From positions 1 through 64,000 of the IMG/VR virus record IMGVR_UViG_3300028393_000001: a stretch of 64,000 bases of DNA; one strand, 5' to 3'. Shown here piece by piece: positions 1-64,000 of the stretch. Under the pieces are notes generated by a model. It saw only the letters and a list, made by a program, of their open reading frames with translations. It was not told the origin of the DNA and did not search any database. Source of the stretch: a virus. Position 1 is the first letter of the stretch. Every line of letters starts with the position of its first letter. The position numbers and the translations under genes were made by a program.

Positions 1-707
1 ACTGAACTTAGATCAGTACCTGTAAATGTTAGGGTATTGCTTGCTGTTAATGTTTTACCCTCTGCAATAGTTAGGGTAGAGCCAGTTGCTGGAGCAGTAA
101 TAGCTACTTTATTAATTGTAGTAGCTGTGGCAACACCCAGCGTTGGTGTTGTTAGTACTGGGCTCAATAGTGGTATACTAATAACACCATTATTAATTGT
201 AATAGTAGTACCATCGACTTTTACACCGCCTAGTACACTAGTACTTGCTACCGGAATTCCTCCTGAAGGTAGTCCAGTATAGTATAGTTGCCCTGATGCA
301 TTATATGCTAAAGTTGAGCCATCTACTTTAACGCCACCAAGTACTGATGTACTAGCTGTAGGTAAAGTATAAGAATATGGTGCACTAATTACACCATTAT
401 TAATTGTAATAGTAGTACTATCAACTTTAACACCGCCAAGTATTGATGTAGTGGCTATAGGTAATGAGTATGAGTAAGCAGGAGTACCACTTATAACACC
501 ATTATTAATTGTAATGGTTGTACCATCAACTTTTACTAAGCCTAAAACAAGATTAGTAGCTGTGGGTATAGTTGCCCAACTTGTGCTAGTACCATCAGTA
601 ATTAAATACTTTCCACTATTACCAGCAACTGTTGGTAATACCATACTTGATGATAAGACATTTAGTTGAGTAATATAGTCTGTTTGACCAACATAAAAAC
701 TAGGCAT
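1..707 (-). CDS. Tail fibre protein, repeat-rich, C-terminus cut by window edge
   Basis: An open minus-strand frame runs from ATG at 707 through the window edge (about 235 residues visible). It starts MPSFYVGQTDY and then repeats a motif around GGVKVDGTTITINNGVIS at roughly 35-40 residue spacing, at least four times, which is typical of beta-helical phage fibre shafts. A ribosome binding site (GAGGAG) lies in the end of the upstream gene, whose TAA stop directly abuts this ATG. Last visible gene of the tail module. The receptor-binding tip would lie outside the window. Fibre identity is inferred from repeats and position. Confidence 0.8.
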   Translation of the reverse strand, partial: MPSFYVGQTDYITQLNVLSSSMVLPTVAGNSGKYLITDGTSTSWATIPTATNLVLGLVKVDGTTITINNGVISGTPAYSYSLPIATTSILGGVKVDSTTITINNGVISAPYSYTLPTASTSVLGGVKVDGSTLAYNASGQLYYTGLPSGGIPVASTSVLGGVKVDGTTITINNGVISIPLLSPVLTTPTLGVATATTINKVAITAPATGSTLTIAEGKTLTASNTLTFTGTDLSS

Positions 708-1637
708 TTAAATCTCCTCAATATCAACAGTAGTACTGTATATTTCAAACATAGGATGTACTAAATCAGGTAATTGAGATAATTTTCCGTAAATCTGATG
801 TGCTTGTTCTTTATCCCAGTCCTCACTATTATCTGGAAATAGGCTAATTACTAGTGGTCGTGGTAACCCATTACCACGTAAAATTCTAGTAAACTCTAAT
901 CTATCTGAAGGTACTAAATACTTTAAATCAAAATTCATACTTCTATAACTAATGCCACGGTTTGTAACAAGATCGCCAGACTCAGTACGAGTATGTGCGC
1001 TTAGATCTTTAGTAGTAGAAGATAGTCCAAAAGAAGTATTATACTTAGGATACCAGTATGACCCAATTACTAACCTTGAAGCCTCAATGTAGGGGCTCTG
1101 ATTTTGTGAGTCTACTATTTCAATTAAGAGGCTAGTACAAGCAGCTTGCGAGGCTAAGGGTATCCAAACTCTGCCGTAAGTTCCTCCACCATAGGAGTAG
1201 CTATTGACTCCTAGGGGTAAGGTGCCCCAATTCCATAAGCCCAATACCTGATAGGGACAGGCCATAATTACACCTGAATCAAACCTTAAGGTACCAGTAG
1301 CCGTAGTTGTTGGTGAGTCTACTGTTCCACCAAGTGTTGGTGCAGTTCCAGTATACCCACGTACTCTTATTGTTGCAGCTGAGGATAGGTTGCAAAAGGG
1401 TAGTATAACGCCACCAATATTTGAACTACTTAAACTAACTACTAAGTTAGCCTTAGCAGTATATAGTCCATTCACTACACTAGTAGTAACAGAACCAGAT
1501 CTCCAAACTAGGGATTTGGAGTCTAGTTTCATGTTCGAGGCTGGGGTGCTCGCAGATGCTGTACTAGAGGCAGTTAGGGTAGTTGTACTAACATCTACCA
1601 CATTTTGATAAATTATTCTTAAATTATTCGCTGCCAC
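708..1637 (-). CDS. Tail-associated structural protein (309 aa)
   Basis: I chose a GTG start at 1637 because a perfect AGGAGG sits 6 bases upstream; a longer reading from 1664 would lack this. The protein is Ser/Thr-rich in its first 60 residues and then becomes beta-rich. No catalytic motif is recognised. It lies between the fibre-chaperone-like gene and the terminal fibre gene, with stop-to-start spacing of two bases upstream and none downstream, so it is translationally coupled. A distal tail or fibre-connector role is inferred from position only. Confidence 0.7.
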   Translation of the reverse strand: MAANNLRIIYQNVVDVSTTTLTASSTASASTPASNMKLDSKSLVWRSGSVTTSVVNGLYTAKANLVVSLSSSNIGGVILPFCNLSSAATIRVRGYTGTAPTLGGTVDSPTTTATGTLRFDSGVIMACPYQVLGLWNWGTLPLGVNSYSYGGGTYGRVWIPLASQAACTSLLIEIVDSQNQSPYIEASRLVIGSYWYPKYNTSFGLSSTTKDLSAHTRTESGDLVTNRGISYRSMNFDLKYLVPSDRLEFTRILRGNGLPRPLVISLFPDNSEDWDKEQAHQIYGKLSQLPDLVHPMFEIYSTTVDIEEI

Positions 1638-1639
1638 TA

Positions 1640-2071
1640 TTAACCTCCTGGTGGCACGGGCCACACTATATTAAAGGGATCTGCTTGAGTAGTAATATCC
1701 CGTAGGGCTTGACGGTATGTCTGCCACTGTTGATATAGTTCATCACCTAATCTAGCTTTTGCTGATAGGGTATCTGTCCAGTCAGAGGCAGTTAATCTCA
1801 TATTTCTACCCATTTTTATTAATTCCCATCTTTGCTCATCTGTTTGATTTTTTTCCCATTGTTTTGTATCATGGTTAAATATTGAGTAATTATTTGGTGC
1901 AGTAGGAATAAGGGTAGGTTGCTTATTTTCTATATAGTACTTATCTCCTCCATAACTACCTTCTATATAATCCTCAGTTGAGCTATCATAATTTATTAAA
2001 ATATGTGGCTCATCACATTGAAGCACTTTTTCTATTTTACCGTTTTTAATATTAAATATAGTAATAATCAT
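1640..2071 (-). CDS. Tail fibre assembly chaperone-like protein
   Basis: 143 residues starting MIITIFNIKNGKIE; the ATG at 2071 overlaps the stop of the giant fibre gene as ATGA, which fixes the start. The C-terminal half has the look of phage tail fibre assembly proteins and small tail chaperones (MRLTASDWTDT followed by QWQTYRQALRDIT and a Pro/Gly-rich end), where the motif L-x-x-S-D-W-T-x-x-x-D is typical. Such proteins help trimerise fibres and are usually encoded next to them, as here. Family assignment is from motif recall. Confidence 0.75.
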   Translation of the reverse strand: MIITIFNIKNGKIEKVLQCDEPHILINYDSSTEDYIEGSYGGDKYYIENKQPTLIPTAPNNYSIFNHDTKQWEKNQTDEQRWELIKMGRNMRLTASDWTDTLSAKARLGDELYQQWQTYRQALRDITTQADPFNIVWPVPPGG

Positions 2072-5000
2072 TTTTTTAACTCTATTATGCTTGCACTTCT
2101 TTGTTGTGCGACAGAGGTAGCATTGGCGTTGGATGCAGCATAAAGATAGTATGTAGCAGTACCTGCACTTGGAGTATCTACAAAAGTATATGAGAAAGGT
2201 CCATATATAGGTGTAGGATCTATAAATTCCCATACTTGAATACCACCAATAGGAATAGTAATGTTTAAGATAGATGTATTCGTACCATTTTGGTTTCTAT
2301 ATATCTGTATATTAACTTGAGATGCAAAAGTACCGCCATTATTGCCCCCTGTATAATAGAATCCTGGACTAATTAATGCTGACATACTTACTAAAATAGG
2401 TTTACCTGTAGTAGTAATAGAGGCATTTGCAATACTTGCTCCAGTACTATAGAATATACTTCCACTAAATAATGCTCCTACTGGTGATGTTACTGCATTA
2501 TCTTGAATATTACCTGTAGTAATAATATTTGCTGCGGTTAGATTTCCACTAAATGAGCCTGAGGCAGCTGATAGAGTACCACTAAAGGTTCCGGTTGCTG
2601 CTGACAAGGCACCTGAAAAGGTTCCGGTTGCTGACTGTAACTCACCTCCAAAATAGGCATCTCCTGCACTAGTTATAGAAAACCTAGTAGTACCAGTTTT
2701 TCTACCTACTATGCCATTAGGTCCTATAAATATTCCAGTATCTGGAACACCTGTAGCAGCATTTATTGCACCTACTACAATTGCTCCATCTGTACCAAAG
2801 CTAACTTTAGCACTTAGCGTATCATTAGCCGATTTACTAAGCTTAGTATTAGCATTAGCATTTGCGGCTGTAGCTGCATCATAAGCTGAATCAGCTTTTG
2901 CCTGTGCAGTAGCAGCATTTGATATAGCTGTAGCTGCACTTGCAGTTGCACTATTAGCAGTTGATTGAGCTGTAGCGGCATTTGCAGCAGCAGTATCTGC
3001 AGCTACTTGTGCAGCATATGCTTCAGTAATGTCTGTAACACGTACATTTTGAAACTCTACTCTGCCACCACCCGTACTAGGATATCCTAATATAATATGT
3101 GCGGCAGCTTTTACTGTACCAGAATATAAACTATTAGGTGCAAAATCTGAAGTAAAAGTTTGAAAACTAGTAGTTAAAGAAGATGCAACACTCCAAGCTG
3201 CATTAGTATAAGCACCCCAAGTATATTGTGAGTTACCATTTATATCATAATTTAGTAAGCCTAAATATACAGTACCTGAGGTAGCTCCAGCAGTTTTACG
3301 TATATATGCAGTTACTCTATATCTTCTAGTACGATCAACTATAAACTGTTTTGACTCAGCTAAATGTTCTCCGGTACTGCCTACAATAGCTGTTGTACCT
3401 GATAATCCACCACTAATTGTAGCAATATAAGCCGCTGGCCAAATAACAGGATCACTACAAGTAGGATCATAGTTAAGCACATTAGAAGCTGCAGCTGCTG
3501 TATCCGCAGCTTTTTGTGCGGCAACGGCCGCGGCTTGAGCTGTTACGGCTGCAGTTTGAGCAGTATTGGCTACTGCTATAGCTGCAGTTTGAGCTGCAGT
3601 AGCTTTAGTTGAAGCATCAGTAGCAGCAGCAGCTATAGCATTCGCCTGAGCAGCAGCAGATTTATTTGTAGCATCTGATGCTGCATTATTTGCAGCAGTT
3701 TGAGCAGCTGCAGCTACTGTAGCCGCATTAGCAGCATTAGTAACTGCAGTATTAGCAGTTGATTGAGCCGTGGACGCAGCAGATGCTGCATTAGCTGCAG
3801 CAGTAGCTGCATTAGCAGCAGCAGTGGCTGCAGTATCCGCTGCATCTGCTGCAGCTTGTGCTTCAGTTATATCATACCATTTAAAACCTTGAATTTCCCA
3901 GTAGCCTGCATTACCAGGATAACTACCACCACCATTGTAACTACCTAACCAGTCAGGTTGTATGTATTTTACATTTGCTTGCCATGTAGTAATACTATTC
4001 CAATAAGATTCGTATAGTCGCCAATCAGTATGCGGTGTTACACCTGACGGATTATATGGACTTCTTCCACCATTAGTATCACAAGGAGTACCCAAATTAT
4101 CTTTAAACTGTCGAAGAGTAAAATATAGTATGCCATTAGTACCTGATGCAGCTCTAGCCCAGAATCTAATTTTAAATTTTCTTGCTGTATCTAGGGGGTG
4201 ATATATGCCATCATTGTAAAAAGTACTATTAACAGACCTAGCTACCGTATTACCCTCTTTACCATCTGTAATTGTCTGAATATTTGCACCGGGCCAGTAC
4301 TGTACATCAAGTGCCAGGGAGGGGCCACTTTCCATAACTGCATTAGACCTAGCTATCATAGCAGTATTAGCTGCAGTTTGTGCAGCATTAGCTTTAGCAG
4401 TAGCATCAGCAGCAGCTGTAGCAGCAGCAGCATTAGCTTTAGCAGTAGCATCACTAGCAGCAGTTGTAGTTGCCGACGTAACAGCTGCATTAGCCTTAGT
4501 AGTAGCATCACTAGCAGCAGTTGTAGTTGCCGACGTAACAGCTGCATTAGCCTTAGTAGTAGCATCACTAGCAGCAGTTGCTATTGCTGTACTATTATTA
4601 ATATCATCAGGAACTGTAGTAGCCGAAAGTAAGGTTGCTCCTGCAGCGTTAAATACGCTACCACCTTTTAAAGTTAAAACTCCTGTACTACTATCAAAAG
4701 CTAGTGAAGATGAGTTATCTGCATTACCGATTCTGAACTTTGCATTGCCGCTATCATTACCTAAGAAGAATCCTGCATTAGTAGCATTTGCAAAAGTTGA
4801 TTTACCTGACCACAATGCTCCGCTGGAAGCTATTGATACAACACCTAAATTTGCTGAAAGTGCTGATAGGCTACCTACTTTTAAGTTACTTAGGTAGGGT
4901 ATGCCCCAAGTTATATTAGTAGTATTAGCACTATATATACCATCGCTTTGGTACATATACTGACCATCGGTTAAGGTAGCAGTAGCAGTAGCAGACCAAC

Positions 5001-7221
5001 CATTAGGAACTGCAGGTGCCGTGGTTACTCCTGGTTGTGCAGGAGGTGTGCTACTTGTAGTAACTATATAGGCAATACGGTAGGAATCTCCTTGTACACC
5101 TATTGTACCATCATTACGATAGCCAATAGTATTAACTGAAGACCCACTCCAATTTGCATTAGTAGTAGCTGCTAGGGTAGTATCTGTAAGTGTTATATTA
5201 CGTTGATAGAGAGTATAACCATTACCTGGTGCAGCTCCTGCAGCTGCACTCCACCCACTAGGATATGCACTTATTGCTGCTGTATTCCAATTATAGGTAA
5301 AAGCACCACTATAGGCTGGCGCGGAAACTGCCCAGTAGTACATACTAAGCGTTATTGACTTCTTGCCTTCTGCTATACCATACTTACCAATACTAATATA
5401 GTCAACCGCAACACTAGCACTTACTGCATTAATAAAGTCAAACCTTAATTGAGTAATATTACCGCCAGTTAAATATTCAGTACCACCAGCAGTTAGTGAA
5501 CGCATGTCTACGTTAATAGTAGTCCATACGTCTAAAGCTGGTTGTGGAATAGCTTTGTAATAATTTCCGCTCTCGCCATGACTAGGGTTTGCGTAAAATA
5601 CGAAACCTTCCCATGCACCGCTAACCCATTTAACTCGCATACTAATTATATATGAGTTATTAGGAACTAAGTCAAGGTTTGTTAATCTTAAATTCTGATC
5701 AATAACAGTATTAGTAAGGAGAGTAGCTGTATCTGTCTCGTAAGTAGCTACAGTGCCAGGAAAAGTTACATTACTTAGTAGGGTTGCACCAGCAAAATCA
5801 TAGTTAACCAGTGGATTTATATTTGATCCATCTGCTGCAGGCTTACTCTTATCCATAGTATACTGAAGATCAATTGTAACACCTTTATATACAGCACGTA
5901 GTATTGCAGTTGATATTATTACATCAGTCCCCATAGCACTAACAGTATATACGCCTGTTGAGGCAATACTAATAGTTAATCCTGTAGAGCTGTATACTGA
6001 ATAAGTAACAGCAGCATCTCCGGTTTTATTTGTAATACCGTCATAAACATAAAAAGTACCACTAGTATTGGCAAAACTAGATACATTACCGTAAACATCA
6101 CCTATTACTGTTGATGTCGGATTGCTTAAATTACCTACTATTGAATCTACGCCTGGTTTAATTCCGATTATCGATGCAATATCGGTAGCCAGTATTGTGC
6201 TACTATTAGTTCCTTCACGTATCTTTACTGTAATCTGCTGAGGCATTGATGCATATGCAGCTAAGGGAGTATAAGTATAAGTATTAGTAGTAGTATTCTG
6301 CTTACTAACTCCAGCTACAAAGAACTCATAGTATACAGTACCACTAGTATTTTGAGGTGTTGCTGTAATAACAGTATTTGCTGGGCTAGGTGTGCTGCCA
6401 TCACTTAAGTATGCAAAAGCTTGTGTACCAATTGTTAGATCAACTGCACGAGCTGAAGATCCTACTACACCATTATTTACCTTATTATAGACAACTTTTC
6501 TAGTATACGTAGTAGCTACCGGAGTTGCGGAAGAGTCATATACATTTATAGTAAATGTAATTGTAGCACCGTCAAGTGCAAGTGCACTTATTCCTGACAT
6601 AGTAAAAGATGTACTTGTACTTGTGTATGTACCTACTAGATTACGTGTTAAATTACCATCGTCTGCTATACTTACTGTGAAACTATTTGGTGTAGTACTA
6701 TTAGTACTATAAGCTAAATTAGTAGTACCACGACTTACTGCAATTGTTATATCTGTATTATTAAAAGATATAGGGGTACCATTAGCATCACAAGTTACTA
6801 ATACATTAGTTCTACTTAAGGTAATGAAATTAGACTCTGCACCCTCTGAGCTATAAGTTACAGTATAGTAGCCATATGCACTATCTAGTAGGTTTTCTGA
6901 GATTATGCATCTGTACTGTACAGATGCATTTGTAATCCATGAGTCGCTACTATTTAGGGTCCAAGTTTTTCCAGTACCTAGAGTAATCCAGGTATTAGGA
7001 GCGCTACTTAAAGCATATGACCAAGTATAGACTGCATTACTTGAAAATACTGATCCAGAAGGGGTAGCAGTTAAAACAATAGTTTGAGGAAGAATTGTTA
7101 CACTATTTTTACTTGCTAAAAATGCAGATGCTGTACCAGTAATAGCAAGGTTAGTTTGTTTTGATCTATACTTAGCAGCTTGTAAAGCTAAATCCCTATC
7201 ATTTAAAATTGGTGCTGTCAT
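2068..7221 (-). CDS. Large tail fibre / central tail protein (1717 aa)
   Basis: A 1717-residue protein directly downstream of the tail hub gene. The first ~850 residues are beta-rich with Ig-like stretches. Residues ~870-960, ~1080-1180 and ~1340-1400 are Ala-rich heptad-like segments (repeats of the type ATTKANAAVTSATT), suggesting trimeric coiled coils between carbohydrate-binding-like beta domains (PxxxSYIISMRVKWV, YRVTAYIRKTAG). The last 250 residues carry Gly/Ala-Ser-Gly-Thr-Phe repeats and a compact C-terminal domain. This is the arrangement of central or side tail fibres in long-tailed siphoviruses. Confidence 0.8.
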   Translation of the reverse strand: MTAPILNDRDLALQAAKYRSKQTNLAITGTASAFLASKNSVTILPQTIVLTATPSGSVFSSNAVYTWSYALSSAPNTWITLGTGKTWTLNSSDSWITNASVQYRCIISENLLDSAYGYYTVTYSSEGAESNFITLSRTNVLVTCDANGTPISFNNTDITIAVSRGTTNLAYSTNSTTPNSFTVSIADDGNLTRNLVGTYTSTSTSFTMSGISALALDGATITFTINVYDSSATPVATTYTRKVVYNKVNNGVVGSSARAVDLTIGTQAFAYLSDGSTPSPANTVITATPQNTSGTVYYEFFVAGVSKQNTTTNTYTYTPLAAYASMPQQITVKIREGTNSSTILATDIASIIGIKPGVDSIVGNLSNPTSTVIGDVYGNVSSFANTSGTFYVYDGITNKTGDAAVTYSVYSSTGLTISIASTGVYTVSAMGTDVIISTAILRAVYKGVTIDLQYTMDKSKPAADGSNINPLVNYDFAGATLLSNVTFPGTVATYETDTATLLTNTVIDQNLRLTNLDLVPNNSYIISMRVKWVSGAWEGFVFYANPSHGESGNYYKAIPQPALDVWTTINVDMRSLTAGGTEYLTGGNITQLRFDFINAVSASVAVDYISIGKYGIAEGKKSITLSMYYWAVSAPAYSGAFTYNWNTAAISAYPSGWSAAAGAAPGNGYTLYQRNITLTDTTLAATTNANWSGSSVNTIGYRNDGTIGVQGDSYRIAYIVTTSSTPPAQPGVTTAPAVPNGWSATATATLTDGQYMYQSDGIYSANTTNITWGIPYLSNLKVGSLSALSANLGVVSIASSGALWSGKSTFANATNAGFFLGNDSGNAKFRIGNADNSSSLAFDSSTGVLTLKGGSVFNAAGATLLSATTVPDDINNSTAIATAASDATTKANAAVTSATTTAASDATTKANAAVTSATTTAASDATAKANAAAATAAADATAKANAAQTAANTAMIARSNAVMESGPSLALDVQYWPGANIQTITDGKEGNTVARSVNSTFYNDGIYHPLDTARKFKIRFWARAASGTNGILYFTLRQFKDNLGTPCDTNGGRSPYNPSGVTPHTDWRLYESYWNSITTWQANVKYIQPDWLGSYNGGGSYPGNAGYWEIQGFKWYDITEAQAAADAADTAATAAANAATAAANAASAASTAQSTANTAVTNAANAATVAAAAQTAANNAASDATNKSAAAQANAIAAAATDASTKATAAQTAAIAVANTAQTAAVTAQAAAVAAQKAADTAAAASNVLNYDPTCSDPVIWPAAYIATISGGLSGTTAIVGSTGEHLAESKQFIVDRTRRYRVTAYIRKTAGATSGTVYLGLLNYDINGNSQYTWGAYTNAAWSVASSLTTSFQTFTSDFAPNSLYSGTVKAAAHIILGYPSTGGGRVEFQNVRVTDITEAYAAQVAADTAAANAATAQSTANSATASAATAISNAATAQAKADSAYDAATAANANANTKLSKSANDTLSAKVSFGTDGAIVVGAINAATGVPDTGIFIGPNGIVGRKTGTTRFSITSAGDAYFGGELQSATGTFSGALSAATGTFSGTLSAASGSFSGNLTAANIITTGNIQDNAVTSPVGALFSGSIFYSTGASIANASITTTGKPILVSMSALISPGFYYTGGNNGGTFASQVNIQIYRNQNGTNTSILNITIPIGGIQVWEFIDPTPIYGPFSYTFVDTPSAGTATYYLYAASNANATSVAQQRSASIIELKK
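4447..4560. repeat. 57-bp direct repeat, two exact copies
   Basis: Copies at 4447-4503 and 4504-4560 are identical, with a third diverging copy starting at 4561. They lie in frame inside the Ala-rich coiled-coil part of the fibre gene and encode a 19-residue unit, so copy number can change fibre length without breaking the frame. Confidence 0.85.
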
Positions 7222-9338
7222 TAAATAATTACCTCTACATTAATTGTACCGTTTACCCAGTCAGGGCTAAGGGTTATTACTTGTCCAGTTTTACCAGCTG
7301 TTAACCCAAATCTATTGTGTGTTAGTGTAACTTGTTGACCTAACTTTAAATATAGTAATTTAGCTGTGCCAGTAAAAGCATATACTGTATGGGGTACTTT
7401 AAAGTAGTTATTAAGTGTAGTAGCCAGTACATTTGCATCTGATCCACTAATTAAATTAGTATCTATTTGTATAGGTGTACTATCTAATTTATAGGTTGCC
7501 TGTACATTAGTATCTATAACAGTTTGAGAGTACCATGCATCATTAAACATATAATTAGCATCACTAGGTATACTACCAGCTAAGGCTGTTTGAGGAGTAT
7601 AATTAAGCGCATAACCAACTTTGGTAGCTGCTATTACTTTAGTTTTATTAGATATATGTAAACTATGGTGTAAAATATCTCCATCAGTAATACTCATTAC
7701 AGCATCTGTAGTAGGTGTACCTAATTGCAATAATTGTAGCAATCCTTTTCTATTAAAGAAAAGTTGCGCATTAGCACTACGGGCAAGTTTCTGACAGACT
7801 TCTAGTACATTCACTCTGTCTTTAAGTGCAATACCTACAGCGGCAGTATTAGCAGCAACAAAACTTCTTAAATTAACTAGGTCTAGGTCAGCTGAAGTTA
7901 GTCTATTACTAACCTGACCATATTGGGTAACTATAAGTGTAATTATATTCGCTATATTATTAGTATAGGTAGAAAGCAATCCAGCAGTTCCAGTTCCGCT
8001 TAAATCTACAGAATTCTTCAACCCCTGTAAGCTCATGGTAACAGTACCATCAGGCGGGGATTTTAAGGTAAACTTACCAGTAGTTAAATTTATTATAGCT
8101 CTATCAGGTCTATTAATATTACGTACTCGTATAGTACCTGAAGCAGTTGCAGTAGTTAAAACAAATGTATTTCCATCTGCTAATTGGGAAATAGTAAAAG
8201 CAGTGGGGGATACTATAGTTTTTACATAGTAGGTTGTACCTGATACAATACCACCAATTGACGTATCAAATATAATGGACATTCCAACAGATAAATTTTG
8301 CGTACTAGCGCAAGTAACTTGGTTTGTAGTTGCGGCTGTTGAGGTTACTGTAGTACCGTAAACTGTAACATCAGTATAAATTGGTACTCCATTATCACGT
8401 ATCTCAATTGCTAGTTCTGTATTATAAACATTTGCCTCTGCCTGTACTCCATTAATTAGGCTACCTGTAGTTGTCAAATTAGCTGAAGTTAAGGCAAAGG
8501 GAGTTCCTCCACTTGTTGCGGATACTGTAAATGTAGTAGCCGAATCAATAGTTTTAACGTAGTATACGGTATTAAAAACCAAATTACCAAAAGTACTAGG
8601 GTACGCAGTAATTGAAAAAGTAAATACTACTGGTGCATTTAATATGAAGCCCGCTGTACTCATACAAGTAATAAGATTAGTACCAGTTGTAGTACTTGTT
8701 ATTTGTGTTCCAACATTAGTATCATTAAACATATACTCTAAATAAGCTGGATCTACTAATACTGGTGACATATTAAATACTTCACCAAATACAAGTGGAC
8801 GTATAGTATCCTGATTTGTCTGCCCATTTGCCCAAGTACCATAAATTCCAAGTATATTATCACTTATTGGATAGTTAAGACGGTTTAGTTTATCGCGTAC
8901 TTTTACATTAATAGACTCTCGCGCGCTTGAATCTACATCTTCAATAATACCATCAAATACTTTTTCGAACACAGTATGTACATCAGCTAGAGTAGCTGCT
9001 GTCCAGGTTGGGTCACCTAAATAAACTTGAACAGCTCTGCTATCCCAAATATATTTAGTTCTATCTAGCCAGTCATCTAAGTCGCCATTGTAATTAGCTA
9101 TCTGTATATCACCAAAACTCATTGATAAACTACCATCAATAGTAAGTGATTCAGTTGTCTGTATATTGCCACTAACATAGGGCAGGTACGTTACATCAGC
9201 ACTAGTTGTAGTATAGCCAATATTAGATAGATAAAATGTCGTCTCCGTTCCAGTAGAGACATTTTTTGCAGTAATTTCTACTAATAAGCCTAGTATGTGG
9301 GTAGGATCTGCTAACCACGCTTGAGTTACATTACTCAT
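7221..9338 (-). CDS. Tail protein after tape measure, hub/baseplate-like (705 aa)
   Basis: First gene of its transcription unit, with a good promoter just upstream. It begins SNVTQAWLADPTHILGLLVEI, and residues 1-200 read like siphophage distal tail or hub proteins that start tail-tip assembly. Two similar beta-rich inserts at about residues 215-290 and 325-400 share the pattern VYYVKTI...TTFTVSATSGG / TYYVKTIVSPTAFTISQ, so they look like a duplicated domain. The remaining C-terminal part contains LRSFVAANTAAVGIALKDRV and a GKTGQVITLSPDW ending. The exact tail position is inferred from gene order. Confidence 0.7.
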   Translation of the reverse strand: MSNVTQAWLADPTHILGLLVEITAKNVSTGTETTFYLSNIGYTTTSADVTYLPYVSGNIQTTESLTIDGSLSMSFGDIQIANYNGDLDDWLDRTKYIWDSRAVQVYLGDPTWTAATLADVHTVFEKVFDGIIEDVDSSARESINVKVRDKLNRLNYPISDNILGIYGTWANGQTNQDTIRPLVFGEVFNMSPVLVDPAYLEYMFNDTNVGTQITSTTTGTNLITCMSTAGFILNAPVVFTFSITAYPSTFGNLVFNTVYYVKTIDSATTFTVSATSGGTPFALTSANLTTTGSLINGVQAEANVYNTELAIEIRDNGVPIYTDVTVYGTTVTSTAATTNQVTCASTQNLSVGMSIIFDTSIGGIVSGTTYYVKTIVSPTAFTISQLADGNTFVLTTATASGTIRVRNINRPDRAIINLTTGKFTLKSPPDGTVTMSLQGLKNSVDLSGTGTAGLLSTYTNNIANIITLIVTQYGQVSNRLTSADLDLVNLRSFVAANTAAVGIALKDRVNVLEVCQKLARSANAQLFFNRKGLLQLLQLGTPTTDAVMSITDGDILHHSLHISNKTKVIAATKVGYALNYTPQTALAGSIPSDANYMFNDAWYSQTVIDTNVQATYKLDSTPIQIDTNLISGSDANVLATTLNNYFKVPHTVYAFTGTAKLLYLKLGQQVTLTHNRFGLTAGKTGQVITLSPDWVNGTINVEVII

Positions 9339-9363
9339 AAAATCTCCAAGATCAATTTACCCT

Positions 9364-9392
9364 ATTATACTCGGTTAGGTAAAATAAGTCAA
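9364..9392 (-). promoter_or_regulatory. Sigma70-type promoter for tail hub/fibre operon
   Basis: On the minus strand: TTGACT (9392-9387), 17-bp spacer, TATAAT (9369-9364). It lies about 25 bases upstream of the hub gene and just after the tape-measure terminator. Confidence 0.85.
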
Positions 9393-9413
9393 GCATAATT
9401 TTTATTAGGCATA

Positions 9414-9438
9414 AAAAAGCCCGCATTAAGCGGGCTTT
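9414..9438 (-). terminator. Rho-independent terminator after tape measure gene
   Basis: The minus strand reads AAAGCCCGCTTAATGCGGGC followed by a T run, immediately after the tape-measure stop codon. Confidence 0.85.
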
Positions 9439-9440
9439 CC

Positions 9441-12400
9441 TTAAACTACGGTTACCCCAGAACGGGCTTTCCAGTCTTGTTGATTTAGCATTTGTGCATT
9501 ACCGCTATTAATGGCTTCTGCATTTCTTGCATTTGCTGTAAATGTTGTTGCGATTAAGTGTCCTGTTTGTTCCTTTTGATCTTCACGTAACTTTGTTACT
9601 TCTTCTCTTAAGGCTTTAACTTCTGCGATTAAGGCGTCATTATTAAATAGGTTCTTACTGTCTGCATTAGAGTAAACTCTAGCAGGATTAGAAAAATCTG
9701 CTAATTCAGGTCCTTGCTCACCTACTAAGGACATTCCAGAGACTAAACCTCCGGCGGCAAGTTTAGGGTATGGAATACCTGCAGCTACAGAGCCTGAAGC
9801 AGTTGCTGAAGCTTGAGCTATAGTGGTTACTCCTACTGCTGTTAAATACTTTTCTAGTAGTTGGGCTGTTGTATCTGTTGCAACTGCAATCTTATCTAGG
9901 AAACCTAGTTGTTGTTGCACGTCTGTTTTCTGATTTTCTAGCGCACTACTAGTAGCATCTACAGCTGTACCAACTGCGGCGAAGTCCGCGGCATACTGGG
10001 TACCAGATGCATTCATAACTTTAGAGTTTGCTAAGAAACTATCAGATGCTTTTGATAAGTTTGCTACTGCGTCATCTCTGGTTTTTATATCTGTTGCAGA
10101 ACTTGAAGTAGTAATTTTAACTTTAGCAGCAGCTGCAGTTTGTTCAAATATTGCCTTAGACTGTGCGTACTTTTCTTCAGGAGACATGGTAGAAGAGTTT
10201 CCACCAAGTAGTGCAGTTTTATAGTCTTGTAGTGATTTAATTGAGGTAGTTAGTGAGGTGTTTGTAGTATCATAAGCAGATTTAAGTTTATCACGAAGTG
10301 CAATCTCATCTGTTAGGGCATTAATATATCTTTGACGGGGTCTTAGAGCGGCGTCCATCGCGTCTAATTCCTTCTGTCTAGTTAAGTTTAGGGCTTCGTT
10401 ACTTCCCTTTAGTTCATATATTTTTATTTCTTGACCTAAGATTGATGAAGCGTAGGCTTCTGCTGCTGAGGCTAGTTCATCTACTGCCCCACTCAAGCCC
10501 TGTAATTTAGCATATGTTACTGCACTAGCGTCATCAGTTACTTTAAAACCTAGTACTAATTGTTTAAACTGTTCTCTTGTTAGGTTACTTGCAAAACCTA
10601 ATTTATTCAATTCCGTATTTAAAGCTATTTGTTTAGGAGCTAATCTCTCTGCAGAGGTTAAAAATTTATCGCCGAAGTTTTTAGTACTGTCTAAGAAGTT
10701 TGTTAAGCCTCCTGAGGCTTTAATCATAGCATCTGATACTGCAATACCTTGTAAGCCAGTTCCAACAGAAGTTTTACCAACACTAGTCATTGCAAGATTA
10801 ACTTTGTCCATGCCATCAACAACACGCATAGTTGTTTCTAGCATACCTTCACCAAACTTGTTATATGCTTCTAAAGAGCTAAATAGTGCGTTTGATGCTG
10901 TATCTAACATTGAGCTTAAGATACTGTTTAAGGCATCGTCAAGTTCCTTACCTTTTAGACCCCGTAAAGAAGCTAATGTAGATACGTCTACTTGTGCTAA
11001 CTTATCCATTACCTCTTTATTACTCATTCCTAGTTTTTCACCAGCAGCGATCATTAGCTGACCTGCATTGTTAAAAACTTTTGATAGGGAGTCTTGAATT
11101 TTACTATCTAGATCTTTTGTTTGTGTATCTAAAGATTGTTTAGTATTACTAATCCATAAGAAGCTTGATGTACTTGTAGTTAATACGTCTTCATATGTTT
11201 TAAAGCTATTACCAGCGTTAGCCATTACATCTGCAAAGCTGCCAGTAATCTTTAGTCCTGCATCTGTAATTTGTTTTTCGGTGCTGCTACCAAATAATCC
11301 CCCTAAAACGCTATAACCACTAGAACCTTCTTGAGTACCAAACTGACTACCTGTACGAAGTCCTACAACACCATAAACTCCTTTAGCTACACCGCTAATA
11401 CCATCTTTAATACCGGATAGTAATTCAACCATCTTATTGTAGTAAGAGAGTCCATCTACAGTAGTAGCATTAAGTATATCTAAAGAGTTGGAGATTGATT
11501 GTGACTTTGCAGTATCGTCTCCAGCTACAGTTCCAGTTCCTTGCTTAGTTTGACGTTCTGCAGCAGTTTTACCGGTCATATCTACCATGCTAACATCACC
11601 GCCACCTGCCATAGCAAATAGTGTTGCTAGTAAAGCTGCGCCCATTATGTAACCTGGAGGGCCTAGAGTACTAAAAGATGATAATATAGCTGGTGCATCG
11701 GCACCCACTTTGGCGGGAGCTGAAGCTATTTTAATACCTAAAATCTCGGTTTCTGCTACACCTTCAGCAGTTACTTTAGTAGTTAAAATACCTAGACTAA
11801 AGGCTAGATCTTTTAGTTCTAAAGCCGCTGTTTTAATACTAGATATTTTTTGTATGTTATCTAGTACTTTATACGCAAGAGTTTTTTCTCCAAACATTTT
11901 CTTAGAAGATGCAAGTAGGGCTTCATCATTTTTTAGTTTATCTCTTGTATTCTGTTTCTCTAATTTACCTAAACCTCTTTGAGCATCCTCAGCATCTTTA
12001 GCTTCCCTACTTCCTAGATCCTTACCTATTCCAGCATTAATAATTTCTTGTAAATCAGATTTTTTGCGTAAGTAGTTTAAATCTTGATCTGCCATAGCTG
12101 CTATAACTTCTGTAGTTTTACCAACTGCCTCGCCTACTGTGCCAAAAGCATCAGCTAAACTAGCGGTACGCATTACTAAACCTTCCATTGCAAATGCTTG
12201 ATCTTTTAGTATCTCACTTTCTTTAGCTTGCTTTATGGCAGTAGTTTCTGTAATACCTAATATTTTTACTCTACCGTCATAGATTATTTGATTCTTGTTT
12301 TTTTCTATTTTAGCCTGAGCTATAGCTGTATCAGCATCTTTCTGTATACCTCGATTAGTATCATTAGCAATACGATCGTAACCCATTTCATCGGGTTTAA

Positions 12401-15400
12401 TAGAACCAGCAGGTACTTTTTTCTTATTAGCATCCTCTTGTATTTTTACTATCTCTTTATCTTTTATAGCTTGTGCGATACTAAGATCTAATGCTGCTCG
12501 AGCTACAGCTAAAGCCGCTTCTTTTTTAGCCTTATATTCGTCTGATAATAACCCTAGAGATACCTGGGCTTGAAATTCTGCTTGAGTTATATCAGATAAC
12601 GTAGTTGCACTCAATGCCTCTTGTGCGTCTTTTGCTAAGTCAAGGTTATATTCGCGTTGAGCTATTGCTAGTTTAATGTTCATTAAACCTATTTGGTATT
12701 GATATGCTTTATTTTGGTTTTCGATTAATTGTAAAATTCCTAAATTTGTTAATGCTAACGTTTCTTCGTCTTTTTGGGCCTCAAGCTTAGTCTTTAATTC
12801 CGCATTAGTAACTTCTGCTATTTGATTTGTTAGCCCCATTATTTTTCTAGTTATTACTTCTTGATCTGCGTCTTGCTTTTTAGTATCAGATTTAAGATCA
12901 AATTCTTGTTTAGTTGCATATAAAGTCTCATCTTGTATTTGTAACAAACCTTGCATCATACCCAATTTATCACTAAATAACTTAGCTATATTGGATTCCT
13001 GCATTAGCTCCTTTTGTTTAACTGCACCTATTGCTACCTGTTTTGAATACAATAAAGCAGTAGCAGCTTCTTGCACTTTAGCATCTTCTTGAGCCATTTT
13101 CGATGCAAGAGACGCTGTAGCACCTGCTAGAGGTCCAGCCTGTACTCCAGCAGCTTGTTCGGCAGCAGTAGGTCCACTCATTCTAGATCTAGGAGCAACA
13201 TTAGGATTTGAACCGCTTAAAGCTTTATCCAATAGTTTCTGTATTGCCGCAGGGCCGGCCTTCATAGCTTCTGCAAATATTTTTAAACCATCTAATTGTA
13301 CTTGTAGTTGTGCTTTCTTATCAGGATCTGGCTCATTTGACACAGCTAGTGTCGCGCTATTAATTTCTACGGCGGTACGTAACTCTTGCATAGCCACATA
13401 ACTTTTATATGCAGACTCTAACTGTTCCTTAGCTAATACTGCATCTCTTTTAACAAAATCCATATTAGCATATAATGCTTGAAGACCTGTTAAACTCGTA
13501 GCGGTAGCTCTATCAACCCCTAGTGCAATCTTCTGTGCTACATTACCTAGAGATATTTCTATTAATTTAGAGCCTTTTTGGAATGCAGAATACTGTGCTT
13601 CGGCTATTAATTCTGAAGCTTTTACTTCTTGTGTTTTTTGTGTAGCTTGATTAGATTCTAATGAAAGATTTTGAAATCTCTTACCTTCTCCTAAAGCCTT
13701 ATTTGCTTCATCTTTTTTATCTTTTAATTCCTTACCACCAGGTAATTGTAAATGGCCCAATAGACTTTTATTATACTCATTTAAGGCAACAGTAGCATCA
13801 TCATACTTCTTTTGTAGCATAGCTACATTATCAGCATTTTCTCTTATAACTACAGAATTATTAGTAAACTCATTACTTAGGCCAATTAATTTATTAGCCA
13901 TATCTGGTGATAATAAACTTAATTTTGCACTATCTTTTAAAAAGTCCTGTAAAGCATCTTTAGAGCTCTGGCCTTCTTCGCCTACCTTTTGTAAGGAAGC
14001 AGCTACAGCAACCAAACTAAGCCCGAGTTTAAACATAAGATCAGATGACATTATTGTCATATTAAAATCTTGGGAGGCTTTAACAGCAATATCAGTAGCT
14101 GCTTTAAATGTCTGTAATGTAGTTGAAAAATTATTAAATTCTCTATTTGCTTCGCTTACACTATCTCTTACTTTCTTATATAATTCAGGTAAATCTTTAG
14201 GGTCCATAGCTTTCAAAGCATCTTCCATGCTTTTATTATCTAACTTAGGTATCTTAAGAATATTCATCATATTAACTTTGAACTTACTACCTATCTTATC
14301 ATTATTAGCTAATAAGTCTATGCTATCTGATACTGAAGAAACAATAGAATCTCTAGTTTTACTAGCAATATCTCCACCGTATATACGTTTGGCAAAATCT
14401 ACTAAGTCATCCATCCAGTTAGCTTTGGCTTTAGCTTTATCTCCTGCTTTAATAACAGCATCAATACTATCTGCTACACCCATAAAGGCGTTAGCTATAG
14501 CTGCTGTAGATGCTACAGACATACGCTCTAGGGGATCTTTAGCTTGAATAGCTTCTAGAGTTCTTGCTACATTATCTCCTGACTCTTTTAAAGTGTCATA
14601 GCTTTTAGAAAAAACTGCTAATTCTTTATCGTTTTTTCCTAACGCGTTAACAGCAAGATCTATTGTTGCAATTACAAAACCTATAATAGCACCTATTTCA
14701 CCAAATTTTCCAACAAAACCAGATATTTTAGAAAGTGCACTACTAGCAGCATTTTTTAGTATATCAAAGCTACCTGAAGCTGTTTGAGCTATTCTACTAA
14801 TATTACCTATTTTATCAATATGTTCTGTTAGTTGTTTTCCTGTTTTTGCATCAATACCTGTTACTACACCTATACCACCAGTTTGATTAGCTAGCTTTAG
14901 TTGGGCATTCATATTTTTAAATGCAGCACCTAAGCCTTCTGTAGCCTGTATATGTGCAGTATTAGATTTAATATCGTCTAAGTGAAACTTTTTATTCATT
15001 GCAGCAGCATCTGCTGTTAAGTTCTTTTGTATGTTTGATCTATTTTTATCACGTTTATCTGCTGTAATTACAGCATCGTCTGCAGCATGGTCTGCATCAG
15101 CTCTCATTGTAGTAACTTTTGCTAAATGTGCTGCTAGGTTACTGCCTTGTTTTTTATGTAGATCATCATCGCTTTTTAATAGTTCATCTGATCTTGTTTT
15201 CATTGCGGATATTTGATCAGAAGTTAGCTCGTAAGGATTTATTTTTGTTAAATCTCTAACATCTTTACCAATTATCTTCTGGCTGAGTTTATCCATCTGG
15301 CTCTTTTTAGTAAGATCTGCTATGGCTCCACTAGATTTTTGAGTATTTATATACTCCTGTTTAGCTGCATCCATTAACATTACATCTTTATTACGATAGA

Positions 15401-16520
15401 ATTCTCTTTGATTTTCTAATTCTATATTACTAGCAAGTCTAGTATCATCAGCATGCTTTTTAGCCATAACAGCTAAACTTGCAAGATTTTGCTTATAAGC
15501 AAATAAACCTGGAGCAGCTTGATTTAATAGTACTTTTGCTACTCCTGCTAATGCAATACCTAGCAGTATACTATTATCTGCTAACATGGATACGAATGCC
15601 CCAACTGGGCTATTTACTAATGCTAAAAAGCTTTGACCTAAGTTCTGTACACTTGCGCTTAGTTTAGAGTATGGATTGGCATCAATATTAATAGCACCAA
15701 ATTTCTTTTCACCTTCATCTAATACAGCATTAGCAAAAGCTTGTTTCTTTTCAAAGTCTGTTAAAGTACTAACAGACTTGCCAAGTTGGCGTGCGTAAGC
15801 TTCCTGCGAAGGAATAACACGAGCCATAATACCTAGTTCATCTAACAATTCTGGTTGTACTTTAACAATACCTTTTGTTAAACGATCCATAGAATCAGGC
15901 ATATCTCTGCCTAAAGCTAAAGAAGCCTTTCTGGCTACTTCAGTCATTCTAATCATATTAGCATTACTCATACCACCTGCACTAGCTAACGCAGTCGCTG
16001 TCATAGCCTGTTGCATAGATAAGGCGCCATCAGACACTGCTATTAACTGCTTAGATAGAGTCCCTAAGGCTTTACCGCTTTGTGCTCCTAATTGATCTAA
16101 ACCTTTAACCATATTACTAACATCAGCAGCTTTACTCAAGGCATTAAATGCAGCACTTACAGCAAATAAATTGGCAGCAAAAGTTGCATAGACGTGCACG
16201 AGCCCGCCCAAGCCTTGTGCTTGTGCAGCAAAATCTCTTCCACTAGCTCCTGTGCTACCAGTTATACCACGACTTAAGTTAGTATCACTTGCTCCGCCAC
16301 CACTACCAGGTTGTGCAGCTGCAGCTCTATATGCAGCAGCTACAGGCTGACTTCTGGCTACGCCTTCACGAGCTGCCGCAGTAGCTGTGGGTACACGAAT
16401 CTTGGACGCAGCTTCACCCGCATCTCTAAGAGTATTTCTTAGCTTTTCTCCCTGACCCGTTAAATTATTTATAGTGCCGCCGTCACTCGCCTTAATGCCT
16501 ATAATGATGTCATCTGACAT
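9441..16520 (-). CDS. Tape measure protein (2359 aa)
   Basis: The longest gene in the window, lying after the tail chaperones, which is the classical position. Long helical and coiled-coil stretches dominate (residues ~330-540 and ~860-1500). There are hydrophobic segments near residues 115-135, 310-330 and 590-615, and Gly/Ala-rich hydrophobic stretches near 1610-1650. The C-terminus (residues ~2250-2280) has the motif GGLVSGMSLVGEQGPELADF common at the end of siphovirus tape measures. The protein sets tail length and helps eject DNA. About 0.15 nm per residue predicts a tail near 350 nm. Confidence 0.93.
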   Translation of the reverse strand: MSDDIIIGIKASDGGTINNLTGQGEKLRNTLRDAGEAASKIRVPTATAAAREGVARSQPVAAAYRAAAAQPGSGGGASDTNLSRGITGSTGASGRDFAAQAQGLGGLVHVYATFAANLFAVSAAFNALSKAADVSNMVKGLDQLGAQSGKALGTLSKQLIAVSDGALSMQQAMTATALASAGGMSNANMIRMTEVARKASLALGRDMPDSMDRLTKGIVKVQPELLDELGIMARVIPSQEAYARQLGKSVSTLTDFEKKQAFANAVLDEGEKKFGAINIDANPYSKLSASVQNLGQSFLALVNSPVGAFVSMLADNSILLGIALAGVAKVLLNQAAPGLFAYKQNLASLAVMAKKHADDTRLASNIELENQREFYRNKDVMLMDAAKQEYINTQKSSGAIADLTKKSQMDKLSQKIIGKDVRDLTKINPYELTSDQISAMKTRSDELLKSDDDLHKKQGSNLAAHLAKVTTMRADADHAADDAVITADKRDKNRSNIQKNLTADAAAMNKKFHLDDIKSNTAHIQATEGLGAAFKNMNAQLKLANQTGGIGVVTGIDAKTGKQLTEHIDKIGNISRIAQTASGSFDILKNAASSALSKISGFVGKFGEIGAIIGFVIATIDLAVNALGKNDKELAVFSKSYDTLKESGDNVARTLEAIQAKDPLERMSVASTAAIANAFMGVADSIDAVIKAGDKAKAKANWMDDLVDFAKRIYGGDIASKTRDSIVSSVSDSIDLLANNDKIGSKFKVNMMNILKIPKLDNKSMEDALKAMDPKDLPELYKKVRDSVSEANREFNNFSTTLQTFKAATDIAVKASQDFNMTIMSSDLMFKLGLSLVAVAASLQKVGEEGQSSKDALQDFLKDSAKLSLLSPDMANKLIGLSNEFTNNSVVIRENADNVAMLQKKYDDATVALNEYNKSLLGHLQLPGGKELKDKKDEANKALGEGKRFQNLSLESNQATQKTQEVKASELIAEAQYSAFQKGSKLIEISLGNVAQKIALGVDRATATSLTGLQALYANMDFVKRDAVLAKEQLESAYKSYVAMQELRTAVEINSATLAVSNEPDPDKKAQLQVQLDGLKIFAEAMKAGPAAIQKLLDKALSGSNPNVAPRSRMSGPTAAEQAAGVQAGPLAGATASLASKMAQEDAKVQEAATALLYSKQVAIGAVKQKELMQESNIAKLFSDKLGMMQGLLQIQDETLYATKQEFDLKSDTKKQDADQEVITRKIMGLTNQIAEVTNAELKTKLEAQKDEETLALTNLGILQLIENQNKAYQYQIGLMNIKLAIAQREYNLDLAKDAQEALSATTLSDITQAEFQAQVSLGLLSDEYKAKKEAALAVARAALDLSIAQAIKDKEIVKIQEDANKKKVPAGSIKPDEMGYDRIANDTNRGIQKDADTAIAQAKIEKNKNQIIYDGRVKILGITETTAIKQAKESEILKDQAFAMEGLVMRTASLADAFGTVGEAVGKTTEVIAAMADQDLNYLRKKSDLQEIINAGIGKDLGSREAKDAEDAQRGLGKLEKQNTRDKLKNDEALLASSKKMFGEKTLAYKVLDNIQKISSIKTAALELKDLAFSLGILTTKVTAEGVAETEILGIKIASAPAKVGADAPAILSSFSTLGPPGYIMGAALLATLFAMAGGGDVSMVDMTGKTAAERQTKQGTGTVAGDDTAKSQSISNSLDILNATTVDGLSYYNKMVELLSGIKDGISGVAKGVYGVVGLRTGSQFGTQEGSSGYSVLGGLFGSSTEKQITDAGLKITGSFADVMANAGNSFKTYEDVLTTSTSSFLWISNTKQSLDTQTKDLDSKIQDSLSKVFNNAGQLMIAAGEKLGMSNKEVMDKLAQVDVSTLASLRGLKGKELDDALNSILSSMLDTASNALFSSLEAYNKFGEGMLETTMRVVDGMDKVNLAMTSVGKTSVGTGLQGIAVSDAMIKASGGLTNFLDSTKNFGDKFLTSAERLAPKQIALNTELNKLGFASNLTREQFKQLVLGFKVTDDASAVTYAKLQGLSGAVDELASAAEAYASSILGQEIKIYELKGSNEALNLTRQKELDAMDAALRPRQRYINALTDEIALRDKLKSAYDTTNTSLTTSIKSLQDYKTALLGGNSSTMSPEEKYAQSKAIFEQTAAAAKVKITTSSSATDIKTRDDAVANLSKASDSFLANSKVMNASGTQYAADFAAVGTAVDATSSALENQKTDVQQQLGFLDKIAVATDTTAQLLEKYLTAVGVTTIAQASATASGSVAAGIPYPKLAAGGLVSGMSLVGEQGPELADFSNPARVYSNADSKNLFNNDALIAEVKALREEVTKLREDQKEQTGHLIATTFTANARNAEAINSGNAQMLNQQDWKARSGVTVV

Positions 16521-16575
16521 AGCTTCCCCTTATTCTATAAACGTAAAATTTTACGTCTTAATATTCACAGCCCCA

Positions 16576-16604
16576 ATTATACCATTTACGGAAGTAGAAG
16601 TCAA
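16576..16604 (-). promoter_or_regulatory. Sigma70-type promoter for tape measure gene
   Basis: Minus strand TTGACT (16604-16599), 17-bp spacer, TATAAT (16581-16576). It lies between the chaperone-unit terminator and the tape-measure start. Confidence 0.87.
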
Positions 16605-16629
16605 TAAGTAAATTTTTTTCGGTTATAAA

Positions 16630-16660
16630 AAAACCCCTGTATCTCACAATACAGGGGTTA
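16630..16660 (-). terminator. Rho-independent terminator after tail chaperone genes
   Basis: Stem ACCCCTGTAT / ATACAGGGGT followed on the minus strand by seven T; it directly follows the stop of the frameshift-extended chaperone. Confidence 0.88.
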
Positions 16661-16661
16661 T

Positions 16662-17443
16662 CTATTTTGTTTTCGGCCTTGCATCAGCAATGGCTTTTGA
16701 CCTATGCCTATCAATAATTCCTATTAACTCAAACTGGGTTCTTCTATCTTCGACCGGTACATCTAGTAGTTCTAGTATATCTACTAATCCTACATAATTT
16801 TTACCCAAGTATATGCCATTCATTGAATCCCACTCATCTCGCAGTTTTTGATAAATTCCTAAGGCTTCCTGAACATCTATATTAAGATCTTCATAGTCTA
16901 CCGGAATTTCATCATCTACTGGTTCAGTACCTAAAGCCTCACACATTTCAAAGTAATCATCTTTAGTCATTGATACAGTGCTATTAGCAAAGTAGGATTC
17001 TAGTTGGCGATTTAGTTCGCGGTACTGGTCTTCGTGAAATTTGAGAGCTCAGTTACTGTCTCTGAAATAAAGGCATCAAAATTGGCAGATGATTGCATTA
17101 GGAATAATGCATTATCTTGGTCATAGGCCAGTTCATCATCAGGATTCTGCCCTGTTAAGTCTACTGGAGCTAACTGTTCTAGATAAGATAGTTTTAGACC
17201 TGACCATCCTTTAATACATGCATTAACGTATAACTGTAAGAATAGTTTGTCATCTAGTTCTTCAACAGGTTGACGATTCTTGAAAGTTGTCTTAGTTGAC
17301 TTCTTACGAATACCTACTAAGGTTTCGCGAGAAAGAAATACTGCGTTAATCTTGAAGCCATTTAACCCTGGATAATCTACTTCGACCGCTTTAGAGGGCA
17401 CTAATAGTGATTTCAGGCTGAGGGCTGCATTTTGTGTTGCCAT
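16662..17443 (-). CDS. Tail assembly chaperone, frameshifted long form (GT-like)
   Basis: The long product made if ribosomes slip -1 at 17042-17036 while reading the short chaperone gene. After the slip the frame continues HEDQYRELNRQLESYF and runs without a stop into the frame whose later ATG (16970) begins MTKDDYFEMCEALG, ending at 16662, about 260 residues in all. The downstream part is acidic and has no good ribosome site of its own, which favours expression as a fusion. As in lambda gpG/gpGT, the short and long forms would coat the tape measure during tail assembly. Confidence 0.78.
17012..17443 (-). CDS. Tail assembly chaperone, short form (G-like)
   Basis: 143 residues starting MATQNAALSLKSLLVPSK, between the major tail protein and the tape measure gene, which is the invariant position of the G-type chaperone. 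The protein has the small alpha/beta look of such chaperones (EVDYPGLNGFKINAVFLSRE) and ends in frame 0 a few codons after the slippery heptamer. A ribosome site (AAAGGA) precedes the ATG. It also acts as the N-terminal part of the longer frameshift product. Confidence 0.82.
   Translation of the reverse strand: MATQNAALSLKSLLVPSKAVEVDYPGLNGFKINAVFLSRETLVGIRKKSTKTTFKNRQPVEELDDKLFLQLYVNACIKGWSGLKLSYLEQLAPVDLTGQNPDDELAYDQDNALFLMQSSANFDAFISETVTELSNFTKTSTAN
17036..17042 (-). promoter_or_regulatory. -1 ribosomal frameshift slippery site A_AAT_TTC
   Basis: On the minus strand the heptamer AAATTTC lies in the zero frame as TCA AAT TTC, which fits the X_XXY_YYZ rule. It is nine codons before the zero-frame stop, and the -1 frame stays open into the next gene. 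Confidence 0.8.
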
Positions 17444-17477
17444 TGAATTGTCCTTTATTATAATAGACGAGAAAAAG

Positions 17478-17503
17478 AGGTAGAGGAGATCAACCCTCTA
17501 CCA
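17478..17503 (-). terminator. Terminator between major tail gene and chaperones
   Basis: Minus strand GGTAGAGG, 8-base loop, CCTCTACC followed by TCTTTTTC; 9 bases after the major tail protein stop. Confidence 0.8.
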
Positions 17504-17511
17504 AGAAAAAA

Positions 17512-18960
17512 TTAAGCTGCGTAGTAACGAATTGTGATATCGTTGTTCTTATCAAGTGCAAAAGTATTACCATTTGCAGTAGCAGAAGGCGTAGATCCTT
17601 CAGCAGTGAAGTTAATAGCTGTAGATACAACTGATTGAACGTCAATTGTAGGAATACTAAATACAGTTGAAGGCATATCAATAACAACCCTAGTTGCGTT
17701 TGAGCTACCACCAATAGCGATACTTAGTGCAGCCATAGGTTCAGTACTACTAGACGCTGCTGCAAGCATGTCAGCTAATAGCTGTCCTGTGCTTTGTACG
17801 CCCGTACCAGTTTTCATATATGCACTCATAGTGCCTGTTACGGCGCGAGTAGCAGTATAGTACGTGAAAGGAACATTAACAATACCAAGATTAGCAGGAG
17901 TAATGTAGGCAATATTATTATTAATAGTAATAGAACCACCTGTTAGGGCTACTGCATATGATGTACCTGCTGCTGCACTACCGATTGCATTAACTAGACT
18001 TAGGCTAACAGTGCTTAGCTTATTAGTAATGAATGGTGCAGTAAGATTTCTAGCAGTATATTGAGCAGCACCACCTGTGGCAGTTAGTGTATTAAGTGAG
18101 GCAGCTAAACCAATTGTTGCCGACTTATCAGATAGGGCAGTTCCCATACCTGACCAAGCAACCGTAGCAATACCGTCAAGGCCAAAATCAACCACAGCTT
18201 GATTTAGGGCGCAGTTATCAACAACGTAGGTAACGCTATCAACAACGAAAATCATACCAAACTTTTGTAGTTGGTTAAAGTTTGATCCAGCACTGCTTAC
18301 GTAGGAGTAAGTAGTGGCAACAGGTGCCCATGCTGACTTATATAGTTTAACAGGACCAGCAGCAGTAATTGCAGTGATTGCAGCACCAGCAGCTTTTGGA
18401 TTTGTTAATTCAATAGTAATTGAACTACCCGTTAAAGTCTTAATAACACCAGCAGAATTTAAGATAGATGCATCACTTGCATGACTAAGTCCACTAATAA
18501 TTACTGCGTCACCTACTGCTAAACTTGTAGTAGTAAAGGTACCAGTTAAGGTAACTGTACCAACACCTGCAGCAAATGCGTAGGCAGCTGTAACACCGCT
18601 AGCAGCAATTGTAAGAGTATTAGCAGTACTAATTGCATTAACTCCTAGTAAGGCGTTCCATAGTACAGCTTCTTCGGCACTGATATAGGTCGTTGCATTA
18701 GCAGGACGAATATACGTACTCATCGAGAAGTCTACAGGAGCTAAACTTGTATTGAATGAACGTTGTCCACGAATAGGTGCAGAACCTGCTTCAGATACTG
18801 TAATTGTATCTTGGTTGGTTGTTTGTGTAAATGTAAAACCGTCAAGAACTTGTAATTCTTGCGTATTAGCAGTGGTAAAACCGGTTGATTGGACTACTCC
18901 GTAAGTGTCCACGTTACTAGTAAAGAATACTCTACTATTACGTACTAGATTTAATGCCAT
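17512..18960 (-). CDS. Major tail (tube) protein
   Basis: 482 residues starting MALNLVRNSRVFFTSNV. Residues 1-110 and 190-290 resemble phage tail tube proteins (SMSTYIRP...EAVLWNALLG; YVVDNCALNQAVVDFGLDGIATVAWSGMG), and the remaining C-terminal portion is an Ig-like decoration with Ser/Thr/Ala-rich strands. A strong ribosome site (AAGGAAATAAAATG) and its own terminator suggest high expression. Its position between the tail terminator and the chaperones is diagnostic. At 482 residues it is longer than the common ~250, explained by the extra surface domain. Confidence 0.85.
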   Translation of the reverse strand: MALNLVRNSRVFFTSNVDTYGVVQSTGFTTANTQELQVLDGFTFTQTTNQDTITVSEAGSAPIRGQRSFNTSLAPVDFSMSTYIRPANATTYISAEEAVLWNALLGVNAISTANTLTIAASGVTAAYAFAAGVGTVTLTGTFTTTSLAVGDAVIISGLSHASDASILNSAGVIKTLTGSSITIELTNPKAAGAAITAITAAGPVKLYKSAWAPVATTYSYVSSAGSNFNQLQKFGMIFVVDSVTYVVDNCALNQAVVDFGLDGIATVAWSGMGTALSDKSATIGLAASLNTLTATGGAAQYTARNLTAPFITNKLSTVSLSLVNAIGSAAAGTSYAVALTGGSITINNNIAYITPANLGIVNVPFTYYTATRAVTGTMSAYMKTGTGVQSTGQLLADMLAAASSSTEPMAALSIAIGGSSNATRVVIDMPSTVFSIPTIDVQSVVSTAINFTAEGSTPSATANGNTFALDKNNDITIRYYAA

Positions 18961-19031
18961 TTTATTTCCTTTTTATTTAGTATCTTGGTACTAGACTAGA
19001 TATTTATCTGTGTTCATGCCTCTGATACTGG

Positions 19032-19469
19032 TTACATTATCTGATATCTAACCTGTAGGTTTATTTCACCTACGGCATAAGGAGCTAACAGCCCTTCATC
19101 AGTTGTTATTGAAGCTACTAAAATTTCAGTAGTTTCATATTTTTTTACGGCGTCATAGACTACAGATCTATTCTGGTCTACTACGTTTTCTATATCCTCT
19201 AGCAACTGTTCTAGCTGCATTTGAGCATCTTCGCCACGAGTGTAAACTTTTATGCTTACATTTAAAAAGCCCCAAGCAAAGCCTGCTAATTCATACTGGC
19301 GTTGTTCGCTACCTGGACTCATATAAATTGAGGGAAAGTCGTTGACTTCATCCCAGAATTTTAATTTGGGGTAGGCATTACCATAAACATTTGAGGGATA
19401 GGTAATACCGTCTAGCAGGGTTTTAAACCTATCTGCTAGGGCGGTAAGTATTGACGTTCTACGACTCAT
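19032..19469 (-). CDS. Tail terminator / tail completion protein
   Basis: 145 residues. The sequence MSRRTSILTALADRFKTLLDG...NVYGNAYPKLKFWDEVNDFPSIYM is typical of siphovirus tail terminators (lambda U / HK97 gp10 type). It lies immediately before the tail tube gene, and its ATG overlaps the upstream stop (ATGA). It would cap the growing tail tube and join it to the head. Confidence 0.75.
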   Translation of the reverse strand: MSRRTSILTALADRFKTLLDGITYPSNVYGNAYPKLKFWDEVNDFPSIYMSPGSEQRQYELAGFAWGFLNVSIKVYTRGEDAQMQLEQLLEDIENVVDQNRSVVYDAVKKYETTEILVASITTDEGLLAPYAVGEINLQVRYQIM

Positions 19470-21055
19470 AGTGCCTGTGCCCTTAGTTGATTACCTACCC
19501 TTGTTGCAGCAATTTCTCTGATTGACTGCGATATTAGCAGTTTAGGGTCTCGTGTTTTTGGTGAACCCTGCTTAAATCCTGGTTCAAATGTTTGATAAGG
19601 ATTTTTCATATAGCTATAAAAAGCTGTAATCATTCCTTGTCTACTCTGACTCATTGACTCTACTTTTGCAGATTCTGCAAATCTACCTGTACGATAGTTT
19701 AGAATTCTTTTTTCAGTACCACTACCCATATTAGCAGATATTACATTTTGTAAGTGTTGATTTATAAGAGACTGTAGAGAAGTTAATGATCTAGATGTAT
19801 TAACAGACTTTATACCTGGTACAATTGCTTTTCCAGATAACTTATTTTGTTTATCTATTTCTGTTTTAGCTTTTTGTAAAGCGGAAGATACTTTTTTAAA
19901 TGTCTTATTAACTTCTTCTACTTGTTTATCCTTACTAGATTTTTTATTAGATTTAGTTACTTTAGTAACTACTACTGGTAAAGTCTTACCAGTTTTAAGT
20001 ATATTTCTAATATTTAACTCTACAGATTCTAGTAAAGAGGGTGACCCTTTTGTATTAATTAAACTATTAGCTAAAACATTTAGTGATCTTGCATCAGCAG
20101 TTATTAAATTAGCTAATTCTTTACCTGAAGGTAACTTTTCAAGTTCTGCAGCTTTTGCTATTACTAAATCTGTTAACGGTTTTAAACTAATTACTAAATT
20201 TCTAAATACATTAGTAGCATCTAGATCGCCTTTTTGTTTACTGGCTATAGTATTTATTAAATTAGTTAACTGTGTGCCTGCAGCTGATAATCTTCTACCA
20301 GCTAATTCGTTATCTTTAGTATACTGTAACTCAACCTCAAGATGGGGTCTATTCCCTAATACAGACTTTGTTGCTTTTGCAAAAATATGTTCTTTATTAA
20401 CTATATTGCTAGTTAAGTAATCTGCATCTAAGATTACTTTCATTATTTTTTCTAAGGTATTTACGGACTCTTTATTAATCCCATCCCCTAAGTTTAATTT
20501 AAAGTCCCTGTACCCTTCGCCAGTACTAGTAGTATCAAGAAATAGCGCTTGTTTAAGTCTTAGCGTAAATACCCCTGCTAAGTGCCCGGATTGTACATTT
20601 TCACTTATATGATTGAATACTTTAATTTCATCCTTAGTACTTAGATGTAAATTTACTAACATAATTTCAATATAGTCTAAAAATAACTTACGTAAAGTAT
20701 TTTGAGGCACTGAAGATAGTTTAAACTCTTCTGCATTTACTTCTTTTAATTTTTTATAATAATCTGATGTTTCTATAAAGTATATAAACTGGGTAAAATC
20801 AATAGACTTTAATAAAGTTTCAGTAGCTACTTTAATAGTATCATCTTCAATAGAATCATTTAACTGTGTAATTAAAGTATTTAAAGAGGATTCTGTAATT
20901 ATAGATGAGGCACCTGTTTTAGCTGCTTCATACTTTGCGCGAAGACTATCTGAATCTACTAACTTAGAATATTCTATTTTTCCTTTACTAGATAATCTAT
21001 TAAACTTATTAAATATTCTATTTTGTAGTGTTATATCAAATTCAGCAATACTCAT
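19466..21055 (-). CDS. Neck-region protein of unknown fold (529 aa)
   Basis: A mostly helical, Lys/Leu/Ser-rich protein with no family I can name. The last ~90 residues (RILNYRTGRFAESAKV... MKNPYQTFEPGFKQGS...LISQSIREIA) resemble small phage neck or tail-completion proteins (the TGRFAESAKV and NPYxTFEPG patterns). It may therefore be such a protein with a long helical N-terminal extension. It sits between the head-tail adaptor and tail terminator genes, which fits a head-closure role. Confidence 0.6.
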   Translation of the reverse strand: MSIAEFDITLQNRIFNKFNRLSSKGKIEYSKLVDSDSLRAKYEAAKTGASSIITESSLNTLITQLNDSIEDDTIKVATETLLKSIDFTQFIYFIETSDYYKKLKEVNAEEFKLSSVPQNTLRKLFLDYIEIMLVNLHLSTKDEIKVFNHISENVQSGHLAGVFTLRLKQALFLDTTSTGEGYRDFKLNLGDGINKESVNTLEKIMKVILDADYLTSNIVNKEHIFAKATKSVLGNRPHLEVELQYTKDNELAGRRLSAAGTQLTNLINTIASKQKGDLDATNVFRNLVISLKPLTDLVIAKAAELEKLPSGKELANLITADARSLNVLANSLINTKGSPSLLESVELNIRNILKTGKTLPVVVTKVTKSNKKSSKDKQVEEVNKTFKKVSSALQKAKTEIDKQNKLSGKAIVPGIKSVNTSRSLTSLQSLINQHLQNVISANMGSGTEKRILNYRTGRFAESAKVESMSQSRQGMITAFYSYMKNPYQTFEPGFKQGSPKTRDPKLLISQSIREIAATRVGNQLRAQAL

Positions 21056-21057
21056 AA

Positions 21058-21627
21058 TTAATTTACCGTCAAGGCATACTGATCAAAAATACGTTGAATT
21101 GATGCAGGTAGCTTGCTATTTGTAATATACTCAATTTGACGATTATTGCCACCAGGGGCTGAGTTAGAGTGTACTGCACCTTCATGGCGCATATAGTATT
21201 GTATGAACTCTAGTACGCCTAACTTTAAACCTTCTGGGCACCCATCATTACCTGCTACATAAGTTAATTTATAACCTGCTGGTTGTAACGGAAATACTGA
21301 GTTAAAAACACATTTTACAACTTGTTCTTTTTGTACATAGATCCAGTCTGTGTACTGCGTTAAAGAAGTATACGTTAAACCATAATCTCCAGAATAACTA
21401 AGTGCCGAAACTGCTACTACAGGTCCACTTGAAGGGACTAATATTGAGTTTCCACCATCATAAATTTCTGCTATAGATTCTTGTGAATCTAGAAGGGGGT
21501 TTCTACAAAAAATTCTTACAGCTTCTGAGATTTTAGGTATTAAAAAATCTATTTGATTATCCTGTGTGGTACTAGATATACCCGCATAGGCTTTATATTC
21601 TGCTCTGGATACTAAATCATTAGCCAT
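21058..21627 (-). CDS. Head-tail connector (adaptor) protein
   Basis: 189 residues. It starts MANDLVSRAEYKAYAGISSTTQDNQIDFLIPKISEAVRIFCRN, matching the pattern of gp6/gp15-type adaptors (short helical domain, an LI..I..A...I..FC core, then YDGG and the Y..G..CP..LK......... Y segment). It directly follows the capsid gene on the operon, as expected for a ring that sits under the portal. Ribosome site AGAGGAAAG precedes the ATG. Confidence 0.82.
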   Translation of the reverse strand: MANDLVSRAEYKAYAGISSTTQDNQIDFLIPKISEAVRIFCRNPLLDSQESIAEIYDGGNSILVPSSGPVVAVSALSYSGDYGLTYTSLTQYTDWIYVQKEQVVKCVFNSVFPLQPAGYKLTYVAGNDGCPEGLKLGVLEFIQYYMRHEGAVHSNSAPGGNNRQIEYITNSKLPASIQRIFDQYALTVN

Positions 21628-21674
21628 ATTCTTTCCTCTTGTCTTTTACATACTCCGACTAGCGAGGCATGTAA

Positions 21675-21698
21675 AAGACAGGACCGAAGTCCTGTCTT
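21675..21698 (-). terminator. Hairpin terminator after capsid gene
   Basis: Stem AAGACAGG / CCTGTCTT with a short T run on the minus strand. Probably partial, to set the ratio of capsid to neck proteins. Confidence 0.7.
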
Positions 21699-21708
21699 AC
21701 TTAACGAA

Positions 21709-23682
21709 TTAAGATACGTAACGAAGGGCTTTAACACCTTGGCTAGCTGTAATTTGTGCCATGCCGACACGCATTGAGGCTACTAGAACACGAGCTTGTT
21801 CAGCTGCTAATTCTTGAGTATCAACACGTAGACCACGCTGAGCACCAACTAAGAAGTTAGGTACATATACTGCAAATGCAGCAATGTTTGTTAACGCTGT
21901 AATTGCACCAGTTGCTCTAGCAGCAAGTTCACCGGTAGCAATAACTGGAGAACCAGCAATCATACCAACTTGACCAGTAATAACAGTAGCTAAAGGACCT
22001 ACTTTTTCCATTGTCATGAAAGTTGTATCTTCCATTAGCTCATAGTATGTATCATTGTTAACGATATAGGCTACGTCAGCTGGATCAATACCGTAGTTAC
22101 CTAGTTGAGCACGTAAACCACGTAGTTTAGCAATAGTTACAGCACCGTTAGCTACAGTTTGTAGAAGTGCAGGATTAGTACCTGATGAACCAGCACGGTT
22201 AGATAAACCACTGATCGGCACTGCTGAAGCATCACCAGTCAATAGTGCACCGTCAATTGCTTTAGCGCAACGACGAACCATAGCTTCACGAATCATAGGC
22301 ATTAGCACTAATAGGGAATCTTCTTCCTCTTCGTAACCAACGTACTCTTTTGTCGCTACTTTGTAAGCGTTTAAGGTAACTTCGTTTAACTTGTGAGCAA
22401 CTGCCGAACCACCAGAGCCTGTATCTAGTGAAGTACCACCGCTGAATGTTGTAACCCAGCTTGCTGATCCAACTTCTGGATTAACAGGGATACTCATTAC
22501 GTTAGTCTTCATTGCAATTTGACGGAACATTGGAGCTACTACTAGTTTACGACGTAGAGCTGCTTCCATTTGCAATTGAACTTCTAATTCCCATGGAGTT
22601 GTACCAGGAACGTGAGCAGCACTAGATTTCTCTAATAGTGTACGTCCATATGTAGTTTGGGAAAGAGACTTACCTAGAACTGAGGCTAAAAGAACTGCGT
22701 TCTCTTTTTCTTCGTAAGATACTGGATCTTGCTCAGATTTGTCTGCAAAAGTCATTTTAGACTTTTGCATAGCAGCGATTTCTGCTGACTTTTCTGCTAA
22801 GGCTGCTTGTAGGCTGCTTAGTACTTCTTTTGTTGTTTCTTGCTGTTCGTTGAAACGTTTTTCAACTTCAGCCATTAGGCGCTCAGCACCAGTATCAACT
22901 GTTTGTACAACTGGAGCTGCGGCTACTGCTGCGGCTACTGCTGACTTAACACGAGCTTCTAGTTCAGCTTCTTGAGCTGCCTTAGTTGCTTCTTGAGTGG
23001 CTTTAGCAGCGGCTTGATCTGCGAAAGCTTTAGTGGTTTGTTCAACCGCTGATTTAGCTGCATCTGCAACCATTTGTTTGATTTCTTCTGGATTCATTTT
23101 CCATTCCTTCTGTGATGTGCCGTCTGCTTCCTTAGAGGATTCTAGCCCTTTAGCTGACTCGCTTTCGGGTGCAAACTGCTGTTTAAATATTTTATACTCA
23201 TCGGCATCGTCAAATGCCTTAGACAAACTAAATAGAGTATTTTGGTTAGCAGGCACTGAAACTATTGATATTTCTACCAGTTCCAATTGCTTGATTACAA
23301 ATAACTCAGTTGCAGCATTATATTCAGCATCCATAACTCTGAATCCAACGCTAAACGCGGTTACTACCCCGTCTTTTACTAAATTGAAGATTTCTGCAGC
23401 AGCAGAAATTCTTGCCTTTACCCATAAACCTGTACTATCGACTCTATGCTGTACCATACGACCCACTGGATCATCATAGTCATGCTGTGCAAGAATAATA
23501 GGATTTTTCAAGTAGTTTTTAATTCCTGCTTCCCAAACGCTGGCAGGAACTACGTCCCCTTGTCTATCTATATCTGTGGTACTTGCATACCCTTCGATAT
23601 AAACTGAATCACTAGGTTCATTGGTTGCAGGAGCTGCTTTAGTAAAAGTACTATTAAGATATAATACTTTGTTCTTATTCAT
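21709..23682 (-). CDS. Prohead protease fused to HK97-type major capsid protein
   Basis: 657 residues. Residues ~25-150 are a prohead protease (S78 type): IEGYASTTDIDRQGDVV, a His in ILAQHDYDDPVG (H67), a Ser in TAFSVGFRV (S111) and an acidic residue in LVEISIVSVPAN (E137). Residues ~190-310 form an Ala/Glu/Lys-rich coiled coil like the HK97 delta domain. Residues ~325-657 are the capsid fold (VSIPVNPEVGSASWV, LRAQLGNYGIDPADVAYIVNNDTYYELM, FAVYVPNFLVGAQRGLRV). Protease, scaffold and shell protein in one chain imply autocleavage after assembly. Good ribosome site AAGGAG. Confidence 0.93.
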   Translation of the reverse strand: MNKNKVLYLNSTFTKAAPATNEPSDSVYIEGYASTTDIDRQGDVVPASVWEAGIKNYLKNPIILAQHDYDDPVGRMVQHRVDSTGLWVKARISAAAEIFNLVKDGVVTAFSVGFRVMDAEYNAATELFVIKQLELVEISIVSVPANQNTLFSLSKAFDDADEYKIFKQQFAPESESAKGLESSKEADGTSQKEWKMNPEEIKQMVADAAKSAVEQTTKAFADQAAAKATQEATKAAQEAELEARVKSAVAAAVAAAPVVQTVDTGAERLMAEVEKRFNEQQETTKEVLSSLQAALAEKSAEIAAMQKSKMTFADKSEQDPVSYEEKENAVLLASVLGKSLSQTTYGRTLLEKSSAAHVPGTTPWELEVQLQMEAALRRKLVVAPMFRQIAMKTNVMSIPVNPEVGSASWVTTFSGGTSLDTGSGGSAVAHKLNEVTLNAYKVATKEYVGYEEEEDSLLVLMPMIREAMVRRCAKAIDGALLTGDASAVPISGLSNRAGSSGTNPALLQTVANGAVTIAKLRGLRAQLGNYGIDPADVAYIVNNDTYYELMEDTTFMTMEKVGPLATVITGQVGMIAGSPVIATGELAARATGAITALTNIAAFAVYVPNFLVGAQRGLRVDTQELAAEQARVLVASMRVGMAQITASQGVKALRYVS

Positions 23683-23693
23683 AAGACTCCTTT

Positions 23694-24884
23694 TTAAGTG
23701 CTCGTACTATCTTTAGTAGGAGCCCCACCTTGCGACGGATTGACAGCTGAGCCAGCAATATTTGCGGGAACTCTAATCTGATCTAAACCTGCAATTTTAT
23801 CATAGCGTAACTCATCACGTGCCTCATTGGGGGTTATGATTCCACCATTTACTAAGCTTGAGTGATAGGCTGCTATATCTTTTAGTTCGGGCTGTAGACT
23901 GGTAACATTTGAAGTTATTGCATCTATATCATACCCAAAATATCTTTCTAATGCCGATGTATATTTACGAATTACGGGCATTACTGTTTCTAAGTAAAAC
24001 ATTCGCAAATTTGGTGCTATATTAGCATTATTTCCACCATCTAGTAAGATAGGTGGCACGCCAATTGATTTTAATATTTTAGTGTCATGGGACTTAATTG
24101 AGGTATCAAAATCCATGTCTTGAAAACTAGTATTAAGTAAATTTGATGGCTTTAGACCGCTATCTAAAATCATAGGGCGACGAGCCCCATTTTTTGGATT
24201 GTATTTTGCGATCCAGTTTTGTATTGTTTTTTCTTTTGCCTGAGAACTAAGTGTATTATCACTAGTTAGTACAATACCTGGTATTGCACCGTTCTCAAAA
24301 AATGAGTCCTGAAAATTCTGCATTTTGTACATAATTTGCATAGACCTTGAGCTGGCTTCTAGTCTGCTAGCTCCACGATAAATAGATGTACTACTTAAAT
24401 CTTTAATGTGAATAATTTCTGAGGGCTTAAATTTTACTGTATTGTTATATGTATAACCTTGTATAAATGTCTTTTCATCAGGTTGAATTTGCACGTTAAC
24501 AGCGGGTAAATGATAGAGGTGTGCCCCATCATAGTACATAAAAATATTGCCGTCTAATACAAAGTCAGTAAATATATTTGTTCTGAATTCTTGTGCTGAT
24601 TGAAAAGGATTTGGGTTAAAGTTTAAGAGATTTAAGAGTGTTTTTTGTCTAAGTCCTGATTGTACATCAGAATTTAATTTATTCTTTACGTCGTAGTCTA
24701 AACTAGCACAAGCACTAACAAGCATATTAGTACCGCGATTTACTGACTCTAGTTTTTGAAAGGCAATCTTATGGCTGAAAGCAGCCACTGACCCAATATT
24801 TACGCCTTGTTCTCTACGAATTATTTCTTGAGCTGGATTTAGTTTTTCAACAATCCATGCTCCTACATTGTTATACCATGCCAT
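23694..24884 (-). CDS. Portal protein
   Basis: 396 residues, HK97 portal family. It shows NVGAWIVEKLNPAQEII, the conserved YKMQNFQDSFFENGAIPG segment, and IGVPPILLDGGNNANIAPNLRMFYLETVMPVIR near residues 275-305, which matches the HK97 type P-P-x-L-L pattern. It lies between terminase/HNH and the protease-capsid gene. The portal forms the dodecameric DNA channel at one capsid vertex. Confidence 0.92.
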   Translation of the reverse strand: MAWYNNVGAWIVEKLNPAQEIIRREQGVNIGSVAAFSHKIAFQKLESVNRGTNMLVSACASLDYDVKNKLNSDVQSGLRQKTLLNLLNFNPNPFQSAQEFRTNIFTDFVLDGNIFMYYDGAHLYHLPAVNVQIQPDEKTFIQGYTYNNTVKFKPSEIIHIKDLSSTSIYRGASRLEASSRSMQIMYKMQNFQDSFFENGAIPGIVLTSDNTLSSQAKEKTIQNWIAKYNPKNGARRPMILDSGLKPSNLLNTSFQDMDFDTSIKSHDTKILKSIGVPPILLDGGNNANIAPNLRMFYLETVMPVIRKYTSALERYFGYDIDAITSNVTSLQPELKDIAAYHSSLVNGGIITPNEARDELRYDKIAGLDQIRVPANIAGSAVNPSQGGAPTKDSTST

Positions 24885-24893
24885 TTTTATACC

Positions 24894-25325
24894 TTAGGTA
24901 AAGGCGCTAAAAAACGAGCCTGTAGTAACCTTAGTAGTGCTAGTTGTACCTTGAAATTTATCCCGTTGTATATCAACCCAACGTGCTTGACGTTGCACTG
25001 ATTTAGGATCAGGCGCTTTGCCGAATATCTTATGTAAATTGACGTGGTGTTTATTACACAAAGTCCGTACCAGATCATAAAGCTCTGTTCGGTGCTCTGC
25101 TATAAACTCGTCCCTTACAGCCAATATTCCTTCATCGGTAGAAATATCATACTTTTTTACTTTAGCCCATACATCTAGCAGAATTGTAATAGAGTGAAAG
25201 TGATGTAGCTCAAGATCTTCCCCAGTACCACAAATATAACAGTGGTCCTGTTTATCGTACGCTGCTTTAGCTTTATCTCTTACGTGTTTAACCGGAATTC
25301 GTTTATTACCAGTATTTTTTGCCAT
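24894..25325 (-). CDS. HNH endonuclease of the packaging module
   Basis: 143 residues. CYICG followed by LELHHFHSI and later LVRTLCNKHHVNLHKIFGK gives the Cys-x2-Cys...His-His...Cys...His-His pattern of an HNH nuclease with a structural zinc. HNH proteins encoded beside terminase and portal genes often assist terminase cutting (HK97 gp74 type). First gene of the capsid operon, with a consensus promoter upstream and the portal ATG 9 bases after its stop. Confidence 0.85.
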   Translation of the reverse strand: MAKNTGNKRIPVKHVRDKAKAAYDKQDHCYICGTGEDLELHHFHSITILLDVWAKVKKYDISTDEGILAVRDEFIAEHRTELYDLVRTLCNKHHVNLHKIFGKAPDPKSVQRQARWVDIQRDKFQGTTSTTKVTTGSFFSAFT

Positions 25326-25356
25326 AATTTTTTCTACACACTATGTGAATGCTCCT

Positions 25357-25385
25357 ATTATATCACTACAGCACAAAGAAGTCAA
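25357..25385 (-). promoter_or_regulatory. Sigma70-type promoter for HNH-portal-capsid operon
   Basis: Minus strand TTGACT (25385-25380), 17-bp spacer, TATAAT (25362-25357), about 30 bases upstream of the HNH start. Confidence 0.88.
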
Positions 25386-25471
25386 CATATAAATTTTTTC
25401 TGCTATAATAACCAGTAGTTAGTTTATTGAATATAATCTTTTCACGTATTTAGAAGGCCTATTAGTACTAC

Positions 25472-25675
25472 TTAATTTGCGGCTAATTTACTAAAGGCAT
25501 AGGGTGAGGCGTACTGAGTAGCGCAACTAGTATTAGCAAATATAAAGTTATCATAGGATAGCCCAACTACCCACATAGTACTACCTATATTTGTATCATA
25601 GTAGTTATAAGGTTTTTCCTTACTCTCACCCACCTGTTGTAAAAGTGTAGATAGCGTATCTGACAGCATCTGCAC
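25472..25675 (-). CDS. Small hypothetical protein overlapping terminase end
   Basis: Up to 67 residues in a different frame from terminase, overlapping its last 50 bases. The true start is unclear: either the upstream start or GTG at 25633. The part after the overlap (YYDTNIGSTMWVVGLSYDNF) is protein-like. Nothing else explains this 150-bp stretch, but no ribosome site is obvious. Confidence 0.4.
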   Translation of the reverse strand: MQMLSDTLSTLLQQVGESKEKPYNYYDTNIGSTMWVVGLSYDNFIFANTSCATQYASPYAFSKLAAN

Positions 25676-26951
25676 AGTGAGAGGCTATCTTATGCTCTGG
25701 CTTTTCCTTAGTTACGTTAGCCTTAGTATCCCACCTATATTGGTCAAACATATAAAGAATGTTCTCACAGTGTGGACTAACCTTAATTCTGTTCTGCTCT
25801 ACTAGCATCGCAACCAAGGCAATACCATCTAGTACGGACTTTTTAGCCTTTATAGTTGCAATATCGTGTGTGTAGGCTAAGTCTGCTGCAAACTGTGCAG
25901 CTGCAGAGTCAATAAAAATTGTTTCAATTTTCCACTTGTCAATCAACTCCTGCATCCGTTCCACATGACCCTCAGTTGTAGCTTGCGACTCCTGATACTC
26001 ATCTACAATGTGGTAGCTGTCCTGCACTGCTTTATATACTATAACTGCAAAAGCAGTAGGATCTTTATATCCTGGATCTAATCCAGCTATAACTTCATCG
26101 CCGTCCGTATACTCATAGTCTGCAACGTGAGTAATTGCATCAAACTGATAGATCTGTCCCTCAAAGGTCGAGAATGAAGCCATGTACTCCTGCTCAAACT
26201 CCGCTTTAGACATTACACTCTGTGCCTCTAGTACATCTGACTCTGACATACGTGAGTTTTCAGTATAGTCAGCGGTAATAGATGCCCACTCAGGAAACTT
26301 GTCTGAGAATCCACGATCATAGAATCTGGAGAACCAGTTGTTTTTACCACGAGGTGTAGAAATAAATATAGCCTTTGAGCCTGGTCTATCTAGGGTCGGT
26401 CGTAAGGCGACGTTAAACGCAGCCTCACCATCTCCTAGGGCGGCTTCGTCAAAGATGATTAGGTCATAGGAGCGACCAACGCATGAGTCAACAGTAGATA
26501 AACTACCCAGTCTGATAGTCGAGCCATTCTCTAACTCTAAGATTTTATCTTTTACGTTATCGCGTTCGACTTCTAGGTCAAATGCACGTATTAGTCTACG
26601 CTGTAGTTCAAATGAGATGCTGGAGAGTGTATAGTTAGGCGATATAATAAGGATATTACATCCAGGTACCAGCATTACTAGTTGCCCAATTACGTTAGCA
26701 ATGTAGGTTTTGCCTAATCTACGAGCTAAGGCAGCACAAATAAATCTGTACTTAGGATTATTTACTGCGTTAATAAGGGCAACCTGTGCTCTATTAACTT
26801 GATCCCATGCCGTAGTTGTAATACCAGTCTCTATATCATAGGCTGGTAGTAGCTTAAGATAGTTTATAATCGGTAGTTTAATAAACCTCCGAGCTGGATC
26901 AAACTCAGTTATAGCTTCAGAGTCAATATCTGGTCGTGAAATTTTAAGCAT
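25626..26951 (-). CDS. terL: Terminase large subunit
   Basis: 441 residues with a packaging ATPase and nuclease layout: an unusual Walker A region AALARRLGKTYIANVIG (residues ~77-93), Walker B LIIFDEAALGDG (~167), the coupling motif ISTPRGKNNW, and the nuclease domain with Asp in AGLDPGYKDP (~295) and FIDSAAAQFA. It fits the terminase family that packages DNA into the prohead with the small subunit. It is part of the minus-strand unit that begins with the small subunit at 29,711. Confidence 0.93.
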   Translation of the reverse strand: MLKISRPDIDSEAITEFDPARRFIKLPIINYLKLLPAYDIETGITTTAWDQVNRAQVALINAVNNPKYRFICAALARRLGKTYIANVIGQLVMLVPGCNILIISPNYTLSSISFELQRRLIRAFDLEVERDNVKDKILELENGSTIRLGSLSTVDSCVGRSYDLIIFDEAALGDGEAAFNVALRPTLDRPGSKAIFISTPRGKNNWFSRFYDRGFSDKFPEWASITADYTENSRMSESDVLEAQSVMSKAEFEQEYMASFSTFEGQIYQFDAITHVADYEYTDGDEVIAGLDPGYKDPTAFAVIVYKAVQDSYHIVDEYQESQATTEGHVERMQELIDKWKIETIFIDSAAAQFAADLAYTHDIATIKAKKSVLDGIALVAMLVEQNRIKVSPHCENILYMFDQYRWDTKANVTKEKPEHKIASHCADAVRYAIYTFTTGG

Positions 26952-26981
26952 TTGTACCCATATAATTTGTAAACTCTTCTG

Positions 26982-27173
26982 TCATTGTACTACTAGGTGC
27001 CCACTAGCATATAGTAGGGCCATTACAGGACCTGCAATATGTTCTGCTATTTCATATAGGGCCCATACAGTTAGGGCAACGGCCCACCAAGGATTAGTCT
27101 CCGCCTTATGCCCTAGCCAAAGGAAAAACTTTCCATGTTGGCGACCAATGTAATTTGCAAATCTGACTATCAT
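26982..27173 (-). CDS. Small membrane protein
   Basis: 63 residues with a hydrophobic stretch WWAVALTVWALYEIAEHIAG around residues 29-48, followed by a second weaker one. ATG at 27173 with GGAG five bases upstream. Function unknown; lies between terminase and a hypothetical gene. Confidence 0.6.
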   Translation of the reverse strand: MIVRFANYIGRQHGKFFLWLGHKAETNPWWAVALTVWALYEIAEHIAGPVMALLYASGHLVVQ

Positions 27174-27181
27174 CCTATCTC

Positions 27182-27769
27182 CTAATCAATTATAAAACCT
27201 TTTCTTAGGTAATCTTTGGCAGCAACAAACTGCCCCAGTTCTGGTATTTCTTCATCTTCCCATACCGGTACTGCTCGAGTATTACCATACTTAAAATCTG
27301 GATTTAGGCGGAGATGTACTTCAATTACCTTTGAGTCAATAAACTCAATATTGAGGTAGGGAAACTTACGTAGTACTGAAAGCGTTAAAGGAATGGGATA
27401 TAAATCACTTACCTTTTCCCAGCGCAGGAAGCGGTATAGGGGAGCATTTAACGCCCTAAAACCTTCAACGGCTAATACGGGAACACCACATTCATAATCT
27501 ACGCTTATATGTCTGCCCCTAAACAATTCACACCAAAAGTACCCTAGGGGTAGGTAGTCTGTTGTATCTTGTATATAACGAATACTAGCACCTAAACCCA
27601 TTCCCTTGAGATTACTAATAGGTCTAACTACATACTCAGCCGGTTCGGGGACTGGAACTCCTGCAGGACCGCAACGATAGCCTAGTTGTCTAGAGAGTAT
27701 TAATTTATCAAATAGCCATAGGTCCTTAACCGCAGTGGATACCCATGCTTCTTCATCTGTTGTTATCAC
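27182..27769 (-). CDS. Hypothetical protein (195 aa) in surface-modification unit
   Basis: GTG start at 27769, with GGAG in the end of the glycosyltransferase gene, whose stop is two bases away. The sequence has NLKGMGLGASIRYIQDTTDYLPLGYFWCELFRGRHISVDYECG and reads as a compact alpha/beta protein. I do not recognise the family. Tight coupling to the glycosyltransferase suggests a shared pathway. Confidence 0.7.
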   Translation of the reverse strand: MITTDEEAWVSTAVKDLWLFDKLILSRQLGYRCGPAGVPVPEPAEYVVRPISNLKGMGLGASIRYIQDTTDYLPLGYFWCELFRGRHISVDYECGVPVLAVEGFRALNAPLYRFLRWEKVSDLYPIPLTLSVLRKFPYLNIEFIDSKVIEVHLRLNPDFKYGNTRAVPVWEDEEIPELGQFVAAKDYLRKGFIID

Positions 27770-27770
27770 C

Positions 27771-28475
27771 CTAACTCCAATAACGATTATCTAATTTGGA
27801 CCAGTAATCTGGATTATTTCTATTCCAGAAGTTTTTTAGTAAATAGGTAGCCATTCCTAGGTAACCCATCCGCTTAAACCTACGAGAATCTTGACCAAAG
27901 TGGTATTTTAGTAACCTAAACTTCTTAGGAGAATACTGACGGGATAAGAAGTAGTCTTCAGAAGTAGATAACCTCTCTGCAAATCCGCCAAACTCCCAGA
28001 AACGATCACGTCTGGTTAAAAAGAACGCTCCTACTGCAAAGGGTGCGCGATACTTTAGCACCCCATTTACTAAATTAAATAGGGTGAACCCTATTTGAGC
28101 TCGTAAGTCACCGTCATAGCAACGCGCTCGAAGACCAATTAAGTCTAAATCATATCTGGTAATAGTATTCACAGCATTTGTTATAACTGCAGAATCAAAA
28201 AAGCGTACATCTGCGTCGATGAATAGTAGGTAGGGAGTTGTGGCTAAGCGAGCAGCCCTATTCTTGGCTAAGGAGACCGGACCACCTTGTATAACTTCAA
28301 CATTCAAACCGGCTGAGTTATCCTTAATAACCTCACGCGTGCTATCCGTACTGCAGTCAGCAATAATAATCCTAGTTTTTCCAACCCCCTGCTGACGCAA
28401 TTCTGCAAGGAGGTGGCCAATATATAGTTCCTCATCTTTCGAGGGTATAATAATAGTAATTAAATCACTTAACAT
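27771..28475 (-). CDS. Family 2 glycosyltransferase
   Basis: 234 residues. N-terminal ITIIIPSKDEELYIGHLLAEL, IIIADCSTDST, the DXD-type FIDADVRFF (residues ~88-96) and the later GGFAERLSTSEDYFLSRQ acid-bearing motif are classical for GT2 (GT-A fold). It would transfer a sugar from a nucleotide-sugar donor. It overlaps the LpxH-like gene by 11 bases. Phage glycosyltransferases usually modify host lipopolysaccharide or virion proteins; the substrate is unknown. Confidence 0.85.
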   Translation of the reverse strand: MLSDLITIIIPSKDEELYIGHLLAELRQQGVGKTRIIIADCSTDSTREVIKDNSAGLNVEVIQGGPVSLAKNRAARLATTPYLLFIDADVRFFDSAVITNAVNTITRYDLDLIGLRARCYDGDLRAQIGFTLFNLVNGVLKYRAPFAVGAFFLTRRDRFWEFGGFAERLSTSEDYFLSRQYSPKKFRLLKYHFGQDSRRFKRMGYLGMATYLLKNFWNRNNPDYWSKLDNRYWS

Positions 28476-29220
28476 CAGCTTCCTCTGTCCATGTAACTAT
28501 TTCCCAACGTCCATCGTAATGCTCAACTAGGGCAGTACACGACTCAACCCAGTCTCCATCATTCATGTACACTACACCATCAATCACTTTAATCTCTGCA
28601 TGATGTATATGACCACATATAACACCATCGTATCCACGTTTCTTGCAGTACTGAGCTAAGTTCTCCTCAAACTTGAAGATAAAGTCTACTGCACGCTTTA
28701 CTCTTGTTTTGAGATATTGACTAAGACTAAAGTACCCAAAACCAAAGCGACGACGTAACCAATTGTATTTTGAATTAAACGATAAAATAACATCATATGC
28801 TCTATCTCCTAAAAATGAAATCCACGGTGCTAAACGGGTAATCCCGTCGAATAAATCACCATGTGTTACTAAGTAGTGCTTACCATCAGCACCTATATGT
28901 TCTATTTGATTACAGATTTCCACTAAACCAAATGAGAACCCGTAGGGAATCATAGGTCTGAGGAACTCATCATGATTTCCAGCCACATATACGACACGAG
29001 TACCACGTTTAGCATGGCCTAGTACTCTACGGACTACATTAGTATGTGACTGCTTCCAACGCCACTTATTTTGTTGAATACGCCAGGCATCTATAATATC
29101 TCCTACTAGGTAGAGTGTGTCACAGGTGTTGTGCTTTAAGAAGTTGTTTAAGGCCTCTGCTTTACAATCACGTGTACCTAGGTGCACGTCTGATATAAAG
29201 ATCGAGCGGTAGGTGTTCAC
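28465..29220 (-). CDS. LpxH/YbbF-like calcineurin phosphoesterase
   Basis: 251 residues with the full metallophosphoesterase set: FISDVHLGTRD (D..H), LVGDIIDAWRI (GD..D), YVAGNHDEF (GNHD), THGDLFD and CGHIHHAEI (GH.H). The spacing and insert are those of UDP-2,3-diacylglucosamine pyrophosphatases of the lipid A pathway and their paralogues. The GTG start overlaps the upstream stop (GTGA). In a phage it may alter lipid A precursors or act on another nucleotide-sugar; its partner is the adjacent GT2. Confidence 0.85.
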   Translation of the reverse strand: MNTYRSIFISDVHLGTRDCKAEALNNFLKHNTCDTLYLVGDIIDAWRIQQNKWRWKQSHTNVVRRVLGHAKRGTRVVYVAGNHDEFLRPMIPYGFSFGLVEICNQIEHIGADGKHYLVTHGDLFDGITRLAPWISFLGDRAYDVILSFNSKYNWLRRRFGFGYFSLSQYLKTRVKRAVDFIFKFEENLAQYCKKRGYDGVICGHIHHAEIKVIDGVVYMNDGDWVESCTALVEHYDGRWEIVTWTEEADVK

Positions 29221-29711
29221 AGAGGTTTTGCCTCAATGTTAACTAGTTGTTGAATAAGTCGACCATATCTAGTACCATCGCCTCCCTGACCTTCATTAAT
29301 CTGCACATTTACCTGCGACTTGATCTGAGAGTTCTTTACTTTTTCCAACTCAATCTGTCGATCAAGTTGCTCCATTGTCATCTTATGAGATAGCTGTAGT
29401 AATTCAGCAATGTCTTTATTAGAACCTACGTCCGCTTCCTCTAATTCCTGAAACTTTTTCTTGATTAGGGCATCCATCGCGGAGCGCATCTTAAAACGGT
29501 TGTTAAACCCAACATCAAAGAATACTTGATCTATGTAAGCCTTAACATCTCTGCGAGCAAGGGTCGTGGAGACCATGTGTACTGGAATATCCAATATATT
29601 GGCAACTTCGAGAATATCTTGATTCTGAAGATAGCAGTTTGCAACTTCAAGAGACTCAGGTGAGATTTCAAGAACCTCAGACGGTGTAGTGGTTGGTAAG
29701 TTTTTCATCAT
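29217..29711 (-). CDS. Terminase small subunit (probable)
   Basis: 164 residues. First gene of the terminase operon. It contains a helix-turn-helix-like segment (LEVANILDIPVHMVSTTLARRDVKAYI, residues ~33-59), a helical middle (MDALIKKKFQELEEA) and a C-terminal tail rich in Gln/Lys, consistent with the oligomeric DNA-recognition subunit of phage terminases. AAGGA lies five bases before the ATG. The assignment rests on fold pattern and operon position. Confidence 0.72.
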   Translation of the reverse strand: MMKNLPTTTPSEVLEISPESLEVANCYLQNQDILEVANILDIPVHMVSTTLARRDVKAYIDQVFFDVGFNNRFKMRSAMDALIKKKFQELEEADVGSNKDIAELLQLSHKMTMEQLDRQIELEKVKNSQIKSQVNVQINEGQGGDGTRYGRLIQQLVNIEAKPL

Positions 29712-29727
29712 TTTGTTCCTTGCCCGG

Positions 29728-29757
29728 ATTATACCACCTTTTGGGGTTTAGGGTCAA
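29728..29757 (-). promoter_or_regulatory. Promoter for terminase operon
   Basis: Minus strand TTGACC (29757-29752), 18-bp spacer, TATAAT (29733-29728). The -35 is part of the recurring 10-mer TGACCCTAAA. Confidence 0.8.
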
Positions 29758-29769
29758 GTTGTAAAATTT

Positions 29770-30207
29770 TCATGGTCTAGCAAACTCTCCATGTAGTTCC
29801 ATTGCTTTAATATCATAAGCTTCTTTAGCTTGTTCCGGTGTATCAAATGTTCCTAAATGATACTCCTTACCTTTATGCTTTATACGCGCTTGAAATTTAT
29901 TTCTATGCGCTTTTACACCTTTAGGATATATTCCAAAACCTTTTGAATTAGCAGTGTTTTGTAAAGGTGTAGCAAGACGTAAATTTTCAATCCTGTTATT
30001 ACATCTATTACCGTCTATATGATCAATTACATACCCGTCAGGTATCTTACCTTTTAACATTTCCCATATTATTCTATGTACTCGATAAGTTTTATGATTT
30101 ATGTGTGCTTGTATATATCCATGCATATCAACATATCCATAAACATGATTAGTACCTTTTTTTAATAGTAATCCATCATCATATTCGCATATATCATTAA
30201 AATTCAT
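29770..30207 (-). CDS. HNH homing endonuclease with AP2 domain
   Basis: 145 residues. The N-terminal segment (YGYVDMHGYIQAHINHKTYRVHRIIWEML) leads to the HNH core VIDHIDGNRCNNRIENLRLAT (residues ~61-81). The C-terminal AP2-like DNA-binding domain is KGVKAHRNKFQARIKHKG...LGTFDTPEQAKEAYDIKA. This architecture is that of free-standing phage homing endonucleases. It has its own consensus promoter and AGGAGATACT ribosome site, so it looks like an independent mobile insertion next to the terminase operon. Confidence 0.9.
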   Translation of the reverse strand: MNFNDICEYDDGLLLKKGTNHVYGYVDMHGYIQAHINHKTYRVHRIIWEMLKGKIPDGYVIDHIDGNRCNNRIENLRLATPLQNTANSKGFGIYPKGVKAHRNKFQARIKHKGKEYHLGTFDTPEQAKEAYDIKAMELHGEFARP

Positions 30208-30228
30208 AGTATCTCCTAAGTTTTATCA

Positions 30229-30257
30229 ATTATATCATGTAAGGTGGGCCACGTCAA
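30229..30257 (-). promoter_or_regulatory. Sigma70-type promoter for homing endonuclease
   Basis: Minus strand TTGACG (30257-30252), 17-bp spacer, TATAAT (30234-30229), about 20 bases before the ATG. The 30,258-30,480 stretch upstream holds no gene I can support. Confidence 0.82.
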
Positions 30258-30550
30258 TGTGTAAATTTCAAATGGTGATTGGCACCGAAAAGCTGGGTCA
30301 AAAATTTTAAATGTATCGTCTGCGATAGGGCCCCACACATAGTTGCCAAAATGGAGTCTAATAACCCCCCTATAAGCATACCCACCCTGGCAATGGTCAC
30401 CAAAACTGTAAATGTAGCATATTAACAACGCTTTGTAAAGTTATGTAAAGATGCCCTGGGATGTGTCGCGCGACCATAATTCATGTATAATAAACACATA
30501 GACAGCAAAGATAGACAGTAAGTAACAACCTAACCAAAAAGGAAATCATT

Positions 30551-30916
30551 ATGGCCCGCACTACTACCCGCTCTCCCTTAGCACAATTCATGGCTACATC
30601 CCTAAAGCGCGCACGTTCACGCGATAAAATGGCTGGCCGTGACTCTGACGCTCGCGTTACTGTAGATTATCTCTGCGGTTTGTACTATGGCCAAAATGGT
30701 AATTGTTTCCATACTGGTGAGACTATGACCTTGGAGCGTGGCCTAGAAGATGGCGCGGTATGCCCTACACTATGCACATTCGACCGCATCGATAATGCTA
30801 AAGGTTATGAAATTGGTAACATTGTTCTAGCGTGTGATGGTATTAATCGTATGCGTTCGGATATGCCCTTAAAACAATTCCGCGCACTATGCAAGCGCAT
30901 AGGTGCAATGGTATAA
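30551..30916 (+). CDS. HNH/endonuclease VII-like nuclease
   Basis: 121 residues. LYYGQNGNCFHTGETM...CPTLCTFDRIDNAKGYEIGNIVLACDGINRMRSD carries the Asp-Arg-Ile-Asn/Asp-x-x-x-Gly-Tyr-x-x-x-N motif of recombination endonuclease VII-like HNH proteins. The zinc ligands are reduced compared with T4 gp49 (Cys and His partly replaced). First gene of the plus-strand region; a TATAAT lies at 30,486-30,491 and AAGGAAATCATT precedes the ATG. Followed by its own terminator. Could be a Holliday-junction nuclease or a homing nuclease. Confidence 0.7.
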   Translation: MARTTTRSPLAQFMATSLKRARSRDKMAGRDSDARVTVDYLCGLYYGQNGNCFHTGETMTLERGLEDGAVCPTLCTFDRIDNAKGYEIGNIVLACDGINRMRSDMPLKQFRALCKRIGAMV

Positions 30917-30945
30917 TGAAAAGGGGAAACCCTTTTCATATTTAA
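30917..30945 (+). terminator. Rho-independent terminator
   Basis: GAAAAGGG gaaa CCCTTTTC followed by ATATTT, directly after the nuclease stop. Confidence 0.75.
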
Positions 30946-30959
30946 TAGGATTACTTAAA

Positions 30960-31082
30960 ATGAAACAATCATACACTACTAAACAAATTGCAGAATTTGC
31001 ACAATTTTGCAAACGTCACGGGATTACATTTAATAACCTTATTGAATATAATTCTGCAATAGAACAATATTACTATGGTTGA
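30960..31082 (+). CDS. Small protein, 40 aa
   Basis: ATG at 30960, starts MKQSYTTKQIAEFAQFCKRH and ends IEQYYYG. AGGA lies 9 bases upstream. The peptide looks like a single helical hairpin. The stop falls just before a tandem repeat array. Function unknown. Confidence 0.5.
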   Translation: MKQSYTTKQIAEFAQFCKRHGITFNNLIEYNSAIEQYYYG

Positions 31083-31086
31083 TATG

Positions 31087-31176
31087 ATTGCCACAATGCA
31101 TACTATTGCCACAATGCATACTATTGCCACAATGCATACTATTGCCACAATGCATACTATTGCCACAATGCATATT
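31087..31176. repeat. 18-bp tandem repeat, five copies (iteron-like)
   Basis: Unit ATTGCCACAATGCATACT at 31087, 31105, 31123 and 31141; the fifth copy at 31159 differs slightly, and a decayed sixth starts at 31177. Each unit contains the palindrome ATGCAT. The array is AT-rich, near the change of strand direction, and codes for nothing convincing. Confidence 0.9.
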
Positions 31177-31283
31177 ATTGCCACATCGACAATAGTTAGC
31201 ATAATGCATATAGTTACTATACTAAGTACGATTGTTAATTTGCGCCTAGTACCTATATGATTTTCTAGCGCAAAACCTTACTG

Positions 31284-31312
31284 TTGACAGGGTTATTGGT
31301 GTGTGTTATAAT
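31284..31312 (+). promoter_or_regulatory. Consensus sigma70 promoter
   Basis: TTGACA, 17-bp spacer, TATAAT; drives the three-gene unit at 31,334-31,955. Confidence 0.9.
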
Positions 31313-31333
31313 TAAGACTTAGAAGGATACAAT

Positions 31334-31534
31334 ATGATAACACTTAAAGAATTACAGACAGAATTGTGGGATTACTACAAAGACGTTCACGGCGTAAGGC
31401 CAAGGCATTGGACAGATGACCAATGGAATAGTATCCTTTTCTTAAAGGATCAATGCGCTACACTTGACGACATTGTTAGCAATATGTCTGAAGAACAACG
31501 CAAGGCCGAAGGCTGGACTAGGCAGGACGTATGA
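31334..31534 (+). CDS. Small phage protein, 66 aa
   Basis: MITLKELQTELWDYYKDVHGVRPRHW and DDIVSNMSEEQRKAEGW are a pattern I know from many phage hypotheticals without function. Ribosome site AGAAGGATACAAT. The stop overlaps the next ATG (ATGA). Confidence 0.75.
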   Translation: MITLKELQTELWDYYKDVHGVRPRHWTDDQWNSILFLKDQCATLDDIVSNMSEEQRKAEGWTRQDV

Positions 31535-31629
31535 CTGAAACAATTATAATTGCCTTTATGGCAGGTATCCTTGCCTGCCTGTTTATCAAGATATGCATAT
31601 TAATACTCTATAAGGTTATACTAGAATGA
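31531..31629 (+). CDS. Small membrane peptide, 32 aa
   Basis: ATG at 31531 overlaps the upstream stop and its own stop overlaps the next ATG, both as ATGA. Almost the whole peptide is one hydrophobic helix (IIIAFMAGILACLFIKICIL). Function unknown. Confidence 0.65.
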   Translation: MTETIIIAFMAGILACLFIKICILILYKVILE

Positions 31630-31955
31630 TTCACCTATTTGATTATGCTAACTACTTAGGCATCACAAAGCCTATCGTTATCAAAATTAATACAAGATCT
31701 CATAAGCATTGGGAGGGCTCATACTTACCTAAGTATAACGCAAAGGGTAAGCTGATCGAGCATCGCATTACTATATGGCTAGATGGTATGAATCGCGACT
31801 TTGATACTGTACTAGCCCATGAGCTTATCCATGCTTATCATGAGGAAAATGGTATCCAGGAATGGCATGGTAAACAATTCAAGAAAGCTGCCAAATTGAT
31901 GACTGAAAATTTCACCTGGTTAGAGGGTGTTTACCGAAAGGGTATTGATACCTAA
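31626..31955 (+). CDS. SprT-like zinc metallopeptidase A
   Basis: 109 residues. The HExxH motif is in LAHELIHAYHEENGIQEWHGKQF (residues ~64-86) with the third His in WHGKQF, as in SprT/Spartan-like proteins. It lacks a C-terminal zinc ribbon. SprT-like proteins degrade proteins crosslinked to DNA in cells; in a phage the target is unknown. Translationally coupled to the membrane peptide before it. Confidence 0.8.
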   Translation: MIHLFDYANYLGITKPIVIKINTRSHKHWEGSYLPKYNAKGKLIEHRITIWLDGMNRDFDTVLAHELIHAYHEENGIQEWHGKQFKKAAKLMTENFTWLEGVYRKGIDT

Positions 31956-32073
31956 AATGATAATGGTCGTCAAGACCATTATGGTCGCTTCAAGCGACCA
32001 CTTACCAGCCCCCATACCCACCATGTAGCAACCTGGCAAAGGTTGCCATTTTGGTAAGGGTTGAGGCGCCAAA

Positions 32074-32102
32074 ATTATACCCCTATCCTGGCCCTTTGTC
32101 AA
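32074..32102 (-). promoter_or_regulatory. Antisense promoter module copy 1
   Basis: Minus strand TTGACA (32102-32097), 17-bp spacer with GGCCAGG, TATAAT (32079-32074), then TTTTGGCGCC at the predicted start. No minus-strand gene follows; the transcript would run into the palindrome at 31,983. Confidence 0.8.
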
Positions 32103-32169
32103 GCGATTTATTAATAACCTATTTTTTGTAGGGTTGTTTTATCTGCTGATTCTAGGCTATAATAAACCC

Positions 32170-32343
32170 ATGACAACGACAAACCCCCAACCCTTAAATG
32201 ATATCGAATTAGGCAATGATTTTTTTGCCATCGTGGGTGTACCCTGCGAACAACAACGCGCTCCAATGGATGCTGAAACAGCGGCGCGTGATGCTATAAT
32301 GCGTAGGCATTATGCAGAATCTTATGGCGATATTTGTAATTGA
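32170..32343 (+). CDS. Small hypothetical protein, 57 aa, probably leaderless
   Basis: Starts MTTTNPQPLNDIELGNDFFA; acidic, with AARDAIMRRHYAESYGD at the end. TATAAT at 32158-32163 (with TTGTTT 18 bp upstream) is only 6 bases before the ATG, and there is no ribosome site, so the mRNA would begin at the start codon. Confidence 0.65.
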   Translation: MTTTNPQPLNDIELGNDFFAIVGVPCEQQRAPMDAETAARDAIMRRHYAESYGDICN

Positions 32344-32355
32344 AAGGACTTTATC

Positions 32356-32451
32356 ATGTATATATTAAATATCATTTTGTCAATCATTGTCGGCCTGGCA
32401 GTTGTTGGCTTTGTTATGTATGTTCAAAAAATTGATGGAGAATGGCTATGA
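32356..32451 (+). CDS. Small membrane peptide, 31 aa
   Basis: ATG 32356 after GAAAGGACTTTATC; one hydrophobic helix (YILNIILSIIVGLAVVGFVM) and a short polar tail. The stop overlaps the next ATG (ATGA at 32448). Confidence 0.65.
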   Translation: MYILNIILSIIVGLAVVGFVMYVQKIDGEWL

Positions 32452-32675
32452 TTTTATCTTTTATGGAATTGGCAATTGATTCTAGACAATTCAATGGTCG
32501 AAGCTCTCAAATGGCGCGCGCGCTGGTAATTAATAAGGCTTGTGATTATATCATGCACTACCTATACCCTCACAAGCATGAAGAAAATGTCGTACCCCAT
32601 GCCGATTTGGCAATTGTTAATTTTGTGACTGGTACTGTTGAATTACCCGTTACGCTTCACCCTGAGTATCATTAA
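32448..32675 (+). CDS. Hypothetical protein, 75 aa
   Basis: The start is placed at 32448, not the earlier in-frame ATG at 32442, because GGAG sits 8 bases upstream and the ATG overlaps the previous stop. Contains MARALVINKACDYIMHYLYPHKHEE. No family recognised. Confidence 0.65.
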   Translation: MILSFMELAIDSRQFNGRSSQMARALVINKACDYIMHYLYPHKHEENVVPHADLAIVNFVTGTVELPVTLHPEYH

Positions 32676-32676
32676 A

Positions 32677-32784
32677 ATGAAACTGAAAAAGATTTCTAAA
32701 AAGACAATTGAAAAATTCCAGAAAAAATTACAAGAAAAAATCAGGGGACGCGAAAAAAATCGCCAACAACACGAAAAAATGTGA
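32677..32784 (+). CDS. Lys-rich basic peptide, 35 aa
   Basis: ATG 32677, one base after the preceding stop. Composition is roughly 40% Lys/Arg (MKLKKISKKTIEKFQKKLQE). It may bind nucleic acid, or be a chance ORF. A TATAAT at 32785 directly follows it. Confidence 0.45.
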   Translation: MKLKKISKKTIEKFQKKLQEKIRGREKNRQQHEKM

Positions 32785-32816
32785 TATAATTTAATTTTAC
32801 TTGAAAGGCCTTTATT

Positions 32817-33200
32817 ATGACTATCCTATCCTTCACCTCTGCCAATGGCGGCGTTTCCCATGTTGTCAAGGCAACTACTGCCAAGGCAGTAAATTACACC
32901 CCCGAACAAACCGCCAAAATGGTTAGCGAATATCAATCGGGCAATACTGTTGAATCAATTGCCGAATCCCTTGGCAAAACTGTTCGTTCTGTTGTTGCTA
33001 AACTGTCCCGCGAAGGCGTATATCAGGCTAAAACCTACGTTAGCAAATCGGGCGAACCCGTTGCCAAAAAGGACATGGTTGCCGACGCTATTGGTAATGT
33101 TCTCGGTTTGACCGAAGCAGAAACCGAATCGCTTACCAAAGCGAATAAGACTGCGCTTTCGAAAATCTTTGCTGCTTTGGCAAATAGCAAACCCGTTTAA
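32817..33200 (+). CDS. HTH paralogue family, member 1
   Basis: 127 residues. The core is VNYTPEQTAKMVSEYQSG, VESIAESLGKTVRSVVAKLS (helix-turn-helix, residues ~45-65), REGVYQAKTY, then a C-terminal helical part ending LTEAETESLTKANKTALSKI. Four relatives lie at 36597, 37382, 38863 and 54996. The fold suggests a small DNA- or RNA-binding protein. Ribosome site GAAAGG; own terminator follows. The N-terminus here is about 20 residues longer than in the others. Confidence 0.8.
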   Translation: MTILSFTSANGGVSHVVKATTAKAVNYTPEQTAKMVSEYQSGNTVESIAESLGKTVRSVVAKLSREGVYQAKTYVSKSGEPVAKKDMVADAIGNVLGLTEAETESLTKANKTALSKIFAALANSKPV

Positions 33201-33206
33201 GGTTTG

Positions 33207-33241
33207 GAAACCCTGGTCAATTTGACCAGGGTTTCTTTTTT
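33207..33241 (+). terminator. Strong Rho-independent terminator
   Basis: GAAACCCTGGTCAA / TTGACCAGGGTTTC, perfect stem followed by six T. Confidence 0.92.
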
Positions 33242-33298
33242 GGTATATGGTCGCTTCAAGCGACCATTACTATTTTGGTAAGCATTGGGGCGCCAAAA

Positions 33299-33327
33299 AT
33301 TATACCACAAAAACCTGGCTGTGTCAA
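33299..33327 (-). promoter_or_regulatory. Antisense promoter module copy 2
   Basis: Minus strand TTGACA (33327-33322), 17-bp spacer, TATAAT (33304-33299), then TTTTTGGCGCC; the short transcript would read into the palindrome at 33,249. Confidence 0.8.
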
Positions 33328-33383
33328 CTTATTTATTAATAACCTACTTTTTGTAGGGTCATTATATATGGTAGAATTTACCC

Positions 33384-33740
33384 ATGAAAACGCTACAACA
33401 CAAAATTGATTTTGTTACCAATGGCATTTGGCTTGCGCTAATGGAATCATATCCAAAATTGATACGATTCGATGCTCCAAAAATTGTGCTATGTAATCGG
33501 CTTACCCGCACGGCAGGCAAAAATTATCAGGAAGAAAATCGTATTCATTTAGGCAATAAATTCTTCGCTAATAATCATAAAGCTATGATGCTGGAAATTT
33601 TGCCGCATGAAATAGCGCATCAGGCCGATTTTAATTTATTCGGCGTATATGAAAAACATGGTGGGCATGGCCCTAATTGGTGTGAAATCATGGTAAAATT
33701 AGGCTTACCCGCTAATCGTTATCACTCACTCACAATATGA
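33384..33740 (+). CDS. SprT-like zinc metallopeptidase B
   Basis: 118 residues. LPHEIAHQADFNLFGVYEKHGGHGPNWCEIMVKLGLPANRYH matches the SprT core: HExxH with the third ligand in HGPNW and a terminal His. Closer to classical SprT than the protein at 31,626, so the window has two unrelated-looking copies. TAGAAT at 33372-33377 is 6 bases before the ATG with no ribosome site, so it is probably leaderless. The next gene overlaps as ATGA. Confidence 0.8.
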   Translation: MKTLQHKIDFVTNGIWLALMESYPKLIRFDAPKIVLCNRLTRTAGKNYQEENRIHLGNKFFANNHKAMMLEILPHEIAHQADFNLFGVYEKHGGHGPNWCEIMVKLGLPANRYHSLTI

Positions 33741-33949
33741 TAAAAATCACTTCATGGCTTGGCACAATCGCTTCAATCATTGGGGCTTTTTTGGTAGCAT
33801 CGCAAATTGTATTCATTGGCTATTTGGCATTTATTGTCGGGTCGGCATCATGGTTGATTGTGGGTGTAGCGCGTAGGGATTCATCACTAATCGTTTTGAA
33901 TTTCGTTTTCTTTTTGGCTAACATATTGGGGATATATAATGCTTGGTAA
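33737..33949 (+). CDS. Small two- or three-helix membrane protein
   Basis: 70 residues with hydrophobic segments at ~7-25, 28-48 and 52-68 (WLGTIASIIGAFLVASQIVF). Coupled to the SprT-like gene by ATGA. Resembles small inner-membrane proteins; function unknown. Confidence 0.7.
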   Translation: MIKITSWLGTIASIIGAFLVASQIVFIGYLAFIVGSASWLIVGVARRDSSLIVLNFVFFLANILGIYNAW

Positions 33950-34070
33950 AATTTTGGTAACTATTTTCTTTCCTGTAATTGCCCTCTTAGATTGGACAAT
34001 TTCAAATTATCCGCTTCGCGACTTCTGGAAAAATAACCGTGAAGCATACCTAGATTTTATGAAAGATTAA
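33939..34070 (+). CDS. Small membrane-anchored protein, 43 aa
   Basis: ATG 33939 overlaps the end of the preceding gene. N-terminal helix ILVTIFFPVIALLDW, then a charged tail LRDFWKNNREAYLDFMKD. Followed by a terminator. Confidence 0.6.
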   Translation: MLGKILVTIFFPVIALLDWTISNYPLRDFWKNNREAYLDFMKD

Positions 34071-34098
34071 TCAAAAAGGCAACTATTGCCTTTTTGAA
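34071..34098 (+). terminator. Rho-independent terminator
   Basis: TCAAAAAGGCAA ctat TTGCCTTTTTGA; ends the SprT-like B unit. Confidence 0.85.
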
Positions 34099-34214
34099 GG
34101 CACCAAAAATGGTCGCTTCAAGCGACCATTATCATTTTGACTACTATCGCCTGGGGCTGGTCAATAGAAAAATTCAATCGCAAAACCTGGCCGTGTTCAT
34201 GCTATAATTCGCCT

Positions 34215-34688
34215 ATGAAAAACATTATCATATTTGACCTAGACGAAACTGTCATAAATTCGTCACATCGCACACCTAATAACCCTGATGGCACTCTAAA
34301 TTTAGATGCCTATATTCGGTTACATAATCCCGAAAATGTCGCAAAAGATACATTATTGCCAATTGCACAATTAATGCGTGCTCGGTATGCAATGGGCGAT
34401 TATATCATTGTTTTGACTGCTCGCGATATGAAACCATGCGATTATCAATTCTTAAATGATTACAATTTGCCTTATCATAAAATAATGTCGCGTGACCAAG
34501 CAACGGCAAAGCATTACAAAATGAAAGACGGCGAATATAAAATGCGCTGGATTAAACCATTCTTAAATTTAAAACAATTTGCAGGTCGGCAAGTTGTTAT
34601 GTTCGATGATGCTAAACCCGTAAAATCAGCACTCAGAAAATTATTTCCTGTTTTATGTGCTCACAAAGTAAATGCACGTTTTGCGTGA
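34215..34688 (+). CDS. HAD-family phosphatase, probably leaderless
   Basis: 157 residues from ATG 34215. Motif I IIIFDLDETVINS (Asp8 nucleophile, Asp10), motif II VLTARDM, and the acidic motif VVMFDDAKP make this a HAD-type hydrolase of the small, capless kind (5'-nucleotidase or polynucleotide phosphatase-like). TATAAT at 34203-34208 is 6 bases before the ATG and there is no ribosome site. An upstream in-frame ATG at 34137 is rejected because it lies before this promoter. Confidence 0.82.
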   Translation: MKNIIIFDLDETVINSSHRTPNNPDGTLNLDAYIRLHNPENVAKDTLLPIAQLMRARYAMGDYIIVLTARDMKPCDYQFLNDYNLPYHKIMSRDQATAKHYKMKDGEYKMRWIKPFLNLKQFAGRQVVMFDDAKPVKSALRKLFPVLCAHKVNARFA

Positions 34689-34721
34689 TATAATAACTCT
34701 CTTATTAACTGAAAGCATATA

Positions 34722-35420
34722 ATGGCCAAAAAACAATTTTTCGCGATTCTCGACACCGAGACTACAATTTCGGATACTGTTGCCGATTTTGCAATTATTA
34801 TCGTTGACCGCGAAGGCAAAATTCACAATCAATGCGCGGTACTGGTTGCTGGTCATTATGGCAATCATGAGTTATTCCATGATAAAAATGCAAATGATAT
34901 TTGGGGGTACGCTGGTTTAGAAAAACGTAAAGCAAATTATGCGACAATGCTAGAATCGGGCAATCGTATGCTTGCTTCAACTAATGCTATCAATAAATGG
35001 ATTAATCAAGCAATTGGCAAGTATAACCCCTCATTGACTGCTTACAATTTGGCATTCGATTTGGCAAAATGTGCCAATACTGATATTGATTTATCAGGCT
35101 TTACTTCCAAATTTTGCCTATGGCAAGCGGCGGTAGGTAATATCTGCAATAAAAAAGCATTCAAGCAATTTGCCCTCGATAATCACGCATTTAATAATGC
35201 GACTAAACTAGGCAATATGACATTCAAAACCAATGCCGAGATTGTATGCGGTTTTATTAATAATAATTTCATTGAGGAACCACACACCGCCTTAGAAGAT
35301 GCCCGCGATTTTGAACTGCCTATTTTGACTACAGTTATCAAAAAACGCAATTGGCGCGATAATATCACTGCTTACGCTTGGCAAGATTTTCAAGTAAAAA
35401 ATCACTTTACCGCAAAGTAA
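34722..35420 (+). CDS. DEDD-type 3'-5' exonuclease
   Basis: 232 residues. ILDTETT (Asp11, Glu13), SLTAYNLAFDLAKC (second Asp) and the C-terminal EPHTALEDARD (His and last Asp) form the DnaQ/RNase T exonuclease core (DEDDh). It could process RNA or DNA ends. Stand-alone phage DEDD exonucleases are common but usually sit in replication modules, whereas this one is among accessory units. TATAAT at 34689 with a weak -35; ribosome site GAAAG. Confidence 0.85.
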   Translation: MAKKQFFAILDTETTISDTVADFAIIIVDREGKIHNQCAVLVAGHYGNHELFHDKNANDIWGYAGLEKRKANYATMLESGNRMLASTNAINKWINQAIGKYNPSLTAYNLAFDLAKCANTDIDLSGFTSKFCLWQAAVGNICNKKAFKQFALDNHAFNNATKLGNMTFKTNAEIVCGFINNNFIEEPHTALEDARDFELPILTTVIKKRNWRDNITAYAWQDFQVKNHFTAK

Positions 35421-35596
35421 AACGGTATCCAATTTGGCGATGGTCGCCAGGTTGGATATGGTCGCTTGAAGCGACCACAATTTTAATCGGGTGTAATGGG
35501 GTAATTTTTCGGGTAATGGGGTAATAACTTTCATTATAGAATTGGCAATGGTCGCTTGAAGCGACCCTTATCATTTTGATAAGGGTCTGCGCCAAA

Positions 35597-35625
35597 ATTT
35601 TATCATAAGCCTGGCCTGGTGTCAA
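35597..35625 (-). promoter_or_regulatory. Antisense promoter module copy 3
   Basis: Minus strand TTGACA (35625-35620), 17-bp spacer with GGCCAGG, TAAAAT (35602-35597), then TTTGGCGC; reads toward palindromes at 35,550 and 35,460. Confidence 0.75.
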
Positions 35626-35659
35626 TAGGGATAAACCCTTATGTTGTATTTTTTCACAC

Positions 35660-35689
35660 TTGCCCATTGGTGGGGTTTTCTGCTATAAT
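35660..35689 (+). promoter_or_regulatory. Promoter for dioxygenase-like gene
   Basis: TTGCCC, 18-bp spacer, TATAAT at 35684-35689. Confidence 0.65.
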
Positions 35690-35712
35690 AAATTTTTAAA
35701 TGAAAGGCTATT

Positions 35713-36342
35713 ATGATTAAATCTATCGGCGATAATTATGTGAGATTCGCAAAATCTGATTTTTCAGAATTACGGCGTCAATTGTCAATTCTTGAAGGTT
35801 ATATTTTTGGCAAGAATAAATCTGCAATGACTGCGGATTATTGGGGCGTATGCGAAGAAGGTGGCGAAGAAGATACCATTGTCAAATTGGCAGATGGTTT
35901 GACGGGTAAACCCTTGGGCATTACTTGGCAAAAAATCGTGAAACATTTTCCTGCACTAATTGCAGAATTAGACAAGCATGGTTTGCACTACTATATCGGC
36001 AAAAATTATGTTGGTAATTGGGGCGTTCATCGTCATATTTATGATGAATCTTCAACAATGAATTTGTGCCTGCTAGTAAACGGCAATAATGGCGGGACTG
36101 TTAACTTTCACGAATTTGACAATGATTCAGAATTTTTTGATGAATTGTCCGATGACCATATTTTCGATTTGCATCATGCATCGTTCGAAGAAGGAACAAT
36201 TACAGAATCGGTAAAGATTAAAGACGGCGACTGCTTCTCTTTTAATACTGGTCAATGGCACTCGCACATTGTCCAAGGCGAAAAAGCAGAATTATTTTTG
36301 CTACACTTTCGTGATGCCACTTCTGTACATGATTTAGCATAA
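35713..36342 (+). CDS. 2OG-Fe(II) oxygenase/cupin-like protein
   Basis: 209 residues. The segment WGVHRHIYDESSTMNLCLLVNGNNGGTVNFHEF, then VKIKDGDCFSFNTGQWHSHIVQGEKAELFLLHF, has the His-x-His/Asp...His layout and double-stranded beta-helix rhythm of cupins and prolyl-hydroxylase-like dioxygenases. Whether iron and 2-oxoglutarate are bound cannot be decided here. Ribosome site GAAAGG; own promoter and terminator. Confidence 0.6.
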   Translation: MIKSIGDNYVRFAKSDFSELRRQLSILEGYIFGKNKSAMTADYWGVCEEGGEEDTIVKLADGLTGKPLGITWQKIVKHFPALIAELDKHGLHYYIGKNYVGNWGVHRHIYDESSTMNLCLLVNGNNGGTVNFHEFDNDSEFFDELSDDHIFDLHHASFEEGTITESVKIKDGDCFSFNTGQWHSHIVQGEKAELFLLHFRDATSVHDLA

Positions 36343-36346
36343 AACA

Positions 36347-36376
36347 AGGGTTGCCAAATTGGCAACCCTCTTTTTT
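36347..36376 (+). terminator. Rho-independent terminator
   Basis: AGGGTTGCCAA / TTGGCAACCCT followed by CTTTTTT. Confidence 0.9.
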
Positions 36377-36431
36377 CTATAATGGTCGCTTTAAGCGACC
36401 ATTGTCATTTTGGCAAGGGGCTGGCGCCAAA

Positions 36432-36460
36432 ATTTTACTCTAACCCTGGCCCTTTGTCAA
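36432..36460 (-). promoter_or_regulatory. Antisense promoter module copy 4
   Basis: Minus strand TTGACA (36460-36455), 17-bp spacer AAGGGCCAGGGTTAGAG, TAAAAT (36437-36432), TTTGGCGCC. Reads toward the palindrome at 36,384. Confidence 0.75.
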
Positions 36461-36506
36461 TAGGTGTTTACCCCTATGTTGTATTTTCACAAAAATAAAA
36501 AATAAC

Positions 36507-36535
36507 TTGAATTCCTGGCCTTTTGTCTATATAAT
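36507..36535 (+). promoter_or_regulatory. Promoter for HTH paralogue 2
   Basis: TTGAAT, 17-bp spacer, TATAAT. The ~60-base leader has an AGGG/CCCT hairpin. Confidence 0.85.
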
Positions 36536-36596
36536 AGAGGCTTAGCAGGCAGTAAAGGGAAACTGTAAAAAATCCCTGATTCTCTTGGAGTGTACT

Positions 36597-36923
36597 ATGG
36601 CAGAAAAAGCCGTCAATTATACCGCAGAACAAACTGCGGTAATGGTGTCCGATTACCAGTCGGGTGTAGGTGTGGAACAAATCGCTTTGTCGCTTGGCAA
36701 ATCGGTGCGTTCGGTGGTTGCGAAATTGTCTCGCGAAAAAGTATATGTTGCCAAAACGTATACTACCAAAACGGGCGAGGCCGTTGCCAAAAAGGATGCC
36801 GTTGCAGACGCAATCGGCGCGGTGCTCAAGCTCACTGAGGCTGAGACCGAATCCTTGACAAAAGCCAATAAAACGGCTTTGGCTAAAATTTTTGCGGCGC
36901 TTGCCAATAGCAAGCCCATGTAA
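36597..36923 (+). CDS. HTH paralogue family, member 2
   Basis: 108 residues from ATG 36597 (GGAG 7 bases upstream). VNYTAEQTAVMVSDYQSG, VEQIALSLGKSVRSVVAKLS, REKVYVAKTYTTKTGEAVAKKD, and LTEAETESLTKANKTALAKI make it the closest relative of member 1. The codon usage is noticeably more GC-rich than member 1 although the proteins are nearly the same, so the copies are old or came from different phages. Confidence 0.82.
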   Translation: MAEKAVNYTAEQTAVMVSDYQSGVGVEQIALSLGKSVRSVVAKLSREKVYVAKTYTTKTGEAVAKKDAVADAIGAVLKLTEAETESLTKANKTALAKIFAALANSKPM

Positions 36924-36935
36924 AATTTGGCAATG

Positions 36936-36964
36936 AAAGCCCGCTTAGGCGGGTTTTCTTTTTC
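36936..36964 (+). terminator. Rho-independent terminator
   Basis: AAAGCCCGC tta GGCGGGTTTT CTTTTT. Confidence 0.88.
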
Positions 36965-37187
36965 CGCAATAGTTGCCTTTTTGGTAATGGTCACCAGGGT
37001 GATAATGGTCGCTTCAGGCGACCACTATTTTTGCGAATCGTTGCCTTTTTGGCGACTACCACTAAATCGATAACGGTCGCTTCAAGCGACCGTTATTTTC
37101 GCATGCTTAAAGCATGCGCCAGTGGCTGCGCCAGTGGTCATATGAAATTCTGCTACCTCGTGTGCCCTGCGCCAGTGGCTGCGCCAA

Positions 37188-37217
37188 ATTATAACAGAAA
37201 GACTGAGGGCGTGTCAA
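37188..37217 (-). promoter_or_regulatory. Antisense promoter module copy 5
   Basis: Minus strand TTGACA (37217-37212), 18-bp spacer, TATAAT (37193-37188), TTTGGCGC. The transcript would cover a GC-rich stretch with direct repeats of GCGCCAGTGGCT and end near the palindrome at 37,075. Confidence 0.75.
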
Positions 37218-37233
37218 GTAAATAATTTCTTAC

Positions 37234-37262
37234 TTGAACCTGGTAGTCGGTTCCGCTATAAT
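37234..37262 (+). promoter_or_regulatory. Promoter P1 for HTH paralogue 3
   Basis: TTGAAC, 17-bp spacer, TATAAT. It lies ~120 bases before the gene and is back to back with an antisense promoter. Confidence 0.85.
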
Positions 37263-37319
37263 AATTACTTAGACAGGCAGATAGGGCCAAACGGGTACAA
37301 GAAGCGCAAAATTTCTTAT

Positions 37320-37348
37320 TTGACTCTCAGCCCCTAATGCCTTATAAT
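37320..37348 (+). promoter_or_regulatory. Promoter P2 for HTH paralogue 3
   Basis: TTGACT, 17-bp spacer, TATAAT; second start point about 35 bases before the gene. Confidence 0.85.
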
Positions 37349-37381
37349 TTATTCATAAACAAACAAACCAAAGGAAGCAAA

Positions 37382-37693
37382 ATGACCGCAAAAATCGTAA
37401 ACTACACCGCAGACCAAGTTGAGAAGTTGGTCGCAGACTACCAGTCGGGCCAATCGGTCGAGATGATTGCTGACAGCCTAGGCAAGTCGGTGCGCTCGGT
37501 TGTGGCTAAGCTCAGTCGTGAAGGCGTGTACCAAGCTAGGAGCTACGTCTCTAAGACTGGTGCAAAGCCTGTTAAAAAGGACCTGGTTGCTGACCAGATT
37601 GCCAATATCCTCCTGCTTACTGAAGCAGAGGCAGATAGCCTGACCAAGGCTAACAAGACCGCCCTGACTAAAATCCTGGCTGGCTTGCAGTAA
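37382..37693 (+). CDS. HTH paralogue family, member 3
   Basis: 103 residues from ATG 37382 (AAAGGAAGC upstream). VNYTADQVEKLVADYQSG, VEMIADSLGKSVRSVVAKLS, REGVYQARSYVSKTGAKPVKKD and LTEAEADSLTKANKTALTKI. Two tandem promoters feed it, and the promoter of the large RNA begins 32 bases after its stop with no terminator between, so some read-through into the RNA is likely. Confidence 0.83.
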   Translation: MTAKIVNYTADQVEKLVADYQSGQSVEMIADSLGKSVRSVVAKLSREGVYQARSYVSKTGAKPVKKDLVADQIANILLLTEAEADSLTKANKTALTKILAGLQ

Positions 37694-37724
37694 ACGCCGC
37701 AGTTTAGGGTCAAGAAATATTCAC

Positions 37725-37753
37725 TTGAATCATGACCCTAAACCTTGTATAAT
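37725..37753 (+). promoter_or_regulatory. Promoter of large non-coding RNA 1, with flanking inverted repeat
   Basis: TTGAAT, 17-bp spacer, TATAAT. A 10-bp inverted repeat TTTAGGGTCA (37703-37712) / TGACCCTAAA (37733-37742) brackets the -35 element and could be an operator. Confidence 0.85.
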
Positions 37754-37759
37754 AGATTT

Positions 37760-38506
37760 ATGATTAGGCGATAACATAATAAAAATTATAATTCGCCGAC
37801 TCATAATGCAGGAATCGGAAAAGTTAGTAGCTGGTTCGATGCCAGCCCCGTCATCTTAGGGTGCCGGGTATGCTTATGTAGGTAAAGCGACCACTTCCAG
37901 CCTGCAGAGAGGTACCGATCCTCCAAAAACGGCTGTGGTTGGGGGTAACATCTGAAGATAGGAACCCTGGGGTTACTAACACCATCATGAAAAGTTAGGG
38001 GAGAAAGAACTTCCGATCAAATACAGCTATCATCTAACAAAGATCTGGGTTTCATCCAGCCATGTAGGTATGGACTCCTACTAGCGCACGGACTTATACA
38101 CGTAGAGTCATAAAATATACGCGGTCGAATAGCCTATGTTACAGGCTTGACTAGGCAACTTTGAAGCATACTCCAGCTAACCACTGGCTAAGGCGCTCAG
38201 GTTTAGGGTCAGGTAAGGGGTGTGGTGCCCTGAGCCAACATGGAGAGTACAATGACAGTAACTATCCCAAACAAAAAACTGTTACTGAGGAAACCAGCAG
38301 AGAAAGGCAGTATGTAAGCTCCGGCTGTGTACGTTCTCTATAGGATAACCGATTAAAATTAGCACAGTTAGATAAGCTCTGACGTTCTCTACTACCATAT
38401 AACCCCTGACAAGGTTGCGGCTAGAGGCTCACCTTACGACTGTAGGCCTGTCAAGCCTTAGCTAATCAACTAGCCCCTACGGAGTCATGCCCGTAGGGGC
38501 TTTTTG
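37760..38506 (+). ncRNA. Large structured non-coding RNA 1 (~750 nt, ROOL/GOLLD-like)
   Basis: A promoter, ~750 bases without a supportable gene, and a strong terminator define one transcription unit. Many local helices are visible: GGCGA/TCGCC near the 5' end (37,768-37,795), a T-arm-like hairpin GCTGG-TTCGATG-CCAGC near 37,830, CTGG/CCAG near 38,048, AGCCT/AGGCT near 38,133, GCTCAGG (38195-38201) with CCTGAGC (38229-38235), CAGTAAC (38256-38262) with GTTACTG (38281-38287), and the terminator stem. Base composition is close to 45% GC, higher than the AT-rich gaps. Size, phage setting and lack of coding are like ROOL or GOLLD RNAs, but I cannot assign a class without a covariance search. Confidence 0.78.
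38472..38506 (+). terminator. Terminator of large RNA 1
   Basis: AGCCCCTACGG agtcatg CCCGTAGGGGCT followed by TTTTTG. Confidence 0.93.
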
Positions 38507-38554
38507 TTGCTTAAAAATAAAGAACCTGCAGAATTCTGGACGTCCGGCGCCAAA

Positions 38555-38583
38555 ATTATACAGTGCCTGAGTGAGTTTGTCAA
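38555..38583 (-). promoter_or_regulatory. Antisense promoter module copy 6, facing large RNA 1
   Basis: Minus strand TTGACA (38583-38578), 17-bp spacer, TATAAT (38560-38555), TTTTGGCGCC. It points straight into the 3' end of large RNA 1, so it could make an antisense RNA to its terminator region. Confidence 0.82.
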
Positions 38584-38828
38584 GTGTGGATTCCTCATCG
38601 TCTGAAGTGCCGCTGAATACAAGTCTGTTTTTTAAGGTGCCCTCTAATAGGTAGTCTGTTAATGAAACTCATAGGTTTTGTTTTTAAAAATTAGTGTAAC
38701 CTCTAGGTTCTGACCCTAAGCTGCCCAAATCAGGGCCCAGTTGCCCCTGAGTGCCCGAAATTAGCTTAATCTGACATAATTCGAGAAACCTGCGGAAATT
38801 TAGACATTTAGGACTTTAAAACGAAAAA

Positions 38829-38857
38829 AAGCCCCCTACTTTGACATAGGGGGCTAA
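38829..38857 (-). terminator. Terminator of HTH paralogue 4 unit
   Basis: Minus strand AGCCCCCTATG / ATAGGGGGCT-like stem followed by seven T. Confidence 0.9.
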
Positions 38858-38862
38858 TTGGC

Positions 38863-39165
38863 CTAATTTAGGGTCAGTTTCTTCTCAATTAAGGCTAAAA
38901 CTGACTTATTTACCTTCTCCAGCGATTCAAGCATATCCGAATTTACATCTAGTAGCTTAGCGATGCGCTCTATATATTCGTCCTTCTTCACAGGAACTTC
39001 ACCACGCTTGGTCAAGTACTCCTTCTTTTTGTACACGCCCAGACTGCTTAGCTTAGCGATGACTGATCTTTCTGGAACGCCCAGACCCTCAGCTAAAGCA
39101 GACACTGGCACTCCGGCCAAGTAATCCGCTTGTAATTTCTTTGTTGTTAGTTCGTCGTATTTCAC
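38863..39165 (-). CDS. HTH paralogue family, member 4 (opposite strand)
   Basis: 100 residues with a GTG start at 39165, GGGA upstream and 3 bases after the preceding stop. It keeps the family frame: YDELTTKKLQADYLAGVPVSALAEGLGVPERSVIAKLS, LGVYKKKEYLTKRGEVPVKKD, and ...LESLEKVNKSVLALIEKK. More diverged than members 1-3. It converges on large RNA 1 from the right. Confidence 0.8.
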   Translation of the reverse strand: MKYDELTTKKLQADYLAGVPVSALAEGLGVPERSVIAKLSSLGVYKKKEYLTKRGEVPVKKDEYIERIAKLLDVNSDMLESLEKVNKSVLALIEKKLTLN

Positions 39166-39168
39166 TGC

Positions 39169-39945
39169 TTATTCCCAAGGTAATTTAGTTAGGGTAGTCC
39201 ACTTGGCTACTGGTTCTGTTTTGATAAGAGGTTCTGGGTGACTATCCCAATTTAAGGGATCACAGATCATGTCTTGATGTCTAAGGTCTGGATGACAGAC
39301 CCAACACTGTGTAATCATTAGTCTTGATAGCTTATTAAGTAAGCCAATCTCGGAATCATTAATACCATATAAAATCCAAGCAGCCTTAGGGTCTCTGCTG
39401 GTACCTTCACGAGGGCCTGATCGGACTAGGAGTCCTTCCTGGCGCAGCCTTAGTAACTCACCTATCTCGATCTCAGGCCACTCGGTGATACAGGCTTCAG
39501 CTAAGTCTTCTGGCATTACAGCCTCTAAACCTTCACGAGACCACTTAGAGTAGGGCACTCCCTGATAACGCTTAATTCCAGCTAAGATAAGTGGAGTTAA
39601 TGAGGAGAATTCTGGTTGTGCAATCTGTTTAGGCACTAGCTTGCTACGAGGTAATCTGCAGGCTAAAAACCAGCATCCTCGACTAAACTCTGACCCTAAG
39701 TTGAGCTTAGCTGTGCTTCTTGGGTCTACTAAACCATCTTTATACACTAAAGTCCATTGACCAAAATAGTGTAAGAGCTGGTCTAAGAACCAGCTAGACT
39801 GGCTAGCAAGTCCTACGGAGTCAGCTAGTTGAGCTAAGATAAGTGGGTTAGCCGTGTTAAAGGCTTGGATCGGCCAAGCCGTTAAATCCCGTTTTTTGCC
39901 TCGCGGCAGCTTATCGGGGGTGGGAATTTCAGTTCTATTTTGCAT
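39169..39945 (-). CDS. Hypothetical protein (258 aa) cotranscribed with HTH paralogue 4
   Basis: Start uncertain: ATG 39945 gives 258 residues; the frame extends to a TTG at 40035 with AGGA upstream (288 residues). Contains LLHYFGQWTLVYKDGL, FSRGCWFLACRLPRSKL, a winged-helix-like LAEACITEWPEIEIGELLRLRQEGLLVRSG and HPDLRHQDMICDPLNW. No family recognised; the middle could be a DNA-binding winged helix. The leader from the promoter at 40,138 is ~190 bases. Confidence 0.65.
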   Translation of the reverse strand: MQNRTEIPTPDKLPRGKKRDLTAWPIQAFNTANPLILAQLADSVGLASQSSWFLDQLLHYFGQWTLVYKDGLVDPRSTAKLNLGSEFSRGCWFLACRLPRSKLVPKQIAQPEFSSLTPLILAGIKRYQGVPYSKWSREGLEAVMPEDLAEACITEWPEIEIGELLRLRQEGLLVRSGPREGTSRDPKAAWILYGINDSEIGLLNKLSRLMITQCWVCHPDLRHQDMICDPLNWDSHPEPLIKTEPVAKWTTLTKLPWE

Positions 39946-40137
39946 TTTTAAGATTAATTTTAGCTTTTTAAAATGGGATTTCTCCAACTTAGATGGAGGA
40001 ACAGGGGGACCCTCAATTGCAGACGGTTGCTGCAAACATATCCTGTTGCTTCAAAAAATGGGATTTTTGTGTACGAACAGGGGTTTGCGCTGTCTGTTGA
40101 GGCCCCCCGTTGTACTGTATTCTTTGAATATACAATA

Positions 40138-40166
40138 ATTATATCACACTTTTTTTCATAAGTCAA
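40138..40166 (-). promoter_or_regulatory. Promoter for 258-aa protein and HTH paralogue 4
   Basis: Minus strand TTGACT (40166-40161), 17-bp spacer, TATAAT (40143-40138). Confidence 0.88.
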
Positions 40167-40282
40167 CTACTTTTTTAAGCAAGGGTGAAAATTTACTAGA
40201 ATATGACCAGGATAGTGGGAGATTAACTTATTGAGGAAGGGTTCCCTTTGTAGGAATTCCCTCCGATGGCGGCGGTTTAGGG

Positions 40283-41170
40283 TCAACTAATTGCTGCTTG
40301 CTCTAGTAGTTGACGATGCTGAATCCATGACCTGAAGTTAGCAGACCACAGGGTGTTGAGCACGTCCATATGAGTCACGCCCTTTTCAACATCTAGGAAC
40401 GAGCCTGAGCGCATAGGAGTTGCCTGATGCTCGAATGGACTCGCATGCCAAGGACGTGCTTTTAACAGTCGTTTAGCTATACGTTCAGCTTTCTCTAGGC
40501 TTCGGTCTTGAAGTCGGTAACTTACCTGAGCACAGCAACTAGCTGAGATTAAACGTGCAGAGGCACGATCTAAGATGGTATCATCACCATAAAAAATTTG
40601 TCCAGACTCATCCTGACGGCGAGTCACATAGGGAACGTGCCAGTCACCTGCGTGTAGTTGCAGGGGCTTGCTTTCCAGAAATGCTTGACCCATTACCTTA
40701 GCTAGGGTTTGTATTTCCGGCTGAGCGTCTTCATGATCTCGCAATTCAAAAAAGTTCGCCCATTCAGTAGCTGTTAGGACTACACGAATCATCTGAAAAG
40801 GCTCAGTGACTCTGTTAACTATCTGCTTGTGAAGACCTAAACCCTTTAAGGTCTCTGCGTAGTCTAAGGCTGAGTAGCGTGCTGCATTCCAGTAGGTAAC
40901 AGCAACTTGGGTATCATCAATCTCCTCACGAGCCTGCATACCTGATTGCGCTCGGCCCCAGAATACAGGCTCTGCTGGGTTTGCGCTGACTAGCTGAAGC
41001 ATATCATCAACTGGTACAGCTCTTGAACTGGCAGAGTTTCTAGAGAACTGACGATGCGTAAGTACTTCAGCGTGGATAAAGCGAGGATACTCTAACTCCA
41101 GGGTAGTGATACGAACTCCGTTTGCTATGGAGTCTTGAACTACATTAGCGGTAATATTAGTTGTTTTCAT
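40283..41170 (-). CDS. thyX: Flavin-dependent thymidylate synthase
   Basis: 295 residues. The ThyX signature appears as THRQFSRNSASSR (residues 38-50; canonical RHRxxSxxxxSxR, with the first Arg replaced by Thr), followed by MIRVVLTATEWANFFELRDHEDAQPEIQTLAKVM. It makes dTMP from dUMP with FAD and methylene-tetrahydrofolate. Length fits the longer phage-type ThyX proteins. Last gene of the long minus-strand array; it overlaps the upstream gene by 14 bases. Confidence 0.92.
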   Translation of the reverse strand: MKTTNITANVVQDSIANGVRITTLELEYPRFIHAEVLTHRQFSRNSASSRAVPVDDMLQLVSANPAEPVFWGRAQSGMQAREEIDDTQVAVTYWNAARYSALDYAETLKGLGLHKQIVNRVTEPFQMIRVVLTATEWANFFELRDHEDAQPEIQTLAKVMGQAFLESKPLQLHAGDWHVPYVTRRQDESGQIFYGDDTILDRASARLISASCCAQVSYRLQDRSLEKAERIAKRLLKARPWHASPFEHQATPMRSGSFLDVEKGVTHMDVLNTLWSANFRSWIQHRQLLEQAAIS

Positions 41171-41354
41171 TGGTAATCTCGGTAAAAAGTGATCTTCTTA
41201 TGTTTGGTCCTAGGACCCTGTCTAGCATTTCTCTAGTGCGAGAGATCATTCCACAAGCTAGGATTAGCATATCTCTGTGGTCATCACATTGCATGATGGC
41301 TTGATCGATGAGTACGAGTAACTCATCGTGTCGTTGTTGTCTTTGTTCACTCAT
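41157..41354 (-). CDS. Small helical protein, paralogue of 50563 gene
   Basis: 65 residues, MSEQRQQRHDELLVLIDQAI...LILACGMISRTREMLDRVLG. It matches the protein at 50,563 in length and pattern (LLVLID/MMILID, ISRTREMLDRVL/LQRSTDIFDGLL). Function unknown. Confidence 0.7.
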   Translation of the reverse strand: MSEQRQQRHDELLVLIDQAIMQCDDHRDMLILACGMISRTREMLDRVLGPNIRRSLFTEITNENN

Positions 41355-41526
41355 CTAGTTCCTCTACAAGGGGTGCCCCTAAAGTGCTGGTTGAAAGTTT
41401 ATTTTCAAAAAGACAAATAAATGAGTAAATAAATAGACCGTCGCGGATTCCCACTTGGTCTATTAATTTAACGTCTTGGACGTCGTGATTCTGCTTACAG
41501 TGCTTACAGTACACATACTTAATCAT
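41347..41526 (-). CDS. Small CxxC protein, 59 aa
   Basis: ATG 41526 overlaps the previous stop (ATGA) and its stop overlaps the next start. N-terminal MIKYVYCKHCKQNHDV has one Cys-x2-Cys pair and a His, suggesting half a zinc site; the middle is hydrophobic (GLFIYSFICLFEN). Confidence 0.65.
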   Translation of the reverse strand: MIKYVYCKHCKQNHDVQDVKLIDQVGIRDGLFIYSFICLFENKLSTSTLGAPLVEELDE

Positions 41527-41696
41527 TGTTCTGGATCTTCCATGCTAATCTGAACCTGACGAACGCACTGTTTTAAAGTCTCTGTGAGTACGTCTATGTT
41601 AGAATGGTCTACGTGTAAATCTGTTAGCCTATGCTCAATAGAGCACGACTGATTCTTGTGAAAGTCACTTTCGTGTGTTACTTTAATTATCCACAT
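41523..41696 (-). CDS. Hypothetical protein, 57 aa
   Basis: ATG 41696, AGGAT upstream, overlapping the previous gene by 14 bases. MWIIKVTHESDFHKNQSC...LTETLKQCVRQVQISMED. No family recognised; coupling on both sides supports it. Confidence 0.65.
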   Translation of the reverse strand: MWIIKVTHESDFHKNQSCSIEHRLTDLHVDHSNIDVLTETLKQCVRQVQISMEDPEQ

Positions 41697-41946
41697 TTTT
41701 TATCCTAAGTCCTAGCAAGCGGAAAAATAGTTGCCTAAAAAAGTTCTGCGGCCTCTTAGTCCTGAACACTAATTCATCTGTGTTAATATAGAAATTACCG
41801 CCTGAAATATTACTAGAGGTAATAAGGTATCCACTATCAATAATCTTAGAGGTAGTAGTCCAGGCCTTAGGTATTAAATGGTCGTCTAAGTCTAAGGGAA
41901 TCTGCTCCTGCATGGGCCAAAATAGTTTAAGTTCAAGTTGTTGCAT
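41683..41946 (-). CDS. Hypothetical protein, 87 aa
   Basis: MQQLELKLFWPMQEQIPLDLDDHLIPKAW, ending in a basic FFRQLFFRLLGLRIKN. Part of the overlapping array. No domain recognised. Confidence 0.65.
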   Translation of the reverse strand: MQQLELKLFWPMQEQIPLDLDDHLIPKAWTTTSKIIDSGYLITSSNISGGNFYINTDELVFRTKRPQNFFRQLFFRLLGLRIKNVDN

Positions 41947-41970
41947 TACTATCCTTAAAATGTTCTTGAA

Positions 41971-42171
41971 TCATTGTTCAACTCCAAAGTGTTCCATAAT
42001 CTCACCCATCAATGCGTAGGCCTTATGGTTGTAACCTATACCTAAACATTCTCTTACAATCAACTCGGCGAACTTTTCTTGATCCAATGTCATAATCGGT
42101 GTGTAGCCCCCATCTGTGTAGTACGCAACCTTTTGTGCCTGTTCAGCAAGTTTTCGAATTCGTTCGTTCAT
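41971..42171 (-). CDS. Small phage protein, MNERI family
   Basis: 66 residues: MNERIRKLAEQAQKVAYYT...KFAELIVRECLGI...GEIMEHFGVE. This short helical family with the core F-A-E-L-I-V-R-E-C is common and unexplained in phages. A relative lies at 43,267. The ATG overlaps the fdhD stop. Confidence 0.75.
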   Translation of the reverse strand: MNERIRKLAEQAQKVAYYTDGGYTPIMTLDQEKFAELIVRECLGIGYNHKAYALMGEIMEHFGVEQ

Positions 42172-42983
42172 TCTTCAACTCCGTACACCAACCGCTCAGG
42201 TGCAGTAAAACAAAAAAAGCGTCTGTTGGTGGCTCGGCCTATGGCGCATAGGTTTAGTTTTTTTGCAATTTCATAACCCATTTCAGTAATACCACTGCGA
42301 GATATAACGATAGGCACCGCCATTTGTGCAGACTTAATAATCATCTCGCTGGTCAGTCTTCCAGTTGTGTAAAATACTCGGCCATTTACTGATATGCTAT
42401 CTTTAGGTTGTAATGCCAACCATCCGGCAATGGCATCTAATGCATTGTGTCGCCCCACATCTTCAATAAACACCAGCATGTTTTCACCTTGAAATAATGC
42501 ACAACCATGTACAGATCCAGCAGTTTTATAAATGCTGTCATTTGTGCGTATAGTATTTACAATAGCATACAACTGAGTTTGCGTGATCGAGGCTGGAGGC
42601 AATTGTATATCACTGATATTATCCATCAACTCTCCAAACATACTACCTTGCCCACAACCCGTGGTGACTGTACGTTTGGCTGTTTTCCTATTGAAATTCC
42701 TAATTCCATTATGGGTCTTTGCCGCAGCCGCCCCAACTTCCCAATCTACCGTTATTGAATCTATTTCTGCCGCAGAAGCAATCAGTCGTTGATTGAGCAA
42801 GTACCCCAACACCAACCATTCGGGATAGGCTCCTAGGGTCATCAGTGTGACAATTTCTTTTTTATCTACATAAACTGTCAGGGCACGTTCAGTAGGTATT
42901 TGTAATGTCTGCATCTCGCCGTGATGATTCAACACCGTAACGGTCCTTGTCAAGGAAACGTCGGATACTGTGATATTGTTCAT
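42168..42983 (-). CDS. fdhD: FdhD, formate dehydrogenase sulfurtransferase accessory protein
   Basis: 271 residues, full length. Diagnostic features: PTERALTVYVDKKEIVTLMTLG, the loop TTGCGQGSMFGEL (Cys110 retained; the second Cys of the E. coli CxxC is Gly here, as I recall from betaproteobacterial forms), GSVHGCALF, VFIEDVGRHNALDAI, and the C-terminal TGRLTSEMIIKSAQMAVPIVISRSG. FdhD passes sulfur from cysteine desulfurase to the molybdenum cofactor of formate dehydrogenase. No formate dehydrogenase or desulfurase is in the window, so it would act on host enzymes. Coupled to phage genes at both ends (ATGA), so it belongs to the phage. Confidence 0.92.
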   Translation of the reverse strand: MNNITVSDVSLTRTVTVLNHHGEMQTLQIPTERALTVYVDKKEIVTLMTLGAYPEWLVLGYLLNQRLIASAAEIDSITVDWEVGAAAAKTHNGIRNFNRKTAKRTVTTGCGQGSMFGELMDNISDIQLPPASITQTQLYAIVNTIRTNDSIYKTAGSVHGCALFQGENMLVFIEDVGRHNALDAIAGWLALQPKDSISVNGRVFYTTGRLTSEMIIKSAQMAVPIVISRSGITEMGYEIAKKLNLCAIGRATNRRFFCFTAPERLVYGVEE

Positions 42984-43075
42984 TCTATATGTCTCTTGGA
43001 ATCTACGTTAGAACGATGACACATGTACAACACACCCACTACATAACCCAATAAGAATCCCCAAAAAAATGTCAT
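42980..43075 (-). CDS. Small membrane peptide, 31 aa
   Basis: ATG 43075; hydrophobic helix MTFFWGFLLGYVVGVLYMCH then a polar tail. The stop overlaps the fdhD ATG (ATGA), so it is translationally coupled to fdhD. Confidence 0.65.
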   Translation of the reverse strand: MTFFWGFLLGYVVGVLYMCHRSNVDSKRHIE

Positions 43076-43079
43076 GATT

Positions 43080-43262
43080 TCATTGTCCTAAAAAACATTT
43101 TTGCACATAGTCATATACTCTTTGTCTACCATCAGCATCTTGTTGAAATATAAAATTAGGAGTATTAAATTCAAAATGTTTATTTGCTGTGTGCCACCAA
43201 ACTTCTATTAGCGCATGATCTTGAAAAAAAAAAGTTTGCCTAAAATATGATTGACATCTGCT
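43080..43262 (-). pseudogene. Frameshifted small ORF at a 10-base homopolymer
   Basis: A clear protein-like end, DHALIEVWWHTANKHFEFNTPN then FIFQQDADGRQRVYDYVQ, has no start codon in its own frame. The upstream part (ITKADVNHILGKLFFF) continues in another frame, and the two meet at a run of ten T (plus strand A, 43,224-43,233). Either a decayed gene, a homopolymer sequencing error, or slippage expression. The W...PN..F...GR..V.DY pattern recalls the C-terminal domain of MbcA/ParS-type antitoxins, with low certainty. Confidence 0.5.
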
Positions 43263-43266
43263 TTAG

Positions 43267-43482
43267 TTATCTCGTTAATTCTTCAACCTCAAAACGTTCT
43301 TTAATTGCCTTAGCTGTGGCGGGATTACCACTAAATACAGCAATCTTACTACATTCAAATATAATCAACTCAGCGGTACGAAACTGAATCTCTTTGATTT
43401 TATCGTAACCTAACCTGGTCCAAGTTTCAGGCACTAATTCATCGAGCACTTGGCTGGCAAGTTCTTTAATTCGTTCGTTCAT
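43267..43482 (-). CDS. Small phage protein, MNERI family
   Basis: 71 residues: MNERIKELASQVLDELVPETW...RTAELIIFECSKIA...KERFEVEE. Paralogue of the gene at 41,971. Confidence 0.72.
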   Translation of the reverse strand: MNERIKELASQVLDELVPETWTRLGYDKIKEIQFRTAELIIFECSKIAVFSGNPATAKAIKERFEVEELTR

Positions 43483-43868
43483 CGTTTATGCATCTCACAT
43501 AGGGTTGTAATCCATCCACTGCTACTTTGCGTAGCTGGATTACCGCACTCTTCGCAAGTAACACTGGTCATTGATTCTGCTAAGCGTACCATACCGTCAA
43601 TCGTGTCATCGCCGCCTGAGTAGTAGAAACGCAAGGTGCCAAACTTCTCCTTGACTTGATCTAAGGTAACTTGATCAACAACCAAACTGTTCTTATTCTT
43701 CCAGTCTAGGTGATGTTGAATACTACCCATAAGCTGATCTAAGATATTAAACCAACCATCACCACATTCAAATCCCCAGCACATACAAGTTTCTATCATG
43801 CTTTTGTTACGATTAACCATCATTTTTGGATATCGCTGGCATAGCAACTGGTCTAGTTCACGTTTCAT
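43479..43868 (-). CDS. Zinc-binding phage protein (129 aa)
   Basis: Start at ATG 43868, seven bases after GGAGG; a longer TTG start is rejected. WGFECGDGWFNILDQL, VKEKFGTLRFYYSGGDDTIDGMV, and SVTCEECGNPATQ...WITTLCEMH carry four Cys/His zinc ligands near the C-terminus. I know this as a widespread phage hypothetical; function unknown. Confidence 0.78.
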   Translation of the reverse strand: MKRELDQLLCQRYPKMMVNRNKSMIETCMCWGFECGDGWFNILDQLMGSIQHHLDWKNKNSLVVDQVTLDQVKEKFGTLRFYYSGGDDTIDGMVRLAESMTSVTCEECGNPATQSSSGWITTLCEMHKR

Positions 43869-44070
43869 CTTTACCTCCAAAATATCGGATAAGTAAGTCT
43901 AGGGATATAACAAGCTGCATATTACCTACGACATCATCTGCGTTAAGATAGTATCCGGTAGGGTTATTCCGCCACTTTGTTAGTTGTTCTTGGAGTAGGT
44001 CACGGTGCTCCTCTAGCACAAGCAAGGCAATACGGTCAGCAATTTCACCATCTAATTCAATTTTTCTCAT
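43858..44070 (-). CDS. Hypothetical helical protein, 70 aa
   Basis: ATG 44070 with GGAGG seven bases upstream. MRKIELDGEIADRIALLVLEEHRDLLQEQL..., ending RYFGGKDET. The ATG-TGA junctions with both neighbours are tight. Confidence 0.7.
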   Translation of the reverse strand: MRKIELDGEIADRIALLVLEEHRDLLQEQLTKWRNNPTGYYLNADDVVGNMQLVISLDLLIRYFGGKDET

Positions 44071-44258
44071 TACCAATCCTCCACACCTGATACTAGAATT
44101 GATACTTCTGCATCGTAGCCTGCAACCTCTGTATGATAGGTCATAGTAAGCGTACTGCCAATGCCACAGTCAGCAGTCTGTGTTAGCGTAAAGTAGTCTG
44201 TACCAACATCTTCACAGATAGTTTTAATTTTATTTAAATTATATACGCTCAGTTTCAT
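44070..44258 (-). CDS. Hypothetical protein, 62 aa
   Basis: MKLSVYNLNKIKTICEDVGTDYFTLTQ..., beta-rich C-terminal half. Its stop shares a base with the next ATG. No family recognised. Confidence 0.6.
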   Translation of the reverse strand: MKLSVYNLNKIKTICEDVGTDYFTLTQTADCGIGSTLTMTYHTEVAGYDAEVSILVSGVEDW

Positions 44259-44261
44259 TGT

Positions 44262-44453
44262 TTATCCTGCTTTTCCTAGTTGCTTTTCAAGATTATCAAT
44301 CTCATGATTAAGTCTAGCTCTAACATCTTGGAGTTCATCTTCTACTGAGGAAAGTTGTTCCTGTAAGTAGGTTACCTGACCTCTAAGATATTTAATCTCT
44401 TCATTTAACTCAAAGATTTTTTCTATGAGTTCTGCTTCTTTTTCTATATTCAT
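44262..44453 (-). CDS. Short coiled-coil protein, 63 aa
   Basis: Almost entirely heptad repeats with Leu/Ile at a/d positions (IEKIFELNEEIKYLRGQVTY). Predicted dimeric coiled coil; function unknown. Confidence 0.7.
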   Translation of the reverse strand: MNIEKEAELIEKIFELNEEIKYLRGQVTYLQEQLSSVEDELQDVRARLNHEIDNLEKQLGKAG

Positions 44454-44767
44454 TATTTATCCTTAAACAGTTCCCGTTTAGCATAGTGGAGATAGTCCTC
44501 AGTAGAGTTAATAATGTACTCTCTATCATCATACCAAATCTTGTTGCAACGACTATTACACTCGTATAAAAACCAGGCAACATCTTCATAGAGGTCACCA
44601 AGTAGTAGCCTGCTTAAATAGTCAATCATTGCCCCATCAATATTTGTATATGCATTCTCTAAAAATGAGTCTCGAATATCTTTAGGAATAGAACTAATGT
44701 AGAGCTCCTGCGCTCCAATACGCCGTTTCATAGCGACTACTAAGTCCTTAAATGTCTCATAGTTCAT
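44453..44767 (-). CDS. Hypothetical protein, 104 aa
   Basis: Acidic, Tyr-rich protein (MNYETFKDLVVAMKRRIG...YLHYAKRELFKDK). Overlaps the preceding small CxxC gene by 11 bases. No domain recognised. Confidence 0.65.
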   Translation of the reverse strand: MNYETFKDLVVAMKRRIGAQELYISSIPKDIRDSFLENAYTNIDGAMIDYLSRLLLGDLYEDVAWFLYECNSRCNKIWYDDREYIINSTEDYLHYAKRELFKDK

Positions 44768-44909
44768 CTTTTATCTCCAAGGGACGACGAGGTCTATCCT
44801 TACAATACTCGCAAGTAGGATCATCGCAACGATCATCTAACCACTCATTACGAACAGGACTATAATTAGCATCATATTGCTCAGAATATTCAACTTTATA
44901 AAATGTCAT
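44757..44909 (-). CDS. Small CxxC protein, 50 aa
   Basis: ATG 44909 overlaps the upstream stop. MTFYKVEYSEQYDANYSPVR, then a Cys-x5-Cys-x2-Cys cluster in DRCDDPTCEYCKDRP, probably a small metal site. Confidence 0.6.
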   Translation of the reverse strand: MTFYKVEYSEQYDANYSPVRNEWLDDRCDDPTCEYCKDRPRRPLEIKDEL

Positions 44910-45250
44910 CTTGACACCCTTATTTCTGCATCTGAATTATCCCAGCAGGCGTTGCGGTAATCGTATACAAAGTTGCATAACCCCTCATAGTTACCCCAAC
45001 CGTTCTCTGGTTCAAATTGTTTAAACTGTTCAGGGTCTGCAAGGAGTATATTCCAACCTTCATCTAGCAACTCTGCAATGTCTTTGGCAAATTTCAATCC
45101 TGCCTGTTCATCCGGCCGCCATAAAACATTGTATAAAGTCATACCATTTGACAATTTTACTTGGTCCGCCATTTTACCTAAATTATGGGTGATATTTGAC
45201 CCATAAACATCTGTTGGCATCAGTTTAGTTAAAGTTACATCTAAGCTCAT
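44906..45250 (-). CDS. Phage hypothetical protein, 114 aa
   Basis: SNITHNLGKMADQV...TLYNVLWRPDE...GWGNYEGLCNFVYDY matches a common phage hypothetical with NITHNLxxMA and WRPDE motifs. Function unknown. Confidence 0.72.
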   Translation of the reverse strand: MSLDVTLTKLMPTDVYGSNITHNLGKMADQVKLSNGMTLYNVLWRPDEQAGLKFAKDIAELLDEGWNILLADPEQFKQFEPENGWGNYEGLCNFVYDYRNACWDNSDAEIRVSR

Positions 45251-45468
45251 ACTGTTTTTCCTGGTGTTTTAAGTGTTACAGCAATGCAGGTACCTTCTAA
45301 GATAGTTATCTCCGTATCTTTAGATAGTTGTGCCATTTCTGTTAATTGTGCTTTTTGTTGCTCAATGGACATTCTACATTGCAGTTCTGTTTTATGAGCC
45401 TGACTACCCTGCATAAAGTTACAGCTATCGCCTAAACATATAAAAAGTACAGCAATGTAAATATTCAT
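45247..45468 (-). CDS. Secreted or anchored small protein, 73 aa
   Basis: N-terminal hydrophobic stretch MNIYIAVLFICLGDSC could be a signal peptide or a lipoprotein-like anchor; two further Cys residues follow. AAGGATATTTAAT precedes the ATG. Confidence 0.6.
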   Translation of the reverse strand: MNIYIAVLFICLGDSCNFMQGSQAHKTELQCRMSIEQQKAQLTEMAQLSKDTEITILEGTCIAVTLKTPGKTV

Positions 45469-45469
45469 A

Positions 45470-45652
45470 TTAAATATCCTTGTCTATACGTTTAACTAAA
45501 TTAAGTAATAACTTACTAGGAGCTCTTGGATTAACTATTTGGAACCCGCCTCCCGCAACGCGTTTAATTTTAACGCCTGGATTTTGTTTCTTAATCTTTT
45601 TAATCATATCCTGATTATTATCTTTTTTCTCAACTGATTCTTCTTCACTCAT
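45470..45652 (-). CDS. Hypothetical basic protein, 60 aa
   Basis: MSEEESVEKKDNNQDMIKKIKKQN..., acidic start and Lys-rich middle. No family recognised. Confidence 0.55.
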   Translation of the reverse strand: MSEEESVEKKDNNQDMIKKIKKQNPGVKIKRVAGGGFQIVNPRAPSKLLLNLVKRIDKDI

Positions 45653-45655
45653 TTT

Positions 45656-46321
45656 TTAATCCCACAGGTTCTGGTAGTATTTGCCGAATAAGCGGAAACC
45701 GTTAGTGATACGATCCTGCACTACTTTCATGCCGTCGTAATCACACTTGTAGGTGTGATTAGGGCCGTCCTTCATTTCATACATGGTAGGCTCGCCTTTT
45801 TCATCCCAAGCACAGGCGACTGTATCCCAGTCGGTCTCACCTGAACGAAACTGGTCTTCCCATGAATCATCTAGTTTGCACTCAAAGGCAAAAATCATTT
45901 CATCTAGTACCCACTCCCAACGCTTGAAGTGGTTGGAGTCAGTATCATATTCATTTTCTTTTGGATCTGCTTCTGTGCTCTGCAATCCAATACCCTTGGG
46001 TACGTCTTGGTCATCAACAAAGCCTGCTCCGTGTTGAGTAGCCTTTAATTGTTTGAGCATTGGCAAGATGATATGGGCTAGGGTAGCGTCCATATTCCAA
46101 GTATCCCAACGATCAAGCTTAACTACTACTTGGCGCTTCTGCTTAGAGTGAATCCAGGTGCACGCCCGCATTAACAAGCTGTCCTTTTTATCGCCGCCAG
46201 CAAGCCAAGTACCAAATTTGTGAACGCGCTTGTCCTCGTCTTTATCCAACCAGAAAAGCAACTTTTCAGCAATCTGGTAGGGTCCAATCCAGTCGGGATA
46301 ATTTCCGATTTTAACTCTCAT
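45656..46321 (-). CDS. Phage hypothetical protein, 221 aa
   Basis: Start at ATG 46321 with GGAG 8 bases upstream. RVKIGNYPDWIGPYQIAEKLLFW, KLDRWDTWNMDATLAHIILPMLKQLK and FKRWEWVLDEMIFAFECKL are conserved in a large family of phage proteins of unknown role. Trp-rich. Confidence 0.75.
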   Translation of the reverse strand: MRVKIGNYPDWIGPYQIAEKLLFWLDKDEDKRVHKFGTWLAGGDKKDSLLMRACTWIHSKQKRQVVVKLDRWDTWNMDATLAHIILPMLKQLKATQHGAGFVDDQDVPKGIGLQSTEADPKENEYDTDSNHFKRWEWVLDEMIFAFECKLDDSWEDQFRSGETDWDTVACAWDEKGEPTMYEMKDGPNHTYKCDYDGMKVVQDRITNGFRLFGKYYQNLWD

Positions 46322-46518
46322 GGTATAACTCCTTCTACCCAATTTTCAGCACAATCTTGTGCGTATTTCCTAGTTTGTCCAACTAAACTACGGGTTTCAA
46401 TCCAAGTATTTTCGTGGAAGAAAAGGACTAAATAGTCATTATCTATTCCACCTATGTATATACTAGCAGATCGTGGACCTTTTACAAATTCTTCTATAAA
46501 CTTCATATAATCTCGCAT
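46318..46518 (-). CDS. Hypothetical protein, 66 aa
   Basis: ATG 46518, two bases after the previous stop; MRDYMKFIEEFVKGPRSASIYI...YAQDCAENWVEGV. Overlaps the next ATG. Confidence 0.6.
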   Translation of the reverse strand: MRDYMKFIEEFVKGPRSASIYIGGIDNDYLVLFFHENTWIETRSLVGQTRKYAQDCAENWVEGVIP

Positions 46519-46520
46519 AG

Positions 46521-46802
46521 TTAATCCCAAGTGCGGTGATCTTCGGCAACATACTCTAAACCATCATACTCGTGGATGTGCCACTTAATACCTGCTGGAA
46601 TGTCTACAATTTTAAGTTGTGAGTAAGTATCATCAGCTTTTTCGCCCAGTTCTTGTACTACTTTTACTAGGTTAGGGTCGTTACGTTCTATCATACCTGG
46701 CCAGAAGTTGATGGGGCTGCAACCATCCAACTCACAAAATCGCTCGATTGCAGCATCCGATAGGCCAAAACCGCCAAAGCAGGTGTTAATTACGACTTTC
46801 AT
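46521..46802 (-). CDS. Phage hypothetical protein, 93 aa
   Basis: MKVVINTCFGGFGLSDAAIERF...DPNLVKVVQELGE...KWHIHEYDGLEYVAE is a recurrent phage and bacterial family of unknown role. ATG 46802 after AGGAATTGAAA. Confidence 0.75.
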   Translation of the reverse strand: MKVVINTCFGGFGLSDAAIERFCELDGCSPINFWPGMIERNDPNLVKVVQELGEKADDTYSQLKIVDIPAGIKWHIHEYDGLEYVAEDHRTWD

Positions 46803-47172
46803 TTTCAATTCCTAATGTTTGTGGTGAATGATCTAAATATTTGTTGTCGTATATATAGGCATCTGGGTCAACGATAGTAACTTCTAGGTCACAGTGTCTA
46901 ATATCATAGTCTGTGAACATATGATTATTGGTATAAACTCTAAACTTCATACCATGCCATGTATGTATAAGCATACCAGTTAAACCATTAGCTGATTTAG
47001 TTTCATTTTTAATTTCTGCAATAGTCTCTTTTAATTTTACAATCTCATCTGCGGCTTCTTCTAGTAAGTCTACAATACGATCAGGCGCTCCCTCCTGCAC
47101 ACTTTTTCTAGTGGGGATTTGGCGTCTGATCTCGGCACGATAGCGTAAGCGATATACTAAATCATTTTGCAT
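46786..47172 (-). CDS. Hypothetical protein, 128 aa
   Basis: The N-terminus MQNDLVYRLRYRAEIRR, IVDLLEEAADEIVKLKETI is the pattern of short phage proteins with a coiled-coil E-A-A-D-E-I segment; the C-terminal 60 residues are beta-rich. Overlaps both neighbours. Confidence 0.65.
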   Translation of the reverse strand: MQNDLVYRLRYRAEIRRQIPTRKSVQEGAPDRIVDLLEEAADEIVKLKETIAEIKNETKSANGLTGMLIHTWHGMKFRVYTNNHMFTDYDIRHCDLEVTIVDPDAYIYDNKYLDHSPQTLGIENESRN

Positions 47173-47509
47173 AGGTATCTTTATACTCTAAGTTTAAGAA
47201 GTCAGTACTATCGGCTAAGATGTCAATATCAACACCATGACCTTTCTGTGCATCAATCATATCTTCAAGAACTCTGGTACCATATCCACTAGCCCCATAA
47301 CTACTTTTATGACAAGTGTAAGTAGAGCCGCTAGTACCTTTAAAGTAATAGCAGTTGTCGTCTTGGGTAACAGAGGTAATACCACTGTTCATTCTCCAAG
47401 AGTCAGAACCTAGATAACCACCATACCAAGAGCCAAATACTCTGTAATGACTGCCAGTTTCGTATTTAAGTTTAATAACTAACCATTTATCAGGACAATA
47501 TTCGCTCAT
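47162..47509 (-). CDS. Hypothetical protein, 115 aa
   Basis: DKWLVIKLKYETGSHYRVFGSWYGGYLGSDSWRMNSGI...YYFKGTSGSTYTCHKSSYG is typical of a phage hypothetical family in such arrays. Function unknown. Confidence 0.65.
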   Translation of the reverse strand: MSEYCPDKWLVIKLKYETGSHYRVFGSWYGGYLGSDSWRMNSGITSVTQDDNCYYFKGTSGSTYTCHKSSYGASGYGTRVLEDMIDAQKGHGVDIDILADSTDFLNLEYKDTYAK

Positions 47510-47742
47510 ACAAACTCCATTCCATAGCTATGTTCTGAGTCTTTATAGACGTTCAATTCCATATCAGAGAAGTCCCATCCCTTAGTTTCCAAGAACTCAC
47601 CAATACGATAACAACTCTCAGCACCTGGATGAGTCCCACCTAGACGAACATTCGCCATAAGAGTAGAAATAACTTGTAGGTCTGTATCTGACAAACCTTT
47701 TAGACTATAGGTGCCTTTATTTTCATTATATGTGAGTTTCAT
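47506..47742 (-). CDS. Hypothetical protein, 78 aa
   Basis: First gene of this minus-strand unit, beginning MKLTYNENKGTYSLKGLSDTDL. Ribosome site AGGAAAATCAA. No domain recognised. Confidence 0.65.
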   Translation of the reverse strand: MKLTYNENKGTYSLKGLSDTDLQVISTLMANVRLGGTHPGAESCYRIGEFLETKGWDFSDMELNVYKDSEHSYGMEFV

Positions 47743-47762
47743 TTGATTTTCCTAAAAGATTA

Positions 47763-47791
47763 ATTATAACACGAAAAAAAGGGCAGTTCAA
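47763..47791 (-). promoter_or_regulatory. Promoter overlapping a terminator
   Basis: Minus strand TTGAAC (47791-47786), 17-bp spacer, TATAAT (47768-47763). The -35 lies inside the right arm of the upstream terminator hairpin, so melting or read-through may influence its use. Confidence 0.8.
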
Positions 47792-47818
47792 GTCAATATT
47801 TTTGACCTAAACTGCCCC
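47778..47818 (-). terminator. Terminator of lysis-to-metallophosphoesterase unit
   Basis: Minus strand GGGCAGTTTAGGTCAA / TTGACTTGAACTGCCC stem and seven T; overlaps the next promoter. Confidence 0.85.
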
Positions 47819-47824
47819 TTGACC

Positions 47825-48655
47825 CTAAACCTCTACAGTTTTCGGTTGGTAACCAACAGCACTAGGCTCGTGTCCCGCGTATCCACGCGGATTGCACACA
47901 ACCTGAGTACCCTCTATTTGGTAGTCCCAAGGATCATGAGTATGACCATGAATCCATAACTTGATTTGTGGATGATCTTTTATAAACCAGTCCAGCTTTG
48001 AGGAGAAAGCACCATTCATGTCCCGCTCATGAGCAAACCTCGGGTGAGTGCTTAATCGGCTAGGCGCATGATGACTAACTACTACAAACTTATCATACCA
48101 ACGACCTTCTAACATGAACTCAAAATACCTTTTGGTATCTTGATGAACCTCTACTGAGTCTAGAGGAGAGAATCTTGGAGGACGTCCCCTAGAATGTGGT
48201 TTTAGGGAGTTATTAACACATCTGAAGTCATTCATCATGCCTCCTGTTATCTGTAAGGTTGAGGGTAGCCCCGCATTCATATCAGTCCAAAGAGTGCCGC
48301 ATAAGAAGGTAACATCCTCAATGACTGCTAACTCTTGCTCTAGGATACGTAAGTTTGGTAAGTAGCTTAACTGTGCACGTAAGTGTTCCAAGGTATTAGC
48401 ATAGTCACCATGATAGTGCTCGTGATTACCCATGATGTAGATTACATGAGGCCACTTACGGCAGCAATCTTGAAAAAATAGGTGATAGGTCTGAGATTTA
48501 TTGTTAAACCAGTTATCTTCAAAGTTGTCCTTGTCACCTAACATATTTGCAACGCAGATATCACCGGCCAGGACTAGTACTGTGGCCGAATCCACATTCT
48601 CTAATACAAGATACCTAACTTCAAGGTGTAAATCGCTGCAAACTGAGATTTTCAT
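47825..48655 (-). CDS. Metallophosphoesterase
   Basis: 276 residues with SVCSDLHLEV, LVLAGDICVA, YIMGNHEHYHG, VVSHHAPS and WIHGHTHDPWDY, the five calcineurin-like metal motifs. It looks like the generic cellular/phage family also seen in large phages; substrate unknown. It is not closely similar to the LpxH-like protein at 28,465. Confidence 0.88.
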   Translation of the reverse strand: MKISVCSDLHLEVRYLVLENVDSATVLVLAGDICVANMLGDKDNFEDNWFNNKSQTYHLFFQDCCRKWPHVIYIMGNHEHYHGDYANTLEHLRAQLSYLPNLRILEQELAVIEDVTFLCGTLWTDMNAGLPSTLQITGGMMNDFRCVNNSLKPHSRGRPPRFSPLDSVEVHQDTKRYFEFMLEGRWYDKFVVVSHHAPSRLSTHPRFAHERDMNGAFSSKLDWFIKDHPQIKLWIHGHTHDPWDYQIEGTQVVCNPRGYAGHEPSAVGYQPKTVEV

Positions 48656-48825
48656 GGTAGTAGGTGTTTAATTAGTTGTTCTGCTAAGAGGTAGTAGCCG
48701 TAAGGAGGAAATATTACTGCAAAAAATACGCTCCAAAATCCTTTGGCAATGTAGATGCCCCCCACATAAAATAGCATTGCCCATCCTGAAAAGTAGGGAT
48801 GGCGTACTGTCTTTTCATTATTCAT
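48652..48825 (-). CDS. Small membrane protein, 57 aa
   Basis: ATG 48825. FSGWAMLFYVGGIYIAKGFW and VFFAVIFPPYGYYLLAEQLI give two helices. The stop overlaps the metallophosphoesterase ATG (ATGA). Confidence 0.7.
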   Translation of the reverse strand: MNNEKTVRHPYFSGWAMLFYVGGIYIAKGFWSVFFAVIFPPYGYYLLAEQLIKHLLP

Positions 48826-48857
48826 TATAGTGATTCTTTATCTAAATTTCAAGTAAA

Positions 48858-49049
48858 TTATTGCCAGGCTGAGTAATAGGTAAGCCATTCATCTATACAA
48901 TTTTGTTCGTTTATTTCGTCTTCTCGTCCCATTTCTTCCATCTGCTGACTCCATTCAGAGAAGAATTGTCGTAAGATTTCAGCTTCTGAGATAACTGAGT
49001 ATCCAATACCGCCACCATCCTCTTCGAGAACATATTTCCAGTATTTCAC
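48858..49049 (-). CDS. Hypothetical acidic protein, 63 aa
   Basis: GTG start at 49049 overlapping the previous stop (GTGA). MKYWKYVLEEDGGGIGYSVI...WLTYYSAWQ. Acidic, Trp-rich; function unknown. Confidence 0.6.
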   Translation of the reverse strand: MKYWKYVLEEDGGGIGYSVISEAEILRQFFSEWSQQMEEMGREDEINEQNCIDEWLTYYSAWQ

Positions 49050-49327
49050 AATATTGTATTACCTGGATTATCGTGCTTAAATGCAATTATACCATGAGTA
49101 AGAATCTTAACTTGTTCTTCACTCATTTTTAGGTTAAAACTATCACTTATAATATGTAAGATTTCATGTAGGACTGCAACCTGTTGTGTTTGCTGAGTGG
49201 CAGCTGCATTAATAGAGATCTCCTGCTGATTAAAGTTAGCAAGACCTAAGTTTCCCTGCATTTCTTCACCTGATTTATAGACTACATCGTACTGTAGGCC
49301 CGCGATTCGTACTTTAGTGTTTGTCAT
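49046..49327 (-). CDS. Minimal zincin-like protein (ImmA/IrrE-like)
   Basis: 93 residues: LQYDVVYKSGEEMQGNLGLANFNQQEISINAA, then VLHEILHIISDSFNL with HExxH. The layout matches very short phage relatives of ImmA/IrrE or SprT-like zincins. No DNA-binding domain is attached. Third metal ligand not obvious. Confidence 0.65.
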   Translation of the reverse strand: MTNTKVRIAGLQYDVVYKSGEEMQGNLGLANFNQQEISINAAATQQTQQVAVLHEILHIISDSFNLKMSEEQVKILTHGIIAFKHDNPGNTIL

Positions 49328-50219
49328 TTTTTATTAAATTAATCCAATTATCAATTACCATTTTCCAGTCATAGTTTCTGATTGCGTGCTGCTGAATACT
49401 AACACAGCGTTCCTTAAACTCTCTGGGATTGTTTTTGTAGAATTGTATGGTTTCTACAGACCTCTCAACAAACTCTCGTTCCTCAACTGGAACCTCAACT
49501 GCACCACGTGGGCCAATTCTATTCCAGTGACCTACTGGTGTAGACACAACTAGGCGGCCTGCAGCTCCAGCTTCAAGGGCAGGTAGTCCTGCTCCTTCCC
49601 ACGTTGAGGACACTAATACGCAGCCTACAGTAGGGTAAAATCCTGGCATAGTAACAAAAGAGTTGTGGTAAAGTTGCGCTATTTTTAGGGGCAGTTTTAC
49701 CCTTTCAGCAACTTCGTCAATTAGGTGCGCACGTTTAATGTGGTTGTTATGACTAACCTTGTAGGCACCTGCATAGCCTAAGATTTCTAGTCGATCGGGT
49801 GGGTCTGCACGAAAGCGTTTTACATTCACAGCAATTGGAATAATAGTAGGCACTCTAGAGATGCCCAGTTCCTTAGCCTGTTCCTGCAGCCATTTTGAGA
49901 CTACTCCAAATCCCTTAAAACGGGCAGTTATTAGAATATCCATTTGTTGGTAGTATTCTAGGTCTTCACGGCTGTGAGCAACAGCAATACACTTTTCAGG
50001 AGGCACTCCATAGTGCTCTATACAAAGTCCACGTATACCTGTAGTAGAGGAGATAAAACAATCTATTTGACTGGTTAACTCCTGTACTTCATGTAGGGTA
50101 TATGCACGATTCCACGGCATAATAGCAGAAGTAATGTCATGCTCAGTTAGGTAGTTTGATAGGTCATAGTGTATAACACCATAAGCCCATTCAGGTTCAA
50201 TGTAGAATATTACTTTCAT
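49314..50219 (-). CDS. GT4-like glycosyltransferase
   Basis: 301 residues from ATG 50219; the longer TTG start is rejected because the preceding small gene ends at 50216 with ATGA overlap. N-terminal MKVIFYIEPEWAYGVIHYDL, central IPIAVNVKRFRAD and LGYAGAYK, and the donor-site motif STWEGAGLPALEAGAAGRLVVSTPVGH (residues ~220-247) are typical of retaining GT-B transferases of family 4. The acceptor is unknown. Confidence 0.85.
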   Translation of the reverse strand: MKVIFYIEPEWAYGVIHYDLSNYLTEHDITSAIMPWNRAYTLHEVQELTSQIDCFISSTTGIRGLCIEHYGVPPEKCIAVAHSREDLEYYQQMDILITARFKGFGVVSKWLQEQAKELGISRVPTIIPIAVNVKRFRADPPDRLEILGYAGAYKVSHNNHIKRAHLIDEVAERVKLPLKIAQLYHNSFVTMPGFYPTVGCVLVSSTWEGAGLPALEAGAAGRLVVSTPVGHWNRIGPRGAVEVPVEEREFVERSVETIQFYKNNPREFKERCVSIQQHAIRNYDWKMVIDNWINLIKNDKH

Positions 50220-50365
50220 AGGACTAATACTGCTACCGCAAACAAGGATACAACTATAACTAATAAGTATATCTGTACGGGTTTCCAATCACGAGTTTTA
50301 TCAAACTCATGGTGTTCATCAAATCGTTTTAAGGCCATTAGCCTTTTGGAATTAAATCCTGACAT
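50216..50365 (-). CDS. Small single-helix membrane protein, 49 aa
   Basis: ATG 50365. Basic N-terminus (MSGFNSKRLMALKRFDEHHE) and a C-terminal helix IYLLVIVVSLFAVAVLVL; coupled to the glycosyltransferase by ATGA. Confidence 0.7.
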   Translation of the reverse strand: MSGFNSKRLMALKRFDEHHEFDKTRDWKPVQIYLLVIVVSLFAVAVLVL

Positions 50366-50374
50366 CTCTATCTT

Positions 50375-50575
50375 TCATGTTTCAAAGTATTTTCTAATTT
50401 CTTTAAGAATTATCTCACGAGTAGCCTGAGCCATTCCTAGGTCGTAAGTTGTTGCAGCATGATGCATACCAATATCATTAACTACTGCATAAAGATGCGT
50501 GAATACTAATCGATTGTAATCACCTAAATCTTCTTTAAGTTGACACTGCTTTTGAATAACATCTAAAATTTGCAT
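50375..50575 (-). CDS. Hypothetical helical protein, 66 aa
   Basis: MQILDVIQKQCQLKEDLGDYNRLVFTHLYAVVNDIG...ILKEIRKYFET. No family recognised. Confidence 0.62.
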   Translation of the reverse strand: MQILDVIQKQCQLKEDLGDYNRLVFTHLYAVVNDIGMHHAATTYDLGMAQATREIILKEIRKYFET

Positions 50576-50763
50576 TGTAATACGTCCTCGTATAATATTT
50601 TTCGCCCTGGTTTAGTTAAAAGACCGTCAAAAATATCTGTTGATCGTTGTAACATAGCAGATGCTAGTAACAATAATTCTGCATGGTTATCCGCAAGTTG
50701 AATAGAACTATCAATTAAGATCATCATTTCGCGCATTTTGCTAATTTTTTGTTCATTTGTCAT
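50563..50763 (-). CDS. Small helical protein, paralogue of 41157 gene
   Basis: 66 residues: MREMMILIDSSIQLADNHAELLLLASAML...DIFDGLLTKPGRKILYEDV, aligning end to end with the gene at 41,157. Confidence 0.68.
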   Translation of the reverse strand: MTNEQKISKMREMMILIDSSIQLADNHAELLLLASAMLQRSTDIFDGLLTKPGRKILYEDVLQCKF

Positions 50764-50768
50764 ATTAT

Positions 50769-51092
50769 TTATACTGAAAAACTATTACCACATCCACAGC
50801 TATGTTTAGCATTAGGATTACTTATAACGAACTCTTTAGACATAAAAGAACCTTTATAGTCTATAGTAGCACCCGTTAGGTATTGCATACTAATCGCATC
50901 TATTAGTAGACGAAAGTTGTCTAAGGGTATTTCGAAATCATCTTCATTTGTTACCTCATCTAAGGTAAATCCGTAATTGAATCCCGAGCATCCACCACCT
51001 TGAACAAAAGTTCTAAGGCATATGCTTGGATTATCTTCTTCAATTAATATGTCTAATATTTTAGACTTTGCAGCATCGGTTACTGTAATCAT
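50769..51092 (-). CDS. A-type iron-sulfur carrier (ErpA/IscA-like)
   Basis: 107 residues. The three conserved cysteines are present: Cys in VQGGGCSGFNYGF and both in HSCGCGNSFSV, plus ISMQYLTGATIDYK and FVISNPNA typical of the family. These carriers deliver Fe-S clusters to apoproteins. Start at 51092 overlaps the end of iscU by 32 bases, so the pair is coupled. Confidence 0.93.
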   Translation of the reverse strand: MITVTDAAKSKILDILIEEDNPSICLRTFVQGGGCSGFNYGFTLDEVTNEDDFEIPLDNFRLLIDAISMQYLTGATIDYKGSFMSKEFVISNPNAKHSCGCGNSFSV

Positions 51093-51444
51093 TTATGGCC
51101 GCCTTTATAGCATCTTCTGCTAAGATTGAACAATGTATTTTAACTGGAGGCAGGGCAAGCTCTTCAGCAATATGAGAATTATTAATAGTTAAAGCTTCAC
51201 TAAGTGTTTTACCTTTAACCCACTCGGTAACAAGTGAACTTGACGCAATCGCTGAGCCGCATCCATATGTTTTAAATTTGGCATCTGTTATAATTCCCTC
51301 AACTACTCGTATTTGTAATCGCATTACATCACCACAAGCAGGTGCCCCTACCATGCCTGTGCCAACTTCTGGATCATCTTTTTGGAATGATCCTACATTT
51401 CTAGGATTCTCATAGTGATCCAAAACTTTTGTGGAATAACTCAT
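51061..51444 (-). CDS. iscU: IscU, iron-sulfur cluster scaffold
   Basis: 127 residues, full length. Ligands are all visible: GAPACGDVM (Cys, Asp), TYGCGSAIASSSL (Cys) and HCSILAEDAIKAAI (Cys). The LPPVKIHCS motif that HscA recognises is intact. It would build [2Fe-2S] clusters with the host desulfurase IscS, since no IscS is in the window. The gene is embedded between phage genes with ATGA overlaps. Confidence 0.95.
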   Translation of the reverse strand: MSYSTKVLDHYENPRNVGSFQKDDPEVGTGMVGAPACGDVMRLQIRVVEGIITDAKFKTYGCGSAIASSSLVTEWVKGKTLSEALTINNSHIAEELALPPVKIHCSILAEDAIKAAINDYSNRCCKV

Positions 51445-51731
51445 TTTATTCTTCCCATAACTATCTTATGAACCCAACTATCTGTATAGTTAGGTTCTTC
51501 TATTACTTCTTCTATCTTAAATTCTTTTAATATACCAGCATAAGGGTCAAAATCGTTATAGAAGGCAACCTCAGCACAGTGACGAACTATAGATTCTGCA
51601 AACATATTAAGTGCCGTTTCAGGATCACTTAACTTACTGTCCTCTAGGGCTACAAGCATAAGTTCATCATACTCGTTAGCTACTAGGTGTATCCCTGCCT
51701 TATCCATATAATATTTTATAAATGCGTTCAT
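51441..51731 (-). CDS. Hypothetical protein related to MNERI family, 96 aa
   Basis: Contains LNMFAESIVRHCAEVAFYND, close to the F-A-E-L-I-V-R-E-C core of the 41,971 and 43,267 proteins. Directly precedes iscU with ATGA overlap. Confidence 0.65.
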   Translation of the reverse strand: MNAFIKYYMDKAGIHLVANEYDELMLVALEDSKLSDPETALNMFAESIVRHCAEVAFYNDFDPYAGILKEFKIEEVIEEPNYTDSWVHKIVMGRIK

Positions 51732-51901
51732 TTTGGTTTCCTAGTAGACTCTATACTACAGTACGCATATGTGCCGGAGTTAGCACGTTCTGCTTTAGCC
51801 TGTGCGGTTAAGCAGCTACTTAATGTGAGGTATTTAAACTCTTCAAATTTAGATGGACGTGCTCCACCATCAATAAGAGTTATAACTAATAATATCCACA
51901 T
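51728..51901 (-). CDS. Small hypothetical protein, 57 aa
   Basis: ATG 51901. MWILLVITLIDGGARPSKFEE..., a hydrophobic start that may be a signal or anchor, and two Cys. ATGA overlap with the next gene. Confidence 0.65.
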   Translation of the reverse strand: MWILLVITLIDGGARPSKFEEFKYLTLSSCLTAQAKAERANSGTYAYCSIESTRKPK

Positions 51902-52062
51902 TATTCTTCTTCCTCTTCTTCAATTTCTGTATCTTGGTCTGCTAAGGAGCCCGGGCACAAGGCCCAGTCTGATTGTACGCACTTAACATACCCATATATA
52001 ACATGAGTGCCAAAGAACAGTAATAAAACTGCTGTTGCAACGTATTTGTATATAAGTGGCAT
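51901..52062 (-). CDS. Membrane protein with acidic tail, 53 aa
   Basis: ATG 52062. Helix YVATAVLLLFFGTHVIYGYV then a polar tail ending in seven Glu. The stop shares a base with the next ATG. Confidence 0.65.
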   Translation of the reverse strand: MPLIYKYVATAVLLLFFGTHVIYGYVKCVQSDWALCPGSLADQDTEIEEEEEE

Positions 52063-52251
52063 TTATGATTTAGATACTTGTTTTGATAATAATTCCATGT
52101 ATTTACCCATGCTTTCAATTTGAAAATGATGTAAGTACATATATAGTTTAGTTTCAGTAGGCCAGTCTTTGAATCTTTCAACTATGGCTGGATTAACTAT
52201 CTGTTCCATTTCTTTTAGGTATTCTTGTTGTTGTTTTTCAACTAAAGTCAT
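52063..52251 (-). CDS. Hypothetical helical protein, 62 aa
   Basis: MTLVEKQQQEYLKEMEQIVN...LLSKQVSKS; amphipathic helices, no family recognised. Confidence 0.62.
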   Translation of the reverse strand: MTLVEKQQQEYLKEMEQIVNPAIVERFKDWPTETKLYMYLHHFQIESMGKYMELLSKQVSKS

Positions 52252-52588
52252 GATCTTTCCAATGTTTCCAGGTCCATCCTAGAGTTTTTAAATCTTCTGT
52301 TACTTCTTCTGTGACTGTACCCTCTGGGACTACTTTCCAAGTAAGTGGAGGATCATCAAAGTCACCCCAGATACCAGAACAATACCAGCTCATGTAATCG
52401 CCTTCACCACGCATAGTGGCGATTACACTGCCTGAGTGACGCCAACTACAGTGCCAATCTTCTTGACCTTTAATCCACACAATATTGCATAGTGAGGCAT
52501 AAAGATGTTGAGCATAAAGCTCATTGCTTTGTACTTTTTCCATCATATAGGTGGAAGCATAGAGGTCGTGTTCTAAATTAACTTTCAT
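52238..52588 (-). CDS. Phage hypothetical protein, 116 aa
   Basis: LYASLCNIVWIKGQEDWHCSWRHSGSVIATMRGEGDYMSWYCSGIWG is a known-looking but unnamed phage family, Trp/Cys-rich. Overlaps the next gene. Confidence 0.7.
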   Translation of the reverse strand: MKVNLEHDLYASTYMMEKVQSNELYAQHLYASLCNIVWIKGQEDWHCSWRHSGSVIATMRGEGDYMSWYCSGIWGDFDDPPLTWKVVPEGTVTEEVTEDLKTLGWTWKHWKDHDFS

Positions 52589-52589
52589 T

Positions 52590-52835
52590 TTAATCTCTTC
52601 TATTACTCATTAGCTGAAGTTTAATACTAAAACCTAGTAAACTTAATTGTAGTTTTGGTCCCGCAAATAGTCGTGTATTCCAAGCAGCTTCTATGCCAAA
52701 TATGATATAACTATATCTAAATAATTCTAGGTTAAATGTATACCCATTCTTGAACACTTTTGAATAGTGAAAATACTCTCTAAAAGCTCCTGCTTTTTTC
52801 CACGGGTTTGTAATAACCAAATCTGCAAATATCAT
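52590..52835 (-). CDS. Hypothetical beta-rich protein, paralogue of 58869 gene
   Basis: 81 residues. LELFRYSYIIFGIEAAWNTRLFAGPKLQLSLLGFSIKLQLMSNRRD aligns with the gene at 58,869. Function unknown. Confidence 0.68.
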   Translation of the reverse strand: MIFADLVITNPWKKAGAFREYFHYSKVFKNGYTFNLELFRYSYIIFGIEAAWNTRLFAGPKLQLSLLGFSIKLQLMSNRRD

Positions 52836-52853
52836 ATTTTATCCTTTATTATA

Positions 52854-53123
52854 CTAATCTTCAGGGTCTAAGTCAAGTGAGTATTGCTCGCGTTGACTAA
52901 ATCTACGTTCTTGAATAGTACGTTCTTTAAAAACTTTTTCTCTTGAGCACATTAGACACTTAGAATTACCACAATCTAAGGCATGATGCTTGGCTAATCT
53001 ATGCGGTTGAGATAGGTAGTAGTCTATACCAAATTCTTTAGCAATTTTTAATTGTTTAGCAATAGCGGCGTCATCTTTTAAAAGTCTTTTACTATGATTA
53101 AATTTATCCTGCTCATTGCTCAT
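52854..53123 (-). CDS. Phage zinc-binding hypothetical protein, 89 aa
   Basis: YYLSQPHRLAKHHALDCGNSKCLMCSREKVFKE has the Cys-x5-Cys-x2-Cys cluster of a family common in large phages. Function unknown. Confidence 0.75.
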   Translation of the reverse strand: MSNEQDKFNHSKRLLKDDAAIAKQLKIAKEFGIDYYLSQPHRLAKHHALDCGNSKCLMCSREKVFKERTIQERRFSQREQYSLDLDPED

Positions 53124-53127
53124 TGTA

Positions 53128-53463
53128 TTACCTGAAGAAAATAAGGGCCATAATAACTGATTGAATCATAAATCCAATAGTAATAACCATTACTATTAAT
53201 TGGTTCTTTTGAATCAAGGCTTGAGCAAACATTGCAAATAGGGCTGCCCATATTAATAATACCATATCTAGGATAGGTGTCTTATCGCTTAACCCGAACA
53301 TAAGTGTTAATAGGGTTGGTAGGGTTGAAGAGTGTAATAGGACTACTGATATAAGATGCAAACTAGTAGCGCTAATATTAGCAACGTGTTCTCCTATCCA
53401 AGACATAGGACTAAATTTATTTATTGTATCTTTAATGGTAAATTTCTCTATTTCGTCTATCAT
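53128..53463 (-). CDS. Membrane protein of lysis cassette (holin candidate)
   Basis: 111 residues with three hydrophobic helices (ATSLHLISVVLLHSSTLPTLLTL, ILDMVLLIWAALFAMFAQA, LIVMVITIGFMIQSVIMALIFF). It follows the cell wall hydrolase with ATGA overlap, a typical holin place, but the N-terminus is long and polar, so holin is a guess. Confidence 0.6.
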   Translation of the reverse strand: MIDEIEKFTIKDTINKFSPMSWIGEHVANISATSLHLISVVLLHSSTLPTLLTLMFGLSDKTPILDMVLLIWAALFAMFAQALIQKNQLIVMVITIGFMIQSVIMALIFFR

Positions 53464-54017
53464 TTTACTCTTTCCGGTTTTGTTTGATAAAAAATATGGT
53501 GGCCTATCTTAGATACTTCTTCTAGACCTTTCCATTGTGGCTTTACATAGTCTGCGTGAAAGTATAAGGCGTTCTTTAGGCTAGGCAGGGTAAAACCTTC
53601 AAGTAATACCTTTTTAGCTGCTATTTCGCTGTCTTCCCAAACTTTTTTGTTTACTTTAAGTCTGCTTTCGCTGCCATCGCATAACCACGAAAATTGACAT
53701 ATTACTTTTTCATAGACAACATTTTTAGCATTGACCACGCCACAAATACCTGCGCCAAACCTGCCATCTTTTGCACGATTTAAAGTTACCTGGGCAACTG
53801 CGATCTTACCCTCAACTGGCTCACCGCTAGCTTCGTAGTACACATTGCGAGTCAAGCACTTTAACTCTCTATCCATTTCACTAATTGATTTAAACTTAAT
53901 GATTACATCACCATCTTGTTCCATTAACCTATTAGTTCTAAATTCATAAACCTTTTCAACAATAAGTAGGGGTATAATTAAAGTTGTAGAAAGGATTGCT
54001 GCTTTTATGATATTCAT
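53460..54017 (-). CDS. SleB-like cell wall hydrolase (endolysin)
   Basis: 185 residues. The N-terminal hydrophobic segment AAILSTTLIIPLLIVEKVYEF (residues 6-26) looks like a signal-anchor. The SleB/CwlJ catalytic domain follows: LTRNVYYEASGEPVEGKIAVAQVTLNRAKDGRFGAGICGVV (with the catalytic Glu in YYEASGEP), then CQFSWLCDG and ALYFHADYVKPQW. It would cleave peptidoglycan at lysis. Confidence 0.88.
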   Translation of the reverse strand: MNIIKAAILSTTLIIPLLIVEKVYEFRTNRLMEQDGDVIIKFKSISEMDRELKCLTRNVYYEASGEPVEGKIAVAQVTLNRAKDGRFGAGICGVVNAKNVVYEKVICQFSWLCDGSESRLKVNKKVWEDSEIAAKKVLLEGFTLPSLKNALYFHADYVKPQWKGLEEVSKIGHHIFYQTKPERVK

Positions 54018-54166
54018 TTAGCATTCTCCTCTAGTAAACATAGTATAGCTGTTGTTATTTCTGTATCTGCTTTAACCAATTCAATTGCTTCTAAGTATGA
54101 ATTAGCCTGTACTTCCCACTGGGCTAGTTGACTGTCTATCTTTGCGTAAATTTTGTAACTGTGCAT
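54014..54166 (-). CDS. Small lysis-cassette protein, 50 aa
   Basis: ATG 54166 with GGAGCAGG upstream, starting inside the end of the coiled-coil gene. MHSYKIYAKIDSQLAQWEVQ...ILCLLEENAK. The stop overlaps the hydrolase ATG (ATGA). Overlapping small frames around an endolysin recall spanin pairs, but no signal or lipobox is seen. Confidence 0.62.
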   Translation of the reverse strand: MHSYKIYAKIDSQLAQWEVQANSYLEAIELVKADTEITTAILCLLEENAK

Positions 54167-54389
54167 CCTGCTCCTTAATAGTCTGTCTGTACACCTCTAC
54201 CTCTTGTAGCAAGGCAGCTTCTCTTTGTTGAAGCTGCATTAATGCTTGCAAGTGTATTTGGTGTTGATCTTCCAGACTCTTGATATGAGATGCTGCTCTG
54301 GTAGCCAGAGCTGTTGGTGGACGGACAATTTGATTACCATTGGCATCAATTTCCATAGTTCCGTTAGTTAAAGCTGTTGCTATATCCAT
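54102..54389 (-). CDS. Coiled-coil protein, 95 aa
   Basis: First gene of the lysis unit. Residues ~30-85 are a Gln/Glu/Leu-rich coiled coil (IKSLEDQHQIHLQALMQLQQ). Function unknown. Confidence 0.65.
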   Translation of the reverse strand: MDIATALTNGTMEIDANGNQIVRPPTALATRAASHIKSLEDQHQIHLQALMQLQQREAALLQEVEVYRQTIKEQDAQLQNLRKDRQSTSPVGSTG

Positions 54390-54421
54390 ATTAATAATAA
54401 AATAATGATAGTTGAAGAAAC

Positions 54422-54450
54422 ATTATACGTGTTTTAGCTCATAAAATCAA
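54422..54450 (-). promoter_or_regulatory. Promoter for lysis/small gene array
   Basis: Minus strand TTGATT (54450-54445), 17-bp spacer, TATAAT (54427-54422). Confidence 0.82.
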
Positions 54451-54507
54451 GTCAATTTTTACGCACTCCTGCCCTTGGTCTACTGAGTTAAGCATATAAA
54501 TTTAAAT

Positions 54508-54536
54508 TTGAAACTTTTTCTAAAATTTTGTAAAAT
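54508..54536 (+). promoter_or_regulatory. Divergent promoter
   Basis: TTGAAA, 17-bp spacer, TAAAAT; feeds the short genes at 54,559 and 54,690. Confidence 0.72.
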
Positions 54537-54558
54537 ATATCTTTAGAAGGAGACGACT

Positions 54559-54663
54559 ATGACCGAGATTGAAGCAGCTTTTTTCTACGGAGACTTCAGC
54601 CTTATCAATGAGATTTTAGGAGATTTGCTTGGTGAGATTCATCAAGATACTCCCATAGCTTAA
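54559..54663 (+). CDS. Small acidic protein, 34 aa
   Basis: ATG 54559 after AGAAGGAGACGACT, a very strong ribosome site. MTEIEAAFFYGDFSLINEIL...; helical and acidic. Function unknown. Confidence 0.6.
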   Translation: MTEIEAAFFYGDFSLINEILGDLLGEIHQDTPIA

Positions 54664-54689
54664 AAAATTTTTATTAAAGAACTTACAAA

Positions 54690-54866
54690 ATGAAATACGA
54701 AAATTTTGATACCTGGATGACAATGGTCAACTTACAAGTTGAGCGCTTCTGCGGACTTGGAGTTGATGACATACCTGACTACAACTACTGGGATAACTTC
54801 GATGCTGGCATTAGTCCTGAGGACACTGCTCATGAAGCTCTTGAGGCCGCTGGCTATCAGTTTTAG
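54690..54866 (+). CDS. Small phage protein, 58 aa
   Basis: ATG 54690. NFDTWMTMVNLQVERFCGLGVDDIPDYNYWDNFDAG then TAHEALEAAGYQF matches a short family very common in phages (W-M..V...V....GL...D-I-P-D-Y). Function unknown. Confidence 0.75.
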   Translation: MKYENFDTWMTMVNLQVERFCGLGVDDIPDYNYWDNFDAGISPEDTAHEALEAAGYQF

Positions 54867-54883
54867 AGTATAAAAATTTGGTA

Positions 54884-54912
54884 TTGACTTGGTGTGGTGT
54901 TTAAGGTATAAT
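54884..54912 (+). promoter_or_regulatory. Promoter for HTH paralogue 5
   Basis: TTGACT, 17-bp spacer, TATAAT. Confidence 0.88.
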
Positions 54913-54995
54913 AAATGTTCTATTAAAAATAGTCTGACAAAGTCTGATAATTTTTTATTTAACAAAAAAAGGAATATATCCAAAAAGGATTACTA

Positions 54996-55322
54996 ATGCC
55001 GCTAACTAAACCACAACCTTACACCGAGGAAGATACCACTACTATAGTTAGTAGGTATCGAGCAGGTGAAACAACGGAAACTATAGCTGAGAGTACTGGT
55101 AGGTCTCACCGATCTATTATTGCAAAACTTTCACGAGAAGGCGTATATGTTTCTAAAACGAAACCTCCGTCAACAAAGGCCACTAAAGTGGAGCTTATAA
55201 CACATATTGCAGAGATGGTAAATATTGATGTCAACGCGATCGCTACCTTAGAGAAGGCAACACATGATGCCTTACAAGAATTACACGATGCAATTCAAAT
55301 TCTTGCAAAGCAGGCAAAATAA
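54996..55322 (+). CDS. HTH paralogue family, member 5
   Basis: 108 residues, the most diverged: YTEEDTTTIVSRYRAGETTETIAESTGRSHRSIIAKLS, REGVYVSKTK, and ...NAIATLEKATHDALQELHD. It keeps the R-S-[VI]-[VI]-A-K-L-S core and the C-terminal helix. It is the gene immediately before the small RNA and large RNA 2, as member 3 is before large RNA 1. Ribosome site AAAAGG. Confidence 0.78.
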   Translation: MPLTKPQPYTEEDTTTIVSRYRAGETTETIAESTGRSHRSIIAKLSREGVYVSKTKPPSTKATKVELITHIAEMVNIDVNAIATLEKATHDALQELHDAIQILAKQAK

Positions 55323-55340
55323 AGCATAAAAAATTTATAT

Positions 55341-55369
55341 TTGACTTTGAGTCCTCAATCCGGTATAAT
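55341..55369 (+). promoter_or_regulatory. Promoter of small structured RNA
   Basis: TTGACT, 17-bp spacer, TATAAT; predicted start near 55,376. Confidence 0.88.
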
Positions 55370-55375
55370 TTATTT

Positions 55376-55512
55376 ATAAACAGTCGGGAAGCCGATATGC
55401 ACAGGGGGTGCAATTAGCGTTTGTCAACGACACCTTCGACCACTACTCAGGCATTGTATAGGCCTACATCTGCGAAGTTAAGTCATAGTGGCAACGACTG
55501 TTTAATTTTTTA
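55376..55512 (+). ncRNA. Small structured RNA (~135 nt) upstream of large RNA 2
   Basis: The ends pair perfectly: ACAGTCG (55380-55386) with CGACTGT (55495-55501), and the 3' strand runs into TTTAATTTTTT, so closing stem and terminator coincide. Inside are TGCAC/GTGCA (55,398-55,412), CCACTA/TAGTGG and AGGC/GCCT hairpins. No ORF of quality. Own promoter. I cannot match it to a known family. Confidence 0.7.
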
Positions 55513-55513
55513 C

Positions 55514-55542
55514 TTGAATTATATAGTGTTTTACTGTATAAT
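55514..55542 (+). promoter_or_regulatory. Promoter of large RNA 2
   Basis: TTGAAT, 17-bp spacer, TATAAT; predicted start near 55,549. Confidence 0.88.
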
Positions 55543-55856
55543 TGATATTTATAAGGGTGGAAAGCGGATGCAATTCACGGCACGCTTCCTTAATTGTGGC
55601 GAATAACTTATCCGAGCCACAGCCCAAAGCCCTCATAAACAAAAGTTCAGACAGTTCTAGACTGGCCGGATTAGCAACTGTGCGTAGATAACCCACGACT
55701 AGTAGTGCTCGGCCGAGCACCGAAAGCGTCCATGCTACGACATTGTTAATAGTTTGCTGAACTTTTCTTTATGGGTGTTATGTGTTCCCCGCCCATGATA
55801 GGGAGTAACAACTTAATTGCAGGCGAAATCACTACCTGTAGCCCACCGTAATCTTT

Positions 55857-55931
55857 GCTCGATTCGTCTATCGGTTAGGACACCAGCCTTTCACGTTGGT
55901 AAGACCGGTTCGATTCCGGTATCGAGTACCA
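55857..55931 (+). tRNA. tRNA-Glu (TTC) inside large RNA 2
   Basis: Acceptor GCTCGAT / ATCGAGT (G-U closing pair), anticodon loop CTTTCAC with TTC, T-arm ACCGG-TTCGATT-CCGGT and an encoded CCA. All arms are complete, so it should be excised from the long RNA by RNase P and 3' processing. Confidence 0.95.
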
Positions 55932-56716
55932 AATTTCTATGTTGTTCTAGTTTGCTAGAGCACTTAGACACCCAAGATCAGACCAACAGTTAGTAATGAT
56001 AGATTATTTATAATCCGTCGAAACCTGCGGTGGCGTAACAACTGACTGAACTAGGCTGTCGCCTTGACCTAGTTCCTATTATTTAGTGTTATCAGGGTAT
56101 CGTCATAGGACGCTATGACTATGCGGGCCTAACTGTGCGAGGAACAGGTCCTAATATAACTGCTAGTCGCTTGCCAGAGGAAGCACCTTTGTTGGCAAAT
56201 TGGCACGATAGCACTAAATAATGGTAGAGAGTTAATGTTAAAAATGGGTACTCAAAATATCCGTTCTTGAAGGTTCAATTCCTTTAATTTGTAGTCAGGT
56301 GAGAAGCGTGGGCAAAGGTTAGAGATCAACTAACCGCTACAGATAATATGGTTATTAAGTAATAAAAACATAGACTCGCCATATATTAGCATTCTGTAAT
56401 TCAAGAGGCAGAGAAGCCCTTTAATATGGGGTGTCGTGTAGATTTCAAGTATCTACCAGAGTGCTAATATATGGGAGAGTACGGGTGATATGTAAGGGTT
56501 TCTCTAAGCCCTGATGATTGGAATTCCTAAGTTAGCCAACAACTAACCCCATAACTTATCCTTCTGATGAGCTTGTGAAATTCAAGCGAAACTCTAACAC
56601 AACCCGCTAGGGTCTTACCCTTTCAACCTAGTTTGAGGCGTTACGAGTCAAGGAATAAAAAAGATAGCCGTGTTGCCACTTATAGTATTGCGTCGCCGCT
56701 GGAACTAATTCCTCTT

Positions 56717-56752
56717 AGCCCTGTAAGGTTTGCCCTTACAGGGCTTTGCTTT
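56717..56752 (+). terminator. Terminator of large RNA 2
   Basis: AGCCCTGTAAGG tttg CCCTTACAGGGCT followed by TTGCTTTC. Confidence 0.92.
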
Positions 56753-56785
56753 CACTAAAATATGTTACCATAAAAATTTTAGCTG

Positions 56786-56814
56786 TTGACATAAGATGCC
56801 ATAACTGGTATAAT
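56786..56814 (+). promoter_or_regulatory. Consensus sigma70 promoter
   Basis: TTGACA, 17-bp spacer, TATAAT, for the gene at 56,837. Confidence 0.9.
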
Positions 56815-56836
56815 AAGGCAAAATAAAGGTCTACCA

Positions 56837-57031
56837 ATGAGTTCTTCTTATACCTATGTCAAAGAGTTAGAGTTATTAATTTTGGATAAATTACTTCCTG
56901 TTTATGAAAAGCACCAGAAGTCTCAAGGAGTAATAAGCCCCTTTCAGGGTATTAATCAAGATTTATTATCTCAGATAAAAGCAAAGAAAAAACTCCCTGC
57001 GCTCCTTAGGGCTAAGGAAAAACACACTTGA
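56837..57031 (+). CDS. Hypothetical protein, 64 aa
   Basis: MSSSYTYVKELELLILDKLL..., ending LPALLRAKEKHT; helical and basic at the C-terminus. AAAGGTC precedes the ATG. No family recognised. Confidence 0.62.
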   Translation: MSSSYTYVKELELLILDKLLPVYEKHQKSQGVISPFQGINQDLLSQIKAKKKLPALLRAKEKHT

Positions 57032-57056
57032 CCTGGCCAGAGAATTCAAGTATAAT
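57028..57056 (+). promoter_or_regulatory. Promoter followed by a hairpin leader
   Basis: TTGACC, 17-bp spacer, TATAAT. The following 57,057-57,268 is gene-free and contains CGCGGA/TCCGCG followed by TTTATTT (an early terminator or attenuator) and later GTAGTCTCTT/AAGAGATTAC near 57,200-57,225. Confidence 0.75.
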
Positions 57057-57268
57057 TACTTATTGCGCGGAATTTGGCGTTGTCCGCGTTTATTTAAATT
57101 AATCATAACTGTCTACAATTCATCATCGAAGCACGGCTCTGCACAGCCACGCAGGACAGACTGAATGTAGTATAATAAGTCTTTTTGCAGAAAGCATATA
57201 CGGTAGTCTCTTTTACAAGAGATTACTATAGTATTTAAGGTAAGTACTATACTAATCTTTATAATAAC

Positions 57269-57733
57269 ATGATAACACCTACAACAATACCAGCAATACC
57301 AGCAATAACTCCTGAAGAGCTAAAAGCCCTCTGGCCAGACCATCCAGCACATAGTACGGATACCGCAACAACAGAAACATTTACTGACCCTAAATCGTGG
57401 CCGTTTCCAGAAATAGACCATGACTGGAACCGCTTAGCAATAGACCTAAACACTCTTCCTCAAGACTCAACCCTTCAAGTCTTAGATGAACGTGCAAAAA
57501 ATTACGGTAAGTTCTCAGGTATTGGACAACTTACGCAGACGTTTAAAGAGATTATGCGCCAAGCCCCCTCATGGGAAGGGATGCAGCCAGATCAAAAGGA
57601 GAGCCTGGAGATGATAGTGCATAAGCTGGCGCGAATTCTTAACGGAAACCCTGACTACGCAGATAGCTGGGTTGATATTGCTGGTTACGCACGCCTAGTA
57701 TCAGAACGTCTAGAAACAGGATTAGAAAGATAA
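57269..57733 (+). CDS. Phage protein with DUF6378-like domain
   Basis: 154 residues. The C-terminal ~90 residues (LDERAKNYGKFSGIGQLTQTFKEIMR...LEMIVHKLARILNGNPDYADSWVDIAGYARLV) match the domain seen in many phage proteins of unknown role. The N-terminal part is Pro/Thr-rich. Confidence 0.78.
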   Translation: MITPTTIPAIPAITPEELKALWPDHPAHSTDTATTETFTDPKSWPFPEIDHDWNRLAIDLNTLPQDSTLQVLDERAKNYGKFSGIGQLTQTFKEIMRQAPSWEGMQPDQKESLEMIVHKLARILNGNPDYADSWVDIAGYARLVSERLETGLER

Positions 57734-57735
57734 AC

Positions 57736-57764
57736 TTGATTTAGTAGTTAAATCTATTTATAAT
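57736..57764 (+). promoter_or_regulatory. Promoter for uvdE, leaderless arrangement
   Basis: TTGATT, 17-bp spacer, TATAAT; the uvdE ATG is 7 bases after the -10, so the mRNA likely begins at the start codon. Confidence 0.82.
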
Positions 57765-57771
57765 AGTGGCT

Positions 57772-58779
57772 ATGTTTAATCAAAATCAAAAACGCGTTGG
57801 CTTTGCGTGTAAAATTCAAAGCCAAGAATCTACAGATTTAGCCAGTTGTAAGACCAAAGGTACTACAATTACATGGCTAAATAGCCAAACTAAACAAGCA
57901 GCCGCAGAGCGACTGTGGACCTTAATGCAAACTAATATAGCAGCCCTTAGTGCACAAGCAGATTGGGTAGCACAGCAACCACCAGGTTTGCGAATGTTTC
58001 GCCTAAGCAGCGACTTACTAACTGCATACTCTCACGATGACTGGATGTGGTTTTACTTTCAATCAGATGTAGTAGACTTCTTAGAACGGAATCTACTAAA
58101 AATCGGTGATAAGTTCCGTGCAGCAGATGTACGTGTTAGCTTTCATCCAGGTCAGTTCTGTGTCTTAGCATCAGATAATCCAGGTGTAGTTGAAAATTCA
58201 ATTACCGAGTTCGAGTACCATGCCGACCTTATCAGGTACATGGGCTATGGTAAAAAGTTTCAAGACTTTAAATGTAATGTACACATTGGCGGTAAACAAG
58301 GCCCCAAAGGTATTATCTCAGCCCTACAACGACTAACACCCGAGGCCCGTAATTGTTTAACTATTGAGAACGCAGAGTTTACCTGGGGTTTAGATGCCTC
58401 ATTAGAACTAGTAGACCACTGTGCCTTAGTCCTAGACATTCATCACCACTGGATTCATTCAGGAGAGTATATTAACCCAGAGGATAGTCGTGTTAAACGA
58501 ATTCAAGAATCTTGGCGCGGTGTCAGACCAGTTATCCACTATTCAGTTAGTAGGGAGGACGTACTCCCAGATCATTGTGGACGAACACGGCCTGACCTCC
58601 GAGAGCTTAAATCAATGGGATTTACAGCAGCTAAACTCCGAGCACACTCAGAGTTCTACTGGAATCAAGATGTAAATCAGTGGGCTACCACTTTCCTAGA
58701 CCACGCCGACATTATGTGCGAGTCTAAGCAGAAAAATACTGCCTCTGAACAGTTTGCCAAAGAAGTAGGTCATGTATAA
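57772..58779 (+). CDS. uvdE: UV damage endonuclease UvdE
   Basis: 335 residues from ATG 57772. KRVGFACKI, FRLSSDLLTAYSHDDW, VRVSFHPGQFCVLASDNPGVVENSITEFEYHADLI, CNVHIGGKQGPKG, CLTIENAEFTWG, LVLDIHHHWIHSGEYI and VIHYSVSREDVLPDH give the metal ligands (His, Glu, Asp) of the TIM-barrel UVDE family. It nicks 5' of UV photoproducts and starts an alternative excision repair. UvdE is patchy in bacteria and rare in phages. Confidence 0.93.
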   Translation: MFNQNQKRVGFACKIQSQESTDLASCKTKGTTITWLNSQTKQAAAERLWTLMQTNIAALSAQADWVAQQPPGLRMFRLSSDLLTAYSHDDWMWFYFQSDVVDFLERNLLKIGDKFRAADVRVSFHPGQFCVLASDNPGVVENSITEFEYHADLIRYMGYGKKFQDFKCNVHIGGKQGPKGIISALQRLTPEARNCLTIENAEFTWGLDASLELVDHCALVLDIHHHWIHSGEYINPEDSRVKRIQESWRGVRPVIHYSVSREDVLPDHCGRTRPDLRELKSMGFTAAKLRAHSEFYWNQDVNQWATTFLDHADIMCESKQKNTASEQFAKEVGHV

Positions 58780-58867
58780 TATACTACAAGTTATAGTGGG
58801 TATTTATTTATTTGAAATACTTACAGCTATAGTAATAGCTATATGGTTTCATTATAGGGGTTATTAG
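58772..58867 (+). CDS. Small membrane peptide, 31 aa
   Basis: ATG 58772 overlaps the end of uvdE. MYNILQVIVGIYLFEILTAI..., one hydrophobic helix. Confidence 0.55.
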   Translation: MYNILQVIVGIYLFEILTAIVIAIWFHYRGY

Positions 58868-58868
58868 T

Positions 58869-59138
58869 ATGATACACGTATACGCAAGATTAGATAATCC
58901 AGTTGGAGAGCACGACTACCACAATTTGGGTTGCTATAATAAACAGCTTACTAAAAATAAAACACTAGAACTTGAACACAGTTTTTACTTAGGCATACTA
59001 TTTGCCCTAGACTTTCAATTCTATCCTCGCGCAGATCATGGCGGATTACGAATACACTTAGGCCTATTAGGTTACAATGTTGATTTTCAAATTCGCGATA
59101 ACAGGCATTGGGACGGTGATATGAATGACTGGCATTAG
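58869..59138 (+). CDS. Hypothetical beta-rich protein, paralogue of 52590 gene
   Basis: 89 residues: LELEHSFYLGILFALDFQFYPRADHGGLRIHLGLLGYNVDFQIRDNRHW. Its last ten bases form the 5' acceptor strand of tRNA-Arg, an unusual coding/tRNA overlap. Confidence 0.7.
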   Translation: MIHVYARLDNPVGEHDYHNLGCYNKQLTKNKTLELEHSFYLGILFALDFQFYPRADHGGLRIHLGLLGYNVDFQIRDNRHWDGDMNDWH

Positions 59139-59203
59139 TATAATGGATAATACAGGGGATTTCTACTCCCTAGATGTGGGTTCGATTCCTGCATGCCGGA
59201 CCA
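59129..59203 (+). tRNA. tRNA-Arg (TCT)
   Basis: Acceptor CTGGCAT / ATGCCGG, anticodon arm GGGGA-TTTCTAC-TCCCT, T-arm GTGGG-TTCGATT-CCTGC, encoded CCA. Overlaps the preceding gene by 10 bases. Confidence 0.88.
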
Positions 59204-59213
59204 AATTATTAAC

Positions 59214-59242
59214 TTGAATCTCTAGTTAAAATCAGTTATAAT
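59214..59242 (+). promoter_or_regulatory. Promoter within tRNA cluster
   Basis: TTGAAT, 17-bp spacer, TATAAT, for the gene at 59,263. Confidence 0.85.
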
Positions 59243-59262
59243 AAATCTTTTCGGAGACTACT

Positions 59263-59463
59263 ATGGCAGGATATTCAAGAGAATTTTTAATTGATGCCTT
59301 TGTTAGCCGTTATGAGGTACTTAGTGACGAAGTAGTCGCTAGACAAAGGCAGTTAGCAGAAAAAACATACGATGAAGTTGGTAAAGATAAATTCCGTGTT
59401 CTTGCATCTTTAGATGCAGATGCCATTAAGGAATTTAAAGTTGCAACGGGTCGTAAAGGATAA
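59263..59463 (+). CDS. Hypothetical protein, 66 aa
   Basis: MAGYSREFLIDAFVSRYEVL...LDADAIKEFKVATGRKG, helical; GGAG ribosome site. No family recognised. Confidence 0.65.
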   Translation: MAGYSREFLIDAFVSRYEVLSDEVVARQRQLAEKTYDEVGKDKFRVLASLDADAIKEFKVATGRKG

Positions 59464-59469
59464 TTAGTT

Positions 59470-59558
59470 ATCTAAGATGTGCACCGCGTACCACCTAGCC
59501 CCTTGGCAATATTAATTGCGAAGATTTTAATATATAGGGCGCATCGCACATCTTAGAT
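59470..59558 (+). ncRNA. Stem-bracketed structured RNA between gene and tRNA-Tyr
   Basis: A perfect 13-bp stem, ATCTAAGATGTGC (59470-59482) with GCACATCTTAGAT (59546-59558), encloses CCCT/AGGG and GCAAT/ATTGC helices. No ORF. It ends six bases before tRNA-Tyr, so it could be a tRNA precursor element or an independent small RNA. Confidence 0.6.
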
Positions 59559-59564
59559 TTATAT

Positions 59565-59653
59565 GGAGACGTGTGCCGAATTGGTTGAAGGCAAGGGACT
59601 GTAAATCCCCCACATAAGAAACGCTGTAGGTTCGAGTCCTACCGGCTCCACCA
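59565..59653 (+). tRNA. tRNA-Tyr (GTA)
   Basis: Type II tRNA with long variable arm. Acceptor GGAGACG / CGGCTCC (one mismatch), anticodon loop CTGTAAA, T-arm GTAGG-TTCGAGT-CCTAC, encoded CCA. Confidence 0.93.
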
Positions 59654-59698
59654 TTATCTTTGAAAGTATTACTACTAGTAGTAGTTTCAAAAATAATC

Positions 59699-59774
59699 GC
59701 CCCGGTGACGGAATGGTATACGTACTGGTCTTAGAAACCAGGTTCTGGGAGTTCGAGTCTCCCCTAGGGCACCA
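59699..59774 (+). tRNA. tRNA-Leu (TAG) with short variable loop
   Basis: Anticodon arm CTGGT-CTTAGAA-ACCAG (perfect), T-arm GGGAG-TTCGAGT-CTCCC, encoded CCA. The variable region is only GTTCT, while leucine tRNAs normally have a long arm; the acceptor has a C-A mismatch. A palindrome hairpin (59,660-59,690) precedes it. Confidence 0.85.
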
Positions 59775-59780
59775 CTTACC

Positions 59781-59856
59781 CGTGTATAGCGCAGCCTGAT
59801 AGCGCATCTCGTTTGGGACGAGAGGGTCGAAGGTTTGAATCCTTCTATACGGACCA
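59781..59856 (+). tRNA. tRNA-Pro (TGG)
   Basis: Acceptor CGTGTAT / ATACGGA-like strand, anticodon loop TTTGGGA, T-arm GAAGG-TTTGAAT-CCTTC, encoded CCA. Confidence 0.92.
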
Positions 59857-59874
59857 ATAAAAAAAGGAATTACT

Positions 59875-60318
59875 ATGTTAGTAGATAATATGAAAACCCT
59901 TATAGGGTCAACCTTTAGCCTTTACATTAAAGCTGCTAATTTTCATTGGAACATTGAAGGGGAAAATTTTCCTCAATATCATGCTTTCCTAGATAATTAT
60001 TATAATGATGTTTATGGTACAATTGATCAAGTTGCCGAATATATTCGTGCCCTAGATAGTTATACACCAGCAAGTTTAAAGCGTTTTCAAGAGTTAACTT
60101 TTATTCAAGATCAAACTATGCAACAACCCCCTATGGGAATGTTTCAAGAATTGTTCAATGATAATGCAACAATGTTAAAGTTTTTAACTGATACGTTTGA
60201 TGTAGCTACTGCGGAAAGACAGCAAGGAATTGCTAATTTTATTGCTGAAAGAATTGACGCGCATCAGAAACATCAGTGGATGATTCGCAGTATTTTAAAG
60301 AGCGTAGCTTCTCTATAA
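59875..60318 (+). CDS. Dps-like ferritin family protein
   Basis: 147 residues. KAANFHWNIEGENFPQYHAFLDNYYNDVYGTIDQVAEYIRAL carries the Dps signature (N-F-H-W-N and the D..Y.......D..AE.IR ferroxidase residues), and DAHQKHQWMIRSIL matches the C-terminal helix. Dps proteins store iron and protect DNA; in a phage it may protect the genome or sequester iron. Placed between tRNA-Pro and tRNA-Ala; ribosome site AAAAGGA. Confidence 0.88.
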   Translation: MLVDNMKTLIGSTFSLYIKAANFHWNIEGENFPQYHAFLDNYYNDVYGTIDQVAEYIRALDSYTPASLKRFQELTFIQDQTMQQPPMGMFQELFNDNATMLKFLTDTFDVATAERQQGIANFIAERIDAHQKHQWMIRSILKSVASL

Positions 60319-60329
60319 AAAGCTAAAAC

Positions 60330-60403
60330 GGGCTTATAGTTAAACGGTATAACGGTAGCTTTGCAAGCTTCAATTCGGAGTTCGATTCTCCGTTGGTCCA
60401 CCA
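60330..60403 (+). tRNA. tRNA-Ala (TGC)
   Basis: Anticodon arm GTAGC-TTTGCAA-GCTTC, T-arm CGGAG-TTCGATT-CTCCG, encoded CCA; the acceptor stem has several wobbles and one T-T mismatch. Confidence 0.88.
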
Positions 60404-60425
60404 CTTACACACACAAGGACATAAT

Positions 60426-60653
60426 ATGTTTTCACTAGATTTTTACATTGACTCTTTTCAATCAACAAAAAGAGCTTTAACCAATCAGGTCTTTACTGAC
60501 CCTAAACTGAACAAGGCTGCAAATAAATTTATTGACGCACAAACTCAGTTTGCAAAAATGCTTGCACAAAATACAGTAGATATGCTAAAGTATTCCGCCG
60601 ACGCTGTTACTAACAAAGCATTTCCAAAGGCGACCAAAAATGACACCGTTTGA
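60426..60653 (+). CDS. Phasin-like helical protein, 75 aa
   Basis: Start at ATG 60426 (AGGA 6 bases upstream). MFSLDFYIDSFQSTKRALTN...KFIDAQTQFAKMLAQNTVDM is all-helical and resembles short phasin-type repeats. Resemblance only. Overlaps the next gene. Confidence 0.65.
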   Translation: MFSLDFYIDSFQSTKRALTNQVFTDPKLNKAANKFIDAQTQFAKMLAQNTVDMLKYSADAVTNKAFPKATKNDTV

Positions 60654-60864
60654 AATTCGTGCAGACCTGCTTAAACTAGCAGCAGATCACCTAGAAAAAC
60701 AGTTTACAGCAAATGTAAAGTTTGCAACAGAATATAACAAGGCTATGTTCCAAGCAGGAACTGCTGCTGCTACTGAAGCCTTAGTTAAAATGCCTACATA
60801 CTTTACATCTGAAGATGTAATTAAAAAGGCAACAGAATTTTATAGTTTTGTTCAAACAAAATGA
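60640..60864 (+). CDS. Phage helical hypothetical protein, 74 aa
   Basis: TPFEIRADLLKLAADHLEKQFTANVKFATEYNKAM is a motif seen in several large-phage hypotheticals. All-helical. Function unknown. Confidence 0.7.
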   Translation: MTPFEIRADLLKLAADHLEKQFTANVKFATEYNKAMFQAGTAAATEALVKMPTYFTSEDVIKKATEFYSFVQTK

Positions 60865-61004
60865 AGTTATTTAAGTGCTTAAAACAATTCTTTGAGCCTA
60901 AAAATCCAATGCAAGATTTCATTGAGCGTCATAATCCTCAATCGGTTTATGATGTAGAACGATTGCAAAAAGAGTACGACAATCTTATATTTAAACTTAA
61001 GTAA
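60861..61004 (+). CDS. Small phage protein, 47 aa
   Basis: ATG 60861, overlapping the previous stop. MKLFKCLKQFFEPKNPMQDF then NPQSVYDVERLQKEYDN, a short family common in phages. Confidence 0.7.
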   Translation: MKLFKCLKQFFEPKNPMQDFIERHNPQSVYDVERLQKEYDNLIFKLK

Positions 61005-61005
61005 T

Positions 61006-61203
61006 ATGCCCCTAGTAATTAAAGACCGTAAAGTAGTTTATCAGAAGCCAACTGTGGATGAAATGCCTAAGATTGGTAAATATGTTAGCCTGAATCCAAT
61101 CTTTCAAATGCATCGGGCACACGCTCATATTAGAAATCTATCAGAATCTATGAGTGTACTACAACGTAGTTTAATTCCTGGTGCATTAGAGCAATTAAAA
61201 TAA
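61006..61203 (+). CDS. Hypothetical protein, 65 aa
   Basis: MPLVIKDRKVVYQKPTVDEM...SLIPGALEQLK. Basic and helical; stop lies one base before tRNA-Asn. No family recognised. Confidence 0.62.
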   Translation: MPLVIKDRKVVYQKPTVDEMPKIGKYVSLNPIFQMHRAHAHIRNLSESMSVLQRSLIPGALEQLK

Positions 61204-61204
61204 T

Positions 61205-61280
61205 TCCCTAGTAGCACAGCGGTAGTTGCACTTGACTGTTAATCAAGTTGTCCGTGGTTCGATCCCACGCTGGGGAGCCA
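61205..61280 (+). tRNA. tRNA-Asn (GTT)
   Basis: Acceptor TCCCTAG / CTGGGGA, anticodon arm CTTGA-CTGTTAA-TCAAG, T-arm CGTGG-TTCGATC-CCACG, encoded CCA. Confidence 0.93.
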
Positions 61281-61330
61281 TAAAATAGGCCTAAACAGGC
61301 TAGTCCAGGTGCAAGTCCTGGAATTTGTAC

Positions 61331-61359
61331 TTGAATTTTCCTTAAAAATCAATTAAAAT
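61331..61359 (+). promoter_or_regulatory. Promoter
   Basis: TTGAAT, 17-bp spacer, TAAAAT. The preceding 61,284-61,325 holds a T-arm-like hairpin TCCAG-GTGCAAGT-CCTGGA, perhaps a tRNA remnant. Confidence 0.75.
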
Positions 61360-61381
61360 AATCCTTTAACTAGGAACACTT

Positions 61382-61846
61382 ATGATTAAACTAAACGACT
61401 TTTTAAACATTACCGAATATGAAACTGGACACCTTGAGGTTGTCCATCAACAAGACGTATATGGCAAAACTGCTATTAGTCTTGAAGTCTATGGCTTTGA
61501 ATTTAATAAACTAATATGCGTATATGATATAGTATCGCAAGAAGTCCTAGAAATCATAGCCAAAGACGATGCTGCTGGTAAAAGTTATGTGTGGCAAACT
61601 TCAGACATTAAAGGTTTAGGCAACTATCGCGACTACCTAATTGAGCTAGAAGCAGAAGAAGATATTTTAGAAAAAGCTGAAGCTATTTTCTTTAATAAGC
61701 CTTATGATTCACGAATAGTTGTTCCTATTGATATTAAAGACGAAGACTTCCTCTTATACGCAAAAGCTGCACATAAACTAGACATTACTATTAATGAGTT
61801 TATGGAACAAGCCATTCAGGAAATGGTAGAAAAATATAAAGGATAA
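61382..61846 (+). CDS. Hypothetical acidic protein, 154 aa
   Basis: MIKLNDFLNITEYETGHLEV..., with an acidic middle (ELEAEEDILEKAEAI) and a C-terminal ribbon-helix-helix-like segment KAAHKLDITINEFMEQAIQEMVE. The end resembles RHH/antitoxin-type sequences for plasmid or phage regulators; role unknown. Confidence 0.68.
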   Translation: MIKLNDFLNITEYETGHLEVVHQQDVYGKTAISLEVYGFEFNKLICVYDIVSQEVLEIIAKDDAAGKSYVWQTSDIKGLGNYRDYLIELEAEEDILEKAEAIFFNKPYDSRIVVPIDIKDEDFLLYAKAAHKLDITINEFMEQAIQEMVEKYKG

Positions 61847-61849
61847 CAT

Positions 61850-62047
61850 ATGAACGTAAACAGAGTTTCTCTTCAAAAGGAAGAAGTGTACCGCCAGTGG
61901 GAAATTAAAAAGTTAGACAAGCGGCACGAAGAACTTCGAATAGAAGAACAACGTGCTAAGTTAGATCTTATAGACAATGAGCAAGCAAGAGTTGAAATGA
62001 ATCGTCGAATGAATCGTCCAGGACAAAATGTAGATAGGATGGCATAA
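61850..62047 (+). CDS. Charged coiled-coil protein, 65 aa
   Basis: VSLQKEEVYRQWEIKKLDKRHEELRIEEQRAKLDLID: continuous charged helix. AAAGGATAACAT precedes the ATG. Confidence 0.65.
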   Translation: MNVNRVSLQKEEVYRQWEIKKLDKRHEELRIEEQRAKLDLIDNEQARVEMNRRMNRPGQNVDRMA

Positions 62048-62268
62048 TGGCGAAACCTAAACCAAAACGTAAACCCACGGGGGCTATCGACATTCAGCCA
62101 GAAGGTCCACACGTTCCGGCTATGCCTCCAGTACAAGGAAGTTCAATGATTAGTCCAGTAAGTCCCGTCGAGGCGGGTGGTGGAACGTATAACCGTCCAC
62201 CGCCTAAGCCTCAACCTTCAAAACCAATGAAGACTCCTAAACCTAAACCTCCGATGCCTAAGGCTTAG
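62047..62268 (+). CDS. Pro/Lys-rich protein, 73 aa
   Basis: MAKPKPKRKPTGAIDIQPEG...KPMKTPKPKPPMPKA. Low-complexity, disordered, basic; could be a structural linker or a tail or head decoration. Confidence 0.6.
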   Translation: MAKPKPKRKPTGAIDIQPEGPHVPAMPPVQGSSMISPVSPVEAGGGTYNRPPPKPQPSKPMKTPKPKPPMPKA

Positions 62269-62269
62269 T

Positions 62270-62371
62270 ATGCCCAGTCCTCGTAGAACCAGTCAGATTT
62301 TAAAGGGGAAGAAGCCGCCTAAGCCCCGAAGCCTAAATGCAATGGCTAAAAGATCGGCGCGCAAAAAATAA
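62270..62371 (+). CDS. Very basic peptide, 33 aa
   Basis: ATG 62270; MPSPRRTSQILKGKKPPKPR...AKRSARKK. Its stop codon directly abuts tRNA-Ser. Likely nucleic-acid-binding if made. Confidence 0.5.
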   Translation: MPSPRRTSQILKGKKPPKPRSLNAMAKRSARKK

Positions 62372-62458
62372 GGAAGATGTGTTGCAAGGTGCAACAGAGG
62401 CTTGCTAAGCCTTCGTCTAGAAATAGGCCGATAGGTTCGATTCCTATATCTTCCGCCA
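62372..62458 (+). tRNA. tRNA-Ser (GCT)
   Basis: Type II with variable arm. Acceptor GGAAGAT / ATCTTCC, anticodon loop TTGCTAA, T-arm GATAGG-TTCGATT-CCTAT, encoded CCA. Confidence 0.92.
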
Positions 62459-62461
62459 CTT

Positions 62462-62536
62462 AGCCGTGTAGCTCAGAGGAAGAGCAAACGCTTGATAAGC
62501 GTTAGGTCGACATCTCGGAATTGTCCATGGCTACCA
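62462..62536 (+). tRNA. tRNA-Ile (GAT) with aberrant T-arm
   Basis: Acceptor AGCCGTG / CATGGCT, anticodon arm AACGC-TTGATAA-GCGTT, encoded CCA. The T-arm is GACA...TGTC with loop near CTCGGAA, not TTCGANN, so folding or function may be altered. Confidence 0.82.
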
Positions 62537-62560
62537 TAATTATCATTAGAAGGATATAAT

Positions 62561-62749
62561 ATGAAATACCAAAATTCAATGTGGGGCGATTACAGCCCTA
62601 CTCCAGCGGTTGAACAGATCGGCGTGCAGATAGAAGCAGACAATCAACCTGAGATGGTTGTAACAGCCCAACAAATGGCTACAGACCCCTCGTGTACTAC
62701 AACAGAGGATATGATTGCAGCAATGGGTACAGTACCAGCACGCTCATAA
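62561..62749 (+). CDS. Hypothetical protein, 62 aa
   Basis: MKYQNSMWGDYSPTPAVEQI...MIAAMGTVPARS; AAGGA ribosome site. No family recognised. Confidence 0.6.
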   Translation: MKYQNSMWGDYSPTPAVEQIGVQIEADNQPEMVVTAQQMATDPSCTTTEDMIAAMGTVPARS

Positions 62750-62763
62750 AGCTAATTTTAAGT

Positions 62764-62838
62764 GTCTCTCTAGTGTAATGGCAGCATCACAGATTCCAAA
62801 TCTGTTAGGTCAGGGTTCGAGTCCTTGGGGGGATGCCA
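62764..62838 (+). tRNA. tRNA-Trp (CCA)
   Basis: Anticodon arm ACAGA-TTCCAAA-TCTGT, T-arm CAGGG-TTCGAGT-CCTTG, encoded CCA. Acceptor GTCTCTC / GGGGGAT contains several G-U pairs. Confidence 0.88.
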
Positions 62839-62858
62839 ACTTTTTAACAGGATATTTT

Positions 62859-63278
62859 ATGAAAAAATTTATTTCAATTGCCGTTATCTCTTTTGCTGGC
62901 GTTGTTAATGCCGGAGAAATTACAGCCTCCTACTTAACCGATAGCGGACGTGATGGATATGCCATTAGTACACAGGTCAAAGGCGTTACCCTTGGAGCCT
63001 CACACGTTGATCGTGTTTATGACCGCTTCTCAGTAGGTAAATCTTTTGATATTGCTAAAGTCGGACCACTACAACTAGCAGCAGGCGGAAGCGGAGTATA
63101 TCAAAGTACTCTTGCTAAAAATGATAGTGGTTATGGCCTAGCAGCTCAGGTAACAGCAACTGCTGCGGTCAATAAAAACGTTGACGTAGTTGCTGGCGTA
63201 CAGAAGTTCTGGGGACAGGACCGCGTGAGTGCTCAAAATGGTAACTCGGCTACTGTTGGAATTAAAGTTAAGTTTTAA
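62859..63278 (+). CDS. Small outer-membrane beta-barrel protein
   Basis: 139 residues from ATG 62859 (AGGA upstream). Signal peptide KKFISIAVISFAGVVNA, cleaved after Ala (ANAG context VNAGE). Alternating strands such as YAISTQVKGVTLGASHV and GLAAQVTATAAVNKNVDVVAGVQKFWG follow, and the chain ends VGIKVKF with a terminal Phe, the BAM recognition mark. Phage barrels of this kind (lambda Lom type) can change the host surface or block other phages; role here unproven. Confidence 0.8.
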   Translation: MKKFISIAVISFAGVVNAGEITASYLTDSGRDGYAISTQVKGVTLGASHVDRVYDRFSVGKSFDIAKVGPLQLAAGGSGVYQSTLAKNDSGYGLAAQVTATAAVNKNVDVVAGVQKFWGQDRVSAQNGNSATVGIKVKF

Positions 63279-63285
63279 TTTAAAT

Positions 63286-63385
63286 ACACTACTTGCCACT
63301 TAATAAATATATGCGGAGACGTTCCGGACTGTGTCATTCCGCGGGTAACTGGGAGCACCCAGCATAGGTAGTGTGTTTTTTATTT
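63286..63385 (+). ncRNA. Hairpin RNA / terminator region before tmRNA
   Basis: ACACTAC (63286-63292) pairs with GTAGTGT (63368-63374), followed by GTTTTTTATTTT. Inside are GCGGA/TCCGC and CTGGG-agca-CCCAG hairpins. It may terminate the barrel gene or be the 5' part of the tmRNA precursor. Confidence 0.5.
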
Positions 63386-63394
63386 TATAGTTGT

Positions 63395-63682
63395 ATGAAG
63401 TAGACAGAAAAGTGTCTTGGACGGGGGTGCGAATCCCCCCAGGTCCACCAGAAGTATATTCGACCTCACACGCGGAGAGGTGAAATATAACAGAATATAC
63501 TTCTGATGGGCCTGCATAGTTTCGACAGGGCAAAGAGTAGGAAAATGGACAACTCGGTAGGCGATGACCGTTAATCAAGCAAAACAAGTAAACGCAAACG
63601 ACTCACAGTTCGCATTAGCAGCCTAAACACTGCTTAGGGTTTTGATAAGTTTTCCTCGTAACAGAATAAACTTATCTCAAAT
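63395..63682 (+). ncRNA. ssrA: Circularly permuted (two-piece) tmRNA
   Basis: The acceptor piece comes first: GGACGGGGGTGCGAATCCCC... with T-stem GGGGG/CCCCC, loop TGCGAAT, acceptor 3' strand CAGGTCC (63440-63446), ACCA to 63450. After a 57-base spacer comes the acceptor 5' strand GGGCCTG (63508-63514), which pairs with CAGGTCC (one G-U), then TTTCGACAGGG as in tmRNA 5' domains. The tag frame begins at GCA 63594 and reads ANDSQFALAA, stop TAA 63624-63626, with the stop in the H5 hairpin AGCAG/CTGCT. The precursor helix continues: CAGAAGTATATTC (63449-63461) with GAATATACTTCTG (63493-63505). This order is that of two-piece tmRNAs. Exact outer ends are not known. Confidence 0.9.
63594..63626 (+). 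other. tmRNA tag peptide reading frame
   Basis: Codons give A-N-D-S-Q-F-A-L-A-A and stop. The LAA end is the ClpXP/ClpAP degradation signal; an alanine from charged tmRNA precedes it in the product. It resembles proteobacterial tags of the type ANDxxxALAA. Confidence 0.93.
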
Positions 63683-63684
63683 AC

Positions 63685-63760
63685 CGCAGAGTATGGAAGT
63701 GGTCATCCGTCTGGTCTCATAAGCCTGAAATCGTTGGTTCGAATCCAACCTCTGCATCCA
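63685..63760 (+). tRNA. tRNA-Met (CAT)
   Basis: 76 bases. Acceptor CGCAGAG / CTCTGCA with a C1-A72 mismatch, as in initiators; anticodon arm CTGGT-CTCATAA-GCCTG; T-arm GTTGG-TTCGAAT-CCAAC; unusual T discriminator; encoded CCA. It lacks the three G-C pairs of an initiator anticodon stem, so its role (elongator, initiator-like or modified Ile) is open. Confidence 0.88.
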
Positions 63761-63778
63761 ATACGAAAGGAAAATTGT

Positions 63779-64000
63779 ATGAAATTAAAATCTACTCCAG
63801 GTGCAATGGCAAATGCCAAGATACCTACATCCGTAAGCTACGGAGCAGATGCCCCCTCCTTAGATGCTGATATGGGTGTAGAGGATATTAGTCCTACAGG
63901 TACTGATATGGATGATATTCCACCAGGCAGTTTTGAGTTATTGACTCCAACAGTTAATAATATTAAAATTACACACGAAGGTGATATGGGACGACTAAGT
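63779..64000 (+). CDS. Hypothetical protein, cut by window end
   Basis: ATG 63779 after GAAAGGAAAATT. Starts MKLKSTPGAMANAKIPTSVS, acidic after residue 25 (DAPSLDADMGVEDISPTGTD). 74 residues visible and still open. No family recognised. Confidence 0.65.
   Translation, partial: MKLKSTPGAMANAKIPTSVSYGADAPSLDADMGVEDISPTGTDMDDIPPGSFELLTPTVNNIKITHEGDMGRLS

Follow-up and report, generated by a model that had tools for sequence, protein, structure and literature searches.

Does the tRNA array of this phage hold a working two-piece tmRNA, and what would hold its two pieces together? The window, by which we mean the whole stretch of DNA analysed (64,000 nucleotides), covers the opening 64 kb of an IMG/VR virus record of 123,962 bases, and the portal, head and tail proteins of that record are those of a phage. 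The portal is closest, at about 40% identity, to those of T5-type phages of Vibrio, Escherichia and Salmonella, and the phage is described here as a freshwater-type tailed, T5-like one. An FdhD/NarQ formate dehydrogenase accessory protein is encoded at 42168-42983 on the minus strand (Pfam PF02634, 238.6 bits), and its best matches among plasmid records (55–56% identical) are from Diaphorobacter (56%) and Variovorax, of the Comamonadaceae. Because of these matches we would tentatively guess that the host is a betaproteobacterium, probably Comamonadaceae-like. A ferritin-like protein (59875-60318, plus strand; PF00210, 77.4 bits) is encoded between phage tRNAs.

According to Rfam covariance models, ARAGORN and the sequence itself, positions 63389-63679 are an intact circularly permuted tmRNA gene, located within the tRNA array. 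The T-arm and an encoded CCA end lie upstream of the acceptor 5' strand and the tag. The features of the locus are:

63283..63378, + strand: conserved structured element directly upstream of the tmRNA (9 viral loci, consensus fold)
63389..63450, + strand: amino-acid acceptor piece, the 3' piece of the mature tmRNA, with helix-2 3' strand, T-arm, acceptor 3' strand and CCA (RF04321 alignment and sequence; inter-piece mutual information for helix 2)
63423..63439, + strand: T-arm GGGGG TGCGAAT CCCCC, nucleotide 55 being G (63429), not U (sequence, covariation with 63518)
63440..63446, + strand: acceptor stem 3' strand CAGGTCC, with U70 at 63444 (sequence, Rfam alignment)
63447, + strand: A73 (sequence)
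63448..63450, + strand: encoded CCA end (sequence)
63451..63507, + strand: intervening spacer, presumed excised, with an outer 13-bp helix that takes in the CA of CCA and an inner hairpin ACCTC/GAGGT (inverted repeat, fold, covariation across 97 spacers, homologous modules)
63508..63679, + strand: coding piece, the 5' piece of the mature tmRNA, 3' end approximate (RF01850 alignment to 63679)
63508..63514, + strand: acceptor stem 5' strand GGGCCTG, with G3 at 63510 pairing with U70 (sequence, Rfam alignment)
63515..63526, + strand: D-loop linker CATAGTTTCGAC, nucleotide 18 being A (63518) and 19 G (63519) (sequence, covariation)
63594..63626, + strand: tag reading frame ANDSQFALAA and its stop TAA (ARAGORN, which calls a permuted tmRNA)
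63644..63676, + strand: coding-piece 3' hairpin GATAAGTTT/AAACTTATC (sequence; inside the RF01850 match, paired in the two-piece fold)
63685..63760, + strand: tRNA with CAT anticodon, the next gene of the array (ARAGORN, Rfam)

A preliminary description of the locus had proposed a permuted, two-piece tmRNA, and the covariance models support both points. RF04321 (tmRNA_permuted) matches 63389-63626 over model positions 1-213 of 213 (136.8 bits, E 1e-26, cut-off 47), and RF01850 (beta_tmRNA) matches 63336-63679 (116.9 bits, E 6.7e-35, cut-off 84). The acceptor strands, CCA, T-arm, spacer helix and tag are all where that description had put them, at a level far above chance, and the acceptor halves form the expected 7 of 7 pairs, one of them the G3-U70 wobble. 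A better fit to a one-piece model would have spoken against it; RF00023 gives only fragments of about 22 bits (best 21.9, cut-off 47) against the 136.8 bits of RF04321, which rules out a one-piece tmRNA. The comparison of subtype models that it had suggested puts beta first, and the alphaproteobacterial (RF01849, 58.5 bits) and cyanobacterial (RF01851, 39.6 bits, below its cut-off) subtypes were rejected on their lower scores. "Beta-type" stands here only for the best-scoring of these three subtypes, because the window gene has a G55/A18 elbow and not the U55/G18 of all betaproteobacterial copies in our set. We know of no publication in which U55/G18 is a defining feature of the beta_tmRNA subtype.

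We consider it likely (roughly 80%) that the gene encodes a working two-piece tmRNA, which would supplement host trans-translation with the help of host SmpB. The host protein would be needed because no smpB gene was found in the 124-kb record, which may be incomplete. The tag is a short, intact frame with a hydrophobic degron end, ALAA, and 202 of 216 viral tags end in AA. These features bear on a different role, in which the phage RNA, whole or as separate pieces, would act as a competitor or poison of the host tmRNA, as has been described for phage DS6A, whose form of the RNA inhibits the endogenous tmRNA when expressed in E. coli (PMC11915505). The DS6A RNA has no tag frame, whereas that of the window ends in ALAA and was found again in 28 viral copies, and we regard such interference as highly improbable here.

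The spacer that separates the two pieces is bounded by a perfect helix of 13 bp that includes the CA of CCA (CAGAAGTATATTC / GAATATACTTCTG). Between it and the acceptor stem lie a single A-T pair and a C-A mismatch, so that the precursor helix runs over 22 positions with a single mismatch, and inverted-repeat search and folding thus confirmed the flank stem and the approximate helix length given earlier. Spacer and acceptor helix together fold at -34.3 kcal/mol (z -7.2), with 0 of 200 shuffles as good. A set of 97 viral spacers, all below 70% similarity to one another, shows pairing between the 12 opening positions and the closing ones, at a level of covariation that none of 500 shuffles reached; a single position can have as many as six kinds of pair. 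In 25 spacers from genomes this pairing recurs, though more weakly. Since 12 positions covary across 97 dissimilar spacers, the precursor helix is under selection and is not peculiar to the phage of the window. It is not universal, because some alphaproteobacterial spacers are only 8-12 nt long. In most cases the spacer terminates in TGAT; this tetranucleotide pairs with A73, C75 and A76 but has an A-C mismatch at C74. By analogy with ribosomal RNA processing stalks, the spacer helix may dock the acceptor halves and be cut by double-strand and tRNA-end nucleases.

An Rfam scan of 63270-63700 (E up to 5) gave no match for the upstream element and, chance matches aside, no known ribozyme or riboswitch in either this element or the spacer. 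The tRNA-associated theta ribozyme, an HDV-like double pseudoknot with its cleavage site at the tRNA 3' end (PMC10879173), was considered for the spacer within the Rfam families scanned; the outer stem of the spacer closes its 5' end to its 3' end, unlike HDV. Some tmRNA spacers have a tRNA-derived look: that of L265 contains tRNA-Asn-like sequence and that of L269 has D-arm- and T-arm-like hairpins. Two long hairpins were also observed in the tRNA region of the window, at 56379-56474 (18-bp outer stem, z -6.5, in the ORF-poor stretch 55940-56760) and 59470-59558 (13-bp outer stem, z -5.6), with 60-63 nt enclosed by the outer stems.

The second question, how the pieces stay together, was addressed in a set of 255 permuted genes, 225 of them viral (the window gene included) and 30 from genomes. 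Genes were kept if they had at least 6 of 7 acceptor pairs and at least 4 of 5 T-stem pairs, with no condition on nucleotides 55 or 18. The retrieval patterns demanded TCCACCA and GGG, and the conservation of G3-U70 in the set is therefore by construction. Nucleotide 55 of the T-loop and nucleotide 18 of the D-loop belong to different RNA pieces; they are U/G in 144 genes, G/A in 110 and U/A in one, so that 254 of 255 are consistent. The window gene is in the G55/A18 state. By normalised mutual information between the pieces, the pair 55-18 ranks first, acceptor pairs 69-4 and 68-5 come next and helix-2 pairs after them; the extraction filter favoured the acceptor pairs but neither 55-18 nor helix 2. 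On a tree built from the coding piece alone, with the columns of the tested sites left out, site 55 changed 29 times and site 18 changed 28 times. Of 16 independent pairs on supported branches, 15 were concordant, none discordant and one unchanged (p 6e-5).

The sole exception, L305 (U55/A18), has a spacer (97%) and a downstream half (about 100%) like those of L298, whereas its upstream half is unlike. This places a break inside the spacer and makes L305 a recombinant or chimera. All 23 alphaproteobacterial genes parsed are G55/A18. A G at the nucleotide 55 position of the Caulobacter T-loop was noted in 2005 (PMC1168896), and a search of the accessible open literature turned up no statement about its partner. 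Taken together, the covariation suggests that phage tmRNA pieces are docked to each other through a tRNA-like elbow. Part of the covariation could still be due to the two sites having moved together in a single block of recombination; in many cases the spacers between sites 55 and 18 were not co-transferred with them.

Spacers at least 85% identical were found in 106 pairs of viral genes, of which 38 differ in elbow state and 58 in acceptor. In 58 gene pairs the two genes are alike in the spacer only, with both flanks below 72%, and 14 spacer clusters contain more than one elbow state. The spacer module of the window recurs at 72% identity in two tmRNA genes with another tRNA-like domain (L151 and L159), and it stands alone, outside any called tmRNA, in L457. 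Related hairpins occur between ordinary tRNAs (e.g. L277, L252). Two of 18 tRNA-tRNA gaps compared have a stem of at least 8 bp (0.2 expected), numbers too small to generalise. These sequence comparisons show that the presumably excised spacer is swapped in a cassette-like manner between otherwise divergent phage tmRNA genes. A single mobile sequence family was rejected as an explanation. Since the helix and the end motif are all that 97 spacer groups, below 70% identity to one another, have in common, short-homology recombination within the conserved tmRNA flanks is the simpler reading, and it explains the exchange without a dedicated mobile element. The preliminary description had suggested that the gene might carry host-lineage information; this is doubtful, as spacers and tRNA-like domains are mosaics swapped among phages.

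A tRNA or tmRNA gene may bring a phage no benefit and be carried as selfish cargo. The rampant exchange of segments among viral tmRNA genes, and the existence of some viral copies without a callable tag, would fit a neutral or decaying passenger that was captured along with the tRNA array and is kept in circulation by recombination while inactive in trans-translation. We think this unlikely: tag frame, acceptor stem and helix 2 are all intact in the window, and elbow and acceptor pairs have been kept by compensation over about 28 switches on the tree, which would not be expected of a decaying gene.

Two-piece tmRNA genes of phages are already known. The view that one in a phage genome is unusual does not hold, given that 53 of 133 unique phage tmRNAs were two-piece forms in an earlier survey, 50 of these 53 being from marine or aquatic phages (PMC9004378, 2022); the window gene adds one more case. 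Another study listed 79 phage tmRNA sequences and supplied a merged model (PMC11915505). Our strict pattern retrieved 47 further viral contigs and had no match in 84,980 prokaryote genomes. Looser patterns gave 107 viral contigs versus 53 genome stretches, many of the latter by chance, and patterns with longer spacers at least 120 viral contigs. In all, the scans retrieved more than 200 viral contigs with a permuted tmRNA, and about 250 relatives were compared. The permuted form is also present in the isolates Mendera (Stenotrophomonas), X1 (Xanthomonas) and BUCT-ZZ01 (Synechococcus). In several viral permuted tmRNAs (L128, L124, L136, L026 and others), ARAGORN called unusually long tags of about 25-31 aa, such as ANADTFDFSAMSFTGNTVRGAANESRFALAA.

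Among bacteria, nearly all matches of the pattern search in Alphaproteobacteria were due to chance. Because their linker reads AGGATCGAC and defeats the pattern search, the covariance model was used instead, and 37 of 41 sampled Alphaproteobacteria passed the permuted model. In the order to which Cupriavidus belongs, 60 genomes were sampled and only 3 did so. Two Cupriavidus and three Stenotrophomonas genomes have a permuted gene together with a full one-piece tmRNA (189-220 bits), and Cupriavidus pinatubonensis HN-2 has five permuted copies (L070, L096, L101 and L111 among them) on chromosomes and a plasmid, beside its one-piece tmRNA. The permuted gene thus looks accessory in these two genera. 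Its sparse distribution, the five copies in one genome and the coexistence with a full one-piece gene would agree with permuted copies being markers of mobile islands, kept for instance for an att or recombination site with ribosome rescue secondary. Around the window copy no repeat-bounded island was identified, and we judge this explanation quite unlikely.

Directly upstream of the tmRNA, the element at 63283-63378 adopts a three-way fold (GCCACTTAAT..ATGCGGAG..TTCCGCGGGTAACTNGGA..CCNAGC..GGTAGTGT). In several of the nine viral loci it lies between a tRNA-Thr and the tmRNA; in L460, L462 and L463 it occurs without a called tmRNA nearby. In seven of the 36 pairs of its consensus fold, both partners have changed and the pairing persists. 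A search immediately 5' of the tmRNA yielded no sigma-70-like promoter, and expression would therefore depend on read-through or on phage promoters. A small protein encoded at 62859-63278 (plus strand) has a signal-peptide-like start, a C-terminal KF and an outer-membrane-barrel-like appearance, with no Pfam match; other viral tmRNAs may be followed by small genes of a similar, secreted-looking type.

If the gene does encode a working two-piece tmRNA, a single transcript would contain the acceptor piece, the spacer and then the coding piece. The spacer helix would draw the two acceptor halves together, and host RNases could remove the spacer by a double-strand cut in the roughly 22-bp helix, by RNase P at GGGCCTG and by RNase Z or exonucleases at CCA. 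That the RNA is cleaved into two pieces is what its homology to known two-piece tmRNAs leads us to infer. Acceptor stem, helix 2 and an elbow contact between nucleotides 18 and 55 would then hold the pieces together; the RNA would be charged by AlaRS via G3-U70 and loaded on stalled ribosomes by host SmpB. Products ending in ANDSQFALAA would be directed to ClpXP-type proteolysis. During infection this may add to the trans-translation of the host, for instance where host or phage nucleases have broken messages.

The comparison that the window gene set off matters more than the gene itself. It shows, across about 250 relatives, which contacts hold the tmRNA pieces together. The pair 18-55 of the elbow, which hardly varies in tRNA, occurs in a second state in permuted tmRNAs and has been switched many times. 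Furthermore, swappable hairpin spacers in phage tRNA arrays are candidate processing elements. A broader speculation, to which we give somewhat less than even odds, is that phage permuted tmRNAs are modular, combining a two-state elbow lock with a hairpin spacer cassette that is found between ordinary tRNAs as well, moves from gene to gene and serves phage tRNA arrays in general as a processing stalk; elbows that do not match could even bar assembly with host pieces.

Of the known systems, the betaproteobacterial permuted tmRNA (RF01850; merged RF04321) shares with the window gene its gene order, acceptor stem, helix 2, PK1 region and tag frame. The Cupriavidus copies have the same acceptor, GGGCCTG/CAGGTCC, and a spacer helix GAAGCRCATT...GTGCGCTTCTGAT. 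The betaproteobacterial copies differ from the window gene in spacer length (57 nt in the window versus about 30) and in the elbow, which is G55/A18 with a linker one base shorter in the window, versus U55/G18 in all betaproteobacterial copies examined. The aquatic phage Melnitz (PMC9004378) likewise encodes a complete permuted ssrA, in keeping with the aquatic bias of such phages, but its tmRNA is of the alphaproteobacterial type and lies under a predicted glutamine riboswitch, whereas the window gene is beta-type with no riboswitch called. Stenotrophomonas phage Mendera and Xanthomonas phage X1 also have the permuted gene inside a phage genome, and the acceptor of X1, GGGCCTG, is that of the window; unlike the window gene, both have a U55/G18 elbow, and their tags are VAANDDSYTVRIAA and VAANDADYSVARYA. 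The alphaproteobacterial two-piece tmRNA (RF01849, Caulobacter) differs in its T-loop, mostly GGCRGTA, and in its linker (..AGGATCGAC), yet it has the same G55/A18 elbow as the window gene.
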